Made by a program: the position numbers and the translations under genes
NCBI GenBank assembly: GCA_937958265.1
Contig: CALGNX010000025.1
Span: 1 to 64,000 of the forward strand
Origin: an uncultured Algibacter sp.
Lineage (GTDB): Bacteria; Bacteroidota; Bacteroidia; Flavobacteriales; Flavobacteriaceae
Direction of reading: 5' to 3'
Length of the DNA: 64,000 nt
Notes under the pieces: model-generated
Database searches by the model: none
Told to the model about the DNA's origin: nothing
The model's input: only the letters and a program-made list of their open reading frames with translations
Shown here: positions 1 through 64,000 of the stretch, in pieces
How positions within the stretch are numbered: the first letter of the stretch is position 1
Layout: each line of letters starts with the position of its first letter

Positions 1-765
1 TGCATAACGTAAATACCAAATTTCACATACGCCTGCACCGGCTCCTTCTAATACAAAACCTCCGGCTGGCATCATCGCTGGTTTTCCTAAAATAGCATTT
101 GTTGCCTGGTCTGTAATTAACCAACTAAAGCTTTCGCCAGATCTTTCAATAGTTGCATCAAACTCAACCATTATTGGATCATCCGTTCCCTCTCCTACAC
201 ATATACTCGTTTCAGTATCTGTAGTACCTGCAATTTGAATTTGTCCAGCACGGGCTTCACAAGCGCCAGACCACTCATCTGCAGATCCTCCAACAATGGT
301 GGAATAAGGTGACGCACCTGAAACAAATGCAGTAGCACTATCCCAACGCCCAGCAGCAACCGCTTGATCAACTCGAGGTTGATTTTCTGCACCGTACTGT
401 ACAAAATCTATCAAATCTGCAGGGTCTGATGAACCAAAATTATTAGAACTAAACAATCCTAACCCCCCACTAACAGGATCTAAATCATATACCACATTAA
501 CACTAGAGCTTACAGGAATAATAACATTACCACCAGTTGTAGCTCCAACCCTCACATAAGTACCTGCCCCCAAGCAAAGCCAATAATTAGTAATATCGGC
601 AGGCGAGGTTCCTTCATTTGATATTTTAACAGTGTCTCCATCTGCATCTACTTGCGTTAATCGAATACTAGTGTCCTGCGCTTGCAAAAGCGATATACCG
701 CCTAAAAAAAGTAATGCCGTAGCACCCCAGTTTTTAATTTTTTTAAAAAATAATTTTCTCTTCAT
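1..765 (-). CDS. Secreted lamin-tail-domain-like protein, C-terminus cut by window edge
   Basis: An open frame of 255 codons runs from the ATG at 765 to the window edge without a stop, so the 3' end is missing. The N-terminus (MKRKLFFKKIKNWG, then a hydrophobic stretch ending LLQAQ) is a Sec signal peptide. Residues from about 30 to 130 read DGDTVKISNEG, ITNYWLCLG and DLIDFVQYG, the pattern of a lamin-tail-type beta-sandwich domain of exported Bacteroidota proteins. A second segment contains SFSWLITDQ and LEGAGAGVCEIWYL, which I remember from other flavobacterial exported proteins. No catalytic motif is visible. A -7 box lies 28 bases upstream. Function unknown; surface or secreted location is inferred. 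The shorter frame at 195-404 is an internal out-of-frame shadow. Confidence 0.85.
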   Translation of the reverse strand, partial: MKRKLFFKKIKNWGATALLFLGGISLLQAQDTSIRLTQVDADGDTVKISNEGTSPADITNYWLCLGAGTYVRVGATTGGNVIIPVSSSVNVVYDLDPVSGGLGLFSSNNFGSSDPADLIDFVQYGAENQPRVDQAVAAGRWDSATAFVSGASPYSTIVGGSADEWSGACEARAGQIQIAGTTDTETSICVGEGTDDPIMVEFDATIERSGESFSWLITDQATNAILGKPAMMPAGGFVLEGAGAGVCEIWYLRYA

Positions 766-792
766 ACTAAAATTTTTAGGTTAACATTCCTA

Positions 793-800
793 CAAACGTA
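793..800 (-). promoter_or_regulatory. Candidate -7 box for the lamin-tail-like gene
   Basis: TACGTTTG on the minus strand matches the Bacteroidota -7 consensus TAnnTTTG, 28 bases before the ATG at 765. No TTG was found at the expected -33 distance, so the call rests on one box. Confidence 0.4.
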
Positions 801-991
801 ATAAAAAAAACGACATAAATAACTATATATCTATTGTTTACACAAAAAATACATGTGTTTTACTAAAACTAAAAAGTCTATTTTAAACATCTATAAACCC
901 AATAAAAAAGAGTAATAAGTCCCCTCTATTTTAAACAAAAAAAGGACATATATTTATAAGCTTTTATTACCATTATACCGCGTATTTAGTT

Positions 992-999
992 TACTTTTG
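992..999 (+). promoter_or_regulatory. Candidate -7 box for the mreB operon
   Basis: TACTTTTG fits TAnnTTTG exactly, 40 bases before the mreB start and in the only intergenic space before the operon. No clear -33 TTG is present. Confidence 0.45.
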
Positions 1000-1039
1000 T
1001 TTTAAGCCATATTTCCACAAATAAAAAAATTATTAACAC

Positions 1040-2068
1040 ATGGGTTTTTTTGATTTCTTAACTGAAGAAATTGCAATAGATTTAGGTACTGCAAACACAC
1101 TTATTATTCACAATGATAAAGTGGTTGTAGACGCTCCGTCTATTGTTGCTCGCGACAGAATTTCGGGTAAAATTATTGCAGTTGGCCAAGAAGCAAGTTT
1201 AATGCAAGGAAAAACTCATGAAAACATTAAAACTATTCGCCCTCTTAAAGATGGCGTAATAGCAGATTTCGATGCTTCTGAACAAATGATTAGTATGTTC
1301 ATTAAAAACATACCTGCATTAAAAAAGAAGTTTCTTACACCTGCGCTTCGTATGGTAATTTGTATTCCTTCAGGAATTACCGAAGTTGAAATGCGAGCTG
1401 TAAAAGAAAGTGCTGAACGTGTTAACGGCAAAGAGGTTTATTTAATACACGAACCTATGGCTGCTGCTATTGGTATAGGTGTTGATATAATGCAACCAAA
1501 AGGTAATATGGTGGTGGATATAGGTGGCGGTACTACAGAGATTGCTGTTATTGCTTTAGGTGGTATCGTTTGTGATAAGTCTGTTAAAATTGCAGGTGAT
1601 GTATTTACTAATGATATCGTTTATTATATGCGTACCCAACACAATCTTTATGTGGGAGAACGCACAGCTGAAAAAATAAAAATTCAAATTGGTGCTGCCA
1701 CAGAAGATTTAGAACTCCCTCCTGAAGATATGAGTGTTCAAGGACGCGATTTGTTAACAGGAAAACCTAAGCAAGTATCCATCTCGTACAGAGAAATAGC
1801 CAAAGCACTAGATAAATCTATTCTTCGTATTGAAGATGCTGTTATGGAAACGTTATCGCAAACACCCCCAGAGTTAGCAGCCGATATTTATAATACAGGT
1901 ATTTATTTAGCGGGTGGAGGCTCTATGTTGCGTGGTTTAGATAAACGCCTATCACAAAAAACAGACCTACCTGTATATATTGCCGAAGACCCTTTACGTG
2001 CTGTAGTTAGAGGAACAGGTATTACCCTTAAAAACTTACCTAAATATAAAAGCGTACTAATCAAGTAA
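1040..2068 (+). CDS. mreB: Rod shape-determining protein MreB
   Basis: Bacterial actin homologue that polymerises on the inner face of the cytoplasmic membrane and positions the cell-wall elongation machinery. The 342-residue length is standard. The actin-fold nucleotide motifs are visible: AIDLGTANT near residue 13, DIGGGTTEIAVI at about 160, and YLAGGGSMLRGL near the C-terminus. It is the first gene of a tight operon followed by mreC, mreD, pbp2 and rodA, the usual elongasome order. In many Flavobacteriaceae purH precedes mreB; here the upstream neighbour is a divergent secreted-protein gene. The ATG at 1040 gives the usual short amphipathic start (MGFFDFLTEEIAIDLG). Confidence 0.97.
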   Translation: MGFFDFLTEEIAIDLGTANTLIIHNDKVVVDAPSIVARDRISGKIIAVGQEASLMQGKTHENIKTIRPLKDGVIADFDASEQMISMFIKNIPALKKKFLTPALRMVICIPSGITEVEMRAVKESAERVNGKEVYLIHEPMAAAIGIGVDIMQPKGNMVVDIGGGTTEIAVIALGGIVCDKSVKIAGDVFTNDIVYYMRTQHNLYVGERTAEKIKIQIGAATEDLELPPEDMSVQGRDLLTGKPKQVSISYREIAKALDKSILRIEDAVMETLSQTPPELAADIYNTGIYLAGGGSMLRGLDKRLSQKTDLPVYIAEDPLRAVVRGTGITLKNLPKYKSVLIK

Positions 2069-2092
2069 TTTAGAAACTGGTTAAACCAAAGC

Positions 2093-2908
2093 ATGCAGCA
2101 AATTATTAATTTTATAATAAGAAACAAAAGCTTTTTGTTGTTCTTGTTATTATTTGGTTTATCTATTTTATTTACCATACAGTCTCATAGCTACCATAAA
2201 AGTAAATTTATAAATTCAGCTAATATATTAACAGGTGGTTTTTACAACTCGATAAATGAAATTGACCAATACTTTAATTTAAAAACGCAAAACAAGTTAC
2301 TTACAGAAGAAAACAAAACCTTAAGATCTCGTATACGCAGCTATGGAATAAAAACAGACTCCGTAGTTACAGAAAGTAAAACCTTTGGAAAGCCTTACCG
2401 CTTTTTTACTGCTAATATTATTAAAAACAGTTATTCTTTAAATACTAATGTTTTAACAATAAATAAGGGTGAAAATGATGGTATAAAACAAGATTTTGGC
2501 GTTATTTCCTCAAAAGGTATTGTTGGTATTATTGATAAAACTAGTGCCAATTACGCAACTGTTATTTCTATTTTAAATACAACAAGTAAAATTAGTGCAC
2601 AATTAAAACAAAGCAACCATTTTGGCACTTTAACCTGGAACGGCAAAAACCCGTACATAACACAACTTATAGATATCCCTAAAATTGCACCAATAAAAGT
2701 TGGAGATACCATAACAACATCAGGTAGATCATCCATATTTCCTAAAGACGTAAATGTGGGCGTTGTTAAAAACTTCAAATTAGATCAGGCAGAAAATTAC
2801 TACGAGATAAATGTGAGACTTTTCAATGATATGACAAGTATAGAGCATGTATATATTATTGAGAACGTTGATAAAGATGAAATAATTAATTTAACAAATA
2901 GTTACTAA
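2093..2908 (+). CDS. mreC: Rod shape-determining protein MreC
   Basis: Bitopic inner-membrane protein of the elongasome that links MreB and PBP2/RodA in the periplasm. One membrane helix spans about residues 11-30, followed by a coiled-coil-like stretch (LLTEENKTLRSRIRS, about 70-85) and a beta-rich MreC core containing GIVGIIDKTSANYATV and GDTITTSGRSSIFP. The 271-residue length is normal for Bacteroidota. It starts 24 bases after mreB and its stop abuts the mreD start with no gap, so the genes are probably translationally coupled. Confidence 0.95.
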   Translation: MQQIINFIIRNKSFLLFLLLFGLSILFTIQSHSYHKSKFINSANILTGGFYNSINEIDQYFNLKTQNKLLTEENKTLRSRIRSYGIKTDSVVTESKTFGKPYRFFTANIIKNSYSLNTNVLTINKGENDGIKQDFGVISSKGIVGIIDKTSANYATVISILNTTSKISAQLKQSNHFGTLTWNGKNPYITQLIDIPKIAPIKVGDTITTSGRSSIFPKDVNVGVVKNFKLDQAENYYEINVRLFNDMTSIEHVYIIENVDKDEIINLTNSY

Positions 2909-3415
2909 ATGAACAGTATCTTAACCATACACACTGTCCGGTTTATACTCTTGGTAATTATACAAGTTTTAATACTAAATCACATTAATTTTTTAGGTGA
3001 TATAAACCCTTACACCTACATCCTTTTTATTGGACTATACCCAGTTAAAAACAATCGTATAGCCTTAATGTTTTTAGCATTTTTATTAGGAATAACAATA
3101 GATTTATTTATGGATACTGGAGGCATACACGCCGCAGCATGTGTTTTTATAGCATACCTAAGGCCTACTATTTTGAAATTCTCATTTGGTATGATATACG
3201 AACACCAAAGCATTCGATTCGATAGTGTTGATTTTGGATCGCGATTAACGTATTTTGCATTGCTAACCATACTGCACCATATCATTTTATTTTCCTTAGA
3301 AATATTTAACTTTTCTAACATATTTATTATACTTAAAAAAACGTTATTCTCAAGTATATTTACTATATTATTAGGCCTAATCTTAACCATTATTTTCAGT
3401 AGAAAACCTAAATGA
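2909..3415 (+). CDS. mreD: Rod shape-determining protein MreD
   Basis: Small integral membrane protein of the elongasome. It has 168 residues with five or six predicted hydrophobic helices and the family-like segment LGITIDLFMDTGGIHAAACVFIAYLRP. Primary conservation of MreD is low, so the assignment rests on hydropathy, length and position between mreC and pbp2. Its start codon follows the mreC stop directly and its end overlaps the pbp2 start by four bases (ATGA). Confidence 0.92.
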   Translation: MNSILTIHTVRFILLVIIQVLILNHINFLGDINPYTYILFIGLYPVKNNRIALMFLAFLLGITIDLFMDTGGIHAAACVFIAYLRPTILKFSFGMIYEHQSIRFDSVDFGSRLTYFALLTILHHIILFSLEIFNFSNIFIILKKTLFSSIFTILLGLILTIIFSRKPK

Positions 3416-5349
3416 GATCATTTTTACTCTTCATTTCAATAATTACGGTAGGTATCATTTTTATAATGCGCTTATTTTACCTTCAGATTTACCAAGAAAA
3501 CTCTAGTAATTTATATGAAGACAATGCATTAAGAAAAGTATTCGATTTACCTAAAAGAGGTTTTATTTATGATAGAAACGGAACGCTTTTAGTATCCAAC
3601 CAATCATCATACGATGTTATGATTATACCACGGGAGGTGGAACCTTTAGATACTTTAGAATTTTGCAAATTATTAAAAATCACAAAAAAGGAGTTTATAA
3701 AAAACTACGATAAAGCAAAGCGTTACTCACCAAGATTAGAATCCGTTTTTCTCTCACATTTATCAAAAGAAGACTATGCTGTTCTTCAAGAAAAAATGCG
3801 AAAATTTAAAGGTTTTTACATACAAAAAAGATCTTTACGTAATTACAACACCAATATTGGCGCAAATGTTTTAGGCGATATTGGCGAAGTAAATAATAGA
3901 AACATAAAAAACGACCCTAGCTACAGAATGGGTGATTTAATTGGAAAGCAAGGCGTTGAAGCATCCTATGAACGTATACTTCGTGGATCTAAAGGCATTA
4001 AATTTATTCAAAAAGACAGGTTTAACAGAGATATAGGCCCACATAAAGGCGGAAAGTTTGATATCCCTCCTAAGCAAGGCAAAGACATCACAATAACTAT
4101 AGATGCAAATCTGCAGGCATATGGGGAGTTGCTTATGAAAAATAAGCGTGGTGGCATTATAGCTATTGAGCCTAGCACTGGCGAAATTTTAGCCATGGTT
4201 GCAGCACCTACTTATAACCCTAGCGCATTAGTTGGAAGACAGCGCTCTAAAAACTTTAATAAATTACTACAAGACTCTATCGCAAAACCACTTTTTAATA
4301 GAAGTATTCAAGGTGTTTATGAGCCAGGATCGCCTTTTAAATTAATGAACGCTTTAATTGCTCTTCAGGAAAATGTAATAACGCCTAAGGAAAATGTAAC
4401 TTGCTTTGCTGGTTACAAATACGGCAATCGATTTATGAAATGCCATTGCAATATAGGTACTAAAAATAATATGATTGGTGGAATACAACGTTCTTGCAAT
4501 GCCTATTTCGCAACAACGTACAGAAAAATTTTAGACAAAACAGGAAATACCTCAGAAGGAATTGATATTTGGAGTAAACACGCCAAAAGTTTTGGACTAG
4601 GAGAATTTTTAAATAATGACTTATTTGTTGGCCAAAAAGGAAGAATCCCGAATCGCGCATATTATAAACGTATATATCCAAAAACATTTTACTCTACGTA
4701 CACCATTTCTAATGCTATAGGCCAAGGCGAAATAGCCACAACTCCAATTCAATTAGCAAATATGGCAGCAGCTATTGCTAATCGAGGTTATTTTTATACA
4801 CCACATATAATAAAAAAAATCAAAGGAGATACTTTACCAGATAAATTTACAACCCCAAAACAGACAACAATAGATCGCGCAAATTTTGATCCCGTTATAG
4901 AGGGTATGCTCCAGGTATACGAAAAAGGAACGGCTTCAACTTTAAAAATAAAAGATATTGACATTTGCGGAAAAACAGGTACTGTAGAGAACTTCGTAAA
5001 AATTGATAGTGTTAGAACACAACTAACAGACCATTCTATATTTTTAGCTTTTGCACCTAAAGAGAATCCTAAAATAGCAATCTCTGTTTTTGTTGAGAAT
5101 GGTTACTGGGGTAGCAGATTTGCCGGTAAAATTGCAAGCTTAATGATAGAAAAACATATTAAAGGTCACACCACAAGAACAGATATGGAAGATTGGCTTT
5201 TAAAACATAGTTTAGAAAATGAATATGCAAAACCGTATTCTGGAAAACCGTTTAGAATTAATGGCTATACTACCTTACAAACTATAGAAGAACAAGAATA
5301 CCTCACATTAAAAAAAGAACTAAGTCGGATTAATAAAATAAAAAAATAA
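3412..5349 (+). CDS. mrdA: Penicillin-binding protein 2 (elongation transpeptidase)
   Basis: Class B PBP that crosslinks peptidoglycan during side-wall growth, acting with RodA in the periplasm. An N-terminal membrane anchor covers about residues 1-20. The dimerisation domain contains RGFIYDRNGTLLVSN. The transpeptidase motifs are intact: SxxK as S307-PF-K310 in YEPGSPFKLMNA, SxN as S361-C-N363, and KTG at 521-523. The usual EPGSTFK reads EPGSPFK here, which leaves the catalytic Ser and Lys in place. The 645-residue length is typical. It overlaps mreD by four bases and rodA by one (TAATG). Confidence 0.96.
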   Translation: MRSFLLFISIITVGIIFIMRLFYLQIYQENSSNLYEDNALRKVFDLPKRGFIYDRNGTLLVSNQSSYDVMIIPREVEPLDTLEFCKLLKITKKEFIKNYDKAKRYSPRLESVFLSHLSKEDYAVLQEKMRKFKGFYIQKRSLRNYNTNIGANVLGDIGEVNNRNIKNDPSYRMGDLIGKQGVEASYERILRGSKGIKFIQKDRFNRDIGPHKGGKFDIPPKQGKDITITIDANLQAYGELLMKNKRGGIIAIEPSTGEILAMVAAPTYNPSALVGRQRSKNFNKLLQDSIAKPLFNRSIQGVYEPGSPFKLMNALIALQENVITPKENVTCFAGYKYGNRFMKCHCNIGTKNNMIGGIQRSCNAYFATTYRKILDKTGNTSEGIDIWSKHAKSFGLGEFLNNDLFVGQKGRIPNRAYYKRIYPKTFYSTYTISNAIGQGEIATTPIQLANMAAAIANRGYFYTPHIIKKIKGDTLPDKFTTPKQTTIDRANFDPVIEGMLQVYEKGTASTLKIKDIDICGKTGTVENFVKIDSVRTQLTDHSIFLAFAPKENPKIAISVFVENGYWGSRFAGKIASLMIEKHIKGHTTRTDMEDWLLKHSLENEYAKPYSGKPFRINGYTTLQTIEEQEYLTLKKELSRINKIKK

Positions 5350-6626
5350 TGGTTCGAAATACCAACAGACATTTCAAATTTGATTGGGCTACCATTTTTA
5401 TATTTCTGCTACTGGTTGGTTTTGGTTGGCTGAATATTTTATCGGCATCGCACACAGGAACATCAATAAGTTATTTTGATACATCGCAACCTTTTGGAAA
5501 ACAACTTATATTTATATTTCTAACTCTAGGCTTAATTGTAATACTACTAGCAGTTGATGCTAAATTTTACGAGCGATTCTCAAGCGTTATCTATATAATA
5601 TCAATGCTATCGCTTATAGGGCTTTTCTTTTTTGGTAAAAATGTAAATGGTGCAACCTCATGGTACGCTGTTGGCGGCATGACCTTACAACCTAGTGAAT
5701 TCGCAAAAACAGCTACAGCGCTTGCTGTTGCTAAATACATAAGTGACCTAAACACAAACATAAAAACACTAAAAGATCAAATAAAAATCTTTATAATAAT
5801 AATAATTCCTGCCTTTTTAGTACTACTACAAAACGATACGGGTAGTACAATTGTTTACGGTGCATTCTTTTTTGTATTATACCGTGAAGGACTCCCTAAA
5901 ACCTATTTAACTATTGGGGTTTCAAGTCTACTTACAGCAATTATATCTTTAAAATTTGGAACCGTTATTACATCTATAATAGTCACTTCTATTGTTTTAG
6001 GCATACATTTTTTACGCACAAAAAAACCACGTTTTATAGTATCTCTAGCAACACTTATTGCAGCGCTTAGCATTACTTTTGGTGTAAAGTACTTTTTTCA
6101 AAGCATATTACAGCCCCACCAACAAGATCGTATAAGCCTTTGGTTACGTTTAGAGAGCGACCCTATAAAATTAAGGCAAATGAAACGTACTTTTGCCTAT
6201 AACCTAAATGAGTCTGAAAAAGCAATTAGTTCCGGTGGGTTTTCAGGGAGAGGTTTTATGCAAGGCACCAGAACAACCGGTAAATTTGTGCCTGAACAAC
6301 ACACAGATTATATTTTTAGCACAGTTGGTGAGGAATGGGGTTTTTTAGGAAGCACACTTGTTGTTGTCCTATTTGTTTTATTATTATTACGTATTCTACA
6401 TTTGGCAGAATTACAAAAATCTCAGTTTAGCAGAGTATATGGTTATAGTGTAGCTGCCATAATTTTCATTCATTTCCTAATAAATATAGGTATGGTTATG
6501 GGGTTAATACCGACTATTGGTATTCCTTTACCCTTGTTTAGCTATGGTGGTTCTGGTCTTTGGGCCTTTACAATTTTACTCTTCATTTTTATAAAATTAG
6601 ATTCCAACCGAATTAATGAATGGTAG
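5349..6626 (+). CDS. rodA: Peptidoglycan glycosyltransferase RodA
   Basis: SEDS-family lipid II polymerase that partners with PBP2. The 425 residues contain about ten membrane helices. The family signatures are present: QPSEFAKTATALAVAKY (about residue 114), FVPEQHTDYIFSTVGEEWGFLG with the conserved acidic residue of the SEDS active site, and PLPLFSYGGSGLW near the C-terminus. The start codon overlaps the pbp2 stop (TAATG), so the two are coupled. It closes the canonical elongasome operon. Confidence 0.96.
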   Translation: MVRNTNRHFKFDWATIFIFLLLVGFGWLNILSASHTGTSISYFDTSQPFGKQLIFIFLTLGLIVILLAVDAKFYERFSSVIYIISMLSLIGLFFFGKNVNGATSWYAVGGMTLQPSEFAKTATALAVAKYISDLNTNIKTLKDQIKIFIIIIIPAFLVLLQNDTGSTIVYGAFFFVLYREGLPKTYLTIGVSSLLTAIISLKFGTVITSIIVTSIVLGIHFLRTKKPRFIVSLATLIAALSITFGVKYFFQSILQPHQQDRISLWLRLESDPIKLRQMKRTFAYNLNESEKAISSGGFSGRGFMQGTRTTGKFVPEQHTDYIFSTVGEEWGFLGSTLVVVLFVLLLLRILHLAELQKSQFSRVYGYSVAAIIFIHFLINIGMVMGLIPTIGIPLPLFSYGGSGLWAFTILLFIFIKLDSNRINEW

Positions 6627-6662
6627 CCATTATTTTAAATATCAATTTTAACTAAACCATTA

Positions 6663-7286
6663 ATGAAACATATTATAGTCCTTCTTACATGGAGCTTATT
6701 AACTACGGCTTGCTACAGTAGTAAAACAATAGCAAAAAGCTCTTTTTCTAGCAGGGAATTGGCATTAATAAAATATGCCGATAATTTTAAACCAATGCGT
6801 GTTTACAAAATTAACAATACTAATGATTCGTTATTACTTAGAAAGAAGAGCAACTATATAAATCCAAAAGACCCAAACTTGCAACATTTTGTACAACGTC
6901 TTTATGCGACTGTTAGAGATAGCACATCTATGGGTATTGGCATTGCAGCACCCCAGGTTGGCATTTTAAAAAACATAATTTGGGTGCAACGCTTCGATAA
7001 AAACAACTTACCGTTTGAAGTCTATTTAAATCCAATAATTAGCTCATATTCCAATAAAAAACAGACATTAAAAGAAGGCTGTTTGTCTATACCCAATAGA
7101 AAGGAAGTACTTAAGACACGTTCGGATTCTGTTACTATTGAATATGATACCATGAAAGGTTTACATAAAATAGAAACTATTAAGGGGTAAACCTCTGTTA
7201 TTTTTCAACATGAAATTGACCACTTAAATGGTATTTTATATATAGATCACTTATCTAAAGAATACGAAAACAAGACAACTAATTGA
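6663..7286 (+). pseudogene. Lipoprotein-type peptide deformylase interrupted by an in-frame stop
   Basis: The frame opens with a lipoprotein signal (TWSLLTTAC, lipid-modified Cys17) and continues as a peptide deformylase. Motif 1 is GIGIAAPQVG (91-100) and motif 2 is EGCLS (138-142) with the metal-binding Cys140. A TAA at 7188-7190 (codon 176) then ends the 175-residue product. Directly downstream in the same frame the protein resumes as TSVIFQHEIDHLNGILYIDH with the third motif HExxH at 183-187, ending at a TGA at 7284-7286. The truncated product lacks two metal ligands and the catalytic Glu. A nonsense mutation or a sequencing error is most likely; readthrough cannot be excluded. As a lipoprotein it would act outside the cytosol, so it is not the housekeeping Def. 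Confidence 0.8.
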
Positions 7287-7364
7287 TTATAGAAGACGAT
7301 TTCTTTATCATTCTTTTAATATAAATTCTATATATTATTTATATTAGATGCTACTAACCCTGTA

Positions 7365-7856
7365 ATGCGTACAAATAAAATGAAAATACTATTATTAACA
7401 GCAGCATTAACCATTACAATACAATCATTATCCTACGCACAAAAAATTGATATTGAAAAAGTATTTGGCGGTTACAAATACACGCAAAATAGCGAACTAA
7501 AGTCTCTTCGCGATATCGCCTCCATAATAGAAACCAATACCACAGCTTTTAAATTAATAAAAAAAGGAAGAGCCAATCGTAATCTAGCAGCTCTATTGAG
7601 TTTTACTGGTGGCGGCTTACTTGGTTGGTCTATTGGAAGTGCTCTAGGAGGCGGAGAACAAAATTGGACTCTTGCAGGTATAGGAGGTGGACTTATTGGT
7701 ATTGGAATTCCGATATCTCTAAGTGCAAATAAAAAAATTCATCAATCTGTAGCACTTTACAATGCATCCCTAAAACCAAATGCATTTAACAGTTTTAAAC
7801 CAAATTTAAAAATAGTTACAAATACAAATGGCTTTGGTTTAGCGATAAATTTTTAA
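7365..7856 (+). CDS. Small exported protein with glycine-rich segment, function unknown
   Basis: A 163-residue product that I do not recognise. An N-terminal signal peptide (hydrophobic ILLLTAALTITIQ, then SLSYAQ as likely cleavage site) is followed by a polar part and a glycine-rich hydrophobic stretch (LLSFTGGGLLGWSIG, then LAGIGGGLIGIGIP) spaced like two membrane-inserting hairpins or a glycine zipper. Translation may instead begin at the second Met (7380); both starts leave a good signal peptide. It lies 78 bases after the broken deformylase on the same strand, without clear functional linkage. Membrane or envelope location is inferred. Confidence 0.65.
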   Translation: MRTNKMKILLLTAALTITIQSLSYAQKIDIEKVFGGYKYTQNSELKSLRDIASIIETNTTAFKLIKKGRANRNLAALLSFTGGGLLGWSIGSALGGGEQNWTLAGIGGGLIGIGIPISLSANKKIHQSVALYNASLKPNAFNSFKPNLKIVTNTNGFGLAINF

Positions 7857-8234
7857 TTTAAATATAAAACATATATACAAGCAAATTGCTCACAAAAACC
7901 TTATTTCAATTTTTTCGTCACATAAAAAAAAGTTTTAAATAAAAACGTAACGTCAAAAATCCATATCGATATTAACGCGTTTCGACTAAAGAATACTTAA
8001 AGTAAATTTTCCCTAAAAAAAACATTAATAACACGATTTGTTTTTACTCAAATTTACTTGACTATTTACTGCTTTTCGACTATTACAAACTGCCTACGAA
8101 TATTTCGAAAAACAATTTTAAAAATTTGAATAACAGCTTTTTCTAGTTTTTTATAACTGAAAATTAATAAAATATTTGCGTGCTGTTTGAAGCTAAGTCA
8201 TAAAACTAGTTTTCAATTTAAATGATTATTGGTA
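7857..8234. other. Intergenic region, no gene seen
   Basis: This 378-base AT-rich gap separates the small exported protein (+) from gldC (-), which converge here. I see no ORF of plausible coding character. An 8-base inverted repeat (CTAGTTTT at 8143-8150, AAAACTAG at 8202-8209) encloses about 50 bases and might help end transcription, but it has no strong GC stem. Confidence 0.5.
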
Positions 8235-8573
8235 TTAGCGTTTTTTCAAATCTAATTTTTCCGCAAAATAATCACAAAAATCTTTCATAGTAGCACTCAT
8301 TTTTTCATCTTGAGTAGCACGCATAAATGTATCGCTCATGGCTAACAGTGTTTGATGAAAAAACACCTTCATCTCGTCTACCGGCATTTCTTTGGTCCAC
8401 AAATCAACGCGTAGTGATTCTTGTTTATTAGCGTCCCACACCGCCAACATAAGCGCCTTAGCTTCTTCATTAGTTACGCCTCCATCTTTGGCTGTCCAGT
8501 GTATTTTTTCAGGAACACGATTTTCATCTAACTCAACATTAAGCTCAATTTTAGAATTTATTTTAGCTGCCAT
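8235..8573 (-). CDS. gldC: Gliding motility protein GldC
   Basis: A 112-residue soluble protein matching the flavobacterial GldC family: SKIELNVELDENRVPEKIHW near the start and LWTKEMPVDEMKVFFHQTL in the middle. GldC stabilises GldB and is needed for efficient gliding rather than forming the motor itself. The start codon overlaps the stop of gldB by one base (TAATG at 8571-8575), the classic arrangement for this pair. No signal peptide or membrane helix, consistent with a cytoplasmic accessory protein. Confidence 0.93.
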   Translation of the reverse strand: MAAKINSKIELNVELDENRVPEKIHWTAKDGGVTNEEAKALMLAVWDANKQESLRVDLWTKEMPVDEMKVFFHQTLLAMSDTFMRATQDEKMSATMKDFCDYFAEKLDLKKR

Positions 8574-9535
8574 TATTTACGTGGTTTAAATTTTGTATTA
8601 TTAAAAATATCATCTGCACTTTTTACTAACATATCTTTGAAATTTATGTCATTTTGAGCCATAAATGCCTTTACAATTTGCCATCCTATGTACTGCCCCA
8701 AACGTGCTGGTGAATCGGCATCAATTTTTTCTAAATAGAATTTAGAAAATGGCGCAGGGTTTATAAAACGACTTGCTAATTTTGAATCTGTACTAAATAA
8801 CAATTCTCGACTAACAAAAAAACGCCAAATATAACTTTCGTTAGTTCTTGCCCAATCTAATTCTTCTTCAGTATATCCAATACGTTCTGCTTCTGTTTTA
8901 AAAGGCAACATAACATCCTTAAAATAAAGTAACTTTCCAAAATAAATCATATCATCTATAAATTTATCGCGATTTGGTTGGAAAATATATTTTTTTGCGT
9001 AATCGCTAGCAAGATCTACAACAATATCCGATTTATTAAAATTAGCTTTTAAAAAATTAGCAATGCCTCCATAAAATTTATGATTGCTTCCCAAATAAGA
9101 ATCCAATGCAATTAAAGCAATAGTGTCTGTAACAATTATTCTATTTCTATAATCGACATCACTTGTTACAGTAATAATTCGTGGCGCATTAAACTCTGGA
9201 TAATAATATTTTAAATGGTTATAAAAAGCCTCAATTTCAGACTCTGTTTTTGTTATGTCTGAAAATGCTGTTTCTACCTCGCTAAATAACTCAACCTGCA
9301 AAGTATCGCGTTTTTTTTCCAACCAAAATGTATCTGAAAATTTTTCAGAAAACATGAAAGGATACGACTGTTTTAAACTGGGTAGCGTTTTAGGCGTAAT
9401 GTTAGAAAATAAAATATCAAATCTTTCAATTTCAATATCTGTATTTATCTTTTTAATCTCTGCTTCAAGTTGTTTTTCGTTTTTACACGATATAAAACAC
9501 AATATTGAGCTAATTAAGAATAAAATAATTTTCAT
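8573..9535 (-). CDS. gldB: Gliding motility lipoprotein GldB
   Basis: A 320-residue lipoprotein required for gliding in flavobacteria and linked to type IX secretion. The N-terminus MKIILFLISSILCFISC is a lipoprotein signal with Cys17 as acylation site. The body contains YYPEFNAPRIITVTSDVDYRN and the C-terminal PARLGQYIGWQIVKAFMAQN typical of GldB. It is followed immediately by gldC and is divergent from nadE, a conserved flavobacterial neighbourhood. Its presence, with gldA at 33 kb, suggests a potentially gliding organism. Confidence 0.94.
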   Translation of the reverse strand: MKIILFLISSILCFISCKNEKQLEAEIKKINTDIEIERFDILFSNITPKTLPSLKQSYPFMFSEKFSDTFWLEKKRDTLQVELFSEVETAFSDITKTESEIEAFYNHLKYYYPEFNAPRIITVTSDVDYRNRIIVTDTIALIALDSYLGSNHKFYGGIANFLKANFNKSDIVVDLASDYAKKYIFQPNRDKFIDDMIYFGKLLYFKDVMLPFKTEAERIGYTEEELDWARTNESYIWRFFVSRELLFSTDSKLASRFINPAPFSKFYLEKIDADSPARLGQYIGWQIVKAFMAQNDINFKDMLVKSADDIFNNTKFKPRK

Positions 9536-9591
9536 ACAAAGTTAGGCTTTATAAATTTTCATAAATTAACAGCAAGCGTTATTTTTGTTTA

Positions 9592-9599
9592 CAAAGGTA
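9592..9599 (-). promoter_or_regulatory. Candidate -7 box for gldB-gldC
   Basis: TACCTTTG on the minus strand matches TAnnTTTG, 57 bases before the gldB ATG in the 137-base gap divergent from nadE. A second match, TAACTTTG, abuts the start codon and is less plausible. No clear -33 element. Confidence 0.4.
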
Positions 9600-9672
9600 A
9601 TATTAATAGATTATTTGTGCTTTAATAATGTTTTTTAATGCCAAATAATTTTAAACATAAACACATTTTACT

Positions 9673-10461
9673 ATGCAAACACAAAAAGTTACAGAACATA
9701 TTGTAAATTGGTTAAAAGATTACGCTAGTAATGCTGGCGTTAAAGGTTTTGTTATTGGTATCTCTGGGGGTATTGACTCTGCTGTAACCTCAACTTTATG
9801 TGCGGAAACAGGCCTGAAGGTATTGTGTGTTGAAATGCCTATTCATCAAGCAGATAGCCATGTTAGTAGAGCACAAGAACACATTGCTCAACTAAAATCA
9901 CGATATAATAATGTTGAAGACACTCGAGCAAACTTAACACCTGTTTTTGAAGCTTTTAAAACAGAAGTCTCTTTGGATGGAAACCAAGACACTATTGATA
10001 TGGCGTTAGCAAATACCCGAGCTAGATTAAGAATGACAACACTTTACTATTATGCCGGAATATACAACCTGTTAGTAGCTGGAACAGGAAATAAGGTAGA
10101 AGATTTTGGTGTTGGCTTTTATACAAAATATGGTGATGGTGGTGTCGATTTAAGTCCTATTGCAGATTTAATGAAGTCTGAAGTTTATAAAGTTGGTAAA
10201 TTTTTAAAAGTACCTACATCAATAATGCAAGCTTCTCCTAGCGATGGCTTATTTGGAGACTCCAGAAGTGACGAAGACCAAATTGGTGCCTCGTACCCTG
10301 AATTAGAATGGGCCATGGAAATGGATGATAACAATAAGGTTATACAAGATTTTACAGGACGAGAAAAAGAAGTATTTAAAATCTATAAACAATTTAATAA
10401 GAAAAATAAACATAAAATGAATTCCATTCCTGTTTGTGACATCCCTATTGATTTGATGTAA
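9673..10461 (+). CDS. nadE: NAD+ synthetase, ammonia-dependent type
   Basis: Makes NAD+ from nicotinic acid adenine dinucleotide, ATP and ammonia in the cytosol. The PP-loop ATP pyrophosphatase motif SGGIDSAV lies at about residue 31, and the substrate-binding segment VAGTGNKVEDFGVGFYTKYGDGG and the SPSDGLFGD loop are present. At 262 residues it has the synthetase domain only, with no N-terminal glutaminase domain, so it should use free ammonia. It is divergent from gldB and upstream of the response regulator, as in other flavobacteria. Confidence 0.95.
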   Translation: MQTQKVTEHIVNWLKDYASNAGVKGFVIGISGGIDSAVTSTLCAETGLKVLCVEMPIHQADSHVSRAQEHIAQLKSRYNNVEDTRANLTPVFEAFKTEVSLDGNQDTIDMALANTRARLRMTTLYYYAGIYNLLVAGTGNKVEDFGVGFYTKYGDGGVDLSPIADLMKSEVYKVGKFLKVPTSIMQASPSDGLFGDSRSDEDQIGASYPELEWAMEMDDNNKVIQDFTGREKEVFKIYKQFNKKNKHKMNSIPVCDIPIDLM

Positions 10462-10464
10462 AAA

Positions 10465-10495
10465 TTGCAAATTATTTAAAAAAGCCTTATTTTTG
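10465..10495 (+). promoter_or_regulatory. Promoter of the response-regulator gene
   Basis: TTG at 10465-10467 and TATTTTTG at 10488-10495 are separated by 20 bases, matching the Bacteroidota -33/-7 arrangement. It lies immediately after the nadE stop and 63 bases before the regulator start, so the regulator probably has its own promoter. Confidence 0.55.
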
Positions 10496-10558
10496 CATTT
10501 AGTTCATTCTCTCACATGAACTTAGTATTAAATAATTTTAAAAAAAACAAGAAGAATT

Positions 10559-11191
10559 ATGATTAGATTACTAATTGCAGACAACCACCCAATTACAAGA
10601 AAAGGGCTCGAAGTATTGTTTTCATTAACCTCAGAAATTAAAATTGTTGGCGGTGTTGAAGATGGTGAAGCTATTTTAGACTTTGTAAGAAAAAACCCGG
10701 TTGATGTTATTTTAATGGAAACCGATTTTCCAAAATTAAATGGCTTAACAGTGCTACGACATTTAAAACAAGATTTTCCGGAAATTAAAACCGTAATTCT
10801 TAGTGCTCAACCAGAGGAGGTTTATGCTATAAACGCTATTAAGGCTGGAGCTGTTGGTTATCTAAATAAGTCTGTAAATGTTATTACTATTAATGAAGCC
10901 ATTATGAAGGTACATGAAGGTGGCATACATTTAAGTAATGTATTAACCCAACAACTTGCTTTTGGCACTAGAACTAACAAAGAAGGTACATTTTATAAAA
11001 AACTTTCTACCAGAGAATCTGAAGTTTTAAAACTTTTAACTATTGGAAGAAAGAATAAAGAAATTTCTAAGGAGTTAGATATAAATGAAAAAACAGTAAG
11101 TACGTATAAAGCGCGTTTAATGCGCAAGCTTAAAGTTAATAATTTAGTAGATTTAGTAAATCAGGCTAAACTTACCCAAGAAGCCGTATAA
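10559..11191 (+). CDS. NarL/LuxR-type response regulator with Glu at the phosphoacceptor site
   Basis: A 210-residue regulator with an N-terminal receiver domain (about 1-120) and a C-terminal LuxR-type helix-turn-helix (about 145-205: LSTRESEVLKLL, then EISKELDINEKTVSTY). The receiver deviates at key sites. The acidic pocket reads IADNHP (Asp8 then Asn9, where most relatives have Asp-Asp), and the phosphoacceptor position reads LMETDFPKLNG, so Glu54 replaces the conserved Asp. The Ser of VILSA and the Lys of YLNKS are kept. No histidine kinase is adjacent. It may act without phosphorylation, with Glu54 mimicking the phosphorylated state (inference). The stop lies four bases from the convergent dnaG stop. 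Confidence 0.9.
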   Translation: MIRLLIADNHPITRKGLEVLFSLTSEIKIVGGVEDGEAILDFVRKNPVDVILMETDFPKLNGLTVLRHLKQDFPEIKTVILSAQPEEVYAINAIKAGAVGYLNKSVNVITINEAIMKVHEGGIHLSNVLTQQLAFGTRTNKEGTFYKKLSTRESEVLKLLTIGRKNKEISKELDINEKTVSTYKARLMRKLKVNNLVDLVNQAKLTQEAV

Positions 11192-11195
11192 GTTT

Positions 11196-13154
11196 TTATA
11201 GAACTCTATTTAACTTTCTAGATAGTAACATTTTTAGACCCGAATAGTCTTTTACTTCTTCAAGTATATTTCTATTCGTGTCTATTTTGTTTTGTAAGGT
11301 TTGTTGTTGAAAATCCTTAACCTTTTGATCTATTAAAAAACAACGTAAATTCAGTATAGTTTCGCTTACTAATTGAGCTACACTATGCAATTTCTGTTTA
11401 GGAAAAATATTCATTCTATTCCAATCATCTAAAGTATAGCGCTCATCCTCCATCAATATTGTAGTAATTTCGTTGGCCATAACTTGATCAACAGAATTTA
11501 TAAATGTTTTAAGTTCGAATACAGTATCCTGGTTTAATCTATCGATAACTGTATAATAAAGGGTTTTAAAATTTTCGTTTGTAAACTCCATCTCATCATC
11601 CTGTAAGTCTAAAAACACTTTTTCAAACACCTTTGCCTCTTGTATTATAGGCTCTAAAACTAAATCGCCTTTATCATTTTCTTTTAAAACCAAATCTTCA
11701 AAATCCTCTGTTTTATTTCCGTAAAGCAAAAGAATTTCAATAATTTTTCGCTCTAATAAATATTGAACATCAACTTTTTTAACGGGTTGTTGGTGCTTTA
11801 TTACATCAAAAGCTTTTTGTTCAGATTTGTTTTTCTTTTCAGCTTCCTGAGATTCTTTTTTATCCATTTGTGCTAGGGTAGTGAAAAGAACCTCCTCACT
11901 AATATCCATAATTCTAGCACATTCTTGAATATAAATCTCCTTTTTTATGCGGTCTGGAATTTTAGAGATACTACTAACTATATCTCTTACGGTATCTGCT
12001 TTTTTTATTGGATCGTTTTTAGAATCTTCAAATAAAACAGACGCCTTAAACTGTATAAAATCTTTTGCGTTATCATTTAAATAGGCCGTTAATTCCTCTA
12101 AAGTATTTTGCCTTGAAAAACTATCTGGATCTTCGCCTTCAGGAAAAGTACATACACGTACGTTCATGCCCTGCTCTAAAATTAAATCAATACCGCGAAG
12201 CGATGCACGCATTCCTGCAGCATCTCCATCAAACAGCACAGTTATATTTTTTGTAAGCCGGTTAATAAGTCTAATCTGCTCGGATGTTAAAGCCGTCCCT
12301 GAAGACGATACCACGTTCTGTATACCGGTTTGATGGAACTGAATAACATCCGTATAACCTTCAACCAAGTAACAATTATCCTCTTTTGCTATAGTTTGCT
12401 TAGCATGGTAAATACCATATAGCACTTTACTTTTGTGGTAAATATCACTCTCTGGTGAATTTACATATTTTGCAGATTTTTTATCGGTAATTAAAATACG
12501 ACCACCATAACCCAAAACACGACCACTCATACTTTTTATAGGAAACATAACGCGCCCCTTAAATCTATCAAAACGCTTAGCTTCTTTTACGATAGTTAAT
12601 CCCGTTTTTTCCAAAAAATCGATGTTATAACCTTGTTTTAATGCAGTGTCTGTAAAGGCTTGCCATTCGTTTAAGGAATATCCTAAATCAAATTTTTTAA
12701 TAGTTTCACTGGTAAATCCACGTTCTTTAAAATAACTTAAACCTATAGATCTTCCTTGGTCTGTTTTATGTAGCACATTTTGAAAATAGGTATTTGCAAA
12801 CTCGCTTACTAAATACAAACTTTCGCGCTCGTTGGCCTTTTCTTTTTGTTCGTTAGATTGCTCCGTCTCCTCTATTTCAATATTATACTTTTTAGCTAAA
12901 TATCGCAATGCCTCAGGATATGTAAAATGCTCATGTTCCATTAAAAAAGAAACTGCTGTACCACCTTTTCCTGTAGAAAAATCCTTCCAAATTTGCTTTA
13001 CCGGAGACACCATAAAACTAGGCGATCGCTCGTCGCTAAAAGGGCTTAAACCTTTAAAATTACTTCCTGCCTTTTTAAGTTGTACAAAATCGCCTATAAC
13101 CTCCTCAACCCGAGAAGTTTCAAATATTTGATCTATGGATGATGGTGATATCAA
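11196..13154 (-). CDS. dnaG: DNA primase DnaG lacking the zinc-ribbon ligands
   Basis: Synthesises RNA primers at the replication fork. Domain order is an N-terminal CHC2-type domain (about 1-100), an RNA polymerase core with TOPRIM (CYLVEGYTDVI, then ITVLFDGDAAGMRAS with the metal-binding acidic residues), and a helicase-binding C-terminus. At 652 residues the length is normal. The zinc ribbon normally carries Cys-x2-His...Cys-x2-Cys. Here these positions are Ser37 and Ser40 (GLSPFSDERSPSF) and Asp58 and Thr61 (IWKDFSTGKGG), at the spacing seen in E. coli DnaG, so none of the four ligands remains. The surrounding fold residues (SPSF, VSP, GKGG) are conserved, so this is not a degenerate gene. 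Confidence 0.94.
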   Translation of the reverse strand: MISPSSIDQIFETSRVEEVIGDFVQLKKAGSNFKGLSPFSDERSPSFMVSPVKQIWKDFSTGKGGTAVSFLMEHEHFTYPEALRYLAKKYNIEIEETEQSNEQKEKANERESLYLVSEFANTYFQNVLHKTDQGRSIGLSYFKERGFTSETIKKFDLGYSLNEWQAFTDTALKQGYNIDFLEKTGLTIVKEAKRFDRFKGRVMFPIKSMSGRVLGYGGRILITDKKSAKYVNSPESDIYHKSKVLYGIYHAKQTIAKEDNCYLVEGYTDVIQFHQTGIQNVVSSSGTALTSEQIRLINRLTKNITVLFDGDAAGMRASLRGIDLILEQGMNVRVCTFPEGEDPDSFSRQNTLEELTAYLNDNAKDFIQFKASVLFEDSKNDPIKKADTVRDIVSSISKIPDRIKKEIYIQECARIMDISEEVLFTTLAQMDKKESQEAEKKNKSEQKAFDVIKHQQPVKKVDVQYLLERKIIEILLLYGNKTEDFEDLVLKENDKGDLVLEPIIQEAKVFEKVFLDLQDDEMEFTNENFKTLYYTVIDRLNQDTVFELKTFINSVDQVMANEITTILMEDERYTLDDWNRMNIFPKQKLHSVAQLVSETILNLRCFLIDQKVKDFQQQTLQNKIDTNRNILEEVKDYSGLKMLLSRKLNRVL

Positions 13155-13578
13155 GTCTAGTTTCTTTTTTTATAGAGTGTAAAAATACTATATTTTACAG
13201 TAGTTTAACGTACTCCCTTATGTAAAGGATTAAAAAAACAATTTAAACAATCCCCAAAGCTATAACGTAAATCTACGCCTGTACTACAAAACGTTTAAGT
13301 AGTAATGCCTACTCAAAAAATATAAATCTATTTGTTATGCGCACTTTTACTATTTTATGTAAAAATTTAAAAAATATAACATTATTACAACTCTAAAAGA
13401 ATTAAAACATGACCTTTTAAGCTAAGTGCAACTAGGAAGATACTAATTAGAGAACCTAAAAAAAGTACATTTAGATTTATTTACGACAAAAAACAAACAT
13501 CGTTGATTTTTCTACAACCACTTAAGAAATATCTTTAGGTTTATTCAAAAAATAGTTACATTTAAAAAAAGTTAGACC
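13155..13578. other. Intergenic region upstream of the ATP-grasp cassette
   Basis: This 424-base divergent gap lies between dnaG (-) and the ATP-grasp gene (+). I see no coding frame. A box TATCTTTA at 13530-13537, one base off TAnnTTTG, lies 41 bases before the ATP-grasp start, with a TTG at 13503-13505 at the slightly long spacing of 24. It is the best promoter candidate for the cassette. Confidence 0.4.
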
Positions 13579-15021
13579 ATGAGCAATAAGCATCTATTTT
13601 CCTCGTATGACTTACTCCCTAAAACCTGGGATGAAATGTATCGTGACAATTCAGAATTTAGAACGCAGTACGAAGAGTTTATAAAATATCTAGAAAACAC
13701 ATCTCCTGAAAAACTTACAAAAAAAGAAGATTTATCCAAACAGCTTTTTATGAGCCAAGGTGTAACCTTTACCGTTTATAACGACAATGAGGGTATTGAA
13801 AAAATTTTCCCTTTTGATATTGTACCAAGAATAATTACCGCGAACGAATGGGCTAAAATAGATCTAGGTATAAAACAAAGACTAAAAGCACTAAATCTTT
13901 TTATTAAAGACATATATAATGACCAATTTATAATTAAAGATGGCATTATTCCTGGAGAATTAATTTATTCTAACCCGAGTTACTTACGGGAAATGAAAGG
14001 TGTAAAAGTGCCACACGATGTTTACGTACATATTTCTGGTGTAGATTTAATTAGAAATAATGATGGCGAATTTTATGTGCTTGAAGATAATTTAAGAACG
14101 CCGTCTGGTGTAAGCTATATGCTGGAAAACAGAAAAATATCCAAACGTTTGTTCCCTGGAATTTTACCTAAAAGCAAAGTGAAATCTGTATCCAACTACC
14201 CTAGTTTATTATATAAAAAACTCAAAGGACTTTCAAATAAAACAGACCCTAATGTTGTTTTATTAACCCCAGGCATTTATAACTCAGCATACTACGAACA
14301 TACTACATTAGCACGATTAATGGGCATTGAATTGGTTGAAGGAACAGATCTTGTTGTTAAAAACCATTTTGTTTACATGAAAACTACCAACGGTTTAAAG
14401 CAAGTAGATGTAATTTACAGACGGGTTGATGATGATTTTTTAGATCCATTAGAATTTAACGCTAAAAGTGTTTTAGGTGTCGCAGGTATTATGGCGGCAT
14501 ACAGAAAACAAAATGTAGTTATTGTAAATGCCCCAGGCACAGGTATTGCAGACGATAAAGCTGTTTATATTTATGTACCAGATATGATACACTATTATTT
14601 AGATGAAGAACCCATTTTAAAAAATATTGAAACCTACCAATTAGGCCAACCTGATGAGCTCGAATACGTAATCAAAAATATAAAAGAAATGGTTATAAAA
14701 AAAACAGATGGTAGTGGCGGTTACGGTATGCTTATGGGGCACGAAGCATCTAACGAAGAAATAAAAGGCTACCTAAATAACGTGTATAAAAATCCAGATA
14801 ATTTTATTGCTCAACCTATTTTACACCTCTCCACAGCGCCTTGTTTTATCGATGGTAAATTATCGCCCCGTTGTATCGATTTAAGACCCTTTGCTCTATC
14901 AGGCAGAGATGGTATAGATATTTGCCCCGGTGGGCTAACACGTGTAGCTTTAAAGAAAGGTTCTTTAGTAGTAAATAGTTCTCAGGGCGGCGGCAGTAAA
15001 GACACTTGGGTAATAGAATAA
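13579..15021 (+). CDS. Circularly permuted ATP-grasp protein (COG2308-like)
   Basis: A 480-residue protein of the circularly permuted ATP-grasp type (DUF404/DUF407). Visible signatures: TFTVYNDNEGIEKIFPFDIVPR (about 72-93), VLEDNLRTPSGVSYMLENR (about 175), VDVIYRRVDDDFLDP (about 275), VIKKTDGSGGYGMLMG (about 372) and IAQPILHLSTAP followed by CIDLRPFAL near the end. ATP-grasp enzymes join a carboxylate to an amine or thiol through an acyl-phosphate. For this subfamily a role in ribosome-independent peptide bond formation or peptide tagging has been predicted from genome context, but the substrate is unknown. It leads a compact three-gene operon with the alpha-E and transglutaminase-like genes, 19 bases from the next start. 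Confidence 0.9.
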   Translation: MSNKHLFSSYDLLPKTWDEMYRDNSEFRTQYEEFIKYLENTSPEKLTKKEDLSKQLFMSQGVTFTVYNDNEGIEKIFPFDIVPRIITANEWAKIDLGIKQRLKALNLFIKDIYNDQFIIKDGIIPGELIYSNPSYLREMKGVKVPHDVYVHISGVDLIRNNDGEFYVLEDNLRTPSGVSYMLENRKISKRLFPGILPKSKVKSVSNYPSLLYKKLKGLSNKTDPNVVLLTPGIYNSAYYEHTTLARLMGIELVEGTDLVVKNHFVYMKTTNGLKQVDVIYRRVDDDFLDPLEFNAKSVLGVAGIMAAYRKQNVVIVNAPGTGIADDKAVYIYVPDMIHYYLDEEPILKNIETYQLGQPDELEYVIKNIKEMVIKKTDGSGGYGMLMGHEASNEEIKGYLNNVYKNPDNFIAQPILHLSTAPCFIDGKLSPRCIDLRPFALSGRDGIDICPGGLTRVALKKGSLVVNSSQGGGSKDTWVIE

Positions 15022-15040
15022 ATTTGAAAATAACTTATAT

Positions 15041-15964
15041 ATGTTAAGTAGAGTAGCAAATAACCTTATTTGGTTAGATAGATATATGGAGCGGGGTAAT
15101 GGTATTTTAGGCTTACTGAAAGTAAATTATTATGCCTACCAAGACTCTCCTGAACTTTTTTCGTGGACACCTATTATAAAAACGTTTACAGCTTACGATA
15201 GCGATTTTTTTACCGAAGCCCCACTAGAATGTATTCATTTTATGGTATTAAACACGACCAACTCCAATTCTATAATAAATATTGTTACCAAGGCTAGGGA
15301 AAATGCCAGAAGTATACAAGAGCATATCTCTAGAGAGCTCTGGTTATGCATTAATAATTACTATCTATACCTAACAGATACAGAATTATCTAAAAAATTA
15401 GAAGAAGACCCTATTCAATTCTTAGAAGACATTAGAAAATACCATCTAATTTACTTTGGCACGGAACAATTTACACAAGAGCGCGGTGCTTCTTATTATT
15501 TTATGAATATTGGTAAATTCTTAGAACGCGTTACCCTTATATCAGACTTTACGGCTTTAAAACTCATAAACGTTGGTAACACTTCAGACGAGCTAGAAAA
15601 AAGTTTTTACTTAAAAAACCTATTACTTTCCATAGGTGGCTACCAATTATACATAAAAAAGCATAAATCAACCTTTAATGAAGAACATATTATTAGGCTG
15701 GTGTTTCAAGACAAACTATTTCCAAGATCTATTTATTACTGTATAAATAAATTAAGTAGATATACTAAAGCTTTAATTGATTCCAATGAATTAGAAAAAG
15801 ATAATATTGATTTCTTGTTAGGAAAACTAGAAAGCACCATTAAATATACCACTATGGAAAATATAAATAGTAAAGGTTTAAATAACTTTATTACTGATAT
15901 TAAAGAAGATATTAGAAATATTTCAATAAATATTAACGCTGTTTATTATTCTCAAAATAATTGA
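15041..15964 (+). CDS. Alpha-E domain protein (DUF403, COG2307-like)
   Basis: A 307-residue, mostly helical protein. It begins with MLSRVANNLIWLDRYMERG, the characteristic opening of the alpha-E family, and contains ARSIQEHISRELWLCINNYYLYL (about 90-110) and GKFLERVTLISDFTALKL (about 165). No enzymatic motif is evident. The family is found almost exclusively next to or fused with the permuted ATP-grasp protein and is thought to work with it. It sits 19 bases after the ATP-grasp gene and 12 bases before the transglutaminase-like gene. Biochemical role unknown. Confidence 0.9.
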   Translation: MLSRVANNLIWLDRYMERGNGILGLLKVNYYAYQDSPELFSWTPIIKTFTAYDSDFFTEAPLECIHFMVLNTTNSNSIINIVTKARENARSIQEHISRELWLCINNYYLYLTDTELSKKLEEDPIQFLEDIRKYHLIYFGTEQFTQERGASYYFMNIGKFLERVTLISDFTALKLINVGNTSDELEKSFYLKNLLLSIGGYQLYIKKHKSTFNEEHIIRLVFQDKLFPRSIYYCINKLSRYTKALIDSNELEKDNIDFLLGKLESTIKYTTMENINSKGLNNFITDIKEDIRNISININAVYYSQNN

Positions 15965-15976
15965 TATACAAATTTT

Positions 15977-16933
15977 ATGGCTACATTTTTTATTAAACAT
16001 ATTACAAAATATACATATAACAACCCTGTTATCGATAGTGCAACCCTAACACGATTACACCCTATAAATGATGATTACCAAAAGGTAGCATCACACTTAA
16101 TAACAATTACTAACAACCCTTTTATTGAAACGCATATCGATTATTTTAATAATCGTGTAGGCACCTTTATGATTACGGAACCACATAAAGAATTAAGTAT
16201 AATTTCTGAAATAGAAGTACATACAACCAATAAAATATTCCCAGAAGATAATATTAAAAGCACCGTACAATGGGATGAACTAAGGGCTATTAAAAATAAA
16301 ATTGATTTTATCGACTTCACAAAGCACAAAAACTTTAGTGGTAGCCAGAATGTTAAAGATATTATACTAGATAAAAAGTTAAAAATAAAAACACCCTACA
16401 AAGCCGTTTTAGAACTTTGCGAATACGTACACAATAATTTTGAATACAAATCTGGAATAACCAAAGTAGACACTAACCTAGAGGAAGCCTGGAAACTAAA
16501 AGCTGGTGTTTGCCAAGATTTTACAACAGTACTTTTACAAATGATTAAAATACTAGGTATTCCTGCCCGTTACGTAAGTGGTTACATCTGCCCGAATGAA
16601 GAAATTACACGTGGAGAAGGTGCCACGCATGCCTGGGTTGAAGCTTATATTCCTTTTTATGGCTGGCTTGGTATAGACCCTACTAATAATACCATTGCCA
16701 ATACACACCATGTACGCGTCGCTATAGGACGTAATTATAATGATTGTTCACCTGTTAAAGGTGTTTATAAAGGCTCTGTTAAGGCAGAAATGGGCGTAAA
16801 CGTTGAAATAAAAACAGCTAAAAGTAAAATATCACAGGAAATCGAACTAAATATCATCCCTGCACACCCCAAAAATAGCTACAAACGTAATTTAGAAATA
16901 AAAGAGCAACAAGTATTAGGGCAAAATCAATAA
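15977..16933 (+). CDS. Transglutaminase-like cysteine protease family protein
   Basis: A 318-residue cytosolic protein without signal peptide. The N-terminal bacterial transglutaminase-like domain (about 1-90, starting FFIKHITKYTYNNPV) precedes a papain-fold transglutaminase core. The catalytic triad is visible: Cys in AGVCQDFTTVLLQ (about residue 179), His in GATHAWVEAYIP (about 218) and Asp in WLGIDPTNN (about 235). It probably hydrolyses or forms amide bonds in the product of the neighbouring ATP-grasp enzyme (inference from the conserved three-gene arrangement). It is the last gene of the cassette; 204 bases without a gene follow. Confidence 0.92.
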   Translation: MATFFIKHITKYTYNNPVIDSATLTRLHPINDDYQKVASHLITITNNPFIETHIDYFNNRVGTFMITEPHKELSIISEIEVHTTNKIFPEDNIKSTVQWDELRAIKNKIDFIDFTKHKNFSGSQNVKDIILDKKLKIKTPYKAVLELCEYVHNNFEYKSGITKVDTNLEEAWKLKAGVCQDFTTVLLQMIKILGIPARYVSGYICPNEEITRGEGATHAWVEAYIPFYGWLGIDPTNNTIANTHHVRVAIGRNYNDCSPVKGVYKGSVKAEMGVNVEIKTAKSKISQEIELNIIPAHPKNSYKRNLEIKEQQVLGQNQ

Positions 16934-17137
16934 ATCATAGAGAACGATCTATTGGGTATAAAGCATTAAATGCCACCAAAAAACATCGGCCTTAACTACA
17001 ATTTTTAAAATCTATTTTTTGTAGCTAAAACTATAAAATTTCAATTTACCTTTATAATATTACGTTACTAGTTGAATTAACGCTGCACTAAATAAAAAGT
17101 AAATAGCCTTAGTATTTAAAGCATATTTTGGTTAGTA

Positions 17138-18115
17138 CTATTTTTTTCTCTCTATTACATAATTCACCATGAGCTCTAGTGAATTCCTGTAGTCCGACTG
17201 TGGATAGGTATGTAAAAGCTCAAGCGCCTCGGCCTGAAACACCTTCATTTTTGCAACAGCATAATCCAAACCACCGTTATCCTTTACAAAAGCGATTACT
17301 TCTTTAACGCGTTTGGTATTTTTATTATGGTTTTTAATGGAGTTTATAAGCCACTTTTTCTCTTTTTTAGCGACTTTATTTAGCACATAAATTAATGGTA
17401 AAGTCATTTTTTGCTCCTTAATATCTATACCCGTAGGCTTACCTATTTGCGCGCTACCATAATCAAACAAATCATCCTTTATCTGGAAAGCCATTCCTAT
17501 TAGCTCACCAAATTTACGCATAGTTTCAACGTGCACAGATTCCGGCTTTACCGAGGCCGCGCCCAAACTGCAACAGGCAGCAATTAAAGTAGCTGTTTTT
17601 TGGCGTATTATTTCGTAGTAAATATTTTCGGTAATATCTAATTTCCGTGCCTTTTCAATTTGAAGTAGCTCGCCCTCACTCATTTCTCGTACCGCAATCG
17701 AGATAATTTTAAGTAAATCGAAATCATTATTATCAATAGATAGTAATAAGCCCTTTGAGAGTAAAAAATCGCCAATTAAAATGGCTATTTTATTTTTCCA
17801 CAACGCATTAACGGAAAAAAAACCGCGTCTGCGATTGCTATCATCCACAACATCATCATGTAATAATGTTGCTGTGTGTATTAACTCTATAACAGATGCT
17901 CCTCTGTAAGTACGCTCGCAAACTTCGCCATTAGATACCATTTTGGCTACCAAAAAAACGAACATAGGCCGCATTTGCTTACCTTTTCGGTTTACAATGT
18001 AATGTGTAATTCTATTTAACAAAGCAACTTTACTAGACATGGAAAGTTGGAACTTTTGCTCGAAAAGATCCATTTCATAACCTACAGGTTGCTTAATTTG
18101 TTCGGTTACCTTCAA
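17138..18115 (-). CDS. Polyprenyl diphosphate synthase
   Basis: Trans-prenyltransferase that condenses isopentenyl diphosphate onto allylic diphosphates, probably making the side chain of menaquinone. Both aspartate-rich motifs are intact: first DDVVDD at 87-92 (LLHDDVVDDSNRRRG) and second KDDLFDYG (about 215). The lysine/arginine motif GKQMRP is at 45-50. At 325 residues the length fits medium/long-chain synthases. The chain length cannot be read from sequence with confidence. It is 40 bases downstream of rlmN on the same strand, so probably co-transcribed. Confidence 0.92.
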   Translation of the reverse strand: MKVTEQIKQPVGYEMDLFEQKFQLSMSSKVALLNRITHYIVNRKGKQMRPMFVFLVAKMVSNGEVCERTYRGASVIELIHTATLLHDDVVDDSNRRRGFFSVNALWKNKIAILIGDFLLSKGLLLSIDNNDFDLLKIISIAVREMSEGELLQIEKARKLDITENIYYEIIRQKTATLIAACCSLGAASVKPESVHVETMRKFGELIGMAFQIKDDLFDYGSAQIGKPTGIDIKEQKMTLPLIYVLNKVAKKEKKWLINSIKNHNKNTKRVKEVIAFVKDNGGLDYAVAKMKVFQAEALELLHTYPQSDYRNSLELMVNYVIERKK

Positions 18116-18155
18116 TAGTTTACTTTATAAATTTAAATATAACGAGTTTAAAGTT

Positions 18156-19196
18156 TTAAGATTTATTAGCTAATTGCCCACAAGCTGCATCAATATCCTT
18201 ACCCCTACTACGCCTAACTGTTACTGTAATATGGTTTTTTTCTAAAATATCTACATACATATCAATAGCTTTAGATTGGGCTTGTTGAAACATACCATCA
18301 TCAATGGGGTTGTATTCAATAATATTAACTTTACTTGGTGCAAATTTACAAAATTCAACAAGAGCATCTGCATCTTTTTTTGTATCGTTAATACCGTCCC
18401 AAACAACATACTCGTAAGTTATTCTATTCTTTGTTTTAGCATACCAATATATTAACGCCGCTCTTAAATCGGTAAGCGGGAAGGTTTCGTTAAAGGGCAT
18501 AATAGAGGTTCTTACGGCATCAATAGCAGAATGTAGCGATACGGCTAGTTTAAACTTCACATCATCATCGGCCATTTTTCTAATCATTTTTGGCACGCCC
18601 GATGTGGATACCACGATCCGCTTTGGCGACATGCCTAAGCCCTCCGGAGATGTTATTTTATCAATAGCCTTAATAACGTTATTATAATTCATAAGCGGTT
18701 CGCCCATACCCATAAATACAATATTACTTAACGGCCTGTTGTGGTACAATCTGCTTTCGTTATCAATGGCTACTACTTGGTCGTAAATTTCATCAGGGTT
18801 TAGGTTACGCATACGTTTTAAACGCGATGTTGCACAAAACTTGCAATCCAAACTGCAACCCACTTGGCTAGACACACATGCTGTTGTTCGTGTTTTTGTG
18901 GGTATTAAAACAGACTCTACAATTAAATTGTCGTGCAAGCGCACAGCATTTTTAATTGTACCATCGTTACTACGCTGCATCTGGTCCACCTTAATGTGGT
19001 TAATCACAAAATTATTTTCTAGCATTTGCCGCGTTTCTTTGGATACATTTGTCATATCCTCGAAACTATGTGCCCCTTTCTGCCATAACCACTCGTACAC
19101 TTGGTTACCACGAAAGGCTTTATCGCCGTTTTTAGTAAAAAATTCTCGAAGTTGCGCCTTAGTTATTGCGCGAATGTCTTTTTTCTTAGTTTCCAT
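18156..19196 (-). CDS. rlmN: Dual-specificity RNA methyltransferase RlmN
   Basis: Radical SAM enzyme that methylates C2 of A2503 in 23S rRNA and A37 in some tRNAs. The [4Fe-4S] motif CxxxCxxC is present as C114-SLD-C118-KF-C121 within QVGCSLDCKFCATS. The C-terminal IDAACGQLA supplies the conserved resolving Cys, and IVFMGMGEPLMNYNNV is the family GEP motif. The 346-residue length is standard. A TATTTTTG box (minus strand, 19204-19211) lies just before the start. Copy A of the repeat family lies in the gap between this gene and queA. Confidence 0.97.
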   Translation of the reverse strand: METKKKDIRAITKAQLREFFTKNGDKAFRGNQVYEWLWQKGAHSFEDMTNVSKETRQMLENNFVINHIKVDQMQRSNDGTIKNAVRLHDNLIVESVLIPTKTRTTACVSSQVGCSLDCKFCATSRLKRMRNLNPDEIYDQVVAIDNESRLYHNRPLSNIVFMGMGEPLMNYNNVIKAIDKITSPEGLGMSPKRIVVSTSGVPKMIRKMADDDVKFKLAVSLHSAIDAVRTSIMPFNETFPLTDLRAALIYWYAKTKNRITYEYVVWDGINDTKKDADALVEFCKFAPSKVNIIEYNPIDDGMFQQAQSKAIDMYVDILEKNHITVTVRRSRGKDIDAACGQLANKS

Positions 19197-19284
19197 TTGG
19201 TTACAAAAATAAGGAAAGCATTTGCTATTGGCACATTACAGACCACGATTTTTGTTTTGCAACTTTTAATTTACAAATTGTACT

Positions 19285-19387
19285 GCATTAGGGATTAAGG
19301 CATTTGTTGGAGCTCTTTTTGTGTTGTTGCGCTTATGCAACACAAAAAAGCGACTGCCGAAAGCCCGACCCTTGGGGAATGCCCAAA
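19285..19387 (-). repeat. Interspersed repeat family, copy A (variant centre)
   Basis: Read on the minus strand it begins TTTGGGCATTCCCCAAGGG, then TCGGGCTTTC, and ends AATCCCTAATGC, the same ends as copies B-F. The centre differs: in place of the AAGTCC...GCACCTCC core it has an 11-bp stem, TTTTTGTGTTG against CAACACAAAAA. Length 103 bases. It lies between queA and rlmN. The terminal GCATT/AATGC bases are complementary, as in copies E and F. Confidence 0.8.
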
Positions 19388-19397
19388 TGTATAAAGC

Positions 19398-19430
19398 ACA
19401 AAAAAGCCCCTTAAACAAAGAGGCTTTAAA
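19398..19430 (-). terminator. Rho-independent terminator of queA
   Basis: On the minus strand AAAGCC...GGCTTT forms a hairpin followed by a T-run (19422-19427 pairs with 19403-19408, then TTTTTT at the end), about 30 bases after the queA stop. Confidence 0.65.
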
Positions 19431-19457
19431 AATTGTATATCGTATTTTCGTATTAAC

Positions 19458-20507
19458 TTATATAATTAACATGGCATCGCCATAGCTATAAAAATTATAA
19501 CCTTCTTTTATGGCTTCCTCGTAGGCACGCTTCATAAAATCATGACCTGCAAAAGCAGAAACCATCATTAAAAGTGTAGATTTTGGTGTATGAAAGTTAG
19601 TTATCATCGCATTTGGGATTGAGAAATCGTAAGGCGGAAAAATAAATTTATTAGTCCAACCATCAAACTCATTTAATTGCCCAGAAGTGGATACTGCACT
19701 CTCCACAGCACGCACGGCTGTTGTACCTACGGCACATATACGGCGTTTCTCTTTAAGTGCTTTATTTACAATTTTAACAGTTTCGCCCTCAATTTTAAGC
19801 TCTTCGCTATCCATTTTGTGCTTGGATAAATCTTCTACTTCAACAGGGTTAAAAGTACCTAAGCCCACATGTAATGTAACCTCTGCAAAATTAACACCTT
19901 TTATTTCAAAACGTTTTAATAAATGTTTTGAAAAGTGAAGTCCTGCTGTTGGCGCTGCAACTGCACCTTCGTTTTTAGCAAATATAGTTTGATAACGCTC
20001 CTCATCCTCTGGTTCCACATCTCTTTTTATGTACTTAGGTAAAGGAGTTTCACCAAGCTCGCTTAATTTTGCGCGAAATTCTTGGTACGATCCGTCGTAT
20101 AGAAAACGTAACGTACGCCCTCTAGATGTTGTATTATCGATTACCTCGGCTACTAAAGTTTCATCATCACCAAAATAAAGTTTATTTCCTATTCTTATTT
20201 TTCTTGCCGGATCTACCAAAACATCCCATAAACGCTGTTCTTGGTTTAACTCTCTTAATAAAAACACCTCGATTCTTGCTCCTGTTTTCTCTTTGTTACC
20301 AAAAAGTCTAGCAGGAAATACTTTCGTATTGTTTAATACCAAAACATCATCCTCATCAAAATAATCAATAACATCCTTAAACATTTTATGCTCAATAGTT
20401 TGTTCTTTTCTATTAAGTACCATTAAACGCGATTCATCTCTATTTTCAGATGGGTATTCTGCTAAACGCTCTTCCGGTAATTCAAAACCAAAGTTTGATA
20501 ATTTCAT
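19458..20507 (-). CDS. queA: S-adenosylmethionine:tRNA ribosyltransferase-isomerase QueA
   Basis: Transfers and isomerises the ribosyl moiety of SAM to 7-aminomethyl-7-deazaguanine in tRNA, forming epoxyqueuosine at the wobble position. The 349 residues contain the family segments [21 protein letters not shown] at the start, [15 protein letters not shown] (about 185), [11 protein letters not shown] (about 213) and [17 protein letters not shown] near the C-terminus. It has its own promoter (20580-20611) and a terminator at 19398-19430, so it appears monocistronic, flanked on both sides by repeat copies A and B. Confidence 0.97.
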
Positions 20508-20579
20508 TTATAAATAAGTTTATATGTTTATGTATGTGTTTATTTATTCTTTTATATTAAAACAACAAATAAACTGCCG

Positions 20580-20611
20580 CAAAGATACAATTTGAACATA
20601 GGGGTTGTCAA
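20580..20611 (-). promoter_or_regulatory. Promoter of queA
   Basis: On the minus strand TTG (20611-20609, within TTGACA) and TATCTTTG (20587-20580) are 21 bases apart, matching the Bacteroidota -33/-7 pattern, about 75 bases before the queA start. Confidence 0.6.
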
Positions 20612-20654
20612 GTAAATAACAGTTTATTATTTAATATAACTACAAAAAGTAACA

Positions 20655-20750
20655 TTTGGGCGTTACCCTAAAAAGGGTCGGGCTATACGCTACAAGTCCT
20701 CGCACCTCCAAAAGTCGGGCTGTGGGCTTTTCGCTGCTATCCCTAACGCG
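20655..20750 (+). repeat. Interspersed repeat family, copy B
   Basis: It starts TTTGGGCGTTACCC and has the core AAGTCCTCGCACCTCC, the two GTCGGGCT boxes and the end ATCCCTAACGCG. GCGTTA at the left end is the reverse complement of TAACGC at the right end. The repeat is on the plus strand in the gap between the minus-strand genes queA and aroA. Confidence 0.88.
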
Positions 20751-20815
20751 TGTAATGTGTTTACAAGATAAAAAATATAAATCAATCTTATTTTGGCCTA
20801 AATAAAATTACTAAA

Positions 20816-22042
20816 CTATGTTGTAACTTGAAAACCAATAGATTTTAAATCGTCCCAAAAAGTTGGGTAAGATTTGGATACTACAGCGGCTTCCTCTATT
20901 ATTATATCTGTTTTTAAAGCTAAAGGTGCAAATGCCATGGCCATTCTATGGTCTTTATAAGTGGCTATAGCTACCATAGACTTTATGCTTTTTGAGGCCG
21001 AAAGGTGTAACGATTTATCTGTTATTTTTACCTGTCCGCCTAGTTTTTCAATTTCAGTTTTTAAAGCGACTAACCTATCCGTTTCCTTAATTTTTAAAGT
21101 ATGTAAACCCACCAAATCACAAGCTACACCTAAACCAAAACAAGTAACAGCTATAGTTTGTGCTATATCTGGTGCGTTTTTTAAATCTAGTTGTAGTGGT
21201 TCTATATTTTCGTATTCTTTTTTTAAGGTTACCGTATTTTTACTAAAAACAGCAGATACGCCAAAATGCTTATAAATAGACACTAAAATAGAATCGCCTT
21301 GTAATGAATTTTCTTTATAGGAAGATAATGTAATTTCAGTACCTACCGTACTTAATGCTAAAATACTAAAATAGTAAGATGCCGATGACCAGTCGGACTC
21401 TACAGTTAATGTTTTAGCCGCTAATGTTTCAATGTTTGGTTTTACCGTAATTACATTACCATTAAAGGCCGACTCCACACCTATTTCGTCCAATAAACTT
21501 AAAGTCATATTTATGTAAGGTACAGATGTAATTTCACCCTCTAAGGTTAGCTCCAAACCATTTTCTAGTTTTGATGCGATTAGTAATAAGGCCGAAATAT
21601 ATTGACTACTTACATTTGCTTTTAAGGTTACCTTATTATGGGTTAGTTTTTTACCTGTAATGCGTATTGGCGGAAAACCATGGTTTTCTTCATAAGTAAT
21701 TTCCGCGCCTAAATCCTGTAAAGCCTCCACTAGTATTTTAATGGGGCGCTCTTTCATCCTTTTAGAGCCTGTTAGCACCGTTTCCCTACCTTCTTGTATA
21801 GAAAAATATGCTGTTAAAAAGCGCATTGCTGTTCCTGCATGATGAATATCTATAACTTCGGAAGTGGAACCTAATGCACGCGTCATTAAATTACTATCGT
21901 CTGAGTTTGATACATTTGCTAATGTAAATTCTGGATACAAAGCTTGTAACAGTAACAACCTATTCGACTCACTTTTTGAACCTGTTATGGTAACTTGAGA
22001 TTTACTTTTTACTAGTTTGGATTTATGAAGTGTGATTTGCAT
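20816..22042 (-). CDS. aroA: 3-phosphoshikimate 1-carboxyvinyltransferase (EPSP synthase)
   Basis: Sixth step of the shikimate pathway: joins phosphoenolpyruvate to shikimate-3-phosphate in the cytosol. The 408 residues include GSKSESNRLLLLQ (about 20), HHAGTAMRFLTAYFS (about 65), ANVSSQYISALLL (about 143), KETDRLVALKTEIEKLGG (about 325) and YKDHRMAMAFAPLAL near the end. GTAMRF replaces the more usual GTAMRP. It is slightly shorter than the ~427-residue average. A TAAATTTG -7 match (minus, 22071-22078) lies in the 33-base gap after the MazG-like gene, so it may have its own start as well as read-through. Confidence 0.95.
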   Translation of the reverse strand: MQITLHKSKLVKSKSQVTITGSKSESNRLLLLQALYPEFTLANVSNSDDSNLMTRALGSTSEVIDIHHAGTAMRFLTAYFSIQEGRETVLTGSKRMKERPIKILVEALQDLGAEITYEENHGFPPIRITGKKLTHNKVTLKANVSSQYISALLLIASKLENGLELTLEGEITSVPYINMTLSLLDEIGVESAFNGNVITVKPNIETLAAKTLTVESDWSSASYYFSILALSTVGTEITLSSYKENSLQGDSILVSIYKHFGVSAVFSKNTVTLKKEYENIEPLQLDLKNAPDIAQTIAVTCFGLGVACDLVGLHTLKIKETDRLVALKTEIEKLGGQVKITDKSLHLSASKSIKSMVAIATYKDHRMAMAFAPLALKTDIIIEEAAVVSKSYPTFWDDLKSIGFQVTT

Positions 22043-22075
22043 TGTAAAACGGTCTTGCTTTTATAGCTAACAAAT

Positions 22076-22402
22076 TTACTTTAATTTTTCGTTATTATGA
22101 TGCCTATCATGGTCTCGTTTTCCTTTCTTATACATTCTTTCATTAAAAGCAGCTTGTAAATCTACGCCTGTTTGGTTTGCCAAACAAAGTACTACAAACA
22201 TAACATCTGCCAATTCCTCCCCTAAATCTTTATCCTTATCACTTTCCTTTTCACTTTGTTCGCCATAGCGTCTAGCAATAATACGGGCTACCTCACCTAC
22301 TTCTTCTGTAAGCTGCGCCATATTTGTTAGCTCGTTAAAATAGCGCACACCGTGCGTTTTAATCCAATTATCTACTTCCTTTTGCGCGTTTTGTATGTCC
22401 AT
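22076..22402 (-). CDS. MazG-like nucleotide pyrophosphohydrolase
   Basis: A 108-residue all-alpha NTP pyrophosphatase. The MazG-type metal-binding signature is visible as LTEEVGEVARIIARRYG (about 30-46) and DLGEELADVMFVVLCLANQTGVD (about 61-83), giving the ExxE...ExxD pattern. Such small enzymes clear non-canonical nucleotides in the cytosol; the substrate here is unknown. It lies upstream of aroA on the same strand in a neighbourhood (rsgA, dtd, mazG-like, aroA) that I recall as common in flavobacteria. Confidence 0.9.
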   Translation of the reverse strand: MDIQNAQKEVDNWIKTHGVRYFNELTNMAQLTEEVGEVARIIARRYGEQSEKESDKDKDLGEELADVMFVVLCLANQTGVDLQAAFNERMYKKGKRDHDRHHNNEKLK

Positions 22403-22742
22403 TATACTTTATTTAAAGCGATTTGTTTTGCTTTCTTTTCCACAAGTTTACTAATTTATTTTTTAAAGCCTTATAAATACGTGGGCAAAATAATGGGTTA
22501 ATTCTTTTCTGTATCTGCTACTAAGTGTATGGTTTTTACTTTTGAAGAAATACAGTATTTAAATAAACAGTTATAAATCAAGCTATAATTAAGTAACAGT
22601 ATAAACAAGAAACCCTTAAGTAATAACACGAAATTAAGAAAACATAGCATTAGAGATATTATGCTTTGCACGAAAACAACCTTTTTTAACCCATTCTTAA
22701 TTCAAAAAAAAACTCCTTTTCCTTTATCGATGGGCTTACATG
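22403..22742. other. Intergenic region, no gene seen
   Basis: This 340-base AT-rich gap separates dtd from the MazG-like gene, both on the minus strand. I see no coding frame, clear terminator hairpin or repeat. Confidence 0.45.
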
Positions 22743-23195
22743 CTACTCTTTATTTTTAGTATCTATAATAATGGTTATAGGGCCATCGTTTACCAATTCC
22801 ACTTTCATATCTGCACCAAAAACACCTGTTTCCACTTTTTTACCTAAATCTGCTTCAATTTGATTAATAAACGCTTTATAAAGCGGCATAGCTATATCCG
22901 CTTTTGCTGCTTTAATATAACTTGGGCGGTTTCCTTTTTTAGTTAAAGCGTGTAATGTAAATTGACTTACTACCAATACATCGCCATTAACCGCTTTAAC
23001 AGCTGTATTCATAACCTTATTTTCATCAGTAAAAATCCTAAGATTTACAATTTTATTGGCCAGCCATTTAATATCTTCGTGTGTATCATTGTTTACAATA
23101 CCTAGCAAAACCAGAAGTCCACTTTTAATAGAGGCAACTTTTTCACCCTTAATAGTAACGCTTGCTTTTGAAACTTTTTGGATAACTGTTTTCAT
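22743..23195 (-). CDS. dtd: D-aminoacyl-tRNA deacylase
   Basis: Hydrolyses D-amino acids and glycine mischarged on tRNA. The 150-residue product from the ATG at 23195 begins MKTVIQKVSKASVTI, the usual Dtd opening; an upstream in-frame ATG at 23219 would add eight residues with no family support. Family motifs are present: LLVLLGIVNNDT, VVSQFTLHALTKKGNRPSYIKAA (the SQFTL active-site motif) and VETGVFGADMKVELVNDGPITI with the Gly-cisPro-like NDGP segment. A gene-free gap follows before the MazG-like gene. Confidence 0.95.
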   Translation of the reverse strand: MKTVIQKVSKASVTIKGEKVASIKSGLLVLLGIVNNDTHEDIKWLANKIVNLRIFTDENKVMNTAVKAVNGDVLVVSQFTLHALTKKGNRPSYIKAAKADIAMPLYKAFINQIEADLGKKVETGVFGADMKVELVNDGPITIIIDTKNKE

Positions 23196-23334
23196 AAGTA
23201 CTTGCGCCGTACTAGACATTTTTTATTAATTTATATTATACGTATAACTTCTAATTTTAGAATTGCTAGTTCAATAAAATTTCGGAAACTATAACGTTGC
23301 ACTATGTAAAAATAGTTGTGAAGTAATACGCCTT

Positions 23335-24279
23335 TTAATCCCAAATATCGGTTCTATAATGCTCGTCTTCACCTTCTAAAATTTGAATGTAGCTGCGGTA
23401 ACGTGAATACGCAATCTCCTCCTTTTCTAGCGCATCTTTTACGGCACATTTTGGCTCTTTTATATGTAAACAGTTATTAAATTTACAGTCTTGTTTTAGT
23501 TTAAATAATTCGGGAAAATAATCGCCAACTTCCTCTTTTTCCATGTCTACAATACCAAAACCTTTTATACCTGGGGTATCAATAATTTTGGCATCAAAAC
23601 TTAAATCGAACATTTCTGCAAATGTAGTGGTATGTTGCCCCTGGCTATGCTGTGTAGATATTTCCTTAGTTTTAATGCTTAATGTAGGCTCAATAGTATT
23701 TACTAGTGTAGATTTACCTACGCCAGAATGCCCTGAAAACATACTTGTTTTGTTAAGCATTAATGCTTTTACTTTATCTACGTTTTTACCTGTTTTAGCA
23801 GAAACACCAATACACTCGTATCCAATTTTCCTATAAATATGGGCTAAAAACCGCACTTCATTTAAGGTGTCTTCATCGTAAGTATCAATTTTATTAAATA
23901 ATAAAACTGTTTTTATAGAATACGCCTCTGCTGTTACTAAAAAACGATCGATAAAACTAGTAAGTGTTGGCGGATTATTAATTGTAATCATTAAAAATAC
24001 CTGATCTAAATTTGCCGCAATAATATGCGTTTGTTTGGATAGGTTTACAGATTTTCTAACAATATAGTTTTTTCTATCATGAATATAATGAATTACCCCA
24101 GTCTCTACATCATCTTGAGTTTCCAACTCAAAATCGACGACATCTCCCACAGCTATGGGATTGGTGCTTTTTATGCCTTGAATACGAAATTTCCCTTTTA
24201 TACGGCATTCATAAATTTGCCCTAAATTAGTCTTTACCGTGTACCAACTTCCTGTAGATTTATATACGTGTCCTGTCAT
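23335..24279 (-). CDS. rsgA: Ribosome biogenesis GTPase RsgA
   Basis: Circularly permuted GTPase that assists late 30S subunit maturation. An N-terminal OB-fold (about 1-75) is followed by G motifs in permuted order: NKID (G4, LLFNKIDTYD), SAKTG (G5), GHSGVGKSTLVN (G1), then DTPGIKGFG (G3). A C-terminal zinc site is present in CKFNNCLHIKEPKCAVK. The 314-residue length is normal. It lies between putA and dtd on the same strand. Confidence 0.96.
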   Translation of the reverse strand: MTGHVYKSTGSWYTVKTNLGQIYECRIKGKFRIQGIKSTNPIAVGDVVDFELETQDDVETGVIHYIHDRKNYIVRKSVNLSKQTHIIAANLDQVFLMITINNPPTLTSFIDRFLVTAEAYSIKTVLLFNKIDTYDEDTLNEVRFLAHIYRKIGYECIGVSAKTGKNVDKVKALMLNKTSMFSGHSGVGKSTLVNTIEPTLSIKTKEISTQHSQGQHTTTFAEMFDLSFDAKIIDTPGIKGFGIVDMEKEEVGDYFPELFKLKQDCKFNNCLHIKEPKCAVKDALEKEEIAYSRYRSYIQILEGEDEHYRTDIWD

Positions 24280-24416
24280 CTATTATATGTAATACTGCAA
24301 AGTAACAACTTTTAAACCACAAAAAAGAGCCATAATGCTTGCTTCGCCTTTCTATAACTTTTATATAAATGCTTATGCTATAAAAACAGTATAACTCTTT
24401 TTTTTTTGAAATCTAT

Positions 24417-27400
24417 TTAATAAAATTTTGGTTTTTCGTTAGGGTTATAGTCATTACCCATTAAATTTCCGTAGCGATGGTAGTTGTATGAATAACTCTC
24501 TTCGTTAAAATAATTTAATAATTCTATACGACCACTAGTTCTTGGCGCGCCCTTACATACATATATTGCTTTTTGATGGCAACGCATTAAAAACGCATTG
24601 GGTACTGCCCCTAAAACACGCACACAAGTAAAGCTATTCGGGTTATAATTTAAAGCATTTTCGCAGGTATCCTTTACTATTGGTATACTTAGTAGGTTAG
24701 CAATATACTCAATTTTGTCAATATCATTTTGAGATGTGCTTGCATCAACCAAAAGCAGAATATCCTTACACTTATTATAACTACAAATATTAGATTGCCC
24801 ACGTAGGTTTACGTAATCTATTTTTTTGCTAAATAATGTATCGTACCATTTTTTGTAATCAGCCTTCCAATCTACTATTTCAGATTTCACTTTACTAAAC
24901 TGTAATACATAGTTAACACCACCTGCTTTCATACCTGCACCAAAGCAAGATGCTTTAACCCCTCCAAAAGGTTGCCTTTGCACAATAGCTCCGGTAGTAG
25001 ATCGGTTTACATACTTGTTACCTGCCTCTATATGCGCACTCCAATATTTAATTTCATTTTCATCTAAAGATTCTAATCCTGCAGTTAGCCCGTAATCAAC
25101 TTTATTAGCTATTCTAAGAGCATCCTTTAAATTATTGGCTTTAACAACAGATAAAATAGGGCCAAACAACTCATTGTTATACGAATAATCCTCTGTAGTA
25201 ACCCCCCAAATAATACCGGGCGACAACATAAAATCGCCTTTTAATTCGGGCTTTACTAGCCATTTGTTATCTGGTGTATTTTCAATTACATGCTTTAGTT
25301 TTTCAGAAATTGGCACTGCTAAAGGCCCTATTTCTGTAGCGTAATGCCATGGGCTCCCAAAAACTTTACTTTTTGTAGCGTCTTTTAACAAATCTTTAAA
25401 TTCTTCTTGAGAAAAAACATCTGCCGTTAAGATTAATAAAGACGTTGCTGAACATTTCTGCCCTGCATTACCAAAAGCCGATTGCACTACATTTAAAGCA
25501 GCTTGTTCTGTATCTGCCAGACCTGTAACAATTGTACTATTTTTACCTCCCGTTTCTGCATAAAGATTGAGTTGCGGGTTTCTTTCTAATAAGAAGTGTG
25601 CCGTTTCTGTACCGCCAGTTAAAATTACTGCATCAAAAACATTACCTGTACTTAAAAAATCATCTAACAACGATTCTTCACAAGGCAAAAAATATAGAGC
25701 ATCCTTAGGAATACCAGCTTCCCACAAACATTTACACGTTAAATAAGAACAAGCCGAAGCATTACTAGAGGGTTTTAAAATTACCTTTTTACCTGCTGCT
25801 AAAGAAGCTAGAACACCTCCAATAGGTATAGCAATTGGAAAGTTCCATGGTGATAACACCAAGTTTATACCGGTATTATCTGAAGAAAATGAGTTTGCTA
25901 TTTCCAAGCTACTTTCAGCATAAAAATTAGCAAAATCAATAGCTTCAGAAACCTCGACATCAATCTCTTTTACGGTTTTTCCTAGTTCCGCAACAGCAAC
26001 GCCAATTAAATTTGCTCTATTTTTCTCAATTTCTACAGCTGCTTTTTTTAATAAATTTGCTCTTTTTTCTGCTGTAAATTGCTGCCATTCTGTAGTGCTG
26101 CTTATGGCTTTTTCTAAATCTTGTTTAACAGCCATTTCATAATCCCAAGACGGTTGACCAAACCAATTTTTTATTTTGACAGTAGGCCTCGCATGATCGT
26201 CTAAAACCCCTACAACAGGAACTGTTTTCCCTATAAAAGCCTCAGGTGATTCCCAATCTTTTTTAATTTTTTCAGCCCATGCGATATTTTGGGGTAGGTT
26301 CCAATCGGTATTTGGTACATTATAAAAACCTTCCATAATTTCCGGAACGTCTGTGCTTCGATCTTGTGTTCTTCTAACAGATGTGTCTAGGTTTTCCATT
26401 AAAGAAACAGCGTTTAAAAACTCATCTTTCAGTACAGTCCATTTTTCTGAACCCACTTTTAAGCCATGGCCTTCTTTTAAAAAATTTCCTACCTGGGTAC
26501 CTTCATCTAACCTTCTAACCAAATACGCAATTGCTGCGCTATATTGATTTTCTTTTACGGTTGGTGTGTAAAGTAATAAATTAACGCCTTCTGCTAATAA
26601 ATTATCTACCATTTGGTTAGCCATACCCTCTAGCATTTCAAAATCTACACAATCTTTTAAGTTATGTTCCTTTACCAGATTCAAAGCAAAGGCAATATCA
26701 AAAATATTATGAGATGCCACCCCCACGTTAACAAAACGTGCAGATTCTGGAGTTAGCATTTCCGATAATATTTTTTTAAAATTAGCATCAGTATCAGCCT
26801 TTACATCAAAGGTAGCTAAAGGCCAATCTTCAATAGATGCTTCTGTTAATTCCATTTCCATATTAGCACCTTTTACCAATCTTACCTTTACTGGTGCACC
26901 GCCATTATTTACGCGCTGCTCTGCCCAAACAAGTAACTTACGGTAGTAATGTATCATTTCTGGAATGTAAGCTTGCAATACTATACCTGCACGCATTGAT
27001 TTAAATTGAGGAAGGTCTAAGGTTTTAGTAAAGACATCGAAGGTAATGGCTAAGTCTTTATACTCTTCCATATCTAAATTAACAAATTTTACAACGCCTG
27101 TTTGCTTTTCAATTTCTAAAATCTCGTTGTAAAATAAAGTCAATCTATCCGATAAAATTTCAACAGTATCGTGATGGGCTAAAGATGATATTTGAGAAAA
27201 AATAGTAGAAATTTTTATCGAAATATAATTAACTTCGTTTCTGTGTAAAAGCGCTAGATAGCCCGAAATTCTTTTCTTTGCATCTTGTTCTCCTATTAAT
27301 GCCTCACCAATAAGATTAACATTTAAGGTAATATTTTGTTTATTTCTATTATTAGCGTGATTTTTGAACTTATTGCTATTAATAAAAAAAACAACATCGC

Positions 27401-27737
27401 TAGAAGTCGCTTGGATTTTTTTAAGCATTATCGACACACTAATTGAGGGAACAATGTCTCCTACCACAGTAAAAGCTTTTAAAAGCAGACGCTCTATTGG
27501 CGAAAACAAAACCTGATAATTTTTTCTTGTTTTTAATAAAAAGATAACATGTTCTGCTACTTTTTTATAATTTTTAGATCGAAAAGCAACATCCATCATT
27601 TGTATTAAAAAATGCTTACTTTCTGGCTCTTCTATTATTATTTTAAGTCGATCTGCAAAAGGGGCCTTATTAGCGTCTATCTGGCTGTTTTGCAATACCT
27701 CAGCTAGCTCTAATGTGTCTTTTATTTGTTTGTCCAT
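24417..27737 (-). CDS. putA: Bifunctional proline dehydrogenase / pyrroline-5-carboxylate dehydrogenase
   Basis: Oxidises proline to glutamate in two steps. At 1106 residues it holds an N-terminal FAD-dependent PRODH barrel (LRAYIPEM-type motif YIPEMIHYYRKLLVWAEQR, about 258-276, and VKVRLVKGANMEMEL) and a C-terminal aldehyde dehydrogenase. In the latter the catalytic Cys is in NAGQKCSATS and the general base Glu in YAETGGKNS. No N-terminal DNA-binding domain is present, so it should not autoregulate like enterobacterial PutA. A TAAATTTG -7 match lies at 27776-27783 (minus). A 751-base empty region precedes it. Confidence 0.95.
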   Translation of the reverse strand: MDKQIKDTLELAEVLQNSQIDANKAPFADRLKIIIEEPESKHFLIQMMDVAFRSKNYKKVAEHVIFLLKTRKNYQVLFSPIERLLLKAFTVVGDIVPSISVSIMLKKIQATSSDVVFFINSNKFKNHANNRNKQNITLNVNLIGEALIGEQDAKKRISGYLALLHRNEVNYISIKISTIFSQISSLAHHDTVEILSDRLTLFYNEILEIEKQTGVVKFVNLDMEEYKDLAITFDVFTKTLDLPQFKSMRAGIVLQAYIPEMIHYYRKLLVWAEQRVNNGGAPVKVRLVKGANMEMELTEASIEDWPLATFDVKADTDANFKKILSEMLTPESARFVNVGVASHNIFDIAFALNLVKEHNLKDCVDFEMLEGMANQMVDNLLAEGVNLLLYTPTVKENQYSAAIAYLVRRLDEGTQVGNFLKEGHGLKVGSEKWTVLKDEFLNAVSLMENLDTSVRRTQDRSTDVPEIMEGFYNVPNTDWNLPQNIAWAEKIKKDWESPEAFIGKTVPVVGVLDDHARPTVKIKNWFGQPSWDYEMAVKQDLEKAISSTTEWQQFTAEKRANLLKKAAVEIEKNRANLIGVAVAELGKTVKEIDVEVSEAIDFANFYAESSLEIANSFSSDNTGINLVLSPWNFPIAIPIGGVLASLAAGKKVILKPSSNASACSYLTCKCLWEAGIPKDALYFLPCEESLLDDFLSTGNVFDAVILTGGTETAHFLLERNPQLNLYAETGGKNSTIVTGLADTEQAALNVVQSAFGNAGQKCSATSLLILTADVFSQEEFKDLLKDATKSKVFGSPWHYATEIGPLAVPISEKLKHVIENTPDNKWLVKPELKGDFMLSPGIIWGVTTEDYSYNNELFGPILSVVKANNLKDALRIANKVDYGLTAGLESLDENEIKYWSAHIEAGNKYVNRSTTGAIVQRQPFGGVKASCFGAGMKAGGVNYVLQFSKVKSEIVDWKADYKKWYDTLFSKKIDYVNLRGQSNICSYNKCKDILLLVDASTSQNDIDKIEYIANLLSIPIVKDTCENALNYNPNSFTCVRVLGAVPNAFLMRCHQKAIYVCKGAPRTSGRIELLNYFNEESYSYNYHRYGNLMGNDYNPNEKPKFY

Positions 27738-28488
27738 ATTTTTTCAGGTATACTAATATTTAGTTGGTTTTTTTTCAAATTTAATACTTAGCACCCAAGG
27801 CTTTTTTTTAGGTGCGGTATTGCAATAAATCGGTTGGAAAAATAATAATAAATTGATAAAACATGATAAAATGTTACGCTTTTATTTTCCAAAAAATCAC
27901 TATCAATTTCTTCTAAACTTTAAACAAAAATTATATCTAATAATTACATAATTTATTAACTAAATATCCAGAAGTTTGATAATTTATTTTTATTCCGTGT
28001 GACACCATTCTTTAAAACAAACACAAAACAGCCCTAAACAATAACTCCAATAGCATTAGCGGGTCTTATCTTAATTTAAACAAAAGGTTCTTTAAGCTAA
28101 TAATGTAACCTGCCTACCAGTTCTTTGTTAAAAATAACTGAGCGTAGATAATTTGCATTATAACAACCAAAAATAATCCTAAAAATTATTTGCTATAAAC
28201 ATATTCGATAAAGTGCAAAATGAAAAGCTAAGCAACAAAACATATTAAAATACATTTAACTGTTATAACAATCGTAAACTACGATAAAAGGATTGTGTAC
28301 AGCGCAAATGTGTTAACCTATTACAAACTATAAATAATAAATTTGTTATACTTATGAATAGAAGAAGGCAATCCTTAATTTAAAAAAACACACCAAACAG
28401 TTACTTTTTTTTTATGCTGGTCGAATTAAAACAAAAAAAAATGCCTCGCAAAAGCGAGACATTTTTTGATATAGTCTAAAACATAGTA
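27738..28488. other. Long intergenic region without recognisable gene
   Basis: At 751 bases this is the longest non-coding stretch of the window. It lies between putA and the DAHP synthase gene, both on the minus strand. It contains the putA -7 candidate near 27780 and the DAHP synthase terminator at 28430-28468. Between them I see no frame with coding character, no tRNA and no copy of the repeat family. Confidence 0.5.
28430..28468. terminator. Bidirectional rho-independent terminator after the aromatic operon
   Basis: ATGCCTCGC (28441-28449), loop AAAA, GCGAGACAT (28454-28462): a strong hairpin flanked by an A-run on the left and a T-run on the right, so it has a T tail in either direction. 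It lies just past the stop of the DAHP synthase gene and ends the minus-strand aromatic operon. Confidence 0.85.
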
Positions 28489-29571
28489 CTATCCATTAAT
28501 AACTTTCTCTTGATGATTAATAGACTCTTGGTGTATCGCTTTAAACATTCTTAAAACAAACTCCTCACTTAAACCGTGCTTTTCTCCTTCAATAACCATT
28601 TTTCCTAAAATCTCATTCCATCTCTTATTTTGTAAAACGGCAACATTTTTTGTTTTCTTAAGCGCCCCAATACTATCGGCAGACTTCATTCTTTTACCTA
28701 ATAACTCTAAAATTTGATTATCAACAACATCTATTTGTGCTCTTAATGTGTTTAATGTTTTGTTATAATCTTCTTCATTATTACCTTCTTTTCTAATTTT
28801 CAAATCTTTCATAATCTGAATTAGAGTTGCAGGTGTAACTTGTTGTGCAGCGTCACTCCAAGCATTTTCCGGATCGTAATGTGTCTCTATCATTAAACCA
28901 TCAAAATTCAAATCTAAGGCCTCTTGAGACACTTCCATAATCATATCGCGCTTTCCTGTAATATGAGAAGGATCGTTAATTAATGGGATATCTGGATATT
29001 TATTTTGAAATTCAATAGCCAATTGCCATTCCGGAGTATTACGGTATTTCGTTTTTGCATACGTAGAAAAACCTCTATGTATAGCTCCAATATTTTTAAC
29101 TCCAGATGTATAAATTCTTTCAATACCACCTAACCATAATGCTAAATCTGGATTTACTGGATTTTTAATTAAAACCGGCTTATCTGTACCTTTTAAAGCA
29201 TCTGCAATTTCCTGCATAATAAATGGCGAAACTGTAGATCGTGCACCAATCCAAAGCATATCAATATCATGCTCTAAAGCTAATTTTACATGCGCTGCGT
29301 TTGCAACCTCAGTACAAACCTTCATACCTGTCTCTGCCTTTACCTTCTGCAACCATTTTAAACCTAAAGCACCTACACCTTCAAACATACCAGGACGCGT
29401 TCTTGGTTTCCAAATCCCTGCTCTAAAATAACTAACATCGGTATCCTTCAATTCATGAGCAATTTTTAATACTTGCTCCTCTGTTTCTGCGCTACATGGC
29501 CCTGCAATTACTAAAGGATGATTTAAATTTAAATCATCTAACCAGGTTCTCATTTTTTTTGTGTTTTCCAT
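28489..29571 (-). CDS. Bifunctional DAHP synthase / chorismate mutase
   Basis: It joins the first committed step of the shikimate pathway (DAHP from PEP and erythrose-4-phosphate) to the chorismate-to-prephenate step. The N-terminal DAHP synthase of the KDO8P-synthase-like class spans about 1-255, with HPLVIAGPCSAETEEQV, FRAGIWKPRTRPG, LWIGARSTVSPF and INDPSHITGKRD. A C-terminal AroQ-type chorismate mutase helix bundle covers about 270-355 (LRAQIDVVDNQILELLGKRM, then LQNKRW). Fusion of these two domains is common in Bacteroidota and allows feedback through the mutase part. It is the last gene of the attenuated aromatic operon, 234 bases after tyrA and directly before a strong terminator. Confidence 0.95.
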   Translation of the reverse strand: MENTKKMRTWLDDLNLNHPLVIAGPCSAETEEQVLKIAHELKDTDVSYFRAGIWKPRTRPGMFEGVGALGLKWLQKVKAETGMKVCTEVANAAHVKLALEHDIDMLWIGARSTVSPFIMQEIADALKGTDKPVLIKNPVNPDLALWLGGIERIYTSGVKNIGAIHRGFSTYAKTKYRNTPEWQLAIEFQNKYPDIPLINDPSHITGKRDMIMEVSQEALDLNFDGLMIETHYDPENAWSDAAQQVTPATLIQIMKDLKIRKEGNNEEDYNKTLNTLRAQIDVVDNQILELLGKRMKSADSIGALKKTKNVAVLQNKRWNEILGKMVIEGEKHGLSEEFVLRMFKAIHQESINHQEKVING

Positions 29572-29805
29572 TTTTACTTGATATTTAGCCGCTTAAGCCA
29601 TTACGTTTACTATTTGTTCTTTTTATTTTAACTACTTGCACTACACTTCTATAAGGGACAACACAAGAGTTAGCATGTGCTTTATAAACTCTTACAAAAA
29701 AACCACTTACTTAACCCTTTAAACAAAACATTACTATTGTTTTAAAATCTTATAATTTTATAAAAATTGATGTTTTTATTTTTATATAAGGTTTAAGACT
29801 TAGTT

Positions 29806-30657
29806 TTATATTAATCCTTTCAAAATATCTTTAATATGATTAGTATTCTTCATCTCGTTAAAGATTTCGGTGAAGTTATCACTTTTCATTAAATCTTTAA
29901 AATGGGTTAAATTATTTATATACTCTTCCAACGATTCCACAACATTAGTCTTGTTTTGCTCAAAAATAGGCGACCACATTGCTGGTGAACTTTTTGCCAA
30001 TCGCACGGTAGATGCAAATCCACTACCCGCCATATCAAAAATATCACGTTCATTTCTTTCTTTATCAATAACTGTTTTACCTAACATAAATGAGCTAATG
30101 TGTGACAAATGCGATACATAAGCAATATGCTTATCATGATCTTTAGGGTTCATGTAACGAATACGCATACCAATATCTGTAAATAATTTTAAGGCCTTTT
30201 CTTGTAATTTAAAGGTTGTTTTTTCCACCTCACAAACAATGTTCGTTTTATTATAAAACAAACCCGAAATAGCTGCTGTTGGCCCAGAATGCTCGGTTCC
30301 TGCAATAGGATGCATGGCTAAAAAATTTCTACGCTTTGGGTGGTCTTCAACCACTTTACAAATTGCCTCTTTCGTAGACCCTGCATCTACCACTAAGCCT
30401 GTTTCGGGTACCTTATCCAAAATGATTGGTAATAACTTCACGGTAGCATCAACAGGAATAGAAATAATTACCAAATCGGCATTTTCTAGATCGTCTAGAG
30501 TCGCTTTTTTATCAATTAATTTAAGTTCCAAAGCTTTATTAAGGGTTGCATCCTTCCTACTTATACCATGAATAACCATTTCTGGATTATGCTTTTTAAT
30601 ATCAATAGCAAGACTACCGCCTATTAAACCAACTCCAATACAATATACATTTTTCAT
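29806..30657 (-). CDS. tyrA: Prephenate dehydrogenase
   Basis: Oxidatively decarboxylates prephenate to 4-hydroxyphenylpyruvate for tyrosine synthesis. From the ATG at 30657 the 283-residue protein opens MKNVYCIGVGLIGGSLA, a Rossmann GxGxxG motif at the expected extreme N-terminus; the GTG at 30681 would add eight unsupported residues. AMHPIAGTEHSGP (about 115) is the substrate-binding signature, and HIAYVSHLSHISSFML fits the catalytic-His helix. There is no chorismate mutase domain; that activity is fused to the neighbouring DAHP synthase. It follows the aminotransferase by about 105 bases. Confidence 0.94.
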   Translation of the reverse strand: MKNVYCIGVGLIGGSLAIDIKKHNPEMVIHGISRKDATLNKALELKLIDKKATLDDLENADLVIISIPVDATVKLLPIILDKVPETGLVVDAGSTKEAICKVVEDHPKRRNFLAMHPIAGTEHSGPTAAISGLFYNKTNIVCEVEKTTFKLQEKALKLFTDIGMRIRYMNPKDHDKHIAYVSHLSHISSFMLGKTVIDKERNERDIFDMAGSGFASTVRLAKSSPAMWSPIFEQNKTNVVESLEEYINNLTHFKDLMKSDNFTEIFNEMKNTNHIKDILKGLI

Positions 30658-30762
30658 TACTTTCCTAAACCAGTTAAACACTTAAAGGTATTATACCGGG
30701 ACTTTTATTACTGTTCAAATTTATTTCAAACTACTACTGTGCCCAAAGACATAGCTACAAAC

Positions 30763-31908
30763 TTATTTAATACGAGCTATACATTCCTGTAAAGCTTTGG
30801 TGGTTGCGCATAGCGAAAACCTTATATACCCCTCTCCCTGAGTTCCAAATATAGTACCTGGTGTTATAAAAATATGATGTTGTTTAAGTACCTGATCTAT
30901 AAACGCCTCAGACTCTAAAAGTACAGGTAACTTTGCCCACACAAAAAGTCCTGTTGCCTCTTTATCATATGTGCATTGCAATGCATCGGCTAATTGCCAA
31001 ACTAAATCTCTGCGCTCCTTGTACACATCGTTAAGAGAAGCAAACCATATTTTTGAACATTTTAAGGCTTCGATTGCTCCTTGTTGTATACCATAGAACA
31101 TACCTGAGTCCATGTTACTTTTTACTTTTAAAATGTTATTAATATGCACTTGAGCCCCCATAACCATACCTACACGCCAACCTGCCATATTAAAGGTTTT
31201 GCTTAAAGAGTTTAACTCTAAACAAACGTCTTTTGCGCCATCTATACTTAAAATACTTTTAGGCGAATCGTTTAATATAAAACTATAAGGATTATCGTTT
31301 ACAATTAAAATTTGATGTTTTTTGCCAAACGCAACTAATTTTTCAAGCACACTTTTTATTGGTTTTGCTCCTGTTGGCATGTGGGGGTAATTAACCCACA
31401 TTAACTTTACCTTACTCAAATCTAACTGCTCTAGAGCTTCAAAATCGGGCATCCAATTATTAGCTTCATCCAAATTATAAAGTACACCTTTAGCGCCTAC
31501 TAATTTTGTTACAGATTGGTAGGTTGGGTATCCAGGGTTTGGAATTAAAACGGTATCGCCAGCGTTTAAATAGGCCATAGAAATATGCATAATCCCTTCC
31601 TTGCTTCCCATTAACGGCAAAACTTCTGTGCTAGCACATAAATTTACATCGAAATGTGTTTTGTAAAAACCTGAAATAGCTTCTCTTAACTCTGGAATAC
31701 CTTGGTAACTTTGATATTTATGAGCTTGGGGCTTATCGAAACTTGCCGAAATAGCAGATAAGACCGCTTTAGGTGGTTGCATATCTGGGCTGCCAATACC
31801 TAAATTAATAATAGGGTTTCCATCTGCTATAAGCGCATTTACTTCTCTTAATTTTTTCGAAAAATAGTACTCTTCAACGGTTTGTAATCTATTAGCTGCC
31901 TCAATCAT
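30763..31908 (-). CDS. PLP-dependent aminotransferase of the aromatic operon
   Basis: A 381-residue fold-type I class I/II aminotransferase. The PLP lysine lies in ELNSLSKTFNMAGWRVG (about residue 233), with the Asn/Asp of VNDNPYSFIL and the carboxylate-binding Arg of YIRFSLC. Position between pheA and tyrA suggests it transaminates phenylpyruvate and 4-hydroxyphenylpyruvate (or prephenate) to the amino acids. Its start overlaps the pheA stop by four bases, so the two are coupled. Exact substrate cannot be read from the sequence. Confidence 0.9.
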   Translation of the reverse strand: MIEAANRLQTVEEYYFSKKLREVNALIADGNPIINLGIGSPDMQPPKAVLSAISASFDKPQAHKYQSYQGIPELREAISGFYKTHFDVNLCASTEVLPLMGSKEGIMHISMAYLNAGDTVLIPNPGYPTYQSVTKLVGAKGVLYNLDEANNWMPDFEALEQLDLSKVKLMWVNYPHMPTGAKPIKSVLEKLVAFGKKHQILIVNDNPYSFILNDSPKSILSIDGAKDVCLELNSLSKTFNMAGWRVGMVMGAQVHINNILKVKSNMDSGMFYGIQQGAIEALKCSKIWFASLNDVYKERRDLVWQLADALQCTYDKEATGLFVWAKLPVLLESEAFIDQVLKQHHIFITPGTIFGTQGEGYIRFSLCATTKALQECIARIK

Positions 31909-32726
31909 AACTTTGCATTTTTATATTCGCCTAATACTTTAAACTCTGTAGCCATAATTTCCAATATGGATTTTGCTTTTTTATAATCCTCGACATTATC
32001 AAAAGTAACATCCACAAAAAAAGCGTATTTCCAAAGAGTTTCAATTACTGGTAGCGATTGTATTTTAGTTAAATTCATTTTACAATCACTCAAAACATTT
32101 AAAACAGCTGCTAAACTACCCCGTTTATGGTCCAATTGAAACTTTAATGATGCCTTGTTTATTTGGTTATTATTAGGCCGTTCGGTTTGGAGAATAACAA
32201 ACCGTGTCGAGTTATCTTTCATGGTTTGTATATCGTCTTCGATAATTTCTAACTCAAAAATTTCTGAAGCTATTTTTGGAGCTATAGCAGCAACGCCTTT
32301 TAATTTATTTTTAGCAATGCGCTTGGCTACCTCTGCCGTATCTACATCTTCAATTAATTTAATATCTGGATATTTTTTAAAGAATGCTTTACACTGCAAT
32401 AATGCCATAGGATGAGAGCAAACTTCCTTAATATCTTCTATTGTCTGATTTGGTAACGCCATTAAGTGATGGTGAATATTTAAATAACGTTCACCACAAA
32501 TATGTAAATTATTACTATCAATTAAAGCATAATTAGGAATTATAGAACCCGCTATAGTATTCTCTAAAGCCATTACCGCTTGGTTGGATTGTTTATTTAA
32601 TAAACTTTCAACCAAACCATCAAAAGACATACATTCCTTTAACAATATGTTGTTACCATAATAGTCGCGAGCAACTTTATGGTGGTTTGAGCCTTTGGCT
32701 CCTTGTATCGCTATTGTTTTAATCAA
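31905..32726 (-). CDS. pheA: Prephenate dehydratase
   Basis: Converts prephenate to phenylpyruvate. The 273 residues comprise a periplasmic-binding-like catalytic domain (GAKGSNHHKVARDYYG, ALENTIAGSIIPNY, and the catalytic Thr in KDNSTRFVIL, about 175) and a C-terminal ACT domain (KRGSLAAVLNVLSDCKMNLTK, then IQSLPV in place of the ESRP effector motif of enterobacterial PheA). There is no mutase domain. It is the first structural gene of the operon and sits directly behind the leader peptide and attenuator at 32773-32911. Confidence 0.94.
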   Translation of the reverse strand: MIKTIAIQGAKGSNHHKVARDYYGNNILLKECMSFDGLVESLLNKQSNQAVMALENTIAGSIIPNYALIDSNNLHICGERYLNIHHHLMALPNQTIEDIKEVCSHPMALLQCKAFFKKYPDIKLIEDVDTAEVAKRIAKNKLKGVAAIAPKIASEIFELEIIEDDIQTMKDNSTRFVILQTERPNNNQINKASLKFQLDHKRGSLAAVLNVLSDCKMNLTKIQSLPVIETLWKYAFFVDVTFDNVEDYKKAKSILEIMATEFKVLGEYKNAKL

Positions 32727-32772
32727 AATTTAATATTTCTAAGTACGTATTTAAAAATTTTATGCCTTTTGT

Positions 32773-32805
32773 AAAAATAAAAAAGTCTCGATTTTCATCG
32801 AGACT
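32773..32805 (-). terminator. Attenuator terminator upstream of pheA
   Basis: On the minus strand AGTCTCGAT-GAAA-ATCGAGACT forms a perfect 9-bp hairpin (32805-32784) followed by TTTTTTATTTTT. It lies 29 bases after the leader-peptide stop and 47 bases before the pheA start, so it must be bypassed for pheA expression. Confidence 0.9.
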
Positions 32806-32833
32806 CCTACTTTATTTAATTTATAATTATAAA

Positions 32834-32911
32834 TTATACATATAGCGTCTCGCTCTTCTTGCTAAAAAAGAAATAAAACCAGTTGCTAAAATATGAATAA
32901 CTCTTTGTCAT
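32834..32911 (-). CDS. Aromatic-rich leader peptide of the pheA operon
   Basis: A 25-codon frame, ATG at 32911 to TAA at 32836-32834. Residues 4-17 read SYSYFSNWFYFFFS; overall there are five Phe, four Tyr and one Trp among 25 residues, with the run of Trp, Phe and Tyr codons at 11-16. This composition matches regulatory leader peptides of aromatic amino acid operons and is very unlikely for a random frame placed directly before a terminator. A near-consensus -7 box (TACTTTTA, 32935-32928) lies 16 bases upstream, which would give a very short 5' leader. No Shine-Dalgarno sequence is evident, as is common in Bacteroidota. Confidence 0.85.
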   Translation of the reverse strand: MTKSYSYFSNWFYFFFSKKSETLYV

Positions 32912-33038
32912 TGTGATTATTGAATTGTAAAAGTAATTATTATTTCAAGAAATAGAAATAGAAACATCTATTATTTTTATTTTTATTAAAAATTTTAAAG
33001 AATTTCTAGTAAACATCGCATTACGTTAGATAATCATT

Positions 33039-33046
33039 TATTTTTG
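33039..33046 (+). promoter_or_regulatory. Candidate -7 box for gldA
   Basis: TATTTTTG matches TAnnTTTG, 16 bases before the gldA ATG at 33063. No -33 TTG at normal spacing was found. Confidence 0.4.
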
Positions 33047-33062
33047 AAGAAATTAATTGAAT

Positions 33063-33962
33063 ATGTCTATTGAAGTAGAAGGGCTCTCCAAAATATATGG
33101 TAATCAAAAAGCTTTAAACAAGGTAACATTTAAAGTAAGTAAACCTGAAATAGTTGGTTTTTTAGGCCCTAATGGTGCCGGAAAATCTACTATGATGAAG
33201 ATTTTAACCACCTACTTAACAGCCAATTCTGGAACCGCCAAAGTAAACGGTTTTAATGTTAGTACCAACCCTAAAGCAGTACAACAAAGTGTTGGCTACC
33301 TCCCTGAGCATAACCCCTTGTATTTAGACTTGTACATCAAGGAATATTTAGCATTTAACGCGAATATTTACGGCGTTAGTAAAAATCGTATAAACGAGGT
33401 GGTTGCACTAACCGGTCTTACAACAGAGGCACATAAAAAAATAGGACAACTCTCTAAAGGTTTTAGGCAGCGAGTAGGCTTAGCTAATGCTTTGTTGCAC
33501 GACCCGGAGGTCTTGATTTTAGACGAACCCACTACAGGCCTAGACCCTAACCAATTAATTGACATAAGAAACCTTATAAAATCTATTGGAAAAACTAAAA
33601 CTGTGTTTTTATCTACCCATATTATGCAGGAGGTTGAAGCTATGTGCGAACGCGTTATTATAATTAATAAAGGTGAAATAGTTGCTGATAAAACATTAAA
33701 AGATTTAAATAACGATAAAGAACAGGTTGTTATCGTGGCATTTGATTATCGTGTGGAAGATGCTTATTTATTAAAACTCCCTAAGGCACAAAAAGTAGTT
33801 AATACTCACAATTTTACTTACGAGATTACATTTAAAACCACTGAAGATATGCGTGCTTCCGTTTTTGATTTCGCTCATGATAATCAATTAAAAATTCTTC
33901 AATTAAATCAGAAAAACGCAAGTTTAGAAAGTTTATTTCAAGAATTAACATCTAACGAATAG
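33063..33962 (+). CDS. gldA: Gliding-motility ABC transporter ATP-binding protein GldA
   Basis: A 299-residue ABC ATPase. Walker A is GFLGPNGAGKSTMMK (about 32-46), the signature is QLSKGFRQRVGLANAL, Walker B is VLILDEPTTGLDPNQL, and the switch His is in STHIMQEVE. Sequence and length fit GldA, the ATPase that works with the membrane proteins GldF and GldG in flavobacteria; gldF/gldG are not in the window. The ATG at 33063 is preferred over the TTG at 33057. It is divergent from the pheA leader and followed by repeat copy C. Confidence 0.9.
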   Translation: MSIEVEGLSKIYGNQKALNKVTFKVSKPEIVGFLGPNGAGKSTMMKILTTYLTANSGTAKVNGFNVSTNPKAVQQSVGYLPEHNPLYLDLYIKEYLAFNANIYGVSKNRINEVVALTGLTTEAHKKIGQLSKGFRQRVGLANALLHDPEVLILDEPTTGLDPNQLIDIRNLIKSIGKTKTVFLSTHIMQEVEAMCERVIIINKGEIVADKTLKDLNNDKEQVVIVAFDYRVEDAYLLKLPKAQKVVNTHNFTYEITFKTTEDMRASVFDFAHDNQLKILQLNQKNASLESLFQELTSNE

Positions 33963-34001
33963 CTTTTTAATTAGCGTAAAACCAAATTCCCCAACGGATT
34001 A

Positions 34002-34094
34002 CGCGTTAGGGATTGCAGTGTAAAGCCCACAGCCCGACCTTAGGAGGTGCGCGGACTTGTAACGTAAAGCCCGACCCTTGTGGTAACGCCCAAA
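34002..34094 (-). repeat. Interspersed repeat family, copy C
   Basis: Read on the minus strand: TTTGGGCGTTACCACAAGGG, TCGGGCTTTACGTTAC, AAGTCCGCGCACCTCC, GTCGGGCTGTGGGCTTT, then CAATCCCTAACGCG. The outer GCGTTA and TAACGC are complementary. It lies between gldA and pta, antisense to both genes. Confidence 0.88.
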
Positions 34095-34148
34095 ATTGAT
34101 TTAATAATACCTAATTAAAATTGTGCGTTATTAAAAAAGCAGAGGTAT

Positions 34149-34181
34149 TTTGTTTAAAAAATTACGCAATAACTATCTTTG
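34149..34181 (+). promoter_or_regulatory. Promoter of pta-ackA
   Basis: TTTG (34149-34152) and TATCTTTG (34174-34181) are 21 bases apart, an excellent match to the Bacteroidota -33/-7 pair, 20 bases before the pta start. Confidence 0.65.
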
Positions 34182-34201
34182 AAATTCAATATATTTAAAA
34201 T

Positions 34202-36292
34202 ATGAGTAAAGGAATTTATGTGGCTACCATAGAGCCTAATAGCGGAAAATCTATTGTAGTACTTGGTTTAATGCGTATGCTTTTGGGTAAAACTGCAAAA
34301 GTTGGGTATTTTAGACCTATTATTGAGGATACCAAAAACGGCGAAACAGACAACCATATTAACACGGTATTGTCGTATTTTGAAATTGATATTAATTATA
34401 AAAACACCTTTGCTTATACAAGAAACCAAGTTTTAGATTTATACAATCAAGGAAAATCTGGCGATGTTATTGATGAAATTATAAGGAAATACAAATACCT
34501 TGAGGAACGCTTCGATTTTATTTTAGTAGAAGGCACAGATTTTTCGCATGAAAATTCGAGCTTAGAACTAGACATTAATCTTTTAATTGCCAAAAACTTA
34601 GGCTTACCTGCTATTATTGTAACACAGGGCGACGGAAAATCTTTAACAGAAATAGCTGATAATGTACAATTAGCGCACGATGCTTTTAAGGAGGAAGTTG
34701 ATGTACTTTCTATAATGACCAACAAAATTAACCCGGAGCATGTTACAACTCTTAAAGACCTTTTAAAAACCCGTATTAATAGCGGTACAAATATTACGGT
34801 AATTCCTAAAATTAAGAGTTTAGCAAGCCCTACAATTAAAGAAATTACTAAAAATTTAAATGGTACCGTACTTTTTGGAAAGGATATGATTAACAATCAA
34901 TCTGAAAATTTTAGTGTAGGCGCCATGCAATTACGCAACTATTTAACCCATTTAAAAGAAAATGCCTTAGTAATTACTCCTGGTGATAGAGCTGATATAA
35001 TTTTAGGAGCACTACAGGCTAATATTTCTAAAAATTACCCCAAAATATCTGGTATTATTTTAACTGGTGGATTAATACCCGAAGATTCTATTTTAAAATT
35101 AATTGAAGGCCTTTCTAGCGTTGTACCTATTATTAGCGTTAAAGGCGGTACTTTTTTTGTTACCAATACTATTGGTAAAATAAAATCTAAAATATATGCC
35201 GAGAATGTTGAAAAAATTGAAACATCTATTGCTACTTTTGAAGCACACGTAGCTACAGAGAAACTATCTGAAGATTTAGTAACTTTTAAATCTGATATTT
35301 TTACACCTAGAATGTTTCAATATAATTTATTGCAGCGCGCTTTAAAAGACAAAAAACATATTGTACTACCAGAGGGATACGATGAGCGTATTTTACGTGC
35401 GGCCGCAAGATTAATTGATGCGCGTGTTGTTAATTTAACCTTAATAGGGGAAAAAGAAAAAATACAAGAGCGTTTAATACAACACGACATCCCCTTAGAT
35501 ATTACAACTATTAATATTATTAACCCATTAGAATCGCCTTATTTTGAAGACTATGTAAACACCTTTTATGAGCTTAGAAAACATAAAAACGTAAATTTAG
35601 ATATGGCTAAAGACGCCATGTCTGATGTTTCCTATTTTGCCACCATGATGATTTATAAAGGGCATGCCGATGGCATGGTGTCTGGAGCTATACACACCAC
35701 TGCACATACGCTACGACCAGCGTTACAGTTTATAAAAACAAAGCCCGGTGTAAACATTGTATCGTCTGTATTTTTTATGTGCTTGGAAGATCGTGTTTCT
35801 ATTTTTGGAGATTGCGCAATAAACCCAAACCCTAACGCCAACCAATTAGCTGAAATCGCTATCTCTTCTGCTAGAACAGCACAAGATTTTGGTATTGAGC
35901 CTAAAGTAGCTATGCTTTCTTACTCATCGGGCGCATCTGGACAAGGAGAAGATGTTGAGCGCGTTAGAAAAGCAACTGAAATTGCTAAAACAAACGCACC
36001 AGATTTAAAAATTGAAGGCCCCATACAATATGATGCCGCAGTTGATATGCGCATTGGCAAAAGTAAATTACCAGACTCTGAGGTTGCAGGACAAGCAAGT
36101 GTTTTAATTTTTCCAGACCTGAATACAGGTAATAACACCTATAAAGCAGTGCAACGTGAAACTGGGGCTTTAGCTATTGGCCCTATGCTACAAGGGCTTA
36201 ATAAACCTGTTAACGATTTAAGTAGAGGCTGTACCGCCGATGATATTTATAGTACCGTAATTATAACCGCTATACAAGCGCAAGACCTTTAA
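34202..36292 (+). CDS. pta: Phosphate acetyltransferase (long form)
   Basis: Interconverts acetyl-CoA and acetyl phosphate. The 696-residue long form has an N-terminal P-loop/DRTGG regulatory half (ATIEPNSGKSIVVLGLMRML at the start, LVITPGDRADIILGALQA about 255) and a C-terminal catalytic PTA_PTB half (HIVLPEGYDERILRAAARL about 387, HADGMVSGAIHTTAHTLRPAL about 488, SYSSGASGQGEDVERV about 576). Its stop is three bases from the ackA start, so the pair forms one operon. Confidence 0.97.
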   Translation: MSKGIYVATIEPNSGKSIVVLGLMRMLLGKTAKVGYFRPIIEDTKNGETDNHINTVLSYFEIDINYKNTFAYTRNQVLDLYNQGKSGDVIDEIIRKYKYLEERFDFILVEGTDFSHENSSLELDINLLIAKNLGLPAIIVTQGDGKSLTEIADNVQLAHDAFKEEVDVLSIMTNKINPEHVTTLKDLLKTRINSGTNITVIPKIKSLASPTIKEITKNLNGTVLFGKDMINNQSENFSVGAMQLRNYLTHLKENALVITPGDRADIILGALQANISKNYPKISGIILTGGLIPEDSILKLIEGLSSVVPIISVKGGTFFVTNTIGKIKSKIYAENVEKIETSIATFEAHVATEKLSEDLVTFKSDIFTPRMFQYNLLQRALKDKKHIVLPEGYDERILRAAARLIDARVVNLTLIGEKEKIQERLIQHDIPLDITTINIINPLESPYFEDYVNTFYELRKHKNVNLDMAKDAMSDVSYFATMMIYKGHADGMVSGAIHTTAHTLRPALQFIKTKPGVNIVSSVFFMCLEDRVSIFGDCAINPNPNANQLAEIAISSARTAQDFGIEPKVAMLSYSSGASGQGEDVERVRKATEIAKTNAPDLKIEGPIQYDAAVDMRIGKSKLPDSEVAGQASVLIFPDLNTGNNTYKAVQRETGALAIGPMLQGLNKPVNDLSRGCTADDIYSTVIITAIQAQDL

Positions 36293-36295
36293 TAT

Positions 36296-37483
36296 ATGCA
36301 AGTATTAGTTTTAAACTCCGGAAGTTCCTCTTTAAAATTTCAATTATTTTTAATGCCTGAAGAAACTATTCTTTGTTCGGGTTTAATTGAGCGTATTGGT
36401 ATGAAAGACGCTAAATTTAAATTTAAAACGGATAAAGATAGTGTTGAGCTTGTTACCGTTATACCTAACCATAAAATAGGGTTGGAATTACTATCCAAAC
36501 AGTTGTTACACCCAGATACTGGCATTATAAAATCTGCAGATGCTATTAATATTGTTGGCCATCGTGTGGTACAAGGCGGCTCCATATTTAATAAAACTAC
36601 AGAAATTACAGCATCTACTAAAGCTAAAATAAAAGAACTTTTTAGCCTAGCTCCATTGCATAACCCCGCAAATTACGAAGGTATTGAGGTTGCCGAAACT
36701 GTTTTCCCTAATGCCAAACAAGTGGCCGTTTTTGATACGGCTTTTCATCAATCCATACCAGAGCATGTTTATAAATATGCTATCCCAAACGAACTTTCAG
36801 AAAATCATAATATCCGTTTATATGGATTTCATGGCACAAGCCACAAGTACGTATCTACAAAGGCTATTACTTATTTAAGTAAACAGAACTCTAAAATAAT
36901 CTCTATTCATTTAGGGAATGGCTGTAGTATTACAGCTATTAAAAATGGTAAAAGCATAGACCACTCCATGGGCTTAACGCCTTTAGATGGTTTAATAATG
37001 GGCACTCGAAGCGGTAATATTGATCCCTCTGTTATTTTCCATTTAGCAAAAAAACTAAATTATAGTCTTGAGGACGTTAACGACATACTTAATAAAAAAA
37101 GTGGCATGCTAGGCTTAACAGGTTTAAGCGATTTAAGGGATATTCTTGCAGAGGCTAAAAAAGGTAATAAAGACTGCCAGTTAGCTTTGCTCATGAAGGC
37201 CTACCGTATAAAAAAATACATAGGTAGCTACGCAGCTATTTTAAACGGACTAGATGCTATTGTTTTTACAGCAGGAATAGGAGAAAATGCGCCTGAAATA
37301 CGAGAACTTGTTTGTGAGAATTTAGATTATTTAGGCGTTGTGCTAGATACCGAAAAAAATAAAATAAGACCAAATAACTTAGCTGTTATTAGCACAGAAA
37401 CATCAAAAGTAAAAGTTCTAGTAATACCTACAAATGAAGAATTAGAAATCGCTAAAGAATCTGTAAATTTATTCGAAAATTAA
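36296..37483 (+). CDS. ackA: Acetate kinase
   Basis: Makes acetate and ATP from acetyl phosphate, completing the overflow pathway started by pta. The 395 residues carry the ASKHA motifs VLNSGSSSLKFQLF at the N-terminus, FDTAFHQSIPEHVYKYAIP (about 145), RLYGFHGTSHKYVS (about 177), IISIHLGNGCSITAI (about 200), the catalytic-Arg segment MGTRSGNIDPSV (about 240) and VFTAGIGENAPEIR (about 323). It is followed by a bidirectional terminator. Confidence 0.97.
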   Translation: MQVLVLNSGSSSLKFQLFLMPEETILCSGLIERIGMKDAKFKFKTDKDSVELVTVIPNHKIGLELLSKQLLHPDTGIIKSADAINIVGHRVVQGGSIFNKTTEITASTKAKIKELFSLAPLHNPANYEGIEVAETVFPNAKQVAVFDTAFHQSIPEHVYKYAIPNELSENHNIRLYGFHGTSHKYVSTKAITYLSKQNSKIISIHLGNGCSITAIKNGKSIDHSMGLTPLDGLIMGTRSGNIDPSVIFHLAKKLNYSLEDVNDILNKKSGMLGLTGLSDLRDILAEAKKGNKDCQLALLMKAYRIKKYIGSYAAILNGLDAIVFTAGIGENAPEIRELVCENLDYLGVVLDTEKNKIRPNNLAVISTETSKVKVLVIPTNEELEIAKESVNLFEN

Positions 37484-37654
37484 TTTAAACTTATGGATTT
37501 ATAGTATACCATATTTTAGCGCCATAAAAATCGTTTTAAAATATTTTCACACATATCCTTTATATAATTTACAGTTACTATTTTATTAAAATTATGCTAC
37601 ACACTATTTAGCGTTTACATGTATTGTTTAACAAACAAAGTTTATCGGTATATT

Positions 37655-37698
37655 AATAAAAAAATCTCAGATTAAAATATAATCTGAGATTTTTTTAT
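37655..37698. terminator. Bidirectional terminator between ackA and the metallopeptidase gene
   Basis: ATCTCAGATTA (37665-37675), loop AAATA, TAATCTGAGAT (37681-37691), with an A-run before and a T-run after, so it functions in both directions. It lies between two convergent genes. Confidence 0.88.
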
Positions 37699-37725
37699 TA
37701 ACTGTAACTTCAGAGAGAACGAAAA

Positions 37726-38604
37726 TTAATATAAAAACTCCAAAGCAATTTTATCAAACCGACTAAGCTCACCTTGTACACGACCAGGAAAGCAAGAATT
37801 CATAATGGAGTCTGGGTCGTTACTAGCGCCTGCAGTTCCTGGAATAAAAACAGCACCATCTGAGCCTGCTTGTTCACCCCTTTGCCCGCATGATTGTCTG
37901 GTATCCCAATCGGTATGTCTTAAGCCTACCGCATGCCCAATTTCATGAGTTAGTAAACCCTCTAAAATTTGATCGTCGTTTGAGTTGTTAGCAGCTCTAT
38001 TAATACGTACCCGACGTCCTGGCAAACCATTACTTGCAGGAAAGTTTGCCCGCCCCCTAATACCATTATCATCGGCAACATCATTAGGGTCTGTGGTAAG
38101 GTATACAACAATATCTCTATCTGTAAATTGTGTACCAAACACTAACTCCATATTTATATTAGAGTTTAAATTATTATAGTTATTTACCGCATATTGCAAA
38201 CCTGTTTGAGCTGTTGCACTTAATGCGTTTGCACCACCGGTAAAACCGACTACTCGAATTGTTGAAGGTGAGCTCACTAAATTAAAAGTCCGGAATTGCT
38301 GTAATTTCGCTTTTTTATTAGACTTAAATTGCTGGCTCCCTATTAACATTAATTCTTCATGCGAGATAGTAACATCACCTTCAACCTCATAGTGTGTTTG
38401 TGTTTCTCCAGTAAGATCTTTAAAAGAAACTAATTTTATATAATCTGTGTTTAAATTAATAGCCTTTAACTTATTAATTACTTCAACAGAGATTTCCTTA
38501 TTATTTACTACACTTTCTTCAGAAATACTATCATCCTTACTACAAGAGCCAAGCGCTGCAACGGCTAAACAAAAGCCTGCTGTTTTAAAAAAAATACTTT
38601 TCAT
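37726..38604 (-). CDS. M57-type zinc metallopeptidase lipoprotein
   Basis: A 292-residue lipoprotein with signal MKSIFFKTAGFCLAVAALGSC (Cys21 lipidated). The metzincin-like zinc site HExxHxxGxxH appears as HEIGHAVGLRHTDWD near residue 215, matching dual-action HEIGH metallopeptidases (family M57) of Bacteroidota. A possible Met-turn lies at DSIMNSC. The upstream region (about 25-125) may serve as propeptide or inhibitor part. It is outer-membrane or surface attached and probably degrades protein outside the cytosol; the substrate is unknown. It ends against the bidirectional terminator and appears monocistronic. Confidence 0.9.
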   Translation of the reverse strand: MKSIFFKTAGFCLAVAALGSCSKDDSISEESVVNNKEISVEVINKLKAINLNTDYIKLVSFKDLTGETQTHYEVEGDVTISHEELMLIGSQQFKSNKKAKLQQFRTFNLVSSPSTIRVVGFTGGANALSATAQTGLQYAVNNYNNLNSNINMELVFGTQFTDRDIVVYLTTDPNDVADDNGIRGRANFPASNGLPGRRVRINRAANNSNDDQILEGLLTHEIGHAVGLRHTDWDTRQSCGQRGEQAGSDGAVFIPGTAGASNDPDSIMNSCFPGRVQGELSRFDKIALEFLY

Positions 38605-38944
38605 TTTGCTAAATTTTGATTGGTTAATAAAAGTAACTATCCTAAAGATATTACAATTTTACATCAAAATTATACTACAATAAAAATTCTTTTATTTTTT
38701 GGAAATCTGATAATTTATTATGTTTTTTTTAATTTAAACACCTCATAATAGCACAATAATTACAAAATCATTAATTCAATTTTTAGAAAAAAAAAAAAAA
38801 AAGTACAGAAGCCTTTCTTGCTTTAAGTTTTAGAGCGTAGTAAGCCATTGGCTTTTCAAAATTGGACATTAACCTTGCAACACCCTGTTGGTACTTTATG
38901 TCTTAAAAATTACATGCTAAATATAAAAAACTATAAATTAAGAT
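38605..38944. other. Intergenic region with a 16-base A tract
   Basis: This 340-base gap lies between the DUF2807 gene and the metallopeptidase gene. It contains an uninterrupted run of 16 A at 38787-38802. No coding frame or clear hairpin is seen. Confidence 0.5.
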
Positions 38945-39691
38945 TTACCTAAAAATTACACGCCCTCTATACACCTCTACAACATCTACAAGTAAAGGTT
39001 TAGTATAACAAATAACATCTCCTATTCCAGAAATTATACCCTTAATTTCTTGCTGCGGGTTTAAAATAATATCGTTCGAGCCTCTATTATTTACAAATAC
39101 TTTTTGTGCTAATAAATTGCGGCCTTCAAAACGCGACGTACCAGCGGCAAATGTTACACTTAGTTTTTCTGTTACTCCAGAAATATAAGCCACAGATATA
39201 TTATTAAATACAACGCTTAGGTTTGTATTATTAATTTGAAGCCTAAAATCGCCTATATTAAAACTTCCTACCCTATTAAAATCCTCAGATAAAACGGTTA
39301 AACTTGGGTAGGACAAAACACCGTTTGAACTGATATCGTGTTGAGTGGAACTTCTTATTTCTTTAATATTAGGAGCAGTTACATACACTTTAGTAATACC
39401 ATAATCTCTAATATAATTACAACTATTACCATCCGTTAATATTAATCTACCATCAACAACCTCAGCTATAACATCGTTTAATAAATTAGCACCTGTTTCT
39501 ATAATTACATTTTGCGTAGCACCTTCTGTTATAATAAGTTCAACATTGCGGTTTACCAGAATTTTATCAAAACCATCAAGAACTATTTCTTGCTTAACAA
39601 TATGCCCTGCTTTTTGAAAACAATCATTAGCATGTTCACTGTCGCAAGCCAAAAAACAACTTAAAAATAAGATGTAAAATAAATTTTTCAT
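38945..39691 (-). CDS. DUF2807 (head-GIN-type) lipoprotein
   Basis: A 248-residue predicted lipoprotein (MKNLFYILFLSCFLAC; Cys16). The body is a right-handed beta-helix-like DUF2807 domain: FDKILVNRNVELIITEG, LTDGNSCNYIRDYGITKVYVTAP and repeated short beta strands. The family is widespread in Bacteroidota; its function is unknown, with a role in the envelope assumed. The start overlaps the stop of the upstream PagL-like gene by four bases, so they are co-translated, which suggests a joint envelope function (inference). Confidence 0.88.
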   Translation of the reverse strand: MKNLFYILFLSCFLACDSEHANDCFQKAGHIVKQEIVLDGFDKILVNRNVELIITEGATQNVIIETGANLLNDVIAEVVDGRLILTDGNSCNYIRDYGITKVYVTAPNIKEIRSSTQHDISSNGVLSYPSLTVLSEDFNRVGSFNIGDFRLQINNTNLSVVFNNISVAYISGVTEKLSVTFAAGTSRFEGRNLLAQKVFVNNRGSNDIILNPQQEIKGIISGIGDVICYTKPLLVDVVEVYRGRVIFR

Positions 39692-40788
39692 AATCTAATG
39701 CCAATTCCAAATTCAAGACCTTCTGCCCTAGCACTATGCGTTTTAAGGGTTACAGCTGCAAATATTTTTGTAGTAAAATAACGTTTTAAACCTATGCGCG
39801 TGTACATTCTACCTTCAAAATCGAAAGGGTAATACACATAATACCCTAATTGAGTAATTAAGGATAGTTTGTTAATAAAAAGCTCATGACCGGCAAATAC
39901 CCCGACACGTTTATGGTCTTCATTACCTGTTAAACCTCTATCTGGAAAAGCAACGCTCTGATAATAAATAAGCTCTTTCAAAAAATTAGAAAAGAAAATA
40001 TCTGTACCTAAATGTAGGGCACTAATTTTATTAATACGCTTATCTGCATATGCAGAAACGATATACATAGCGTATTGCCCACTGCCTACAACATCGCTTT
40101 CATTAATACCAGACCTAAAAGCCACATTATATTTTATGGGTTCAGAAAATTCTCGATCGGCTATTTTATCTATAGTATTTAGGTATTTTAAATCACTATC
40201 CGTCAAACTATAGTTTAAGCCCACATTAAGTGTAATTGAATTGGTACTATTATTTGGAGCTCTCACATTCGCGTTGGAATAATGAATTAGCGATAGTCCA
40301 GCCTGTAAACCAAATCTATCTACAATACGCTCTTTTTTAAAATTAAGCATCATATGCGTACTACTCAAAAAACTAGACCCATATGCCACATTTTTAAAAT
40401 TGGTTTCTTTATCGTAGGGATTCGTATTATATGCCAAACCTTGCCCCACACGCAACATTAAATGGCGTTTTAAAAAATAAAAATTATAATGTGCAAACAA
40501 TGCGTAATTATTACCCAAAATCGGGTTTTTCATATCTTGATAAGCAAACGAAAAACCGTAATCCGGATAATTAAAACGTTGCTCCCAATCCTTAAAACCA
40601 TACGTCTTTTTATTCCAACTTAAAATAACACCCTCCGGGTGCCCTTTAATTAAATGAAGTATTTCGTTATTATGAACAGCAATATTTCCCTTAAAATAAT
40701 TCACATCAAAATAAGACGTGTTAGTATTTTGTTGTGCAAAACTAAATACACAAAAAAAACACAACAAATAGGCTTGTAATAATTTCAT
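39688..40788 (-). CDS. PagL-like lipid A deacylase / acyloxyacyl hydrolase
   Basis: A 366-residue outer-membrane beta-barrel protein with a signal peptide (LLQAYLLCFFCVFSFAQQ). The PagL active-site signature is visible in SLIHYSNANVRAPNNSTNS (about 163-181), giving the catalytic His and Ser. PagL removes an acyl chain from lipid A in the outer membrane. Bacteroidota homologues are longer than the ~170-residue Pseudomonas enzyme, and activity has rarely been tested. It lies 34 bases after metF and overlaps the DUF2807 gene, so it may be read with the methionine genes without being related to them. Confidence 0.82.
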   Translation of the reverse strand: MKLLQAYLLCFFCVFSFAQQNTNTSYFDVNYFKGNIAVHNNEILHLIKGHPEGVILSWNKKTYGFKDWEQRFNYPDYGFSFAYQDMKNPILGNNYALFAHYNFYFLKRHLMLRVGQGLAYNTNPYDKETNFKNVAYGSSFLSSTHMMLNFKKERIVDRFGLQAGLSLIHYSNANVRAPNNSTNSITLNVGLNYSLTDSDLKYLNTIDKIADREFSEPIKYNVAFRSGINESDVVGSGQYAMYIVSAYADKRINKISALHLGTDIFFSNFLKELIYYQSVAFPDRGLTGNEDHKRVGVFAGHELFINKLSLITQLGYYVYYPFDFEGRMYTRIGLKRYFTTKIFAAVTLKTHSARAEGLEFGIGIRL

Positions 40789-40822
40789 AATAACACCCTA
40801 TGAAGCAAATTTAAACTTAGAG

Positions 40823-41779
40823 TTAAAATAATGCTTCTGCTATAGCTTTAATATTATCGCTTTTACCCATAGAGTAATAATGCAACACAGGTACACCAGC
40901 CGCTCTAAGCGCCTTAGATTGTTGTATGGCAAACTCGATACCAACCGCTCTTACTGCCTTATTATCCTTACAAGCCTCAACAGCCTCAATTAAATCTTGA
41001 GGCAAATCAATTTTAAAAACCTGAGGCAGCAAATGTAAATGGCGCTTAACTGCGATAGGCTTAATACCTGGAATTATAGGCACATTAATTCCCATTTCCT
41101 TAGCTTTATCCACAAACTCAAAATACTTATTATTATCAAAAAACATTTGTGTAACAACATAATCTGCTCCAGCATCTACCTTAGCCTTTAAACGCTTTAA
41201 ATCTGTAATTAATGATGGTGCTTCCATATGCTTTTCAGGATAACCTGCCACACCAATACAAAAATCAGCATTACGCTCCGCTACAATATTATCATGTAAA
41301 TATTTCCCACTATTTAATCGTGCTATTTGCTCGACCAATTCACTAGCATGCGAGTGCCCACCATTACAGGCCTTAAAATAAGCCTCCTCTTTCATGGAGT
41401 CGCCACGCAAGGCCATAACATTATCCAAACCTAAATAATGGCAATCAACAAGTACATACTCCGTTTCCTCTCTAGTAAAACCACCACACAACAAATGCGG
41501 TATCGCATCCACTTGGTACTTATGCATTATGGACGCACAAATACCTACCGTACCAGGGCGCATACGCGTTATTCGCTTATCCAACAACCCATTACCCTTA
41601 TCAATATAAACTAACTCTTCTCGCGATGTTGTAACATCAATAAACGGTGGTTTAAACTCCATTAACGGATCTATATTATTATATAATTCCTGAATATTCT
41701 TACCTTTTTTTGGCGGTATAACTTCAAACGAAAACAATGTTTTACCGTTAGCCTTTTTTATATGATCTGTTACCTTCAT
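40823..41779 (-). CDS. metF: 5,10-methylenetetrahydrofolate reductase
   Basis: Reduces methylene-THF to methyl-THF, the methyl donor for the split MetH encoded upstream. The 318-residue TIM barrel contains FSFEVIPPKKGKNI at the start (conserved Glu), DVTTSREE, DNVMALRGDSM (about 118), FCIGVAGYPEKH (about 172) and ADYVVTQMFFDNNKYFEFV (about 203). The start codon is preceded by a GC-rich block, CTCCTTGTTGGGG then TTTAGGGAA, resembling those before sir and cysN. Repeat copy D separates it from the small upstream gene. Confidence 0.96.
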   Translation of the reverse strand: MKVTDHIKKANGKTLFSFEVIPPKKGKNIQELYNNIDPLMEFKPPFIDVTTSREELVYIDKGNGLLDKRITRMRPGTVGICASIMHKYQVDAIPHLLCGGFTREETEYVLVDCHYLGLDNVMALRGDSMKEEAYFKACNGGHSHASELVEQIARLNSGKYLHDNIVAERNADFCIGVAGYPEKHMEAPSLITDLKRLKAKVDAGADYVVTQMFFDNNKYFEFVDKAKEMGINVPIIPGIKPIAVKRHLHLLPQVFKIDLPQDLIEAVEACKDNKAVRAVGIEFAIQQSKALRAAGVPVLHYYSMGKSDNIKAIAEALF

Positions 41780-41808
41780 TTCCCTAAATCCCCAACAAGG
41801 AGGCTTAT
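41780..41808 (-). repeat. GC-rich element before the metF start
   Basis: On the minus strand GCCTCCTTGTTGGGG followed by ATTTAGGGAA reaches the ATG. The blocks CTCCTT, TTGGGG and GGGA recur upstream of cysN (54588-54614) and in related form before sir (53183-53217). The AGGGA may also serve as ribosome binding site. Confidence 0.4.
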
Positions 41809-41846
41809 AATTAGTTAATATTTTTTTGTTTACTTTAATAATCTAC

Positions 41847-41942
41847 TTTGGGCGTTACCCGAAAAGGGTCGGGCTTTACGTTACAAGTCCGCGCACCTCC
41901 TAAAAAGTCGGGCTGTGGGCTTTTCTCTGCAATCCCTAACGC
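41847..41942 (+). repeat. Interspersed repeat family, copy D
   Basis: TTTGGGCGTTACCCGAAAAG at the left, then GGTCGGGCTTTACGTTAC, AAGTCCGCGCACCTCC, GTCGGGCTGTGGGCTTTT and CAATCCCTAACGC at the right. It lies between metF and the small gene at 41998, antisense to both. A plus-strand frame that crosses it (41848-42078) is only a translation of the repeat. Confidence 0.88.
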
Positions 41943-41997
41943 AAAACACGTGCTTTTAAAAACGACTAAATACGCTTTAATTAAATTTATTAAAAAT

Positions 41998-42231
41998 TTA
42001 GCCCAACAGCTTTTTTACATTATCAAAACCCTCTTTATACTCCCAATAAATCCATCTGCCATCAATATAATCTGTTAAAACATATTTTTCACTCACCGAC
42101 TTTATGCGTGAAATAGGAATTAATTTTTTCGAAAATATTTCAGAATGCATCTGTTGCATTATCTCTTTATTCTTATCATCATATCCATGCGATATAATAT
42201 AGCTCCCTAGAGTTAATTCTATAAATTTCAT
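41998..42231 (-). CDS. Small protein of unknown function
   Basis: A 77-residue product from the ATG at 42231 (MKFIELTLGSYIISHGYD); the upstream TTG at 42252 is an unlikely start because it overlaps a hairpin. No signal peptide or membrane helix is visible. The sequence is charged and ends in WIYWEYKEGFDNVKKLLG. I do not recognise the family. It is a plausible gene because it has ordinary codon use and an isolated position between metF and the large metH gene, but no functional claim can be made. Confidence 0.55.
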   Translation of the reverse strand: MKFIELTLGSYIISHGYDDKNKEIMQQMHSEIFSKKLIPISRIKSVSEKYVLTDYIDGRWIYWEYKEGFDNVKKLLG

Positions 42232-42248
42232 ATTTAAAGCCTTTTTAA

Positions 42249-42267
42249 ACAATCCTAAAAGGATTGT
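42249..42267 (-). other. Perfect 7-bp hairpin upstream of the small gene
   Basis: ACAATCC (42249-42255), loop of five, GGATTGT (42261-42267). On the minus strand it is followed by TTTAAAAA, so it could be a weak terminator for metH or a leader hairpin of the small gene. Confidence 0.4.
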
Positions 42268-42413
42268 AATTTAGCGCAATTTAATTTTTATTCAATTTTA
42301 TTGTGTAACATTCCACGTTTATAAATTTCTTTAAAATAACAAAGCATAAACAACAAAGTTTTATAAAAAACAGAATTGTTATAATCTTCCATTTGGGCTG
42401 ATATCTGGTATTG

Positions 42414-45086
42414 CTACTCCGCTAAAGTTGGGTGTAACCATTTCCTTGCCTTTTCCTTTGTTATACCCTTTCTGGTGGAATAATCTGTAACCTGATCGTC
42501 CGTAATTTTTCCTAAACCAAAATACTTAGCCTCGGGGTTACCAAAGTAATATCCCGAAACGGCTGCTGCTGGCCACATGGCTAAACTTTCAGTTAAACTA
42601 ACACCAATAAGCTTTTCAACCTCTAGTAATTCCCAAATAGTTTCCTTTTCTAAATGATCTGGACACGCAGGATAACCTGGCGCAGGGCGAATGCCTTTAT
42701 AACTCTCTTTAATTAAATCGGTATTTGTTAAATCCTCATTTGCAGCATAGCCCCAATGTTTCGTTCTAATTTGCTTGTGTAAATATTCAGCAAAAGCTTC
42801 TGCAAAACGATCGGCAATGGCTTGTGCCATAATACCATTATAATCATCGTCCTTATTTCTATAACTATCTGCTAACTCCTGTGCACCAAAAATAGCCACA
42901 CAAAAAACGCCCATATAATCGGTTTTACCAGTTTCCTTTGGTGCTATAAAATCTGCTAATGCATGGTTAGGAATCCCTTCCCGCTTTTTTAATTGCTGGC
43001 GCAGCGTTCTAAAAACAGCCACTTCCTTTCCTTTTTTCTGAACAGAAATATCATCATCCGCTATACTATTCGCTTCAAACAAACCAAAAACCCCTTTTGG
43101 TTTTAAAAGTTGTTTTGCAATAATTTCCTTTATCATGGCTTGTGCCTCTGCATACATAATAGTAGCCTGCTCGCCCACAACCTCATCGGTTAAAATATCT
43201 GGAAATTTACCATGCAAATCCCAACTCCTAAAAAATGGACTCCAATCTATAAAGGGCTCAAGATCTTTTAAGCTTAACTGCTTTAAAATTTGAATTCCCA
43301 ATTCAGCAGGTTTCACAATTTCAGATGTTTCCCAATCAATCTTATACTTTCGTTTTCGCGCCTCGCTTAACGGAATATAAGACTTCTCCTTACCGCGTTT
43401 TAAAAACTTAATTCTAAAATCATCATAATCTGCCTTCATCTTTGCTACATAAGCGTGCGATGTTTTCTTATTCAATAAATCACCTACTACAGTTACTGCT
43501 CTAGATGCATCGTTAACATGTACTACCGCATTTTTATACTGTGTATCAATCTTTACAGCCGTATGTGCTTTGGATGTTGTTGCACCACCAATAAGTAAAG
43601 GTACATCAAAATTTTGCCGTTGCATTTCCTTAGCTAAATATACCATTTCATCTAACGATGGTGTAATTAAACCAGACAAACCTATGGCGTCAACCCGCTC
43701 TTTTATGGCTGTTTCAATAATTTTTTCTGGCGCCACCATAACCCCTAAATCGACTATTTCATAATTATTACAGGCCAAAACAACGCTTACAATATTTTTA
43801 CCAATATCGTGCACATCACCTTTTACAGTAGCCATTAAGATTTTACCAACAGGCTCTTGCTTATCGCCTTTTTCGGCTTCAATAAACGGGTTTAAATAGC
43901 CTACGGCTTTTTTCATAACTCGGGCAGATTTCACCACTTGCGGTAAAAACATTTTTCCTGCACCAAATAAATCGCCAACCACATTCATACCTGCCATTAA
44001 ATTACCTTCAATAACTTCAATAGGTTTTTCTGCTTCCTGCCTTGCTTGCTCTACATCTTCAATAATAAAAGCATCAATACCTTTAACCAAAGCATGCGTA
44101 ATTCTGTCTTGCAATGTGTTTTCGCGCCATGATAAATCTGCCCCAGCTTCTTTTTTTGATCCTTTTACGGTTTCCGCAAAATCCAGTAAACGCTCTGTTG
44201 CATCTTCTCGTCTATCTAAAATAACATCTTCAACATGCTGTAACAAGTCTTTAGGTATATCATCATAAATTTCCAACAATGCAGGATTTACAATACCCAT
44301 ATTCATGCCTGCTTGTATGGCATGGTATAAAAATACGGAGTGCATCGCCTCTCTAACGCCATTATTTCCTCTAAACGAAAAAGAAACATTACTTACCCCA
44401 CCACTTACAGAAACATTCTCTAAATTCTGGCGTACCCAACGTGTGGCTTCAATAAAGTCTACCGCATTTTTACGATGTTCATCCATACCTGTAGCCACAG
44501 GAAATATATTTAAATCGAAAATAATATCTTCCGAAGGGAAACCTACTTTATTTACTAGAATATCATAAGAACGTTGCGCTATCTCTAAACGTCGCTCATA
44601 ATTATCAGCCTGTCCAACCTCATCAAAAGCCATTACTATTACAGCTGCTCCGTAACGTTTTATTTGTTTAGCTTCCCAAATAAATTTTTCCTCCCCTTCT
44701 TTTAACGAAATAGAGTTTACAACACATTTACCTTGCACTACTTTAAGCCCTGCTTCAATAATGTCCCATTTCGAACTATCAATCATAATAGGCACACGAC
44801 AAATATCAGGCTCGGCAGCTATTAAATTAAGAAACCGAATCATGGATGCTTTACCATCAATTAAGCCATCGTCAAAATTAATATCGATAATTTGTGCACC
44901 ACCATCTACTTGGTGCCTTGCTATATCCAAAGCCTCGTCAAACTTCTCTTCTTTAATTAAGCGAAGAAATTTTCGAGATCCTGCCACATTTGTACGTTCG
45001 CCAACATTTATAAAATTGCTATTTTCGTTCAAGACTAAAGGTTCTAGTCCTGAGAGCTTCATGTACTTTGTTTGTTTTATTTTCAT
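42414..45086 (-). CDS. metH: Cobalamin-dependent methionine synthase, C-terminal modules
   Basis: An 890-residue protein with the last three MetH modules: pterin-binding barrel ([18 protein letters not shown] about 26, DVNFDDG-type [12 protein letters not shown]), cobalamin-binding cap and Rossmann domain (cobalt-ligating His in [11 protein letters not shown]), and the SAM-dependent reactivation domain ([13 protein letters not shown] about 800). The homocysteine-binding module is encoded separately at 45419-46417, so MetH is split into two polypeptides with a small monooxygenase-family gene between them. The complex transfers a methyl group from methyl-THF to homocysteine and needs B12. Confidence 0.96.
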
Positions 45087-45134
45087 TTAATTATGAATAG
45101 AGAAATTTAAGACTTTTAACATCTTAAAAATCCT

Positions 45135-45416
45135 TTATTTAAAATGTTCAACAATTGGAAATGGCTCATAAAAATGATGTAATAATGCTTTCCATTCTTT
45201 ATATTTTTCCGACTTACGGAAACCTATTTCATGGCTCTCAAGCGTTTCCCAGTTTACTAATAATATATACTTATTATCTACTTCTAAGCACTTTTTCATC
45301 TGGTGTGAAACATAACCTTCTATTGAGGCTATGATACATGCTGCTTTTTTAAAATTCACTTCAAATGCTAGCGATAGTCCTGGCTTTATATGTAATATGG
45401 CGACTTCTAAAATCAC
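45135..45416 (-). CDS. Antibiotic biosynthesis monooxygenase (ABM) family protein
   Basis: A 93-residue ferredoxin-like ABM-fold protein: MILEVAILHIKPGLSLAFE at the start, then IEGYVSHQMKKCLEVDNKYILLVNWETLESH and YKEWKALLHHFYEPFP. Such proteins often act as small heme- or quinone-modifying enzymes, but many have no known substrate. It begins two bases after the stop of the homocysteine methyltransferase gene and lies 48 bases before the metH C-terminal gene, so it is embedded in the split metH operon. Whether it helps methionine synthesis is unknown. Confidence 0.85.
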   Translation of the reverse strand: MILEVAILHIKPGLSLAFEVNFKKAACIIASIEGYVSHQMKKCLEVDNKYILLVNWETLESHEIGFRKSEKYKEWKALLHHFYEPFPIVEHFK

Positions 45417-45418
45417 AA

Positions 45419-46417
45419 TTAAACAGTAGTAGCTACTCTAGGCTTATATTTAGCAGCAATATTAGCAATTACTCTAATATGCGCTGGACTTGTACCACAG
45501 CAACCACCAATAATGTTTATTAAATTCTTCTTTAAATACGCTTCTATTTGCGCTCCCATTTCTTCTGGGCTTTCATCATACTCACCAAATGCGTTAGGCA
45601 AACCAGCATTAGGATGGGCAGACACCGCAAAACTAGTTTTAGAAGCAATCGCCTCCAAATGTGGTTGCAATAAGTTAGCGCCTAAAGCGCAATTAAAGCC
45701 TACAGATAACAATGGAATGTGCGATACAGATATTAAAAAGGCTTCCGCAGTTTGCCCAGACAATGTTCTACCTGAAGCATCGGTAATTGTGCCACTTAAC
45801 ATTACAGGAATATCTAAATTTCGTTCATCTTTAACTTCTTCAATAGCAAATAAAGCTGCTTTTGCGTTTAAAGTATCAAAAACTGTTTCTACTAAAAGTA
45901 TATCGGCACCACCATCCATAAGCGCCTCTACTTGCTGTTTGTAGGCAATACGTAATTCATCAAAAGTTACAGCACGATACCCTGGGTCGTTAACATCGGG
46001 CGACATACTTGCTGTTCGGTTTGTTGGACCTATGGAACCTGCTACAAAACGTGGTTTATGAGGTTCTTTTGCTGTAAATGCATTTGCGACTTCTTTAGCA
46101 ATTTTTGCCGACTGATAATTTAATTCGTAAACCAAATCTTCCATTTGGTAATCTGCCATGGCTATTGTAGTTCCAGAAAAGGTATTTGTTTCTATAATAT
46201 CTGCTCCTGCCTCAAAATACTTACCGTGTATCGTTTTTATAGCCTCTGGCTGTGTTATAGACAGCAAATCGTTATTACCCTGTAATGAAGTTGGGTAATC
46301 TTTAAAACGTTCGCTTCTAAAATCTTCTTCGGTAAACTTATAATCCTGCAACATCGTACCCATGGCTCCATCTAGTACCAAAATACGCTGCTTTAAGACT
46401 TCTCTTATATTTGACAT
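45419..46417 (-). CDS. metH: Homocysteine S-methyltransferase module of split MetH
   Basis: A 332-residue zinc-dependent homocysteine-binding barrel equal to the N-terminal module of E. coli MetH. Visible elements: VLDGAMGTMLQDY at the start, ETNTFSGTTIAMADY, SIGPTNRTASMSPDVNDPGYR, the first zinc Cys in SVGFNCALGA (about 240) and the double Cys in IIGGCCGTSPAHI (about 307). It works with the protein encoded at 42414-45086 (inference from domain complementarity and operon position). Confidence 0.95.
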   Translation of the reverse strand: MSNIREVLKQRILVLDGAMGTMLQDYKFTEEDFRSERFKDYPTSLQGNNDLLSITQPEAIKTIHGKYFEAGADIIETNTFSGTTIAMADYQMEDLVYELNYQSAKIAKEVANAFTAKEPHKPRFVAGSIGPTNRTASMSPDVNDPGYRAVTFDELRIAYKQQVEALMDGGADILLVETVFDTLNAKAALFAIEEVKDERNLDIPVMLSGTITDASGRTLSGQTAEAFLISVSHIPLLSVGFNCALGANLLQPHLEAIASKTSFAVSAHPNAGLPNAFGEYDESPEEMGAQIEAYLKKNLINIIGGCCGTSPAHIRVIANIAAKYKPRVATTV

Positions 46418-46511
46418 CCTTTTTTTTTTTACCCATAAGGTTTTAAATCTTATAGAAAATCATTTTCTAACCTCTGTAAAGCGTTATAATCCAATAACCC
46501 TGATATGCATT

Positions 46512-47402
46512 CTACTCAAATAATGTAGAAGATAAATAGCGATCTCCTCTATCGCAAACAATAGCCACAATAACACCCTCCTCAATAGATTCGGCTGTTT
46601 TAAGAGCACAATACATGGAGCCTCCACTACTCATGCCTGCAAAAACCCCTTCTTCCTTAGCTAAATTTACAGTTGTTTTTTTAGCATCTTCCTCGGTAAC
46701 ATCAATAACAACATCTACTCTAGAACGGTCAAAAAACTTTGGCACATATTCTGGCGACCATTTTCTAATACCAGGAATTCTGGCACCATCAGCCGGTTGT
46801 GCTCCTACAATAGTAATGTTTTTATTTTTTTCTTTCAAAAATCTAGATGTACCCATTATAGTTCCTGTGGTTCCCATAGTGGCCACAAAATGCGTGACTT
46901 TACCCTCAGTATCTCGCCAAATCTCAGGACCTGTAGTTTTGTAATGTGCTTTCCAATTATCATCATTTTCAAACTGATTTAATAAAACATAACCCTTTTC
47001 ATCTCGCAATTTAAAAGCCACATCTCTAGAGCCTTCAATACCAACATCGGCTGGTGTTAAAATAACCTCGGCACCGTAAGCGCGCATAGTTTTTACACGC
47101 TCTTCGGTAGAATTCTCGGGCATTACCAACACCATATTTAAACCAAGAAGCTTAGCAATAAAAGCCAATGCAATACCTGTATTTCCGCTGGTAGCTTCAA
47201 CTAAAGTACCGCCTTTTTTAATATCGCCACGTTTCAAGGCTTCATTAATCATATTAAATGCAGGCCTATCTTTTACACTGCCTCCAGGATTGTTACCTTC
47301 TAACTTTAAAAACAAGCGCACCCCTTTTTTTGAAAGTAAATGCGTAGCCTCTACTAAAGGTGTATTTCCAATTTGGCCGATAATACTATTTTTCAACTCC
47401 AT
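46512..47402 (-). CDS. cysM: Cysteine synthase (CysM/CysK family)
   Basis: PLP-dependent O-acetylserine sulfhydrylase that fixes sulfide into cysteine. The PLP lysine lies in EGNNPGGSVKDRPAF (about residue 42) and the phosphate loop in ATSGNTGIALAF; a second glycine-rich loop, TMGTTGTIMGTSRFL, is at about 175. At 296 residues it is nearer the CysM length. Its start overlaps the end of cysE by 17 bases, so serine acetyltransferase and sulfhydrylase are made from one message. Confidence 0.95.
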   Translation of the reverse strand: MELKNSIIGQIGNTPLVEATHLLSKKGVRLFLKLEGNNPGGSVKDRPAFNMINEALKRGDIKKGGTLVEATSGNTGIALAFIAKLLGLNMVLVMPENSTEERVKTMRAYGAEVILTPADVGIEGSRDVAFKLRDEKGYVLLNQFENDDNWKAHYKTTGPEIWRDTEGKVTHFVATMGTTGTIMGTSRFLKEKNKNITIVGAQPADGARIPGIRKWSPEYVPKFFDRSRVDVVIDVTEEDAKKTTVNLAKEEGVFAGMSSGGSMYCALKTAESIEEGVIVAIVCDRGDRYLSSTLFE

Positions 47403-48129
47403 TTTTTTTAGATCTTATTTTAATTTCAGTCTGGTAAGTTACCAATGAATTTTCTGGTACAGATTCCGTAATCCAAACATTGGCTCCAATAGTACTATTT
47501 GCACCAATTACAATATCGCCACCTAAAACCGTGGCATTAGCGTAAATACAGACATTATCCTGAATGGTAGGATGCCTTTTTTTAGATGCCATATCCTTGG
47601 ATACCGAAATACCACCTAAGGTAACACCTTGATAAATTTTTACATTTTCGCCAATAATAGCAGTTTCTCCAATAACAATACCCGTTCCATGATCAATATA
47701 AAAAGACTCGCCAATAGTAGCTCCAGGATGAATATCTACACCTGTTATACCATGAATATACTCACTCATCATTCTTGGTAAAATATAAACCTTATGCTTA
47801 TAAAGTGCATGGCTTAACCTGTATATAGAAATTGCATAAAACCCTGGATATGCCATATATATTTCTGCCAACGAGTGCGACGCAGGATCGTTATTTTCAA
47901 AAGCAATAGCATCTAAATCCAACTGTCTTCTAATATCTGGAAGCTCCATTTTAAACACATCCCAGATAGCCTTACCATTTGCAATTTCTAATTTTGCTAC
48001 TATTTTTAAAAATGTCTGTTCTAAATAATCGTTATGCACTTCCTCCTGTTCACAATCAAACAGCGAATAAAACAATCGTTTCGTAAATGTTTTCGCAGTA
48101 TCTTTTAAACAAACGTTATAACTTTTCAT
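47386..48129 (-). CDS. cysE: Serine O-acetyltransferase
   Basis: Acetylates serine to O-acetylserine, the acceptor for cysM. The 247 residues include an N-terminal helical part and a left-handed beta-helix of hexapeptide repeats: GVDIHPGATIGESFYIDHGT, then IVIGETAIIGENVKIYQGVTLGG, with the catalytic His of the DHG motif. The short C-terminus follows ENSLVTYQTEIKIR. Its end overlaps cysM. Confidence 0.95.
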   Translation of the reverse strand: MKSYNVCLKDTAKTFTKRLFYSLFDCEQEEVHNDYLEQTFLKIVAKLEIANGKAIWDVFKMELPDIRRQLDLDAIAFENNDPASHSLAEIYMAYPGFYAISIYRLSHALYKHKVYILPRMMSEYIHGITGVDIHPGATIGESFYIDHGTGIVIGETAIIGENVKIYQGVTLGGISVSKDMASKKRHPTIQDNVCIYANATVLGGDIVIGANSTIGANVWITESVPENSLVTYQTEIKIRSKKNGVEK

Positions 48130-48611
48130 GCCTTTTATGTGGTATCAAATTTGAATTTATAAAAATAAAACTTATCGTTGTAAATACCCTATTTATTAAA
48201 CATTAAATCCTGCATAGCCTTTAGCGGCCCTGCAGGATTTTAATGTAATTATACTTATTTTTTCTATTTCTTCAAAAAAAACGCTCCAAGCTGCCCCTGT
48301 TTAATCTGTAACCGTATTTGTTGCCAGATTATAACTTTTAAAAACAGCCCCTCTTAAACGTAATGAAACCCTATTTTAATTAAAAACTAAAATTACGTTT
48401 ATTCTATAATTTTTTATTTTGGGCATTACCCTGTGGGTCGGGCTTTCCGCTTCAAGTCCTCGCACCTCCTGCGTCGGGCTGTGGGCTTTCCACTGCAATC
48501 CCTAATGCTATACTTACTAATAATTGAATATAAAATCTAAATTTTTAGTGTATTTACTAACTTAAAGTTTAAATATTCTTAAAATATAGCGTGTACCAAA
48601 TATTTATTAAA
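48130..48611. other. Intergenic region holding repeat copy E
   Basis: This 482-base gap lies between the ferredoxin-NADP reductase gene and cysE, both on the minus strand. It holds repeat copy E at 48418-48508. A palindrome TCAAATTTGA lies about 20 bases before the cysE start and may belong to its promoter. No coding frame, and no SAM or other riboswitch core, is seen. Confidence 0.5.
48418..48508 (+). repeat. Interspersed repeat family, copy E
   Basis: TTTGGGCATTACCCTGTGGG at the left, then TCGGGCTTTCCGCTTC, AAGTCCTCGCACCTCC, GTCGGGCTGTGGGCTTTC and CAATCCCTAATGC at the right. Here the left end is GCATTA and the right end TAATGC, a compensated change relative to copies B-D. Confidence 0.88.
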
Positions 48612-49667
48612 TTATTTTATCGCTTGTACCACTGCTTTTGGAGCTTCCTTACGCGTACCATCAAAACCATCAATACCAGAAACAGTAGTATATTTTAAAA
48701 CCAACCGTTTTCCTGGATTCATAATTTTATAAGCAGCCTGCACCATTAAAGTCGCCTCATGGAAACCACAAAGAATTAACTTTAATTTACCAGGGTAAGT
48801 ATTACCATCGCCAATAGCAAATATACCAGGTATATTTGTTTGATAATCCAATGCATTATCAACCTTTATAGCGTTCTTTTCAATTTCTAAGCCCCAATTT
48901 GCAATAGGCCCCAACTTAGGAGACAAGCCAAATAAAGGAATAAAATGATCGGTTTTTAAAACCACAGGATCTTCATCTTTCTTTTGGATTTCTATGGCCT
49001 CAACCTTGCTATCACCAAGAATATTTGTAACCTCTGCAGGTGTAATTAAATTAATTTTACCCGCATTTTTAAGTTCCTGTACTTTCTCTACAGAATCCAA
49101 ATGCCCTCTAAATTCATTACGTCTATGAATAAGCGTTACACTTTTAGCTACGTCTGCCAAAAATATACTCCAATCTAGTGCAGAATCGCCACCTCCAGCA
49201 ATCACGACATCCTTTCCGCGGTACATCTCTGGCTCTTTAATCATATATTCCACACCTTTATCCTCATATTTAGATAAATTATCAAGCTGTGGTTTTCTAG
49301 GCTCAAAACTACCTAAGCCGCTAGCAATAGCAACTACAGGCGCTTGGTGTTGTGTACCCTTATTTGTAGTTACTATAAAGCTTCCGTCTTCTTGTTTCTC
49401 AATAGTTTCAGCACGTTCACCTAATGTAAAACCAGGCTCGAATTGCTTACCTTGCTCCAATAAATTTTTAGTTAAATCGTCTGCTAAAATTTCCGGAAAA
49501 CCAGGAATATCATAAATTGGCTTTTTAGGATACAACTCTGAGCACTGCCCTCCGGGTTGCGGTAAAGCATCAATTAAATGACATTTCAATTTTAACAAAC
49601 CTGCTTCAAAAACAGTAAATAAACCTGTTGGCCCTGCGCCTATTACAATTATATCCGTTTTAATCAT
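48612..49667 (-). CDS. Ferredoxin-NADP reductase, thioredoxin-reductase type
   Basis: A 351-residue FAD/NAD(P) oxidoreductase. The FAD-binding motif is VIGAGPTGLFTVFEAG at the N-terminus, followed by LPQPGGQCSELYP; the NADPH motif is VIAGGGDSALDWSIFLA (about 158), and IFAIGDGN lies near residue 282. There is no CxxC redox pair, so it is not a thioredoxin reductase. Its place directly after the siroheme genes and sulfite reductase suggests it supplies electrons via ferredoxin for sulfite reduction (inference). It is three bases from the upstream gene. Confidence 0.9.
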   Translation of the reverse strand: MIKTDIIVIGAGPTGLFTVFEAGLLKLKCHLIDALPQPGGQCSELYPKKPIYDIPGFPEILADDLTKNLLEQGKQFEPGFTLGERAETIEKQEDGSFIVTTNKGTQHQAPVVAIASGLGSFEPRKPQLDNLSKYEDKGVEYMIKEPEMYRGKDVVIAGGGDSALDWSIFLADVAKSVTLIHRRNEFRGHLDSVEKVQELKNAGKINLITPAEVTNILGDSKVEAIEIQKKDEDPVVLKTDHFIPLFGLSPKLGPIANWGLEIEKNAIKVDNALDYQTNIPGIFAIGDGNTYPGKLKLILCGFHEATLMVQAAYKIMNPGKRLVLKYTTVSGIDGFDGTRKEAPKAVVQAIK

Positions 49668-49669
49668 TA

Positions 49670-50314
49670 CTACAATTCTTTTTTTTCAATTAATCCTTTT
49701 GTAAACTCGTTTAGTGCTTTCACTTTTTCTTCGAAATCACCCTTTATTGTTTTTCTATATTCATTTAAATTTTTCACTAAATCGTCCACATTTTCAGGAA
49801 GTACATCCTCAAAAAACTGGCGTAAACGCTTTGCTGTTGTTGGAGATTTGCCATTAGTACTAATGGCAACTTTTACATTCCCTTTAGTAACAATACCACC
49901 CATATAAAAATCGCAATATGGCGGGTTATCTGCTACATTTACCAATTTACCTTCGGCTCTACAATCTTTCCAGACTTGAACGTTAACCGTAGGAACGTCT
50001 GTTGTTGCAACAACCATATGTTTCCCTTGTATGTATGCTTTTTTATAAACATCTTGAACTAGAGTTACACAACCTGTTTTTGCTAATTGAATAGTACCAT
50101 CCCTAAACATGGGCGACACCATTGTAACATGAGCATCTGGACTCGACTTTAACAAGAACGTTAATTTTTCTTCGGCAACATTACCACCTCCAATAATCAA
50201 AACATTTAAACTCCTCGATTTTAAAAAAATAGGATACAAATTATTTCTCTCAACAGGCTTTAAAGGCGCTTCTGTATTACAAATTTCCGAAATATTTTTA
50301 TCCTTCATTTCCAT
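49670..50314 (-). CDS. Precorrin-2 dehydrogenase / sirohydrochlorin ferrochelatase-like protein
   Basis: A 214-residue homologue of Met8 and the N-terminal half of CysG, which oxidises precorrin-2 to sirohydrochlorin and inserts iron to make siroheme. The NAD-binding motif LIIGGGNVAEEKL (about 35) and the conserved NVADNPPYCDFYMGG and KVAISTNGKSPTTAKRLRQ segments are present. The start overlaps the cobA stop (TAATG). Siroheme is the cofactor of the sulfite reductase encoded two genes upstream. Confidence 0.93.
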   Translation of the reverse strand: MEMKDKNISEICNTEAPLKPVERNNLYPIFLKSRSLNVLIIGGGNVAEEKLTFLLKSSPDAHVTMVSPMFRDGTIQLAKTGCVTLVQDVYKKAYIQGKHMVVATTDVPTVNVQVWKDCRAEGKLVNVADNPPYCDFYMGGIVTKGNVKVAISTNGKSPTTAKRLRQFFEDVLPENVDDLVKNLNEYRKTIKGDFEEKVKALNEFTKGLIEKKEL

Positions 50315-51075
50315 TACTCACTGATTAACTTTTTTTTAATAGAATCTAACACTACACGCTCCTTAACAACATCTCCAATAACAATAATTGCCGGTGCAGC
50401 CAACTGTTTATCTTTTACAACTTGCTGAATATTACGAATGGTACCAAAACCCACATTTTCGTTACTTCTTGTGCCATTTTGTATAATAGCAACTGGCACA
50501 TTACGTTTATTTTCGGCATAAAATACTTTAACAATATCGCTTAACTTATGCATACCCATTAAAATAACTATGGTTGCGGTAGACTTTGCAGCCAATGTAA
50601 CATCTGCAGACAAGGCATGGTCTTTGGTGGTTGCTGTAACTACCCAAAAACTTTCTGAAGAACCGCGTTTGGTTAAGGGAATACCTTGATACGCCGGAAC
50701 AGCAAGTGCTGATGATACTCCAGGAACCACAAAAGTTTGTAAACCAAAACCTCTGGCATAATCTATCTCTTCTGCGCCACGACCAAAAATAAATGGATCG
50801 CCTCCCTTTAAACGCACTACATGTCCTTTTTCCTTAGCTTTTTTAACAATTATATCATTAATCTCTTCTTGCTGAAATGCATAGCACCCTTTTCTCTTAC
50901 CTACAAAAACAAGCTCGATATTTGGCGAAGCATATTCTAATAACGCTTCGTTTATAAGCGCATCGTACAAAATAACATCTGCAGATTTAATAGCTTTAAT
51001 GGCTTTAAGCGTAATTAAATCCAAATCACCTGGCCCTGCTCCTACAACAGTTAATGTTGGGCTATTTACATTCAT
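50314..51075 (-). CDS. cobA: Uroporphyrinogen-III C-methyltransferase
   Basis: SAM-dependent double methylation of uroporphyrinogen III to precorrin-2, first step of siroheme synthesis. The 253 residues contain VVGAGPGDLDLITLKA at the start, VRLKGGDPFIFGRGAEE (about 87) and VPGVSSALAVPAYQGIPLTKRG (about 118). It lies 16 bases after the sulfite reductase gene and overlaps the next gene by one base. Confidence 0.96.
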   Translation of the reverse strand: MNVNSPTLTVVGAGPGDLDLITLKAIKAIKSADVILYDALINEALLEYASPNIELVFVGKRKGCYAFQQEEINDIIVKKAKEKGHVVRLKGGDPFIFGRGAEEIDYARGFGLQTFVVPGVSSALAVPAYQGIPLTKRGSSESFWVVTATTKDHALSADVTLAAKSTATIVILMGMHKLSDIVKVFYAENKRNVPVAIIQNGTRSNENVGFGTIRNIQQVVKDKQLAAPAIIVIGDVVKERVVLDSIKKKLISE

Positions 51076-51091
51076 TTTATTTTTTATAAAA

Positions 51092-53182
51092 CTATTTTTT
51101 TGTTTTTTCCAATTCTCTATAAGCTCTTACTGCGGCCAAAAATTTATCTGCACTCGAAATATAATTTAGAGCAAACTCTTTGGTTGGTGCATTCTTATTT
51201 ATTTGATAAATTAATTCTGAAAATGAAGAGCCTAAATTAATCTTTCCTTCTGTAACAAAAAACGTATCAAATTGCGTAATAATGCCTGCATGTGTATTCG
51301 TCTTTTTGTTTTCTGCTAACAATAAAGCCTTCGCAGAATTAACTAAAGATGTGTAAGCATAATAAATGGCACTTGAGTACACTTCATCCTCAAAAGCGGT
51401 TTTGGCATTTTCAATTTTTTCTTCACTTTCAAAAAATAACGTTGCAATTAAATCTATTACAACCCCTGCACATTCTCCAATACCAATTTCTTTCACATAC
51501 TTTTCATCTTCTCCCCAATCTATAAAATCGGCTTGGGTTAGGTTTGAAGCATCCTGTAAATGATTCAAGAAATCATAAAAATATTTTTGTCCTTTTTCTT
51601 TATAATAATCTACAAACTGTGCGCCATTTGCGTTAGCCTCGTAATCATTTAAAATTAAGCGTAAAGCTTCTGGCCCTCTTCTGCTTGGTACTTTTACTAC
51701 TTTATCTGCAAAGGCGCCATTTCCGTTACCTAAATTACCACCACCAAGTAATACTTGTAATGCCGGCGCAACTAATTTTTCTGGTGTTCTAATAGTCATT
51801 CCTTGAAAACCAATATTAGCCATGTTATGCTGCCCGCAAGCATTCATACAACCACTAATTTTAATAACAAGATCCTCGTTTTTTAAATATTGTGGATATT
51901 CTGCTTTAAGCATACGCTCCAATTCATCGGCAATACCCGTACTACTTGCAATACCTAAATTACACGTATCTGTACCTGGACATGCTGTAATATCTACGGC
52001 TTTATTGTAACCCGCTTCTACAAAACCTAATTTTTCTAATTCCGTGTAGAAAACAGGCAATAAATCTTCCTTTACAAAAGGGATTACAATGTTTTGACGC
52101 AATGTTAAACGAATTTCACCAGCCCCATATTTATCTACTAAATTAGCTAATAAACGCGCTTTATCTGTATAAAAATCGCCTAATAAAACTTTTATTCCAA
52201 TACCAAAGTATCCACTCTGTTTTTGAGGAATAAGGTTTGTAGATTTCCATAAATTAAAAGCCTCTTGATCCTTAATTTCAACTTGTGGAGCCTCAACTGA
52301 AACTGGTTTAGATGTTACGTAAGCATCTGCATCAATCTTTACAGTTTTAAAGGCTATTGCTTTCTGCTCTTCAGCAATTAAACCTTTAAAAGCTTCTAAA
52401 CCAATATCCTTTAATAAAAATTTCATGCGCGCTTTAGCACGACTTTTACGCTCGCCGTAACGATCGAAGACTCTTAAAACACCTTCCATAATCGGAATAA
52501 TTTTATCTGTTTCAATAAAATCATACAATACTTCTGCGTGTCTTGGCTGAGACCCTAAACCACCAGCTACCATAACCTTAAAACCACGTACGTTATTTTG
52601 TACTTTAGCGATATAACCTATATCGTGCAAGTAAGACAAGCCTGTATCTTCATCTGTTGATGAAAAAGAAACTTTAAATTTACGCCCCATTTCTTGACAA
52701 ATTGGGTTACGTAAAAAGAACTTGTAAAGTGCATCTGCATAAGGTGACACATCAAAAGGTTCGTTGGCATCGATACCTGCTGTTTCCGAGGCAGTAACAT
52801 TTCTAACAACATTACCACAAGCCTCGCGCACAGTAACCTCATCTTTTTCTAACTCCGCCCAAAGTTCGGGGGTTCTATTCAAATCTACATAATGAATTTG
52901 AATATCCTGACGCGTTGTAATATGTAGGCGACCACGAGAGTACTCATCAGAAACCGCTGCTATTCTGCGTAATTGGTTACTTTTAAGTTTTCCGTAAGGC
53001 ACCTTAATACGAATCATCTGAACACCTTCTTGGCGTTGCCCGTAAACACCACGTGCTAAACGAAGACTCCTAAATTTTTCTTCATCAATTTTACCGTTAT
53101 GAAAAAGCTCAATTTTATTAGCTAATTCTATAATGTCCTTTTGAACTATCGGATTTTCTATTTCTGTTTCAAAACTTTTCAT
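51092..53182 (-). CDS. Siroheme sulfite/nitrite reductase with C-terminal HEPN domain
   Basis: Reduces sulfite to sulfide with six electrons. From the ATG at 53182 (MKSFETEIENPI) the protein has 696 residues; the GTG at 53218 reads through an upstream repeat element. Two ferredoxin-like and catalytic halves are followed by the [4Fe-4S]-siroheme ligands in TACPGTDTCNLGIASS and SGCMNACGQHNMANIGF (about 390-450). An extra C-terminal part of about 120 residues (from FFESEEKIENAKTAF to the end, genomic 51095-51457) is helical and resembles a HEPN domain: YSSAIYYAYTSLVNSAKALLL. No Rx4-6H RNase motif is visible. Surrounding siroheme, cysN and cysD genes point to sulfite rather than nitrite. Confidence 0.92.
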   Translation of the reverse strand: MKSFETEIENPIVQKDIIELANKIELFHNGKIDEEKFRSLRLARGVYGQRQEGVQMIRIKVPYGKLKSNQLRRIAAVSDEYSRGRLHITTRQDIQIHYVDLNRTPELWAELEKDEVTVREACGNVVRNVTASETAGIDANEPFDVSPYADALYKFFLRNPICQEMGRKFKVSFSSTDEDTGLSYLHDIGYIAKVQNNVRGFKVMVAGGLGSQPRHAEVLYDFIETDKIIPIMEGVLRVFDRYGERKSRAKARMKFLLKDIGLEAFKGLIAEEQKAIAFKTVKIDADAYVTSKPVSVEAPQVEIKDQEAFNLWKSTNLIPQKQSGYFGIGIKVLLGDFYTDKARLLANLVDKYGAGEIRLTLRQNIVIPFVKEDLLPVFYTELEKLGFVEAGYNKAVDITACPGTDTCNLGIASSTGIADELERMLKAEYPQYLKNEDLVIKISGCMNACGQHNMANIGFQGMTIRTPEKLVAPALQVLLGGGNLGNGNGAFADKVVKVPSRRGPEALRLILNDYEANANGAQFVDYYKEKGQKYFYDFLNHLQDASNLTQADFIDWGEDEKYVKEIGIGECAGVVIDLIATLFFESEEKIENAKTAFEDEVYSSAIYYAYTSLVNSAKALLLAENKKTNTHAGIITQFDTFFVTEGKINLGSSFSELIYQINKNAPTKEFALNYISSADKFLAAVRAYRELEKTKK

Positions 53183-53217
53183 GAGACTCCACCCGACCTC
53201 CCTAAAAGGAAGGAGCA
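53183..53217 (-). repeat. GC-rich palindromic element before the sulfite reductase start
   Basis: On the minus strand GCTCCTTCC-TTTTA-GGGAGG, then TCGGGTGGAGTCTC, reaches the ATG. The CTCC...GGAG arms pair. Related blocks precede cysN and metF. GGAG at -9 to -6 can serve as ribosome binding site. Confidence 0.5.
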
Positions 53218-53263
53218 CTTTACTGGGTAATTTTATATTATTACTTTTTTTATTTTCTCAACA

Positions 53264-53288
53264 CTTACTAGATTAAAAATCTGGTAAG
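53264..53288. other. Inverted repeat between cysN and sulfite reductase
   Basis: CTTACTAGATT...AATCTGGTAAG is an 11-base inverted repeat with one mismatch. A second, CTTAC-TTTT-GTAAG at 53316-53329, shares its outer CTTAC/GTAAG. No T-run follows either, so they do not look like terminators; operator or RNA-processing roles are possible. Confidence 0.4.
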
Positions 53289-53339
53289 CAATTTTTATTT
53301 TATAATCAAGCTAATCTTACTTTTGTAAGCCAGCAAATT

Positions 53340-54587
53340 TTATTGAATAAAACCAGCACCAACAGTATTATTGGTTTGTGTATTTATGATAATGAATGAA
53401 CCGTTTGTTCTATGGTCTTTAAATTGATCGTAAAAAACAGGTTTATTTAGCTTAAAAGTTACCGATGCGATATCGTTTATATTTAAACTCGATACCCCTT
53501 CCTCAATACCTGAATAATCTGGATTAATTTTATGATTAATTTTATCAACCTTAGCTAGTACCTTATTAACACCATGCTGTACAATATACTTACCACCTGT
53601 TGTTAGCTTCTCGGAATCCATCCAGCATACATTGGCTGTAAATTGCTTATCTATAGTGGGCAAATCGTTTTGTTTAACAATCATATCACCACGACTTACA
53701 TTGATATCGTTTTCCAAAGTAATTGTTACAGAAGAACGTCTTGAAGCCGTCTTGTACTTTTCGTTATAAAAATAGATATCCTTTATTTTCGACTTTGTTT
53801 GAGAGGGTAACACTACAATATCATCTCCTACACTTAAGTCGCCACCATAAACTTTACCTGCATAGCCTCTATAATCGTGAAACTCCTCAGTTTTAGGTCG
53901 GATTACATACTGCACAGGAAATCTTGGCGTACCACTATTGTATATGTCTTTCTTATCTAATTGCTCCAAATGCTCTAACAAGGCCTCACCTTTATACCAA
54001 GGCATTTCGTTAGACTTATTAACAACATTATCGCCTTTTAAAGCACTTACTGGAATAAATGTTATTTTTTGATCTTGGTAATCTCTTTTGTTCATCAACT
54101 CTGTAAAATCAGCTTTGATTTTATTGTAAATTTCCTCAGAATAATCTACTAAATCCATTTTATTAATGGCAACAACAACATCTTTAATTCTTAACAAATT
54201 ATTGATAAAAAAATGACGATTAGTTTGTTCTATAACACCTTTTCTAGCGTCTATTAACACAATAGAGGCTTGCGATGTTGATGCACCTGTAACCATATTA
54301 CGTGTGTACTCCACATGTCCTGGAGTATCTGCAATAATGTAACTTTTCTTTTTAGTTGAAAAATATATGTGTGCGACATCAATTGTAATACCCTGCTCCC
54401 TTTCTGCCATTAAGCCATCTGTGGCTAATGAGAAGTCTAAATAATCGTAACCTAACTGCTCACTTTTATCTTCAATGGCTTTTAACTTATCTGAAGTTAA
54501 TGATTTTGTATCATAAAGAATACGTCCTATCAAGGTACTTTTACCATCATCTACACTTCCTGCTGTTGCTATTTTTAATACTTCCAT
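53340..54587 (-). CDS. cysN: Sulfate adenylyltransferase large subunit (GTPase)
   Basis: GTP-driven partner of CysD in making APS from sulfate and ATP. From the ATG at 54587 (MEVLKIATAGSVDDGKS) it has 415 residues; the TTG at 54599 is rejected. EF-Tu-like G motifs: GSVDDGKSTLIGRILYDT, DTPGHVEYTRNMVTGAS, NKMDLVD and SALKGDNV. Domains II and III follow, ending NTVGAGFI. There is no C-terminal APS kinase domain. The gap to cysD is 165 bases. Confidence 0.96.
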   Translation of the reverse strand: MEVLKIATAGSVDDGKSTLIGRILYDTKSLTSDKLKAIEDKSEQLGYDYLDFSLATDGLMAEREQGITIDVAHIYFSTKKKSYIIADTPGHVEYTRNMVTGASTSQASIVLIDARKGVIEQTNRHFFINNLLRIKDVVVAINKMDLVDYSEEIYNKIKADFTELMNKRDYQDQKITFIPVSALKGDNVVNKSNEMPWYKGEALLEHLEQLDKKDIYNSGTPRFPVQYVIRPKTEEFHDYRGYAGKVYGGDLSVGDDIVVLPSQTKSKIKDIYFYNEKYKTASRRSSVTITLENDINVSRGDMIVKQNDLPTIDKQFTANVCWMDSEKLTTGGKYIVQHGVNKVLAKVDKINHKINPDYSGIEEGVSSLNINDIASVTFKLNKPVFYDQFKDHRTNGSFIIINTQTNNTVGAGFIQ

Positions 54588-54614
54588 TCCTCTCCCCAAC
54601 CGTCTCCAAAGGAG
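54588..54614 (-). repeat. GC-rich palindromic element before the cysN start
   Basis: On the minus strand GCTCCTTTGGAG-AC-GGTTGGGG-AGAGGA lies directly before the ATG. CTCC-TTT-GGAG is a small hairpin and AGAGGA can act as ribosome binding site. Related elements precede sir and metF. Confidence 0.5.
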
Positions 54615-54752
54615 CGCGCGTTTGTACGGGTATGTTTTAAAATTTGTACTTAATTATATTATATTCTTCTTATCTATAGAGCATTAACATACTTAAAGAT
54701 ACTTTGGCTTTTTTTTTGAAAAATGCTAGTTTCTTCTTCTAGATTCAGAAGA

Positions 54753-55658
54753 TTAAAAATACCCTTGTTGTTTACGTTTTTCCATAGCACCTTCAGAGCG
54801 TTTATCGTCTATTCTCGCACCACGTTCTGATATTGAAGAGTCTCTAATTTCCTCAACAACTTTAGTAATAGTTTCCGCATCTGATAAGACTGCTGCTGTA
54901 CAACTCATATCGCCTACCGTTCTAAAACGAACCATTTTTTCCAAAACCTCTTCGCTATCATCTCTATAAACAACATCATCCTCCGCAGACCAAATCATAC
55001 CATCTCTTAAGAAAACTTTACGTTTATGTGCAAAATAAATAGATGGTATTTCTATATTTTCTTTTTCAATGTACGACCACACATCTAATTCTGTCCAGTT
55101 AGATATAGGGAATACACGCACATTCTGTCCATGACCAATTTCTCCATTTAACATATCAAATAATTCTGGTCTTTGATTTTTTTCATCCCACTGCCCAAAA
55201 TCATCTCGTACAGAAAAAATACGCTCCTTTGCTCTTGCTTTTTCCTCATCACGACGCGCTCCGCCTATTGCAGCATCAAACTTAAACTCTTCTAATGCGT
55301 CTAGAAGTGTTGTAGTTTGCAACATATTTCTACTGGCGTAACGTCCTGTTTCTTCAGTCACCTTACCTTCATCAATAGAATCTTGTACGTTTCTTACAAT
55401 CAATTCCAAACCTAATTCTTTACACAAACGATCTCTAAACTCTATAGTTTCAGGAAAATTATGTCCTGTATCAATATGCATTAATGGGAAAGGCACTTTA
55501 GCAGGGTAAAATGCTTTTACAGCTAATCTTACTAAAGTTATGGAATCTTTTCCGCCAGAAAACAACAACACTGGTTTTTCAAATTGTGCCGCTACTTCTC
55601 TCATTATATATATCGCTTCGTTTTCTAATGAATTGATATCTGATGTGTCTTTATTCAT
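54753..55658 (-). CDS. cysD: Sulfate adenylyltransferase small subunit
   Basis: Catalytic PP-loop subunit of ATP sulfurylase. The ATG at 55658 gives MNKDTSDINSLENEAIYIMR and 301 residues, equal to the family length; the ATG at 55700 would add 14 basic residues. Motifs: VLLFSGGKDSITLVRLA (PP-loop), MHIDTGHNFPETIEFRD, GGARRDEEKARAKERIFS, and the C-terminal RTVGDMSCTAAV and SERGARIDDK. It is read from the cysH side and followed by cysN. Confidence 0.96.
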   Translation of the reverse strand: MNKDTSDINSLENEAIYIMREVAAQFEKPVLLFSGGKDSITLVRLAVKAFYPAKVPFPLMHIDTGHNFPETIEFRDRLCKELGLELIVRNVQDSIDEGKVTEETGRYASRNMLQTTTLLDALEEFKFDAAIGGARRDEEKARAKERIFSVRDDFGQWDEKNQRPELFDMLNGEIGHGQNVRVFPISNWTELDVWSYIEKENIEIPSIYFAHKRKVFLRDGMIWSAEDDVVYRDDSEEVLEKMVRFRTVGDMSCTAAVLSDAETITKVVEEIRDSSISERGARIDDKRSEGAMEKRKQQGYF

Positions 55659-55770
55659 AATCTTTATTATTGCTTTTGGTTTTTTTTGAAATTTTGACAT
55701 TAAAAACCAACAACTATTTACTTTATCTTTTTATTAGAATCGGCTTGTTTCTGCGCTTTAAAACTTTACG

Positions 55771-56391
55771 TTAGGCATGCAAACCGCACTCTCTATTTTC
55801 TAATGCTTTTGTAGGGTCAAAGTACTTAAACTCATTTTTAAGGCCATGTGTTTTTAAATAAGCATCTAATTGTTTATCGGTCCAAAAATAAAAAGGACTC
55901 ACTTTTAAAACACCTGCTTTACTTAAACTAAATATCCCTATACTATCTCGGAACGCGGTTTGTCCTTTTCGTAAATTTGTAAACCACACTTCTGGATCAT
56001 GCTCATCCATAGCTCTTTTGAAAGGCTCCAACTTAACTTGCTCTGTAAAAAGCGCATGTTCTGGTGCATCTACACTAGGAATACCCATTACTACATCTCT
56101 ATGCGACACCGTTTGCTTTGGCACATATAAAGACACGTTTAAAGCTAAACTTTGAATAACTTCCTCGGCATGTTTATATGTTTGTGGGGTATTATAACCG
56201 GTATCACACCAAACCACAGGTATTGTTGCTTCAATTTTACTAACCGCATGTAAAATAGCCACTTCGTAAGGTCTAAAATTGGTAGTAACAACCGCCTTAC
56301 CACTAAGCTCAAAAGCCTTCTGAATAATCTCAGAAGGTGATGCTTTTTGAAAATCTTTATTTAATACCTCTATCTGTTTTTCTGTAAACAT
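55771..56391 (-). CDS. cysH: Phosphoadenylyl-sulfate (PAPS) reductase family protein
   Basis: Thioredoxin-dependent reduction of activated sulfate to sulfite. The 206 residues contain the PAPS-reductase fold (VVTTNFRPYEVAILHAVSKI, VVWCDTGYNTPQTYKHAEE, FTNLRKGQTAFRDSIG) and the catalytic C-terminal ECGLH. The two Cys pairs (CC...CxxC) that bind [4Fe-4S] in APS reductases are missing, which points to PAPS rather than APS as substrate. No APS kinase (cysC) is seen in the window, so it would have to lie elsewhere. It is 10 bases after the DUF2061 gene. Confidence 0.93.
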   Translation of the reverse strand: MFTEKQIEVLNKDFQKASPSEIIQKAFELSGKAVVTTNFRPYEVAILHAVSKIEATIPVVWCDTGYNTPQTYKHAEEVIQSLALNVSLYVPKQTVSHRDVVMGIPSVDAPEHALFTEQVKLEPFKRAMDEHDPEVWFTNLRKGQTAFRDSIGIFSLSKAGVLKVSPFYFWTDKQLDAYLKTHGLKNEFKYFDPTKALENRECGLHA

Positions 56392-56401
56392 ATCTACTTA
56401 T

Positions 56402-56659
56402 TTATTTTCCCCATTTAACTGAATTCCAAATACGCTCGTGGAAGAAATAAAGAACCATTTTGGTTAAAAAATCTATAGAAGCAATAGATGCTGCAACAGA
56501 CATTTCTCCGGTTAAGAAATAAGAAACTACCAACGTATCCAAAGTTCCTATTAACCTCCAACTTAACGCTTTTGCAATACTACGTATTGGCTGCTCTCCA
56601 ACAGCGTCATCCTTATAAGTAGACTTTTCTTTACCTTTTAAAAACATTTGAGCTATCAT
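56402..56659 (-). CDS. DUF2061 membrane protein
   Basis: An 85-residue protein with a DUF2061 signature: RSIAKALSWRLIGTLDTLVVSYFLTGEMSVAAS, then LTKMVLYFFHERIW. There are two hydrophobic helices. The family is regularly placed in sulfate assimilation gene clusters, but its function is unknown. It is the first gene of the cysH-cysD-cysN transcript and is preceded by the palindromic operator at 56680-56696. Confidence 0.9.
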   Translation of the reverse strand: MIAQMFLKGKEKSTYKDDAVGEQPIRSIAKALSWRLIGTLDTLVVSYFLTGEMSVAASIASIDFLTKMVLYFFHERIWNSVKWGK

Positions 56660-56679
56660 TTGTGTTTTTTTATATTAAT

Positions 56680-56696
56680 CCTATCAATTTGGTAGG
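56680..56696. promoter_or_regulatory. Palindromic operator before the DUF2061-cysH-cysD-cysN transcript
   Basis: CCTATCAATTTGGTAGG is a 17-base near-perfect palindrome (consensus CCTAYCAAWTTGRTAGG). It lies six bases downstream of a -7 box and 21 bases before the DUF2061 start, so a bound protein would block transcription. The Rrf2-family gene next door is the obvious candidate regulator (inference). Confidence 0.65.
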
Positions 56697-56701
56697 AAAT
56701 A

Positions 56702-56709
56702 CAAATTTA
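56702..56709 (-). promoter_or_regulatory. Candidate -7 box of the sulfate assimilation operon
   Basis: TAAATTTG (minus strand) matches TAnnTTTG, 43 bases before the DUF2061 start, next to the palindromic operator. No -33 TTG was found. Confidence 0.45.
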
Positions 56710-56819
56710 ACACATTTAATCGAACTTAGAAGATAAAATTAAATATTTTAGAATAATTAAAAACTTTTGCCTTTAAACACAATTAAATCTACTAAAATTT
56801 TAAAATCGTTGAGAATTAT

Positions 56820-57239
56820 CTATTCATTAACACCTGAAAAGTCGGCCAATGTATTATTTCTAAACACTTTAAGGGTGCTATCTCGTACTTCTAACATAAG
56901 TTTATTAACACTACAGAGGTCTTCGTCAGGGCAATCATCGCACTTTTCGTAATAATTAAGGCTAACGCAAGGTACCATAGCAATAGGCCCCTCCAAGACG
57001 CGCATAACATCGGTCATTTTAATTTGAGCGGGTTGATTTCTTAAATAATAGCCACCGTGTTTTCCTTTTTTTGATCCTAAAATACCAGATTTTCTTAGCG
57101 TAAGCAATATACTTTCCAAAAATTTCTGAGGTATTTGTTGGTTTTCAGCAATTTCAATAACACGAACGGGCTCGTTAGTAGCGCGCCTTGCTATGTAAGT
57201 AAGCGCCTTTAATCCGTATTTTGTTTTTTTAGATAACAT
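56820..57239 (-). CDS. Rrf2-family transcriptional regulator
   Basis: A 139-residue winged-helix regulator. It opens MLSKKTKYGLKALTYIARR and has the recognition segment IPQKFLESILLTLRKSGILGSKKGKHGGYYL (about 36-66). A C-terminal cluster of four Cys, PCVSLNYYEKCDDCPDEDLC (about 94-113), could bind an Fe-S cluster as in IscR-like members or sense sulfur status as proposed for CymR-like ones. Position at the head of the sulfate/cysteine block suggests control of these genes. A TATCTTTG -7 box (minus, 57271-57278) precedes it. Confidence 0.92.
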   Translation of the reverse strand: MLSKKTKYGLKALTYIARRATNEPVRVIEIAENQQIPQKFLESILLTLRKSGILGSKKGKHGGYYLRNQPAQIKMTDVMRVLEGPIAMVPCVSLNYYEKCDDCPDEDLCSVNKLMLEVRDSTLKVFRNNTLADFSGVNE

Positions 57240-57270
57240 GGCGCGAATATATATAATTTCTTAAACGCCA

Positions 57271-57278
57271 CAAAGATA
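57271..57278 (-). promoter_or_regulatory. Candidate -7 box for the Rrf2-family gene
   Basis: TATCTTTG on the minus strand fits TAnnTTTG, 32 bases before the start at 57239. No TTG at -33. Confidence 0.45.
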
Positions 57279-57508
57279 AAGCATACAGGAGCAGTTTATT
57301 GTCTACTCCATATTAATGTAAAACGCAACCCAAATAAATCGAATATTAAACTTCAATAAAAAATTAACAACTCAAAATACAATCAAAAACATTTACTAAT
57401 CAATTTACAACTACTGTTTATCAAGTTTTAAAACAAAAAAAACAGGGAAATATTATTTCTAATACATACCTGTTTTTTTTTTAAAATAGAATATAAAAAA
57501 TATTACAA

Positions 57509-60500
57509 CTAGTTTTTTGATTTAATTAATAACCTAGACGTTTTTACACCGTCGTACTGAATTAGGATCATATATGATGCTACATCTAAATTAGAAATAT
57601 CAATAGATTTGTTATTACCACCCATCATATTCGTATTTAACACTGTACGCCCCAACATATCAACAACCTGAATAAAAACTTCTGTTTCAGGAAGACCCGA
57701 TATAAAGAATTTACTACCTGCAGGGTTGGGGTAAATTTTTAAACCAGTCTTACTCCCATCCAATTCTGTACCAAGTTGCAGTGTAGGACTATCTTTTGAT
57801 TTAGAATTCATCCTAACTACTACAACATAATCCTCAACCTCTCCATAGGCCGATCCACATGGTTCAATTGCCTTATCATAAGAATTACGAACTCGCATTC
57901 TTAATGGCTCACCTTTAACAGCATTTGAAGGTACAACAAAATTACCTGTAGCTTTATTATTGTTATAGGCAGACATACTAATTGATTCTGATTTATCAAA
58001 AACACTATTTTTGTTAAAATCAATCCAAACCCCCGCTTTATCTCCAGCAAAAGTAGTATTCAAACTCACTTCAACATTATACCGGACACCTTCATCTAAT
58101 TTAATAGGCTTAATATTATCATTTAAAGTATAATTGGACTGTCCTGAATAATTCACAAAATCACCTAAACGAACTTGTGAAATATAATCTCCTCCGGTAC
58201 CATCAAGTGCAGAAGCATTACAATGGGCTGATTTGCGCACTTGATACATAAACTTAAAAGTATTGGAACGGTCTTTTTTTGACCCTACAGCACGTACTTT
58301 AAAAAACACTTTATCATTTACTTGAAGCGTACTAGGTAAAGCCTTTACAGACTTCCACTTGTTACCGCCTATATTGCGCATTTTAATAGTTTTATTAAAT
58401 AATTGGTTATTTACAGAATATTTTACCTCGACAACTTTTAAAGTGCCTTTATAATTAATTGTAGACGTAACAAATTGTTTTGAACCTTGCTTAGGAAAAT
58501 TAAGCGTAGGCAAATCTGTAATTACAGTATTTTCAATTGACGGATAATCTTTCCTACCTATTAAATCATACTCCCACAAACCACGCCCCCAAGTCGCAGC
58601 CTTTAAAGTGTTGGCGCCATAATTTATCTCCAACTCCTGTATTGCTACATTTGGCATATTTTTGTTATACTGCTTCCAAACCTTACCTTTTAAAGGTTTG
58701 TAATACACACCCAATTCTGTACCAATATAAATATACGATTTGTTAGTATTACCAATAACTACAGTATGTACGGGTACATCGCCAATATTAAAAGTTATAT
58801 TATCCCAAGAAGCTCCACCATTTGTTGTGCGATATACCCTCTGATTTTTTCCTTGACGACTCGCGTTTACAACAATAATATCATTATCATTCTTTGGGTT
58901 AATAGCGATATCTTCTATACCATGATTAGGCAGATTACTTCTTATATTAGTAAACGAAACTCCGCCATTAATAGATTTCTCAATCTCACTAGTCCCAGAA
59001 ACAACCATTATCTGAGAATTGTTTTGAGCAATTTCTGCGTTTCTAATTTGACTCCAATAATCATTTGGAGATGCTTTTAAAAAGTTGGGACTCCCCACGT
59101 AATTATATGTGAGACCAAAATCATTACTTACATGTACGCCATTTTTAAAGTCATATAATTTAAATTGATTATTAACATCTACGGCTAAAGGCGCTTCCCA
59201 CCAACCATTAACAGTGGTTGATGATTTTTTATTGTACGATATACCGCCATCTGTACTTCGATACCTATCGCCAAACTGAATACTAGCAACCATAAGATTT
59301 GGGTTAAGAGGTAAAATAACCCCCTCCATACCATCTGCTCCAAAACTCTCTATCCAACCAGAAGCGTTTTTAACACTAACCCCATTATCTTGAGATCCAC
59401 AAATAACAACCTTATTATTCGATTGGCTTACACCTAACTTGTAATTTTCTCTAATACCTGGAGCCTTCCTTAACATTAGGTTTTCCCAGGTTACTCCGCC
59501 ATCTTCACTCTTTACCAATGTACCATCACTACCCATATAAAAAGTACCGTTAATAGATTTAGCAACCCTTAAATCTGCATGGACGTAGTATTTACTCTTA
59601 AAATAATTTTGCTCTAATGTGCCTGAACCATGAATTGGATCACCTAGAAACCAATCGGTTCTTTTGGTAAAACTAACACCGCCATTTGTAGAATTTGCGG
59701 CATCTACACCGCCTATTATCATATTTTTGCTGTTTTTACTATTTACAGCAAAAGCATCGACGCCAACATCTGCAATATTTGTAAAAGAATCTGCAACAAA
59801 TAAAAAGCTCTTACCTGAATCGTTTGATTTGAATAAACCCGTAGATGACACCAAATAAACATCATCTGGAGCATCTGCTGTTACACTAAGTTTAGCTTGT
59901 GCATTTTTATTCACTCTTACCACCGTTGTATTAAACTTGCTACCTGTATTAGACGATCGATAAACTGCATTAGCATTATAACTATTATAACTATAAACTA
60001 CATTTGCCTTTAATGGATGAAACTCAACTTGAACAATATTACCAGAGCCTATTACATGCTCCCAGGTCTTAAAATTATCTGTAGTTTTAAACAAACCGTT
60101 TGATGTCCCAACAAAAAGCATTTTTGGAATGGAAGGGTGATGCGCTATTGTATTTATTTTAAAATTTGAATCTGCACCTATAGCACCTAAATTTGAAGGT
60201 ATAAATCGAGTAGCTACAAATGTTTTACCACGGTTTTTTGATTTATATATACCTATTGGATAATTATCAATTGCACTTTGCAACACTATAAACACATTAG
60301 CAAAATATAAGGGATCAACCGCCAAGGCACTCACCCCTGTAGCTGGCAAAACATCAGTACCCGAAGCAATCCAACTCGCGCCTTCATTCATACTTCTCCA
60401 CAGCCCTCCACTTCTTGAACAAATATAAATATTTTGCTTTTTCTTTGGGTGAACAGCAAAATCTTCCACACGACCTATACCTGCAGCATAATGTTCTGTA

Positions 60501-60877
60501 ATTCTATCTACACCTAGAGGTCCTAATTCTCGCCATCCAGAATCGCCCTTCGCATCCTTTGAACTGTAGGAACGCTTTGCTTCAGCGTTTTGTACATAAA
60601 CATTTCGAAGGGACTCTAAATCAGAAGCCATTCTGTCCCCAGATGGATAATACTTTAATTCATTAGCCGCAGCCCATCGCATAAACGGTTTATAACCCGA
60701 ACCTTTAACATTTACATCAATCGTTTTAAAATAAGCTTCTGCCTCTTTTACTACATCATAAAAATTAAAACGATTGTCATTCATCATTTGCTTATACTTT
60801 TGCCCATAAGTCAAATTACTAAAGCCTCCAAGAACTATTAAAAAAAGGATAATCTTAACATAAAATCTTGCTACCAT
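57509..60877 (-). CDS. Secreted Asp-box propeller protein with GEVED and type IX sorting domains
   Basis: A 1122-residue exported protein. A signal peptide (YVKIILFLIVLGGFSNLTYGQ) precedes a long beta-propeller region (about 120-760) with about ten Asp-box-like motifs, for example SMNEGASW, KTTDNFKTW, KSNDSGKSF, KSEDGGVTW and RTTNGGASW, as in sortilin/BNR-repeat proteins. A GEVED domain follows (about 890-1030: GVWIDFNKNSVFD, YGEVEDYVVVV), and the C-terminus is a type A type IX sorting domain (LKIYPNPAGSKFFISG to the end). It should cross the outer membrane by the T9SS and be anchored to the surface or released. No catalytic residues are recognised; the ligand is unknown. Confidence 0.92.
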   Translation of the reverse strand: MVARFYVKIILFLIVLGGFSNLTYGQKYKQMMNDNRFNFYDVVKEAEAYFKTIDVNVKGSGYKPFMRWAAANELKYYPSGDRMASDLESLRNVYVQNAEAKRSYSSKDAKGDSGWRELGPLGVDRITEHYAAGIGRVEDFAVHPKKKQNIYICSRSGGLWRSMNEGASWIASGTDVLPATGVSALAVDPLYFANVFIVLQSAIDNYPIGIYKSKNRGKTFVATRFIPSNLGAIGADSNFKINTIAHHPSIPKMLFVGTSNGLFKTTDNFKTWEHVIGSGNIVQVEFHPLKANVVYSYNSYNANAVYRSSNTGSKFNTTVVRVNKNAQAKLSVTADAPDDVYLVSSTGLFKSNDSGKSFLFVADSFTNIADVGVDAFAVNSKNSKNMIIGGVDAANSTNGGVSFTKRTDWFLGDPIHGSGTLEQNYFKSKYYVHADLRVAKSINGTFYMGSDGTLVKSEDGGVTWENLMLRKAPGIRENYKLGVSQSNNKVVICGSQDNGVSVKNASGWIESFGADGMEGVILPLNPNLMVASIQFGDRYRSTDGGISYNKKSSTTVNGWWEAPLAVDVNNQFKLYDFKNGVHVSNDFGLTYNYVGSPNFLKASPNDYWSQIRNAEIAQNNSQIMVVSGTSEIEKSINGGVSFTNIRSNLPNHGIEDIAINPKNDNDIIVVNASRQGKNQRVYRTTNGGASWDNITFNIGDVPVHTVVIGNTNKSYIYIGTELGVYYKPLKGKVWKQYNKNMPNVAIQELEINYGANTLKAATWGRGLWEYDLIGRKDYPSIENTVITDLPTLNFPKQGSKQFVTSTINYKGTLKVVEVKYSVNNQLFNKTIKMRNIGGNKWKSVKALPSTLQVNDKVFFKVRAVGSKKDRSNTFKFMYQVRKSAHCNASALDGTGGDYISQVRLGDFVNYSGQSNYTLNDNIKPIKLDEGVRYNVEVSLNTTFAGDKAGVWIDFNKNSVFDKSESISMSAYNNNKATGNFVVPSNAVKGEPLRMRVRNSYDKAIEPCGSAYGEVEDYVVVVRMNSKSKDSPTLQLGTELDGSKTGLKIYPNPAGSKFFISGLPETEVFIQVVDMLGRTVLNTNMMGGNNKSIDISNLDVASYMILIQYDGVKTSRLLIKSKN

Positions 60878-61249
60878 ACGTTTTTTTTTACGCCCTTTTT
60901 CCGTGATTTCTCATCTTAAAAAAAGAACTAATTTACATTTCGAAGGTAAAAATACTACACCAACAAAGAAAACACTACAATTAACAGCTTATAGGTGAAA
61001 ATAATCGCCAAAAGACAACTTGTAAGATTGAAAGAATGTTTCTAATTAATAAAAAATAGAAGGCAAAAAAAAAAATATATAGCATTTAAAGGCTTCTACT
61101 GCCCATTGATATTAAAATTTAACCCGACATATAACAGAAGAAACACACCTAAGTAATGAAATAAATAAAACTTTTTTTGTTCGGCATTCAAAAAATATTT
61201 AAATCTTAACTACAATAATTTTTAAAAAAAACAACCAGCCAACATAATA
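60878..61249. other. Intergenic region, no gene seen
   Basis: This 372-base AT-rich gap lies between the metZ-like gene and the secreted propeller gene, both minus. I found no riboswitch core, repeat copy or strong hairpin. Confidence 0.45.
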
Positions 61250-62416
61250 TTATTTAAGCGCCTGTTTTAAATCTGCAATAATATCATCCACATGCTCTAA
61301 CCCTACAGATATCCTAACCATACCTTCGGTAATACCTGCAGCAACCTTAATAGCAGCCTCCACTTTAGCATGAGTCGTACTAGCCGGATGAGTTACAATA
61401 GTTCTTGTATCGCCCAAATTAGCCGAGAGTGAACACATTTTTATAGTGTTCAAAAAATTTCTTCCACCCGCTATACCGCCTTCAACCTCAAACGCAACAA
61501 TATTACCCCCCAAAAGCATTTGTTTTTTAGCAACCTCATATTTGGGGTGCGATTTCAAAAAAGGATATTTAACCCAATTCACCTTAGAGTGATTCTCTAA
61601 AAACTTGGCAACCTTTAAAGCATTTTCACAATGTTTATCGACCCTAACCGCCAAAGTCTCTAAAGATTTCGATAATACCCAGGCATTAAACGGACTCAAG
61701 CAAGGCCCTGTAAGTCTAGAAAACAAATAAATTTCGTGAATTAGTTCTTTTTTACCAACCGTAATACCTCCAAGCACACGGCCTTGCCCATCCATTAACT
61801 TTGTGGCAGAATGGATTACCAAATCCGCACCAAATTTTATAGGGTTCTGTAAATACGGTGTAGCAAAACAATTATCCACAACAAAAAGTATATTATGCTT
61901 TTTACAAATAGCACTAATATGCTCTAAATCTAAAACATCCACACCTGGGTTTGTAGGCGTTTCCGCATAAATAAACTTTGTGTTAGGCTTAATTAAACTT
62001 TCAATAATAGCGACTTCATTAATACCAAAATAAGAACATTCAATATCCCATTTTGGAAAATATTTCGTAAATAAACCATGCGTAGCACCAAAAACAGAAC
62101 TACAAGACACCACATGATCTCCCGCATTCAATAAGGTAGCAAATGTTGAAAACACAGCAGCCATACCACTAGCAAAAGCATAGCCACTTTCCGCACCTTC
62201 CATGGCGCAAACCTTATCAACAAACTCATTTACATTTGGATTACTATACCTACTGTACAAATCCCGTTGCTTTTCTCCTGCAAAAGAAGCGCGCATTTCC
62301 TCGGCATCATCAAATACAAAACCCGATGTTAAATACAAGGGTACAGAATGTTCCGAAAATTGTGTTGTTTCAGATTGTGTACGTATTGCCGATGTTTCAA
62401 ATTTTTTATTATTCAC
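61250..62416 (-). CDS. metZ: O-succinylhomoserine/O-acetylhomoserine sulfhydrylase
   Basis: Cys/Met-metabolism PLP enzyme that makes homocysteine from activated homoserine and sulfide. The 388 residues include LYSRYSNPNVNEFVDKVCAMEGAE (about 51), SGMAAVFSTFATLLNAGDHVV, AETPTNPGVDVLD (about 152) and the PLP lysine in HSATKLMDGQGRVLGG (about 202). Direct sulfhydrylation would link the sulfide made by the cluster at 48-57 kb to the methionine synthase genes at 42-46 kb. Specificity for succinyl or acetyl ester cannot be read reliably; cystathionine gamma-synthase activity is less likely given the context. Confidence 0.9.
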   Translation of the reverse strand: MNNKKFETSAIRTQSETTQFSEHSVPLYLTSGFVFDDAEEMRASFAGEKQRDLYSRYSNPNVNEFVDKVCAMEGAESGYAFASGMAAVFSTFATLLNAGDHVVSCSSVFGATHGLFTKYFPKWDIECSYFGINEVAIIESLIKPNTKFIYAETPTNPGVDVLDLEHISAICKKHNILFVVDNCFATPYLQNPIKFGADLVIHSATKLMDGQGRVLGGITVGKKELIHEIYLFSRLTGPCLSPFNAWVLSKSLETLAVRVDKHCENALKVAKFLENHSKVNWVKYPFLKSHPKYEVAKKQMLLGGNIVAFEVEGGIAGGRNFLNTIKMCSLSANLGDTRTIVTHPASTTHAKVEAAIKVAAGITEGMVRISVGLEHVDDIIADLKQALK

Positions 62417-62439
62417 CTTTATGTTTTTAAATTATTTTA

Positions 62440-62530
62440 TTTGGGCATTCCCCAAGGGTCGGGCTTTACACTGCAAGTCCGCGCACCTCCAAAAGTCGGG
62501 CTGTGGGCTTTACGTTGCAATCCCTAATGC
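62440..62530 (+). repeat. Interspersed repeat family, copy F
   Basis: TTTGGGCATTCCCCAAGGG at the left, then TCGGGCTTTACACTGC, AAGTCCGCGCACCTCC, GTCGGGCTGTGGGCTTTA and CAATCCCTAATGC at the right. Left GCATT and right AATGC are complementary. It lies between metZ and the homoserine dehydrogenase gene, antisense to both. Confidence 0.88.
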
Positions 62531-62691
62531 TCATGCCTACTAAAGCTTTTCTTAAAACGACTAAAATAATGCATTCTTTCGCTATTATTTTCTTTAACGT
62601 CCTGGTTATATTATGGAACTAAAACAGACATCAAAATAAACCAAACCTGGTATTTTTACGTATTTCCACTATTTTAAAAATTAATAATTTA

Positions 62692-64000
62692 TTAGTTATG
62701 CTTGGATAATCTTAAAATATCTCCAAAAACACCACGCGCAGTAACCTCTGCACCAGCGCCAGCGCCCTGTATAACTATGGGCTGCTCGCCATAACTCTGT
62801 GTAAATATTTCAAAAATAGCATCGCTTCCTTTTACATGGCCTAGAGTACTATCCTCTAAAACAGAAACTAACTTCACCTCTAAGCGCCCTTTATCTTTTG
62901 ATAAATCACCAGATAAATCGCCAACATAACGTAAAACATGCCCCGCCTTTTGCTTCACTTTTATGGCCTCGTAATGCGCATCCAACACTTCTAATTGAGA
63001 TAAAAATGAATCTACCGAAATGTTTCTATATGCCTTAGGAATTAAATTAAGTACTTCTACATCTTCAAATTCATTTTTTAAATCCAACTCCCTTGCTAAA
63101 ATTAAAAGTTTTCTTGCCACATCATTTCCAGAAAAATCCTCGCGTGGGTCTGGCTCCGTAAATCCTTTATCAACCGTTTCTTTAATAATTGCACTAAACG
63201 GTTTATCAGTTTTGGAAAAATTATTAAACAAATAACTTAATGTTCCAGAAAACACACCACGTATTCTAGTAATATTTTCTCCAGATTCATGTAATAACTT
63301 TATCGTATCAATTAAAGGCAATCCCGCTCCTACGGTTGTTTCGTATAAATAAGTTTTATTATTTTCTTGTAACGCCACGCGCAATTCCTTATAAAATTTA
63401 TGAGAAATTGTATTTGCAATTTTATTAGACGATACTAAATCAAAACCCGCTTTTACCATTGGTATGTAATTGGTATGAAAAAGTGAACTCGCAGTATTAT
63501 CTACTGCTACTAAATTCTCTAAATGATGATTTTTAGCATATCTTATAATAGTATTTACTGTATCTTCTTGGATATTATCGTTTTTCTTCACAGCAGTTTC
63601 CCACTGTGTATCTGCTCCATTTTTATCCAACCACAATTTTTTGGAATTTGCAATGGCAAAAATATTTAAACTAATACCTTTTCGTTTTTCAATATCGCTT
63701 TTAGACTTTAAAATTTGGTTTATTAAAGCCCTACCAACGCCACCGTGACCAAAAATAGCTAAGTTTATTTTTTTAGAAACACCAAAAATCTCACCATGTA
63801 CAACGTTTACCGCTTTATGTAACTCTGATTTATTAACCACTAAACTTACATTTTTACCAGTTACTGTATTATTAAAAAGTAACGGTGTAATTTGGTTTTT
63901 TATAAGCGCATTAAAAGGCTTATGAAAAGCACTTAATTCAATACCAATAATCGAGATTACGGCAACATCATTATTAACATCAATTTTATTAACATCTTGC
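62692..64000 (-). CDS. thrA: Aspartokinase/homoserine dehydrogenase, N-terminal part beyond window
   Basis: The frame is open from the stop at 62692 to the window edge (436 codons visible), so the start lies outside. The first visible 60 residues (VAVISIIGIEL, LFNNTVTGKNVSLVVNKSE) look like the ACT domain that joins aspartokinase to homoserine dehydrogenase in ThrA/MetL proteins. The homoserine dehydrogenase part follows: NLAIFGHGGVGRALINQIL (NAD-binding), TVGAGLPLIDTIKLLHESGE, GVFSGTLSYLFNNF and GFTEPDPREDFSGNDVARKLLILAR. It makes homoserine for threonine and, via metZ, methionine. A GTG at 63840 would start a monofunctional form, but the upstream homology argues against it. Confidence 0.9.
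   Translation of the reverse strand, partial: QDVNKIDVNNDVAVISIIGIELSAFHKPFNALIKNQITPLLFNNTVTGKNVSLVVNKSELHKAVNVVHGEIFGVSKKINLAIFGHGGVGRALINQILKSKSDIEKRKGISLNIFAIANSKKLWLDKNGADTQWETAVKKNDNIQEDTVNTIIRYAKNHHLENLVAVDNTASSLFHTNYIPMVKAGFDLVSSNKIANTISHKFYKELRVALQENNKTYLYETTVGAGLPLIDTIKLLHESGENITRIRGVFSGTLSYLFNNFSKTDKPFSAIIKETVDKGFTEPDPREDFSGNDVARKLLILARELDLKNEFEDVEVLNLIPKAYRNISVDSFLSQLEVLDAHYEAIKVKQKAGHVLRYVGDLSGDLSKDKGRLEVKLVSVLEDSTLGHVKGSDAIFEIFTQSYGEQPIVIQGAGAGAEVTARGVFGDILRLSKHN

Follow-up and report, generated by a model that had tools for sequence, protein, structure and literature searches.

Copy A, the intergenic element between rlmN and queA, is in our assessment (with a probability of roughly two in three) a dispersed selfish DNA repeat of the Flavo-1 family, in which the frame was inherited and the hairpin of the P2 arm was replaced by copying between copies. 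The frame, i.e. the position, the orientation and usually the P1 allele, is inherited locus by locus, and the P2 hairpin differs between species in its class or in its inner stem. The odd centre of copy A would thus be an M3 cassette that now occupies the rlmN-queA frame in this species. The window, i.e. the whole stretch of 64,000 nucleotides that was analysed, contains copy A and five further copies, listed below; the names of rlmN, queA and the other neighbours are taken from Pfam and NCBIfam.

19285..19388, plus strand: copy A, whole element; class M3 centre with the stem TTTTTGTGTTG/CAACACAAAAA, intergenic, rlmN-queA
19285..19290, plus strand: left P1 arm of copy A, GCATTA; found in 6 of the 62 copies of the genome, most having GCGTTA
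19291..19366, plus strand: P2 arm of copy A; GGG/CCC base, A.G mismatch, T-A and W pair, internal loop, centre
~19297-19360, plus strand: presumed exchanged cassette of copy A, inside the P2 arm
19316..19348, plus strand: inner stem-loop of copy A, TTTTTGTGTTG ... CAACACAAAAA; common to four further copies of the genome
19369..19377, plus strand: P3 hairpin of copy A, CCCTTGGGG; identical in the orthologues of G002, G004 and G007
19378..19388, plus strand: right P1 arm AATGC and conserved tail CCAAAT of copy A
20649..20749, minus strand: copy of class M1, W pair A-T, between queA and aroA
34003..34100, plus strand: copy of class M1; Flavo-1 score of 30.3 bits, under the cut-off
41841..41942, minus strand: copy of class M1; in congeners this site is occupied by M1, M2 and other stems
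48412..48508, minus strand: copy of class M1, P1 allele GCATTA; congener G001 has M4 at the same site
62434..62530, minus strand: copy of class M1, P1 allele GCATTA; congeners G002 and G004 have M4 at the same site

The letters of copy A (19285-19388) run from GCATTAGGGATT through TTTTTGTGTTG (19316-19326) and CAACACAAAAA (19338-19348) to AAAGCCCGACCCTTGGGGAATGCCCAAAT. A sequence-only reading of the window had described copy A as an element with the ends of the other copies and a different centre, and the letters agree: the right 29 bases (19360-19388) are the exact reverse complement of 62439-62467 in another copy, and the AAGTCC..CACCTCC core is present in all five other window copies. The same reading had singled out copy A for its strand. 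Within the window the remark is correct, i.e. the relation of copy A to its two neighbours, both of which lie on the minus strand, is opposite to that of the other five copies; it has little meaning, since both relations between element and neighbouring genes occur genome-wide.

The genome (2,888,248 bases, i.e. 2.89 Mb, in 31 contigs) was searched on both strands with a two-ended pattern, which was found at 62 places as compared to 0 for the same pattern written backwards. Copy A scored 46.9 bits (E 1.4e-7) against a structure model built from 28 copies, copy A being one of the training rows. Given the 62 places versus none in the control, together with this score, the element of copy A is not a product of chance. 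All 62 copies follow a common plan, GC(G/A)TTA, GGGAT(T/A), centre, (A/T)AGCCC, GA, CCC..GGG, TAA(C/T)GC and CCAAAT, with few deviations, in single copies. The structure model gave at least 122 genome matches at E 0.01 or better with 150 of the 744 candidates scored, of which the weakest may be chance. The element is dispersed and mostly intergenic, with about 100 copies or more in the genome. Predicted open reading frames of at least 70 codons are overlapped by 10 of the 62 copies; among the remaining 52 copies, 13 lie between convergent and 4 between divergent frames. A strict right-end pattern was found at only 3 places, because it requires a purine before AAYGC.

The centres of the 62 copies were clustered, as the sequence-only reading had proposed, and fall into four classes: M1 (45 copies), M2 (10), M3 (6) and M4 (1). 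The stem of copy A is present in 5 of the 6 M3 copies (5 of 62 overall) and in congeners, and the other types recur as well. The possibility that copy A is a single chance rearrangement, which had been named as the outcome that would speak against a modular element, is excluded by the other non-canonical centres of the genome.

One strand of the element folds as a three-way junction, which consists of P1, a long P2 arm and a small P3 and is followed by the tail CCAAAT, and the stems show compensatory changes. In an alignment of 28 copies, drawn from the window and from contigs of Bacteroidota and of viruses, RNAalifold recovered P1, P2 and P3 unprompted. In a count of 14 pairs, 99.2% of the cells were paired and 4 pairs had double changes; the covariation score was 0.159 versus 0.071 in shuffled alignments (0 of 500 as high), and it was at most 0.052 with the partner slid. 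The W pair of 276 copies was T-A in 248, A-T in 22, G-C in 2 and other in 4 cases, and G-C copies as well as one C-G copy are also among the phylum-wide matches. P1 was GCG/CGC in 188 and GCA/TGC in 21 of 269 parsed copies, with rarer complementary forms; in this count the right arm is the first candidate, so that some of the non-complementary rows are parser slips. The base of P2 is altered on both sides in G002 and G004 (TTAGTGAT with AGCACGA) and in G003 (TTAGCGAT with AGCGCGA).

The P2 arm has an A.G mismatch in 97 of 112 elements, beyond which the copies can be read to form a GNA/GNA or GA/GA internal loop; copy A is of the GA type. The base preceding P1 is T or C in 96% of 274 copies and the CCAAA tail is strongly kept. 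A motif, TTGGCRRAT, is found upstream of P1 in 37 of the 274 copies (2 and 1 in the controls) and may pair with the CCAAAT tail as a further stem. The folding energy of copy A has a z value of -2.2 (6 of 200 shuffles as good), and three of the M1 copies in the window have ordinary energies (z of 0.86, -1.03 and -0.69). The structural case therefore rests on covariation, the folding energy of a single copy being weak evidence. Among the wobble pairs of 112 elements, with the A.G position left out, there are 16 G.T versus 7 A.C, a count that does not separate selection on RNA from selection on DNA.

The rlmN-queA site was compared in ten genomes of the genus, counting this one. In nine of them the element is present, at the same place and in the same orientation; none was found there in G009. 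The centres differ between the genomes. G000, G001, G002 and G008 have M3 with the TTTTTGTGTTG stem, G007 has M3 with the stem CCCGAT..ATCGGG, and G004 and G005 have M4. M1 with the TTTTGCGCC stem is found in G006 and also in G003, where the copy is a damaged mosaic. All 9 genomes share the left P1 arm GCATTA, and the right arm is changed in G003. G000, G002, G004 and G007 have the same right string, CCCTTGGGGAATGC, despite three different centres; likewise, there are three different centres among the G002, G004 and G007 orthologues that share the P3 of copy A. The suggestion that the ends are conserved and the centre is interchangeable is thus borne out more strongly than it was proposed: species that share an orthologous locus differ in the centre found there, and the ends are mostly kept.

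The comparison was extended to 1.72 Mb in the ten genomes, where 17 sites, with 73 elements in all, are occupied in two or more genomes. For this set the anchors of two rows of site 14 were corrected, a row without a class was counted as M1, and sites 12 and 23 were treated as one; seven single-genome sites were not used, and the close pair G002-G004 was excluded from the concordance. The rows recorded as lacking an element are not all truly empty, because the detector missed G003 at the queA site (damaged left end) as well as elements at sites 7 and 19 whose P1 is GCGCAA. The orientation is single at all 17 sites. More than one centre class is present at 10 of the 17 sites, and more than one combination of class and stem at 13.

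The agreement between genomes was counted over 140 genome pairs and compared to shuffled data; note that the shuffles ignore kinship. For the P1 allele 137 pairs are concordant, as compared to a mean of 89.3 after shuffling, and none of 5000 shuffles reached this value; the concordance is driven by three GCATTA sites. The P3 string agrees in 51 pairs (shuffled mean 23.3; 0 of 5000). The centre class agrees in 69 pairs (54.5; 1.5% as high), class plus stem in 38 (24.2; 0.6%) and the W base in 121 (106.5; 0.8%). Class agreement is slightly above chance, meaning that exchange has not erased all history. At the three GCATTA sites the allele is found in 6 of 6, 8 of 8 and 3 of 4 elements. G003 departs from this pattern, with GCG at two of these sites (one such copy was filed apart as site 25 and belongs to the first GCATTA site) and the changed right arm at the third, and these departures slightly lower our confidence in the exchange reading. 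The window proteins of this genome are about 84% identical to those of the congeners, and at this distance no exchange event between close strains was caught, the intermediates being lost. At eight sites where empty and filled states were compared the flanks were too diverged and no clean target duplication was seen, site 2 hinting by eye at a 12-base repeat.

Some P2 variants are specific to this species. When searched as exact patterns, the M1 apex CCCGACTTTNGGAGG has 27 occurrences in this genome and a single one in the nine congeners, and for the GNA-loop form CCCGACGNAGGAGG the counts are 7 and 112, respectively. The T-rich-loop copies of the window (20649, 41841 and 62434) are at sites that are also occupied in congeners, with other centres, so the variant spread into existing frames. 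In other words, the P2 cassette undergoes concerted evolution. Since the variants are species-specific and numerous, the donors are most likely copies of the same genome, i.e. the cassettes most likely spread between copies within each genome.

The replacement of P2 may proceed via non-reciprocal copying between copies, either by ectopic conversion, which is our best guess, or by template switching. The copying would be primed by short sequences shared at the base of P2, TTAGGGATTG on the left and AAAGCCCGACC on the right, and hairpin breakage or looping-out would perhaps start the exchange. The fold would then be retained because it allows the element to be copied, and transcription of such a selfish DNA repeat would be incidental. 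A point against conversion is that the shared flanks are about 10-20 bases long, which is a poor substrate for ordinary recombination when the classes differ. A bolder version, which we consider unlikely but worth stating, is a dedicated exchange of hairpin cassettes. Here the conserved P2 base would be recognised by an activity, either cellular or linked to the element, which would excise one folded hairpin and insert another, so that Flavo-1 frames would be docking sites for single-stranded hairpin cassettes in Bacteroidota; inner palindromes that also occur in other repeat families would then count as additional cargo. No specialised enzyme came to light, Y1_Tnp being the only family searched for.

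The sequence-only reading left the choice between a mobile and an RNA element, and this choice is only partly settled: Rfam already files the family as an RNA candidate, and the data presented here favour a repeat that acts at the DNA level. If the element were a true small RNA, or an RNA of 3'-untranslated regions, the strand would be transcribed, the fold would bind a protein or stabilise messages, and the element would tolerate different centres because only the junction would matter. The Rfam type (Gene; sRNA) agrees with this, and the covariation, the kept A.G mismatch and the GNA/GNA or GA/GA loops resemble an RNA fold; the excess of convergent over divergent placements points the same way. 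However, the copies stand in both strand relations to their neighbours, the Flavo-1 matches of F. psychrophilum lie on either strand and many of them outside transcribed regions (PMC9723704, in the portion available), and some 100 copies whose centres turn over inside a genus are unlike genes, so that we regard this explanation as rather improbable. A second alternative is that whole copies are lost and then re-inserted at preferred places in the manner of MITEs, the differing centres being independent insertions. A multi-copy, mostly intergenic element with sites that lack it and with 14 to 95 copies in each congener would suit this scenario, and the P1 allele of G003 at two of the three GCATTA sites is what re-insertion would give. 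Independent insertions are not expected to have the same orientation at all 17 sites, however, nor to repeat the uncommon GCATTA at the same loci under differing centres, nor to leave CCCTTGGGGAATGC identical beside three different centres at one locus; we hold this alternative to be very unlikely.

REP- and BIME-type repeats are moved by a REP-associated tyrosine transposase (RAYT), and the present element resembles them in being folded, in having tens of copies and in containing nested palindromes. This genome also has one Y1_Tnp-like domain, and the relative G015 has 14 Y1_Tnp matches and 13 copies of the element. Nevertheless, the domain of this genome is buried in a 1057-aa Eco57I/N6-methylase-like protein, with no element in the 4.9 kb examined around it; G007, G026 and G012 have 85, 19 and 18 copies and no Y1_Tnp match at E 0.001, whereas no copy was found in G016 and G019, which have 4 and 6 matches, respectively. 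The orientation of the element does not, moreover, follow the replication direction in G007. A RAYT flanked by the repeat was not found in the genome, and we rejected a RAYT/REP origin as unnecessary and give it hardly any credence, preferring the exchange of hairpins between inherited frames. An integron attC origin was also rejected. attC arms have the consensus RYYYAAC ... GTTRRRY, and the arms of the present element run GTT..AAC, i.e. the reverse.

The only Y1_Tnp match of this genome at E 0.001 lies within that methylase-like protein (L051:1582-4755, contig C27:52081-55254), where residues 456-555 form a Y1_Tnp/RAYT-like domain; the protein is also BREX PglX-like, below the cut-off. Y1_Tnp matches in long open frames (1144-1302 aa) are found in G001-G004 as well, and G005 has no match at E 0.001. 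A preference for one replication strand, as known from single-strand transposons, was considered on contig 1 of G007, using 59 of its 60 places and sampled GC skew, and was rejected: there are 25 plus and 19 minus copies at 0-1.34 Mb, where the skew is mostly negative, and 9 and 6 in the rest. The copies of this contig do form orientation blocks, with 16 plus and 3 minus at 0-560 kb, then 8 and 7, and then 1 and 9 at 970-1340 kb, which do not fit the replication direction.

The two-ended pattern is present in 24 of the 60 genomes of a search among relatives, this genome included, and in all 9 congeners. A stricter pattern was found in 18 of 198 genomes of the phylum, again including this one, although some of the single matches are probably chance. 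Among the matches listed are Flavobacteriaceae, Chitinophagaceae, Pedobacter, Mucilaginibacter, Bacteroidales, a Bacteroides fragilis plasmid and four Treponema contigs. The Treponema contigs (L120, L145, L155 and L157), which are outside Bacteroidota, have the same core, with complementary P1 arms in 4 out of 4 cases. Next to the plasmid copy (L148:6798-6886) are annotated genes for a recombinase family protein and an ArdC-like ssDNA-binding protein. This plasmid region is matched by 32 plasmid records, a number that refers to the region and not to the element. The pattern is also matched by 28 viral contigs, and a search of a phage collection gave a single 29-base match with an E of 1, which is not real. 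Other palindromic repeats, of the TCCCGATAGCTATCGGGA, CCTTTCGACT..CTCAAG and CCTGCC types, are nested in the element or replace parts of it; they are located at P3, at the apex of P2 or within the loop, e.g. in L102, L195 and L141 and also in G002 and G003 copies.

The relation to Flavo-1 (RF01705) was examined with Rfam scans. In a permissive scan copy A matches the full length of the model with 22.5 bits, which is less than the gathering cut-off of 42, and the M1 copy at 34003..34100 is also under it. The G004 orthologue of copy A at the rlmN-queA site passes with 60.3 bits, and so does L008, another copy of this genome, with 68.3 bits. Copies with a ATCCTTTT-type centre account for the 12 of 15 scanned loci that pass the gathering score; the three that fail it (L154, L167 and L183) all have other centres. 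The base pairing of P2 and the internal-loop pattern of Flavo-1 were recovered, as read from model alignments of other copies and from pair counts that include copy A. Copy A is therefore a relative of Flavo-1 by its core and locus, and not a member by the Rfam score.

Flavo-1 has been an RNA candidate since 2010. In the part of Weinberg 2010 at hand (PMC2864571) it appears as a table row with the marks y, n, n and Bacteroidetes, and the excerpted text of a 2022 review (PMC9029176) merely lists it. According to the corresponding portion of Guerin 2021 (PMC9723704), the Flavo-1 matches of F. psychrophilum fall without distinction on the sense or the antisense strand of mapped transcribed regions, many being outside such regions, and this gave no real clue to function. 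The portions of these three sources that were at hand do not describe an exchange in place or a P1/P3 frame for Flavo-1. Literature searches with the core letters of the element gave nothing relevant by title among the matches listed, those with the inner palindrome gave unrelated matter only, and none was found on the concerted evolution of such repeats. The family is thus already listed, and the exchange of centres in place, which like the anatomy is well supported, is new. If the element is indeed a DNA repeat whose frame is inherited and whose hairpin is exchanged, this would explain why the Flavo-1 matches ignore the transcript strand and why the Rfam model sees only part of the family. 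The element is also a natural system for studying the mutual conversion of folded DNA repeats, owing to its short exchange boundaries, the locus tag provided by P1 and the many comparable congeners.

Compared to known systems, the element shares with Flavo-1 the same P2 base and the GNA/GNA loop, and the ATCCTTTT-type copies also share its centre; the Rfam model differs in that it covers the P2 arm only, with a single centre type and without P1, P3 and the tail. BOX of Streptococcus pneumoniae, as described in the accessible part of PMC3049150, is similar in having conserved ends, a variable middle module, a dispersed distribution, a predicted fold and an enrichment between convergent genes. 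The likeness concerns these described traits, and BOX varies in the number of boxB modules whereas here one hairpin is replaced by unrelated ones. BIMEs, for which we rely on the same part of PMC3049150, are likewise mosaic palindromic intergenic repeats with tens to hundreds of copies. In contrast to BIME/REP-RAYT systems, the present element was found without a RAYT association and is built on a different frame, i.e. the three-way junction.

Follow-up and report, generated by a model that had tools for sequence, protein, structure and literature searches.

The DNA upstream of pheA in this uncultured Algibacter genome very probably carries a ribosome-mediated transcription attenuator that senses phenylalanine and tyrosine. 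Comparison with related genomes supports its parts at the level of sequence: the leader, the terminator, an alternative pairing that covaries, the spacing, and the operon downstream. From these parts we infer that the leader is translated, that ribosomes stall within it, and that stalling controls read-through. The element is genuine and well conserved, and it has been noted in part before.

In the window, by which we mean the whole stretch of 64,000 nucleotides that was analysed, the element lies on the minus strand. The leader ORF MTKSYSYFSNWFYFFFSKKSETLYV (32834-32911) opens with an ATG at 32911 and closes with a TAA stop at 32836-32834; according to its translation, 10 of the 25 codons are aromatic, and the putative control codons Trp11-Phe12-Tyr13-Phe14-Phe15-Phe16 occupy 32864-32881. 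Codons 20-22 contain CGAGAC (region 2, 32847-32852), the 5' strand of the predicted antiterminator, which is complementary to GTCTCG at 32799-32804 (region 3), the core of the terminator 5' arm that is common to both predicted structures. The intrinsic terminator, formed by region 3 with region 4, spans 32808-32781 and has 12 pairs and a loop of 4, followed by TTATTTTTAC and a T-rich tail to about 32773; the core of region 4 is the CGAGAC of the 3' arm at 32790-32785. A perfect 20-bp AT palindrome (32817-32836) covers the leader stop. A sequence-only reading of this DNA had described the 25-codon frame with its ten aromatic residues, the hairpin and T-run before pheA, the complementarity of CGAGAC and GTCTCG, and the palindrome, and all four are present as described. 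The fold of 32773-32926 as a whole has a z-score of -3.76.

Domain matches downstream of the hairpin, also on the minus strand, give the gene series named by that reading. Prephenate dehydratase, pheA, has a TTG start (31905-32726; PF00800, 1.3e-49) and is followed by a class I/II aminotransferase (30763-31908; PF00155), the prephenate dehydrogenase tyrA (29806-30681; PF02153/PF20463), whose start is uncertain (GTG at 30681 or a later codon), and a fusion of DAHP synthase and chorismate mutase (28489-29571; PF00793/PF01817). The order pheA-aminotransferase-tyrA-aroF is kept, and with it genes for both Phe and Tyr synthesis, in 78 of the 80 named loci, which were retained as the best of 574 relatives and are not an even sample; in the remaining 2 the locus ends before the gene order is complete. 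The upstream neighbour of the element in the window is a divergent ABC transporter ATPase gene.

We searched for PheA in the genus, where all 10 genomes, the window's own included, have it, in a named collection, and in 159 genomes of the family, 146 of which have PheA; the upstream DNA of these 146 was scanned for the element, defined as a leader in which 12 residues include 7 or more aromatics, together with a terminator. The sequence-only reading had proposed looking for a conserved aromatic-rich leader in relatives, and such a leader with a terminator precedes pheA in 143 of the 146 genomes, as well as in all 80 of the named loci (the best 80 of 574 relatives). Three family loci miss it (L250, L266 and L256), and the contig of L256 offers only 406 nt upstream. 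When the order and class samples are included, an ATG leader, a short ORF with codons for the operon's products, together with an intrinsic terminator between it and the first gene, occurs in 252 of 291 upstream regions. The reverse strand of these regions yields it in 1 of 291, and dinucleotide shuffles in 1 of 1455. These counts show that the combination of leader and terminator before pheA is beyond chance.

The frequency of the element thins beyond the family. It was found in none of the 10 loci scanned in a family with small genomes (f15) and in none of the 6 scanned in a family whose PheA is 31-35% alike (f4). Among the 24 loci of the class sample, one of which belongs to f4, 8 reach the threshold of 7 aromatics in 12 and 11 reach 6 in 12. 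On visual inspection, some loci scored as misses (L132, L133 and L154) show a leader and hairpin of weaker form.

These controls bear on whether the hairpin might do no more than terminate an antisense transcript or one from upstream, with the aromatic ORF as a by-product of T-rich DNA. The region is AT-rich and codons for Phe and Tyr are T-rich; by loose criteria, the hairpin is also terminator-like on the plus strand; and a terminator consensus scan, which is not telling alone, gives 5 sites in 6.5 kb, hardly above the 4.0 in shuffles. Shuffles and the reverse strand nevertheless fail to yield a leader with a terminator, and the upstream neighbour is divergent, so that no transcript from it needs ending at the hairpin. 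A plain terminator also leaves two further observations, described below, to one side: a segment of the leader covaries with the 5' arm, and Phe and Tyr interchange while the array stays aromatic. We consider this explanation barely credible.

For the pairing between region 2 and the 5' arm, we used the regions that have an ATG leader and terminator, omitting 39 of the 291; of the 252 kept, 7 duplicated another locus in both region 2 and the 5' arm and were removed, which left 245 loci. The core of the 5' arm is GTCTC in 150 of these and GTCCC, GTTCC, GTCCT, ATCCC, ATCCT, ACCCG, and others in the rest. Region 2 forms a Watson-Crick run of at least 5 with its 5' arm in 182 of 245 loci; when the arms are permuted among loci, 87 of 245 pair (sd 6, maximum 105 in 500 permutations). 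Among the 95 loci with an unusual arm, one that is not GTCTC, the Watson-Crick measure finds pairing to the locus's own arm in 69 and to the common arm in 3. If G-U pairs are allowed, 238 of 245 loci pair, compared with 173 after permutation (sd 4, maximum 187), and the contrast in the 95 unusual loci is smaller, with 89 pairing to their own arm and 85 to the common one. Duplex energies agree with the strict Watson-Crick count: the mean for region 2 with the 5' arm is -10.8, against -4.9 with shuffled region 2 (p ≤ 0.05 in 91% of loci) and -8.1 (sd 0.13) with permuted arms.

Counts in fixed alignment columns show no covariation of the 2:3 helix above shuffles, with 65.5% paired in 40 sequences against 64.6%, and give poor pairing in the 95 unusual rows when all 245 are counted. 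Because region 2 sits at slightly differing distances, its register slipping by about 1 base, we read these counts as speaking neither for nor against the helix, and we replaced them with tests in which the permuted control has equal freedom. The terminator itself covaries, with both sides changed in 7 of its 9 pairs among 40 diverse sequences. Covariation in the two hairpins was the other check that the sequence-only reading had proposed, and the tests with permuted arms bear it out for the alternative pairing; together with the conserved leader, the covarying pairing supports the layout of ribosome-mediated attenuation that it had suggested. The duplex, permutation, and Watson-Crick tests all point to an antiterminator in which the end of the leader pairs to the exclusion of the terminator, as in attenuators of the pheL/trpL kind.

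Two further structures fared less well. A hairpin of region 1 with region 2, a pause or protector structure known from the enterobacterial trp operon and inessential to the mechanism, was dropped: its pairing energy, taken between region 2 and the upstream leader, is hardly better than in shuffles (-5.5 vs -4.6), with p ≤ 0.05 in 18% of loci. The AT palindrome had been read as an element separating the leader segment from the terminator; it is there in the window, and as a conserved hairpin of its own it is weak, with a mean z of -0.6 over the 244 spacers scored (1 of 245 was dropped because the stretch was too short). In the fold of this locus the palindrome forms the tip of the predicted antiterminator. 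That fold, computed without the 5' part of the leader and most of region 4, has an energy of -15.4 kcal/mol and a z-score of -3.1, and 2 of 200 shuffles are as good.

The geometry is what would be expected of a stalling ribosome. Region 2, whose bounds come from RNAduplex and may be off by one, starts 7-11 nt past the last aromatic codon (5th-95th percentile, median 9); in the window it starts 11 nt past, and relative to the leader stop it starts from about -22 to +1 across loci. Given the size of its footprint, a ribosome whose A site holds the last aromatic codon would extend about that far past the codon. A stall anywhere in the array would therefore keep region 2 available for pairing, and region 2 would be covered once the ribosome stood at the stop codon.

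In the mechanism that we propose, the leader ORF would be the first part to be transcribed and translated. At low levels of charged tRNA-Phe or tRNA-Tyr, the ribosome would stall in the array of aromatic codons with its leading edge halted just before region 2; free region 2 would pair with region 3 to form the antiterminator, and RNA polymerase would continue into pheA-aminotransferase-tyrA-DAHP synthase. With an ample supply, the ribosome would reach the leader stop and cover region 2, leaving region 3 to pair with region 4, and transcription would end at the T-run. Promoter-like boxes are the basis for a candidate placement of the leader early in the transcript. In the window, the candidate -7 box TACTTTTA (32928-32935, minus strand) lies 16 nt before the leader ATG and agrees with TAnnTTTG at 7 of 8 positions, so it is not an exact match. 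Among 243 loci (2 of the 245 were dropped because the stretch was too short), 84 have an exact TAnnTTTG between -70 and -15 of the leader ATG, and the bins from -40 to -21 hold 72 occurrences compared with about 6 in shuffles. This motif has been reported for sigmaA (PMC9723704, PMC7366714), and these bacteria are reported to be without Shine-Dalgarno sequences (PMC9723704).

The codons of the leader point to the amino acids that would be sensed. In the 245 loci, which were preselected for at least 7 aromatics in 12 and differ in region 2 or the 5' arm, every leader has both Phe and Tyr (means 5.4 and 3.5). The residue before the last aromatic is Phe, Tyr, or Trp in 242 of 245, and the one further back in 244 of 245; Phe and Tyr interchange at positions of the array, which remains aromatic. 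Trp is present in 167 leaders and absent from 78, which rules it out as a conserved part of the sensor. Because Trp is absent from these 78 of 245 leaders and the operon makes Phe and Tyr, the sensor narrows to these two and is most likely Phe plus Tyr, with Trp dispensable. The mixed sensor of Phe, Tyr, and Trp codons proposed from the window thus holds for the first two amino acids and fails for the third.

The same leaders speak to whether arrest by the nascent peptide, as in TnaC, or coupling of translation might act in place of stalling at codons. Some residues near the array do recur within clades (WQG, NWF, WNG), but the peptide beyond the aromatic array varies between clades. Moreover, Phe and Tyr interchange and, as described below, become Trp along with the pathway, and the two hairpins, which exclude each other, have a design suited to controlling transcription. 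Arrest or coupling is thus a very improbable substitute for the codon-stalling attenuator.

We also asked whether a different sensor, such as a metabolite riboswitch, a T-box, or an RNA-binding protein, could act on the same terminator with the ORF being incidental. Such switches control amino acid genes elsewhere. No Rfam family, T-box and riboswitch families included, matches the window at its gathering score, and in a search of 8 pheA loci at E ≤ 1 none reaches gathering at the element; the matches touching the hairpin region there are at chance level (MicC in L043, 32.9 of 90 bits; BSnc120 in L157, on the other strand, 22.7 of 114). The upstream regions show little conservation apart from the terminator, region 2, and the codons of the leader, and the spacing follows the last aromatic codon. 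We give this possibility very little weight compared with a ribosome-mediated attenuator.

A search for the element itself was made with a model, R1, of 40 of its sequences, run on 60 family genomes. Strong matches (E ≤ 3.8e-6) occur in 52 of 53 PheA-bearing genomes, some of which, like the window, contributed sequences to the training set; one genome (G029) has none. All 52 lie at the place upstream of pheA when coordinates are compared by eye. In the window's own genome there is one strong match, the window element, which scores 75.5 bits as a member of the training set, and the next match scores 34.0. Five weaker matches inspected in this genome (L352-L355 and L357, at most 34 bits) have no aromatic leader; to the eye, they resemble the ends of genes with their terminators. 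A further seven weaker matches, in other genomes (L345-L351), include one from another genome of the family, L346, with a Thr/Ile-rich leader MRQSNITTTIITSIP and a terminator before a gene that by eye is thrA-like.

Relatives without PheA suggest how the sensor may change. The change from Phe/Tyr to Trp codons where pheA is absent would be a natural experiment on sensor specificity, and this apparent rewriting is the part of the work most worth following. From the 13 family genomes without a PheA match we took the DNA upstream of DAHP synthase; 11 regions could be assessed, since G059 has only a distant DAHP synthase relative and the G108 locus is without its upstream side. In 6 of the 11 (G077, G072, G033, G073, G057, and G039), an ORF that starts with ATG and contains Trp-Trp precedes a terminator; this combination occurs in 0 of 2200 shuffles and 0 of 11 on the reverse strand, and Trp-Trp is absent from all 252 pheA leaders. 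In G094, a leader with a single Trp and a terminator precedes DAHP synthase; G091, G047, G048, and G056 have no such leader before this gene. The G039 leader MTNNNTWWSNSKFYLKR, which precedes a DAHP synthase-chorismate mutase gene, is matched by R1 (E 1.2e-6), which detects the other Trp-Trp leaders poorly. The aminotransferase and tyrA genes do not adjoin the site in these genomes, and the 1.5 kb fetched contains no tyrA.

The site upstream of DAHP synthase appears to be orthologous to that upstream of pheA, given that the neighbouring gene, again divergent, is related to the ABC gene of the window (56-78% identity) in 10 of the 11 regions, including 5 of the 6 with Trp-Trp. Such a neighbour occurs at only 14 of the 80 named pheA loci (the best 80 of 574 relatives), so the arrangement is not general. 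After the leader, four Trp-type loci have GGGATTATTGT, which resembles the GGGACTGTTGT seen in many pheA leaders. For the seven Trp-type loci, pairing to the 5' arm gives a shuffle p of at most 0.05 in four, 0.053 in a fifth, 0.157 in L363, and 0.37 in L361. The spacing is unlike that of the pheA leaders: in 6 of the 7, the paired segment sits 3-9 nt downstream of the stop codon's first base, at a distance of 23-31 nt from the last Trp.

A third type of leader is found in G048, also a genome with no PheA match. There, a leader with four Tyr residues, MKNLNNTYYYYPILTRRIGQ, and a terminator (L344 496-627; R1 E 4.1e-5) precede a gene for a biopterin-dependent aromatic amino acid hydroxylase (PF00351, 9.3e-44). 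Taking these loci together, we lean, with some reserve, toward the view that evolution has rewritten the sensor of the attenuator to match the products still made through the operon, and that the Phe/Tyr leaders, the Trp leaders, and the Tyr4 hydroxylase leader would form a natural series of codon-retuned attenuators.

The window PheA (31905-32726) has a history of its own. It clusters with PheA of Tenacibaculum and Polaribacter on a starred branch (100/99; compared L002, L012-L014, L091, and L092), apart from PheA of 8 of 9 other genomes of its genus, to which it is 63-66% identical; identity to the ninth is 86-87%. The window leader peptide is of the congeneric type, unlike its PheA. In this organism, pheA has apparently been replaced behind a retained leader.

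The enterobacterial pheA (pheL) and trp leaders combine a leader of product codons, mutually exclusive antiterminator and terminator, and an amino acid operon downstream. The element described here is like them in its short product-rich leader, its exclusive hairpins, and the operon that follows. It differs in that its sensor mixes Phe and Tyr and its operon makes both, and in having no support for a 1:2 hairpin, no Rfam match, and promoter boxes of the TAnnTTTG type. A comparative study of attenuation by Lopatovskaya in 2010 may contain the element.

Among published work, structured 5' regions were described in Flavobacterium psychrophilum, along with strong indications that leader peptides attenuate amino acid operons and with 5' elements before pheA and hisG that also occur in other genera of the Flavobacteriaceae and have no Rfam match (Guerin 2021, PMC9723704). 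The pheA element in that study is very probably the same as ours, and its existence has therefore already been noted. In the literature searched, we found no description of the element's anatomy, peptide, pairing, spread, or codon changes. The sequence-only reading knew of no description in Flavobacteriaceae; a pheA 5' element with clues to a leader peptide was already in print. The Bacteroid-trp RNA (RF01692; Weinberg 2010, PMC2864571; PMC6414381) is likewise a leader RNA of Bacteroidetes, but it concerns Trp only and trp operons, and it does not match at the pheA element. Also similar is the uORFC-13-1 motif, with 24 examples before aroF, in which a uORF with at least one Phe codon adjoins a terminator before a DAHP synthase gene (PMC8632094). 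If our reading is right, codon-stalling attenuation with a sensor for Phe plus Tyr would extend to nearly the whole family and to parts of the class, and the leader codons would offer a readable hint of what an operon produces.

The window's own genome holds other leaders. Before trpE (L322 1277-1400, contig C22), the leader MNRFLNNTWWWCFRN contains WWW and is matched by Bacteroid-trp RF01692 with 51.3 bits (gathering 49). Before hisG (L324, contig C1, about 4.7 kb), the leader MTFIQLHHHHFYIGSQAN contains HHHH and is followed by a terminator in the layout of the pheA element, with a pairing p of 0.06; no Rfam family matches this leader. Elsewhere in the window, at 62713-63318, a long frame holds one of the genome's two matches to a homoserine dehydrogenase domain (PF00742). 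Sub-threshold matches to Flavo-1 (gathering 42) also occur in this genome, at L001 3590-3673 (about 33997-34080 in the window; 30.3 bits) and L326 1241-1323 (29.6 bits), and there are two full Flavo-1 matches in L126.
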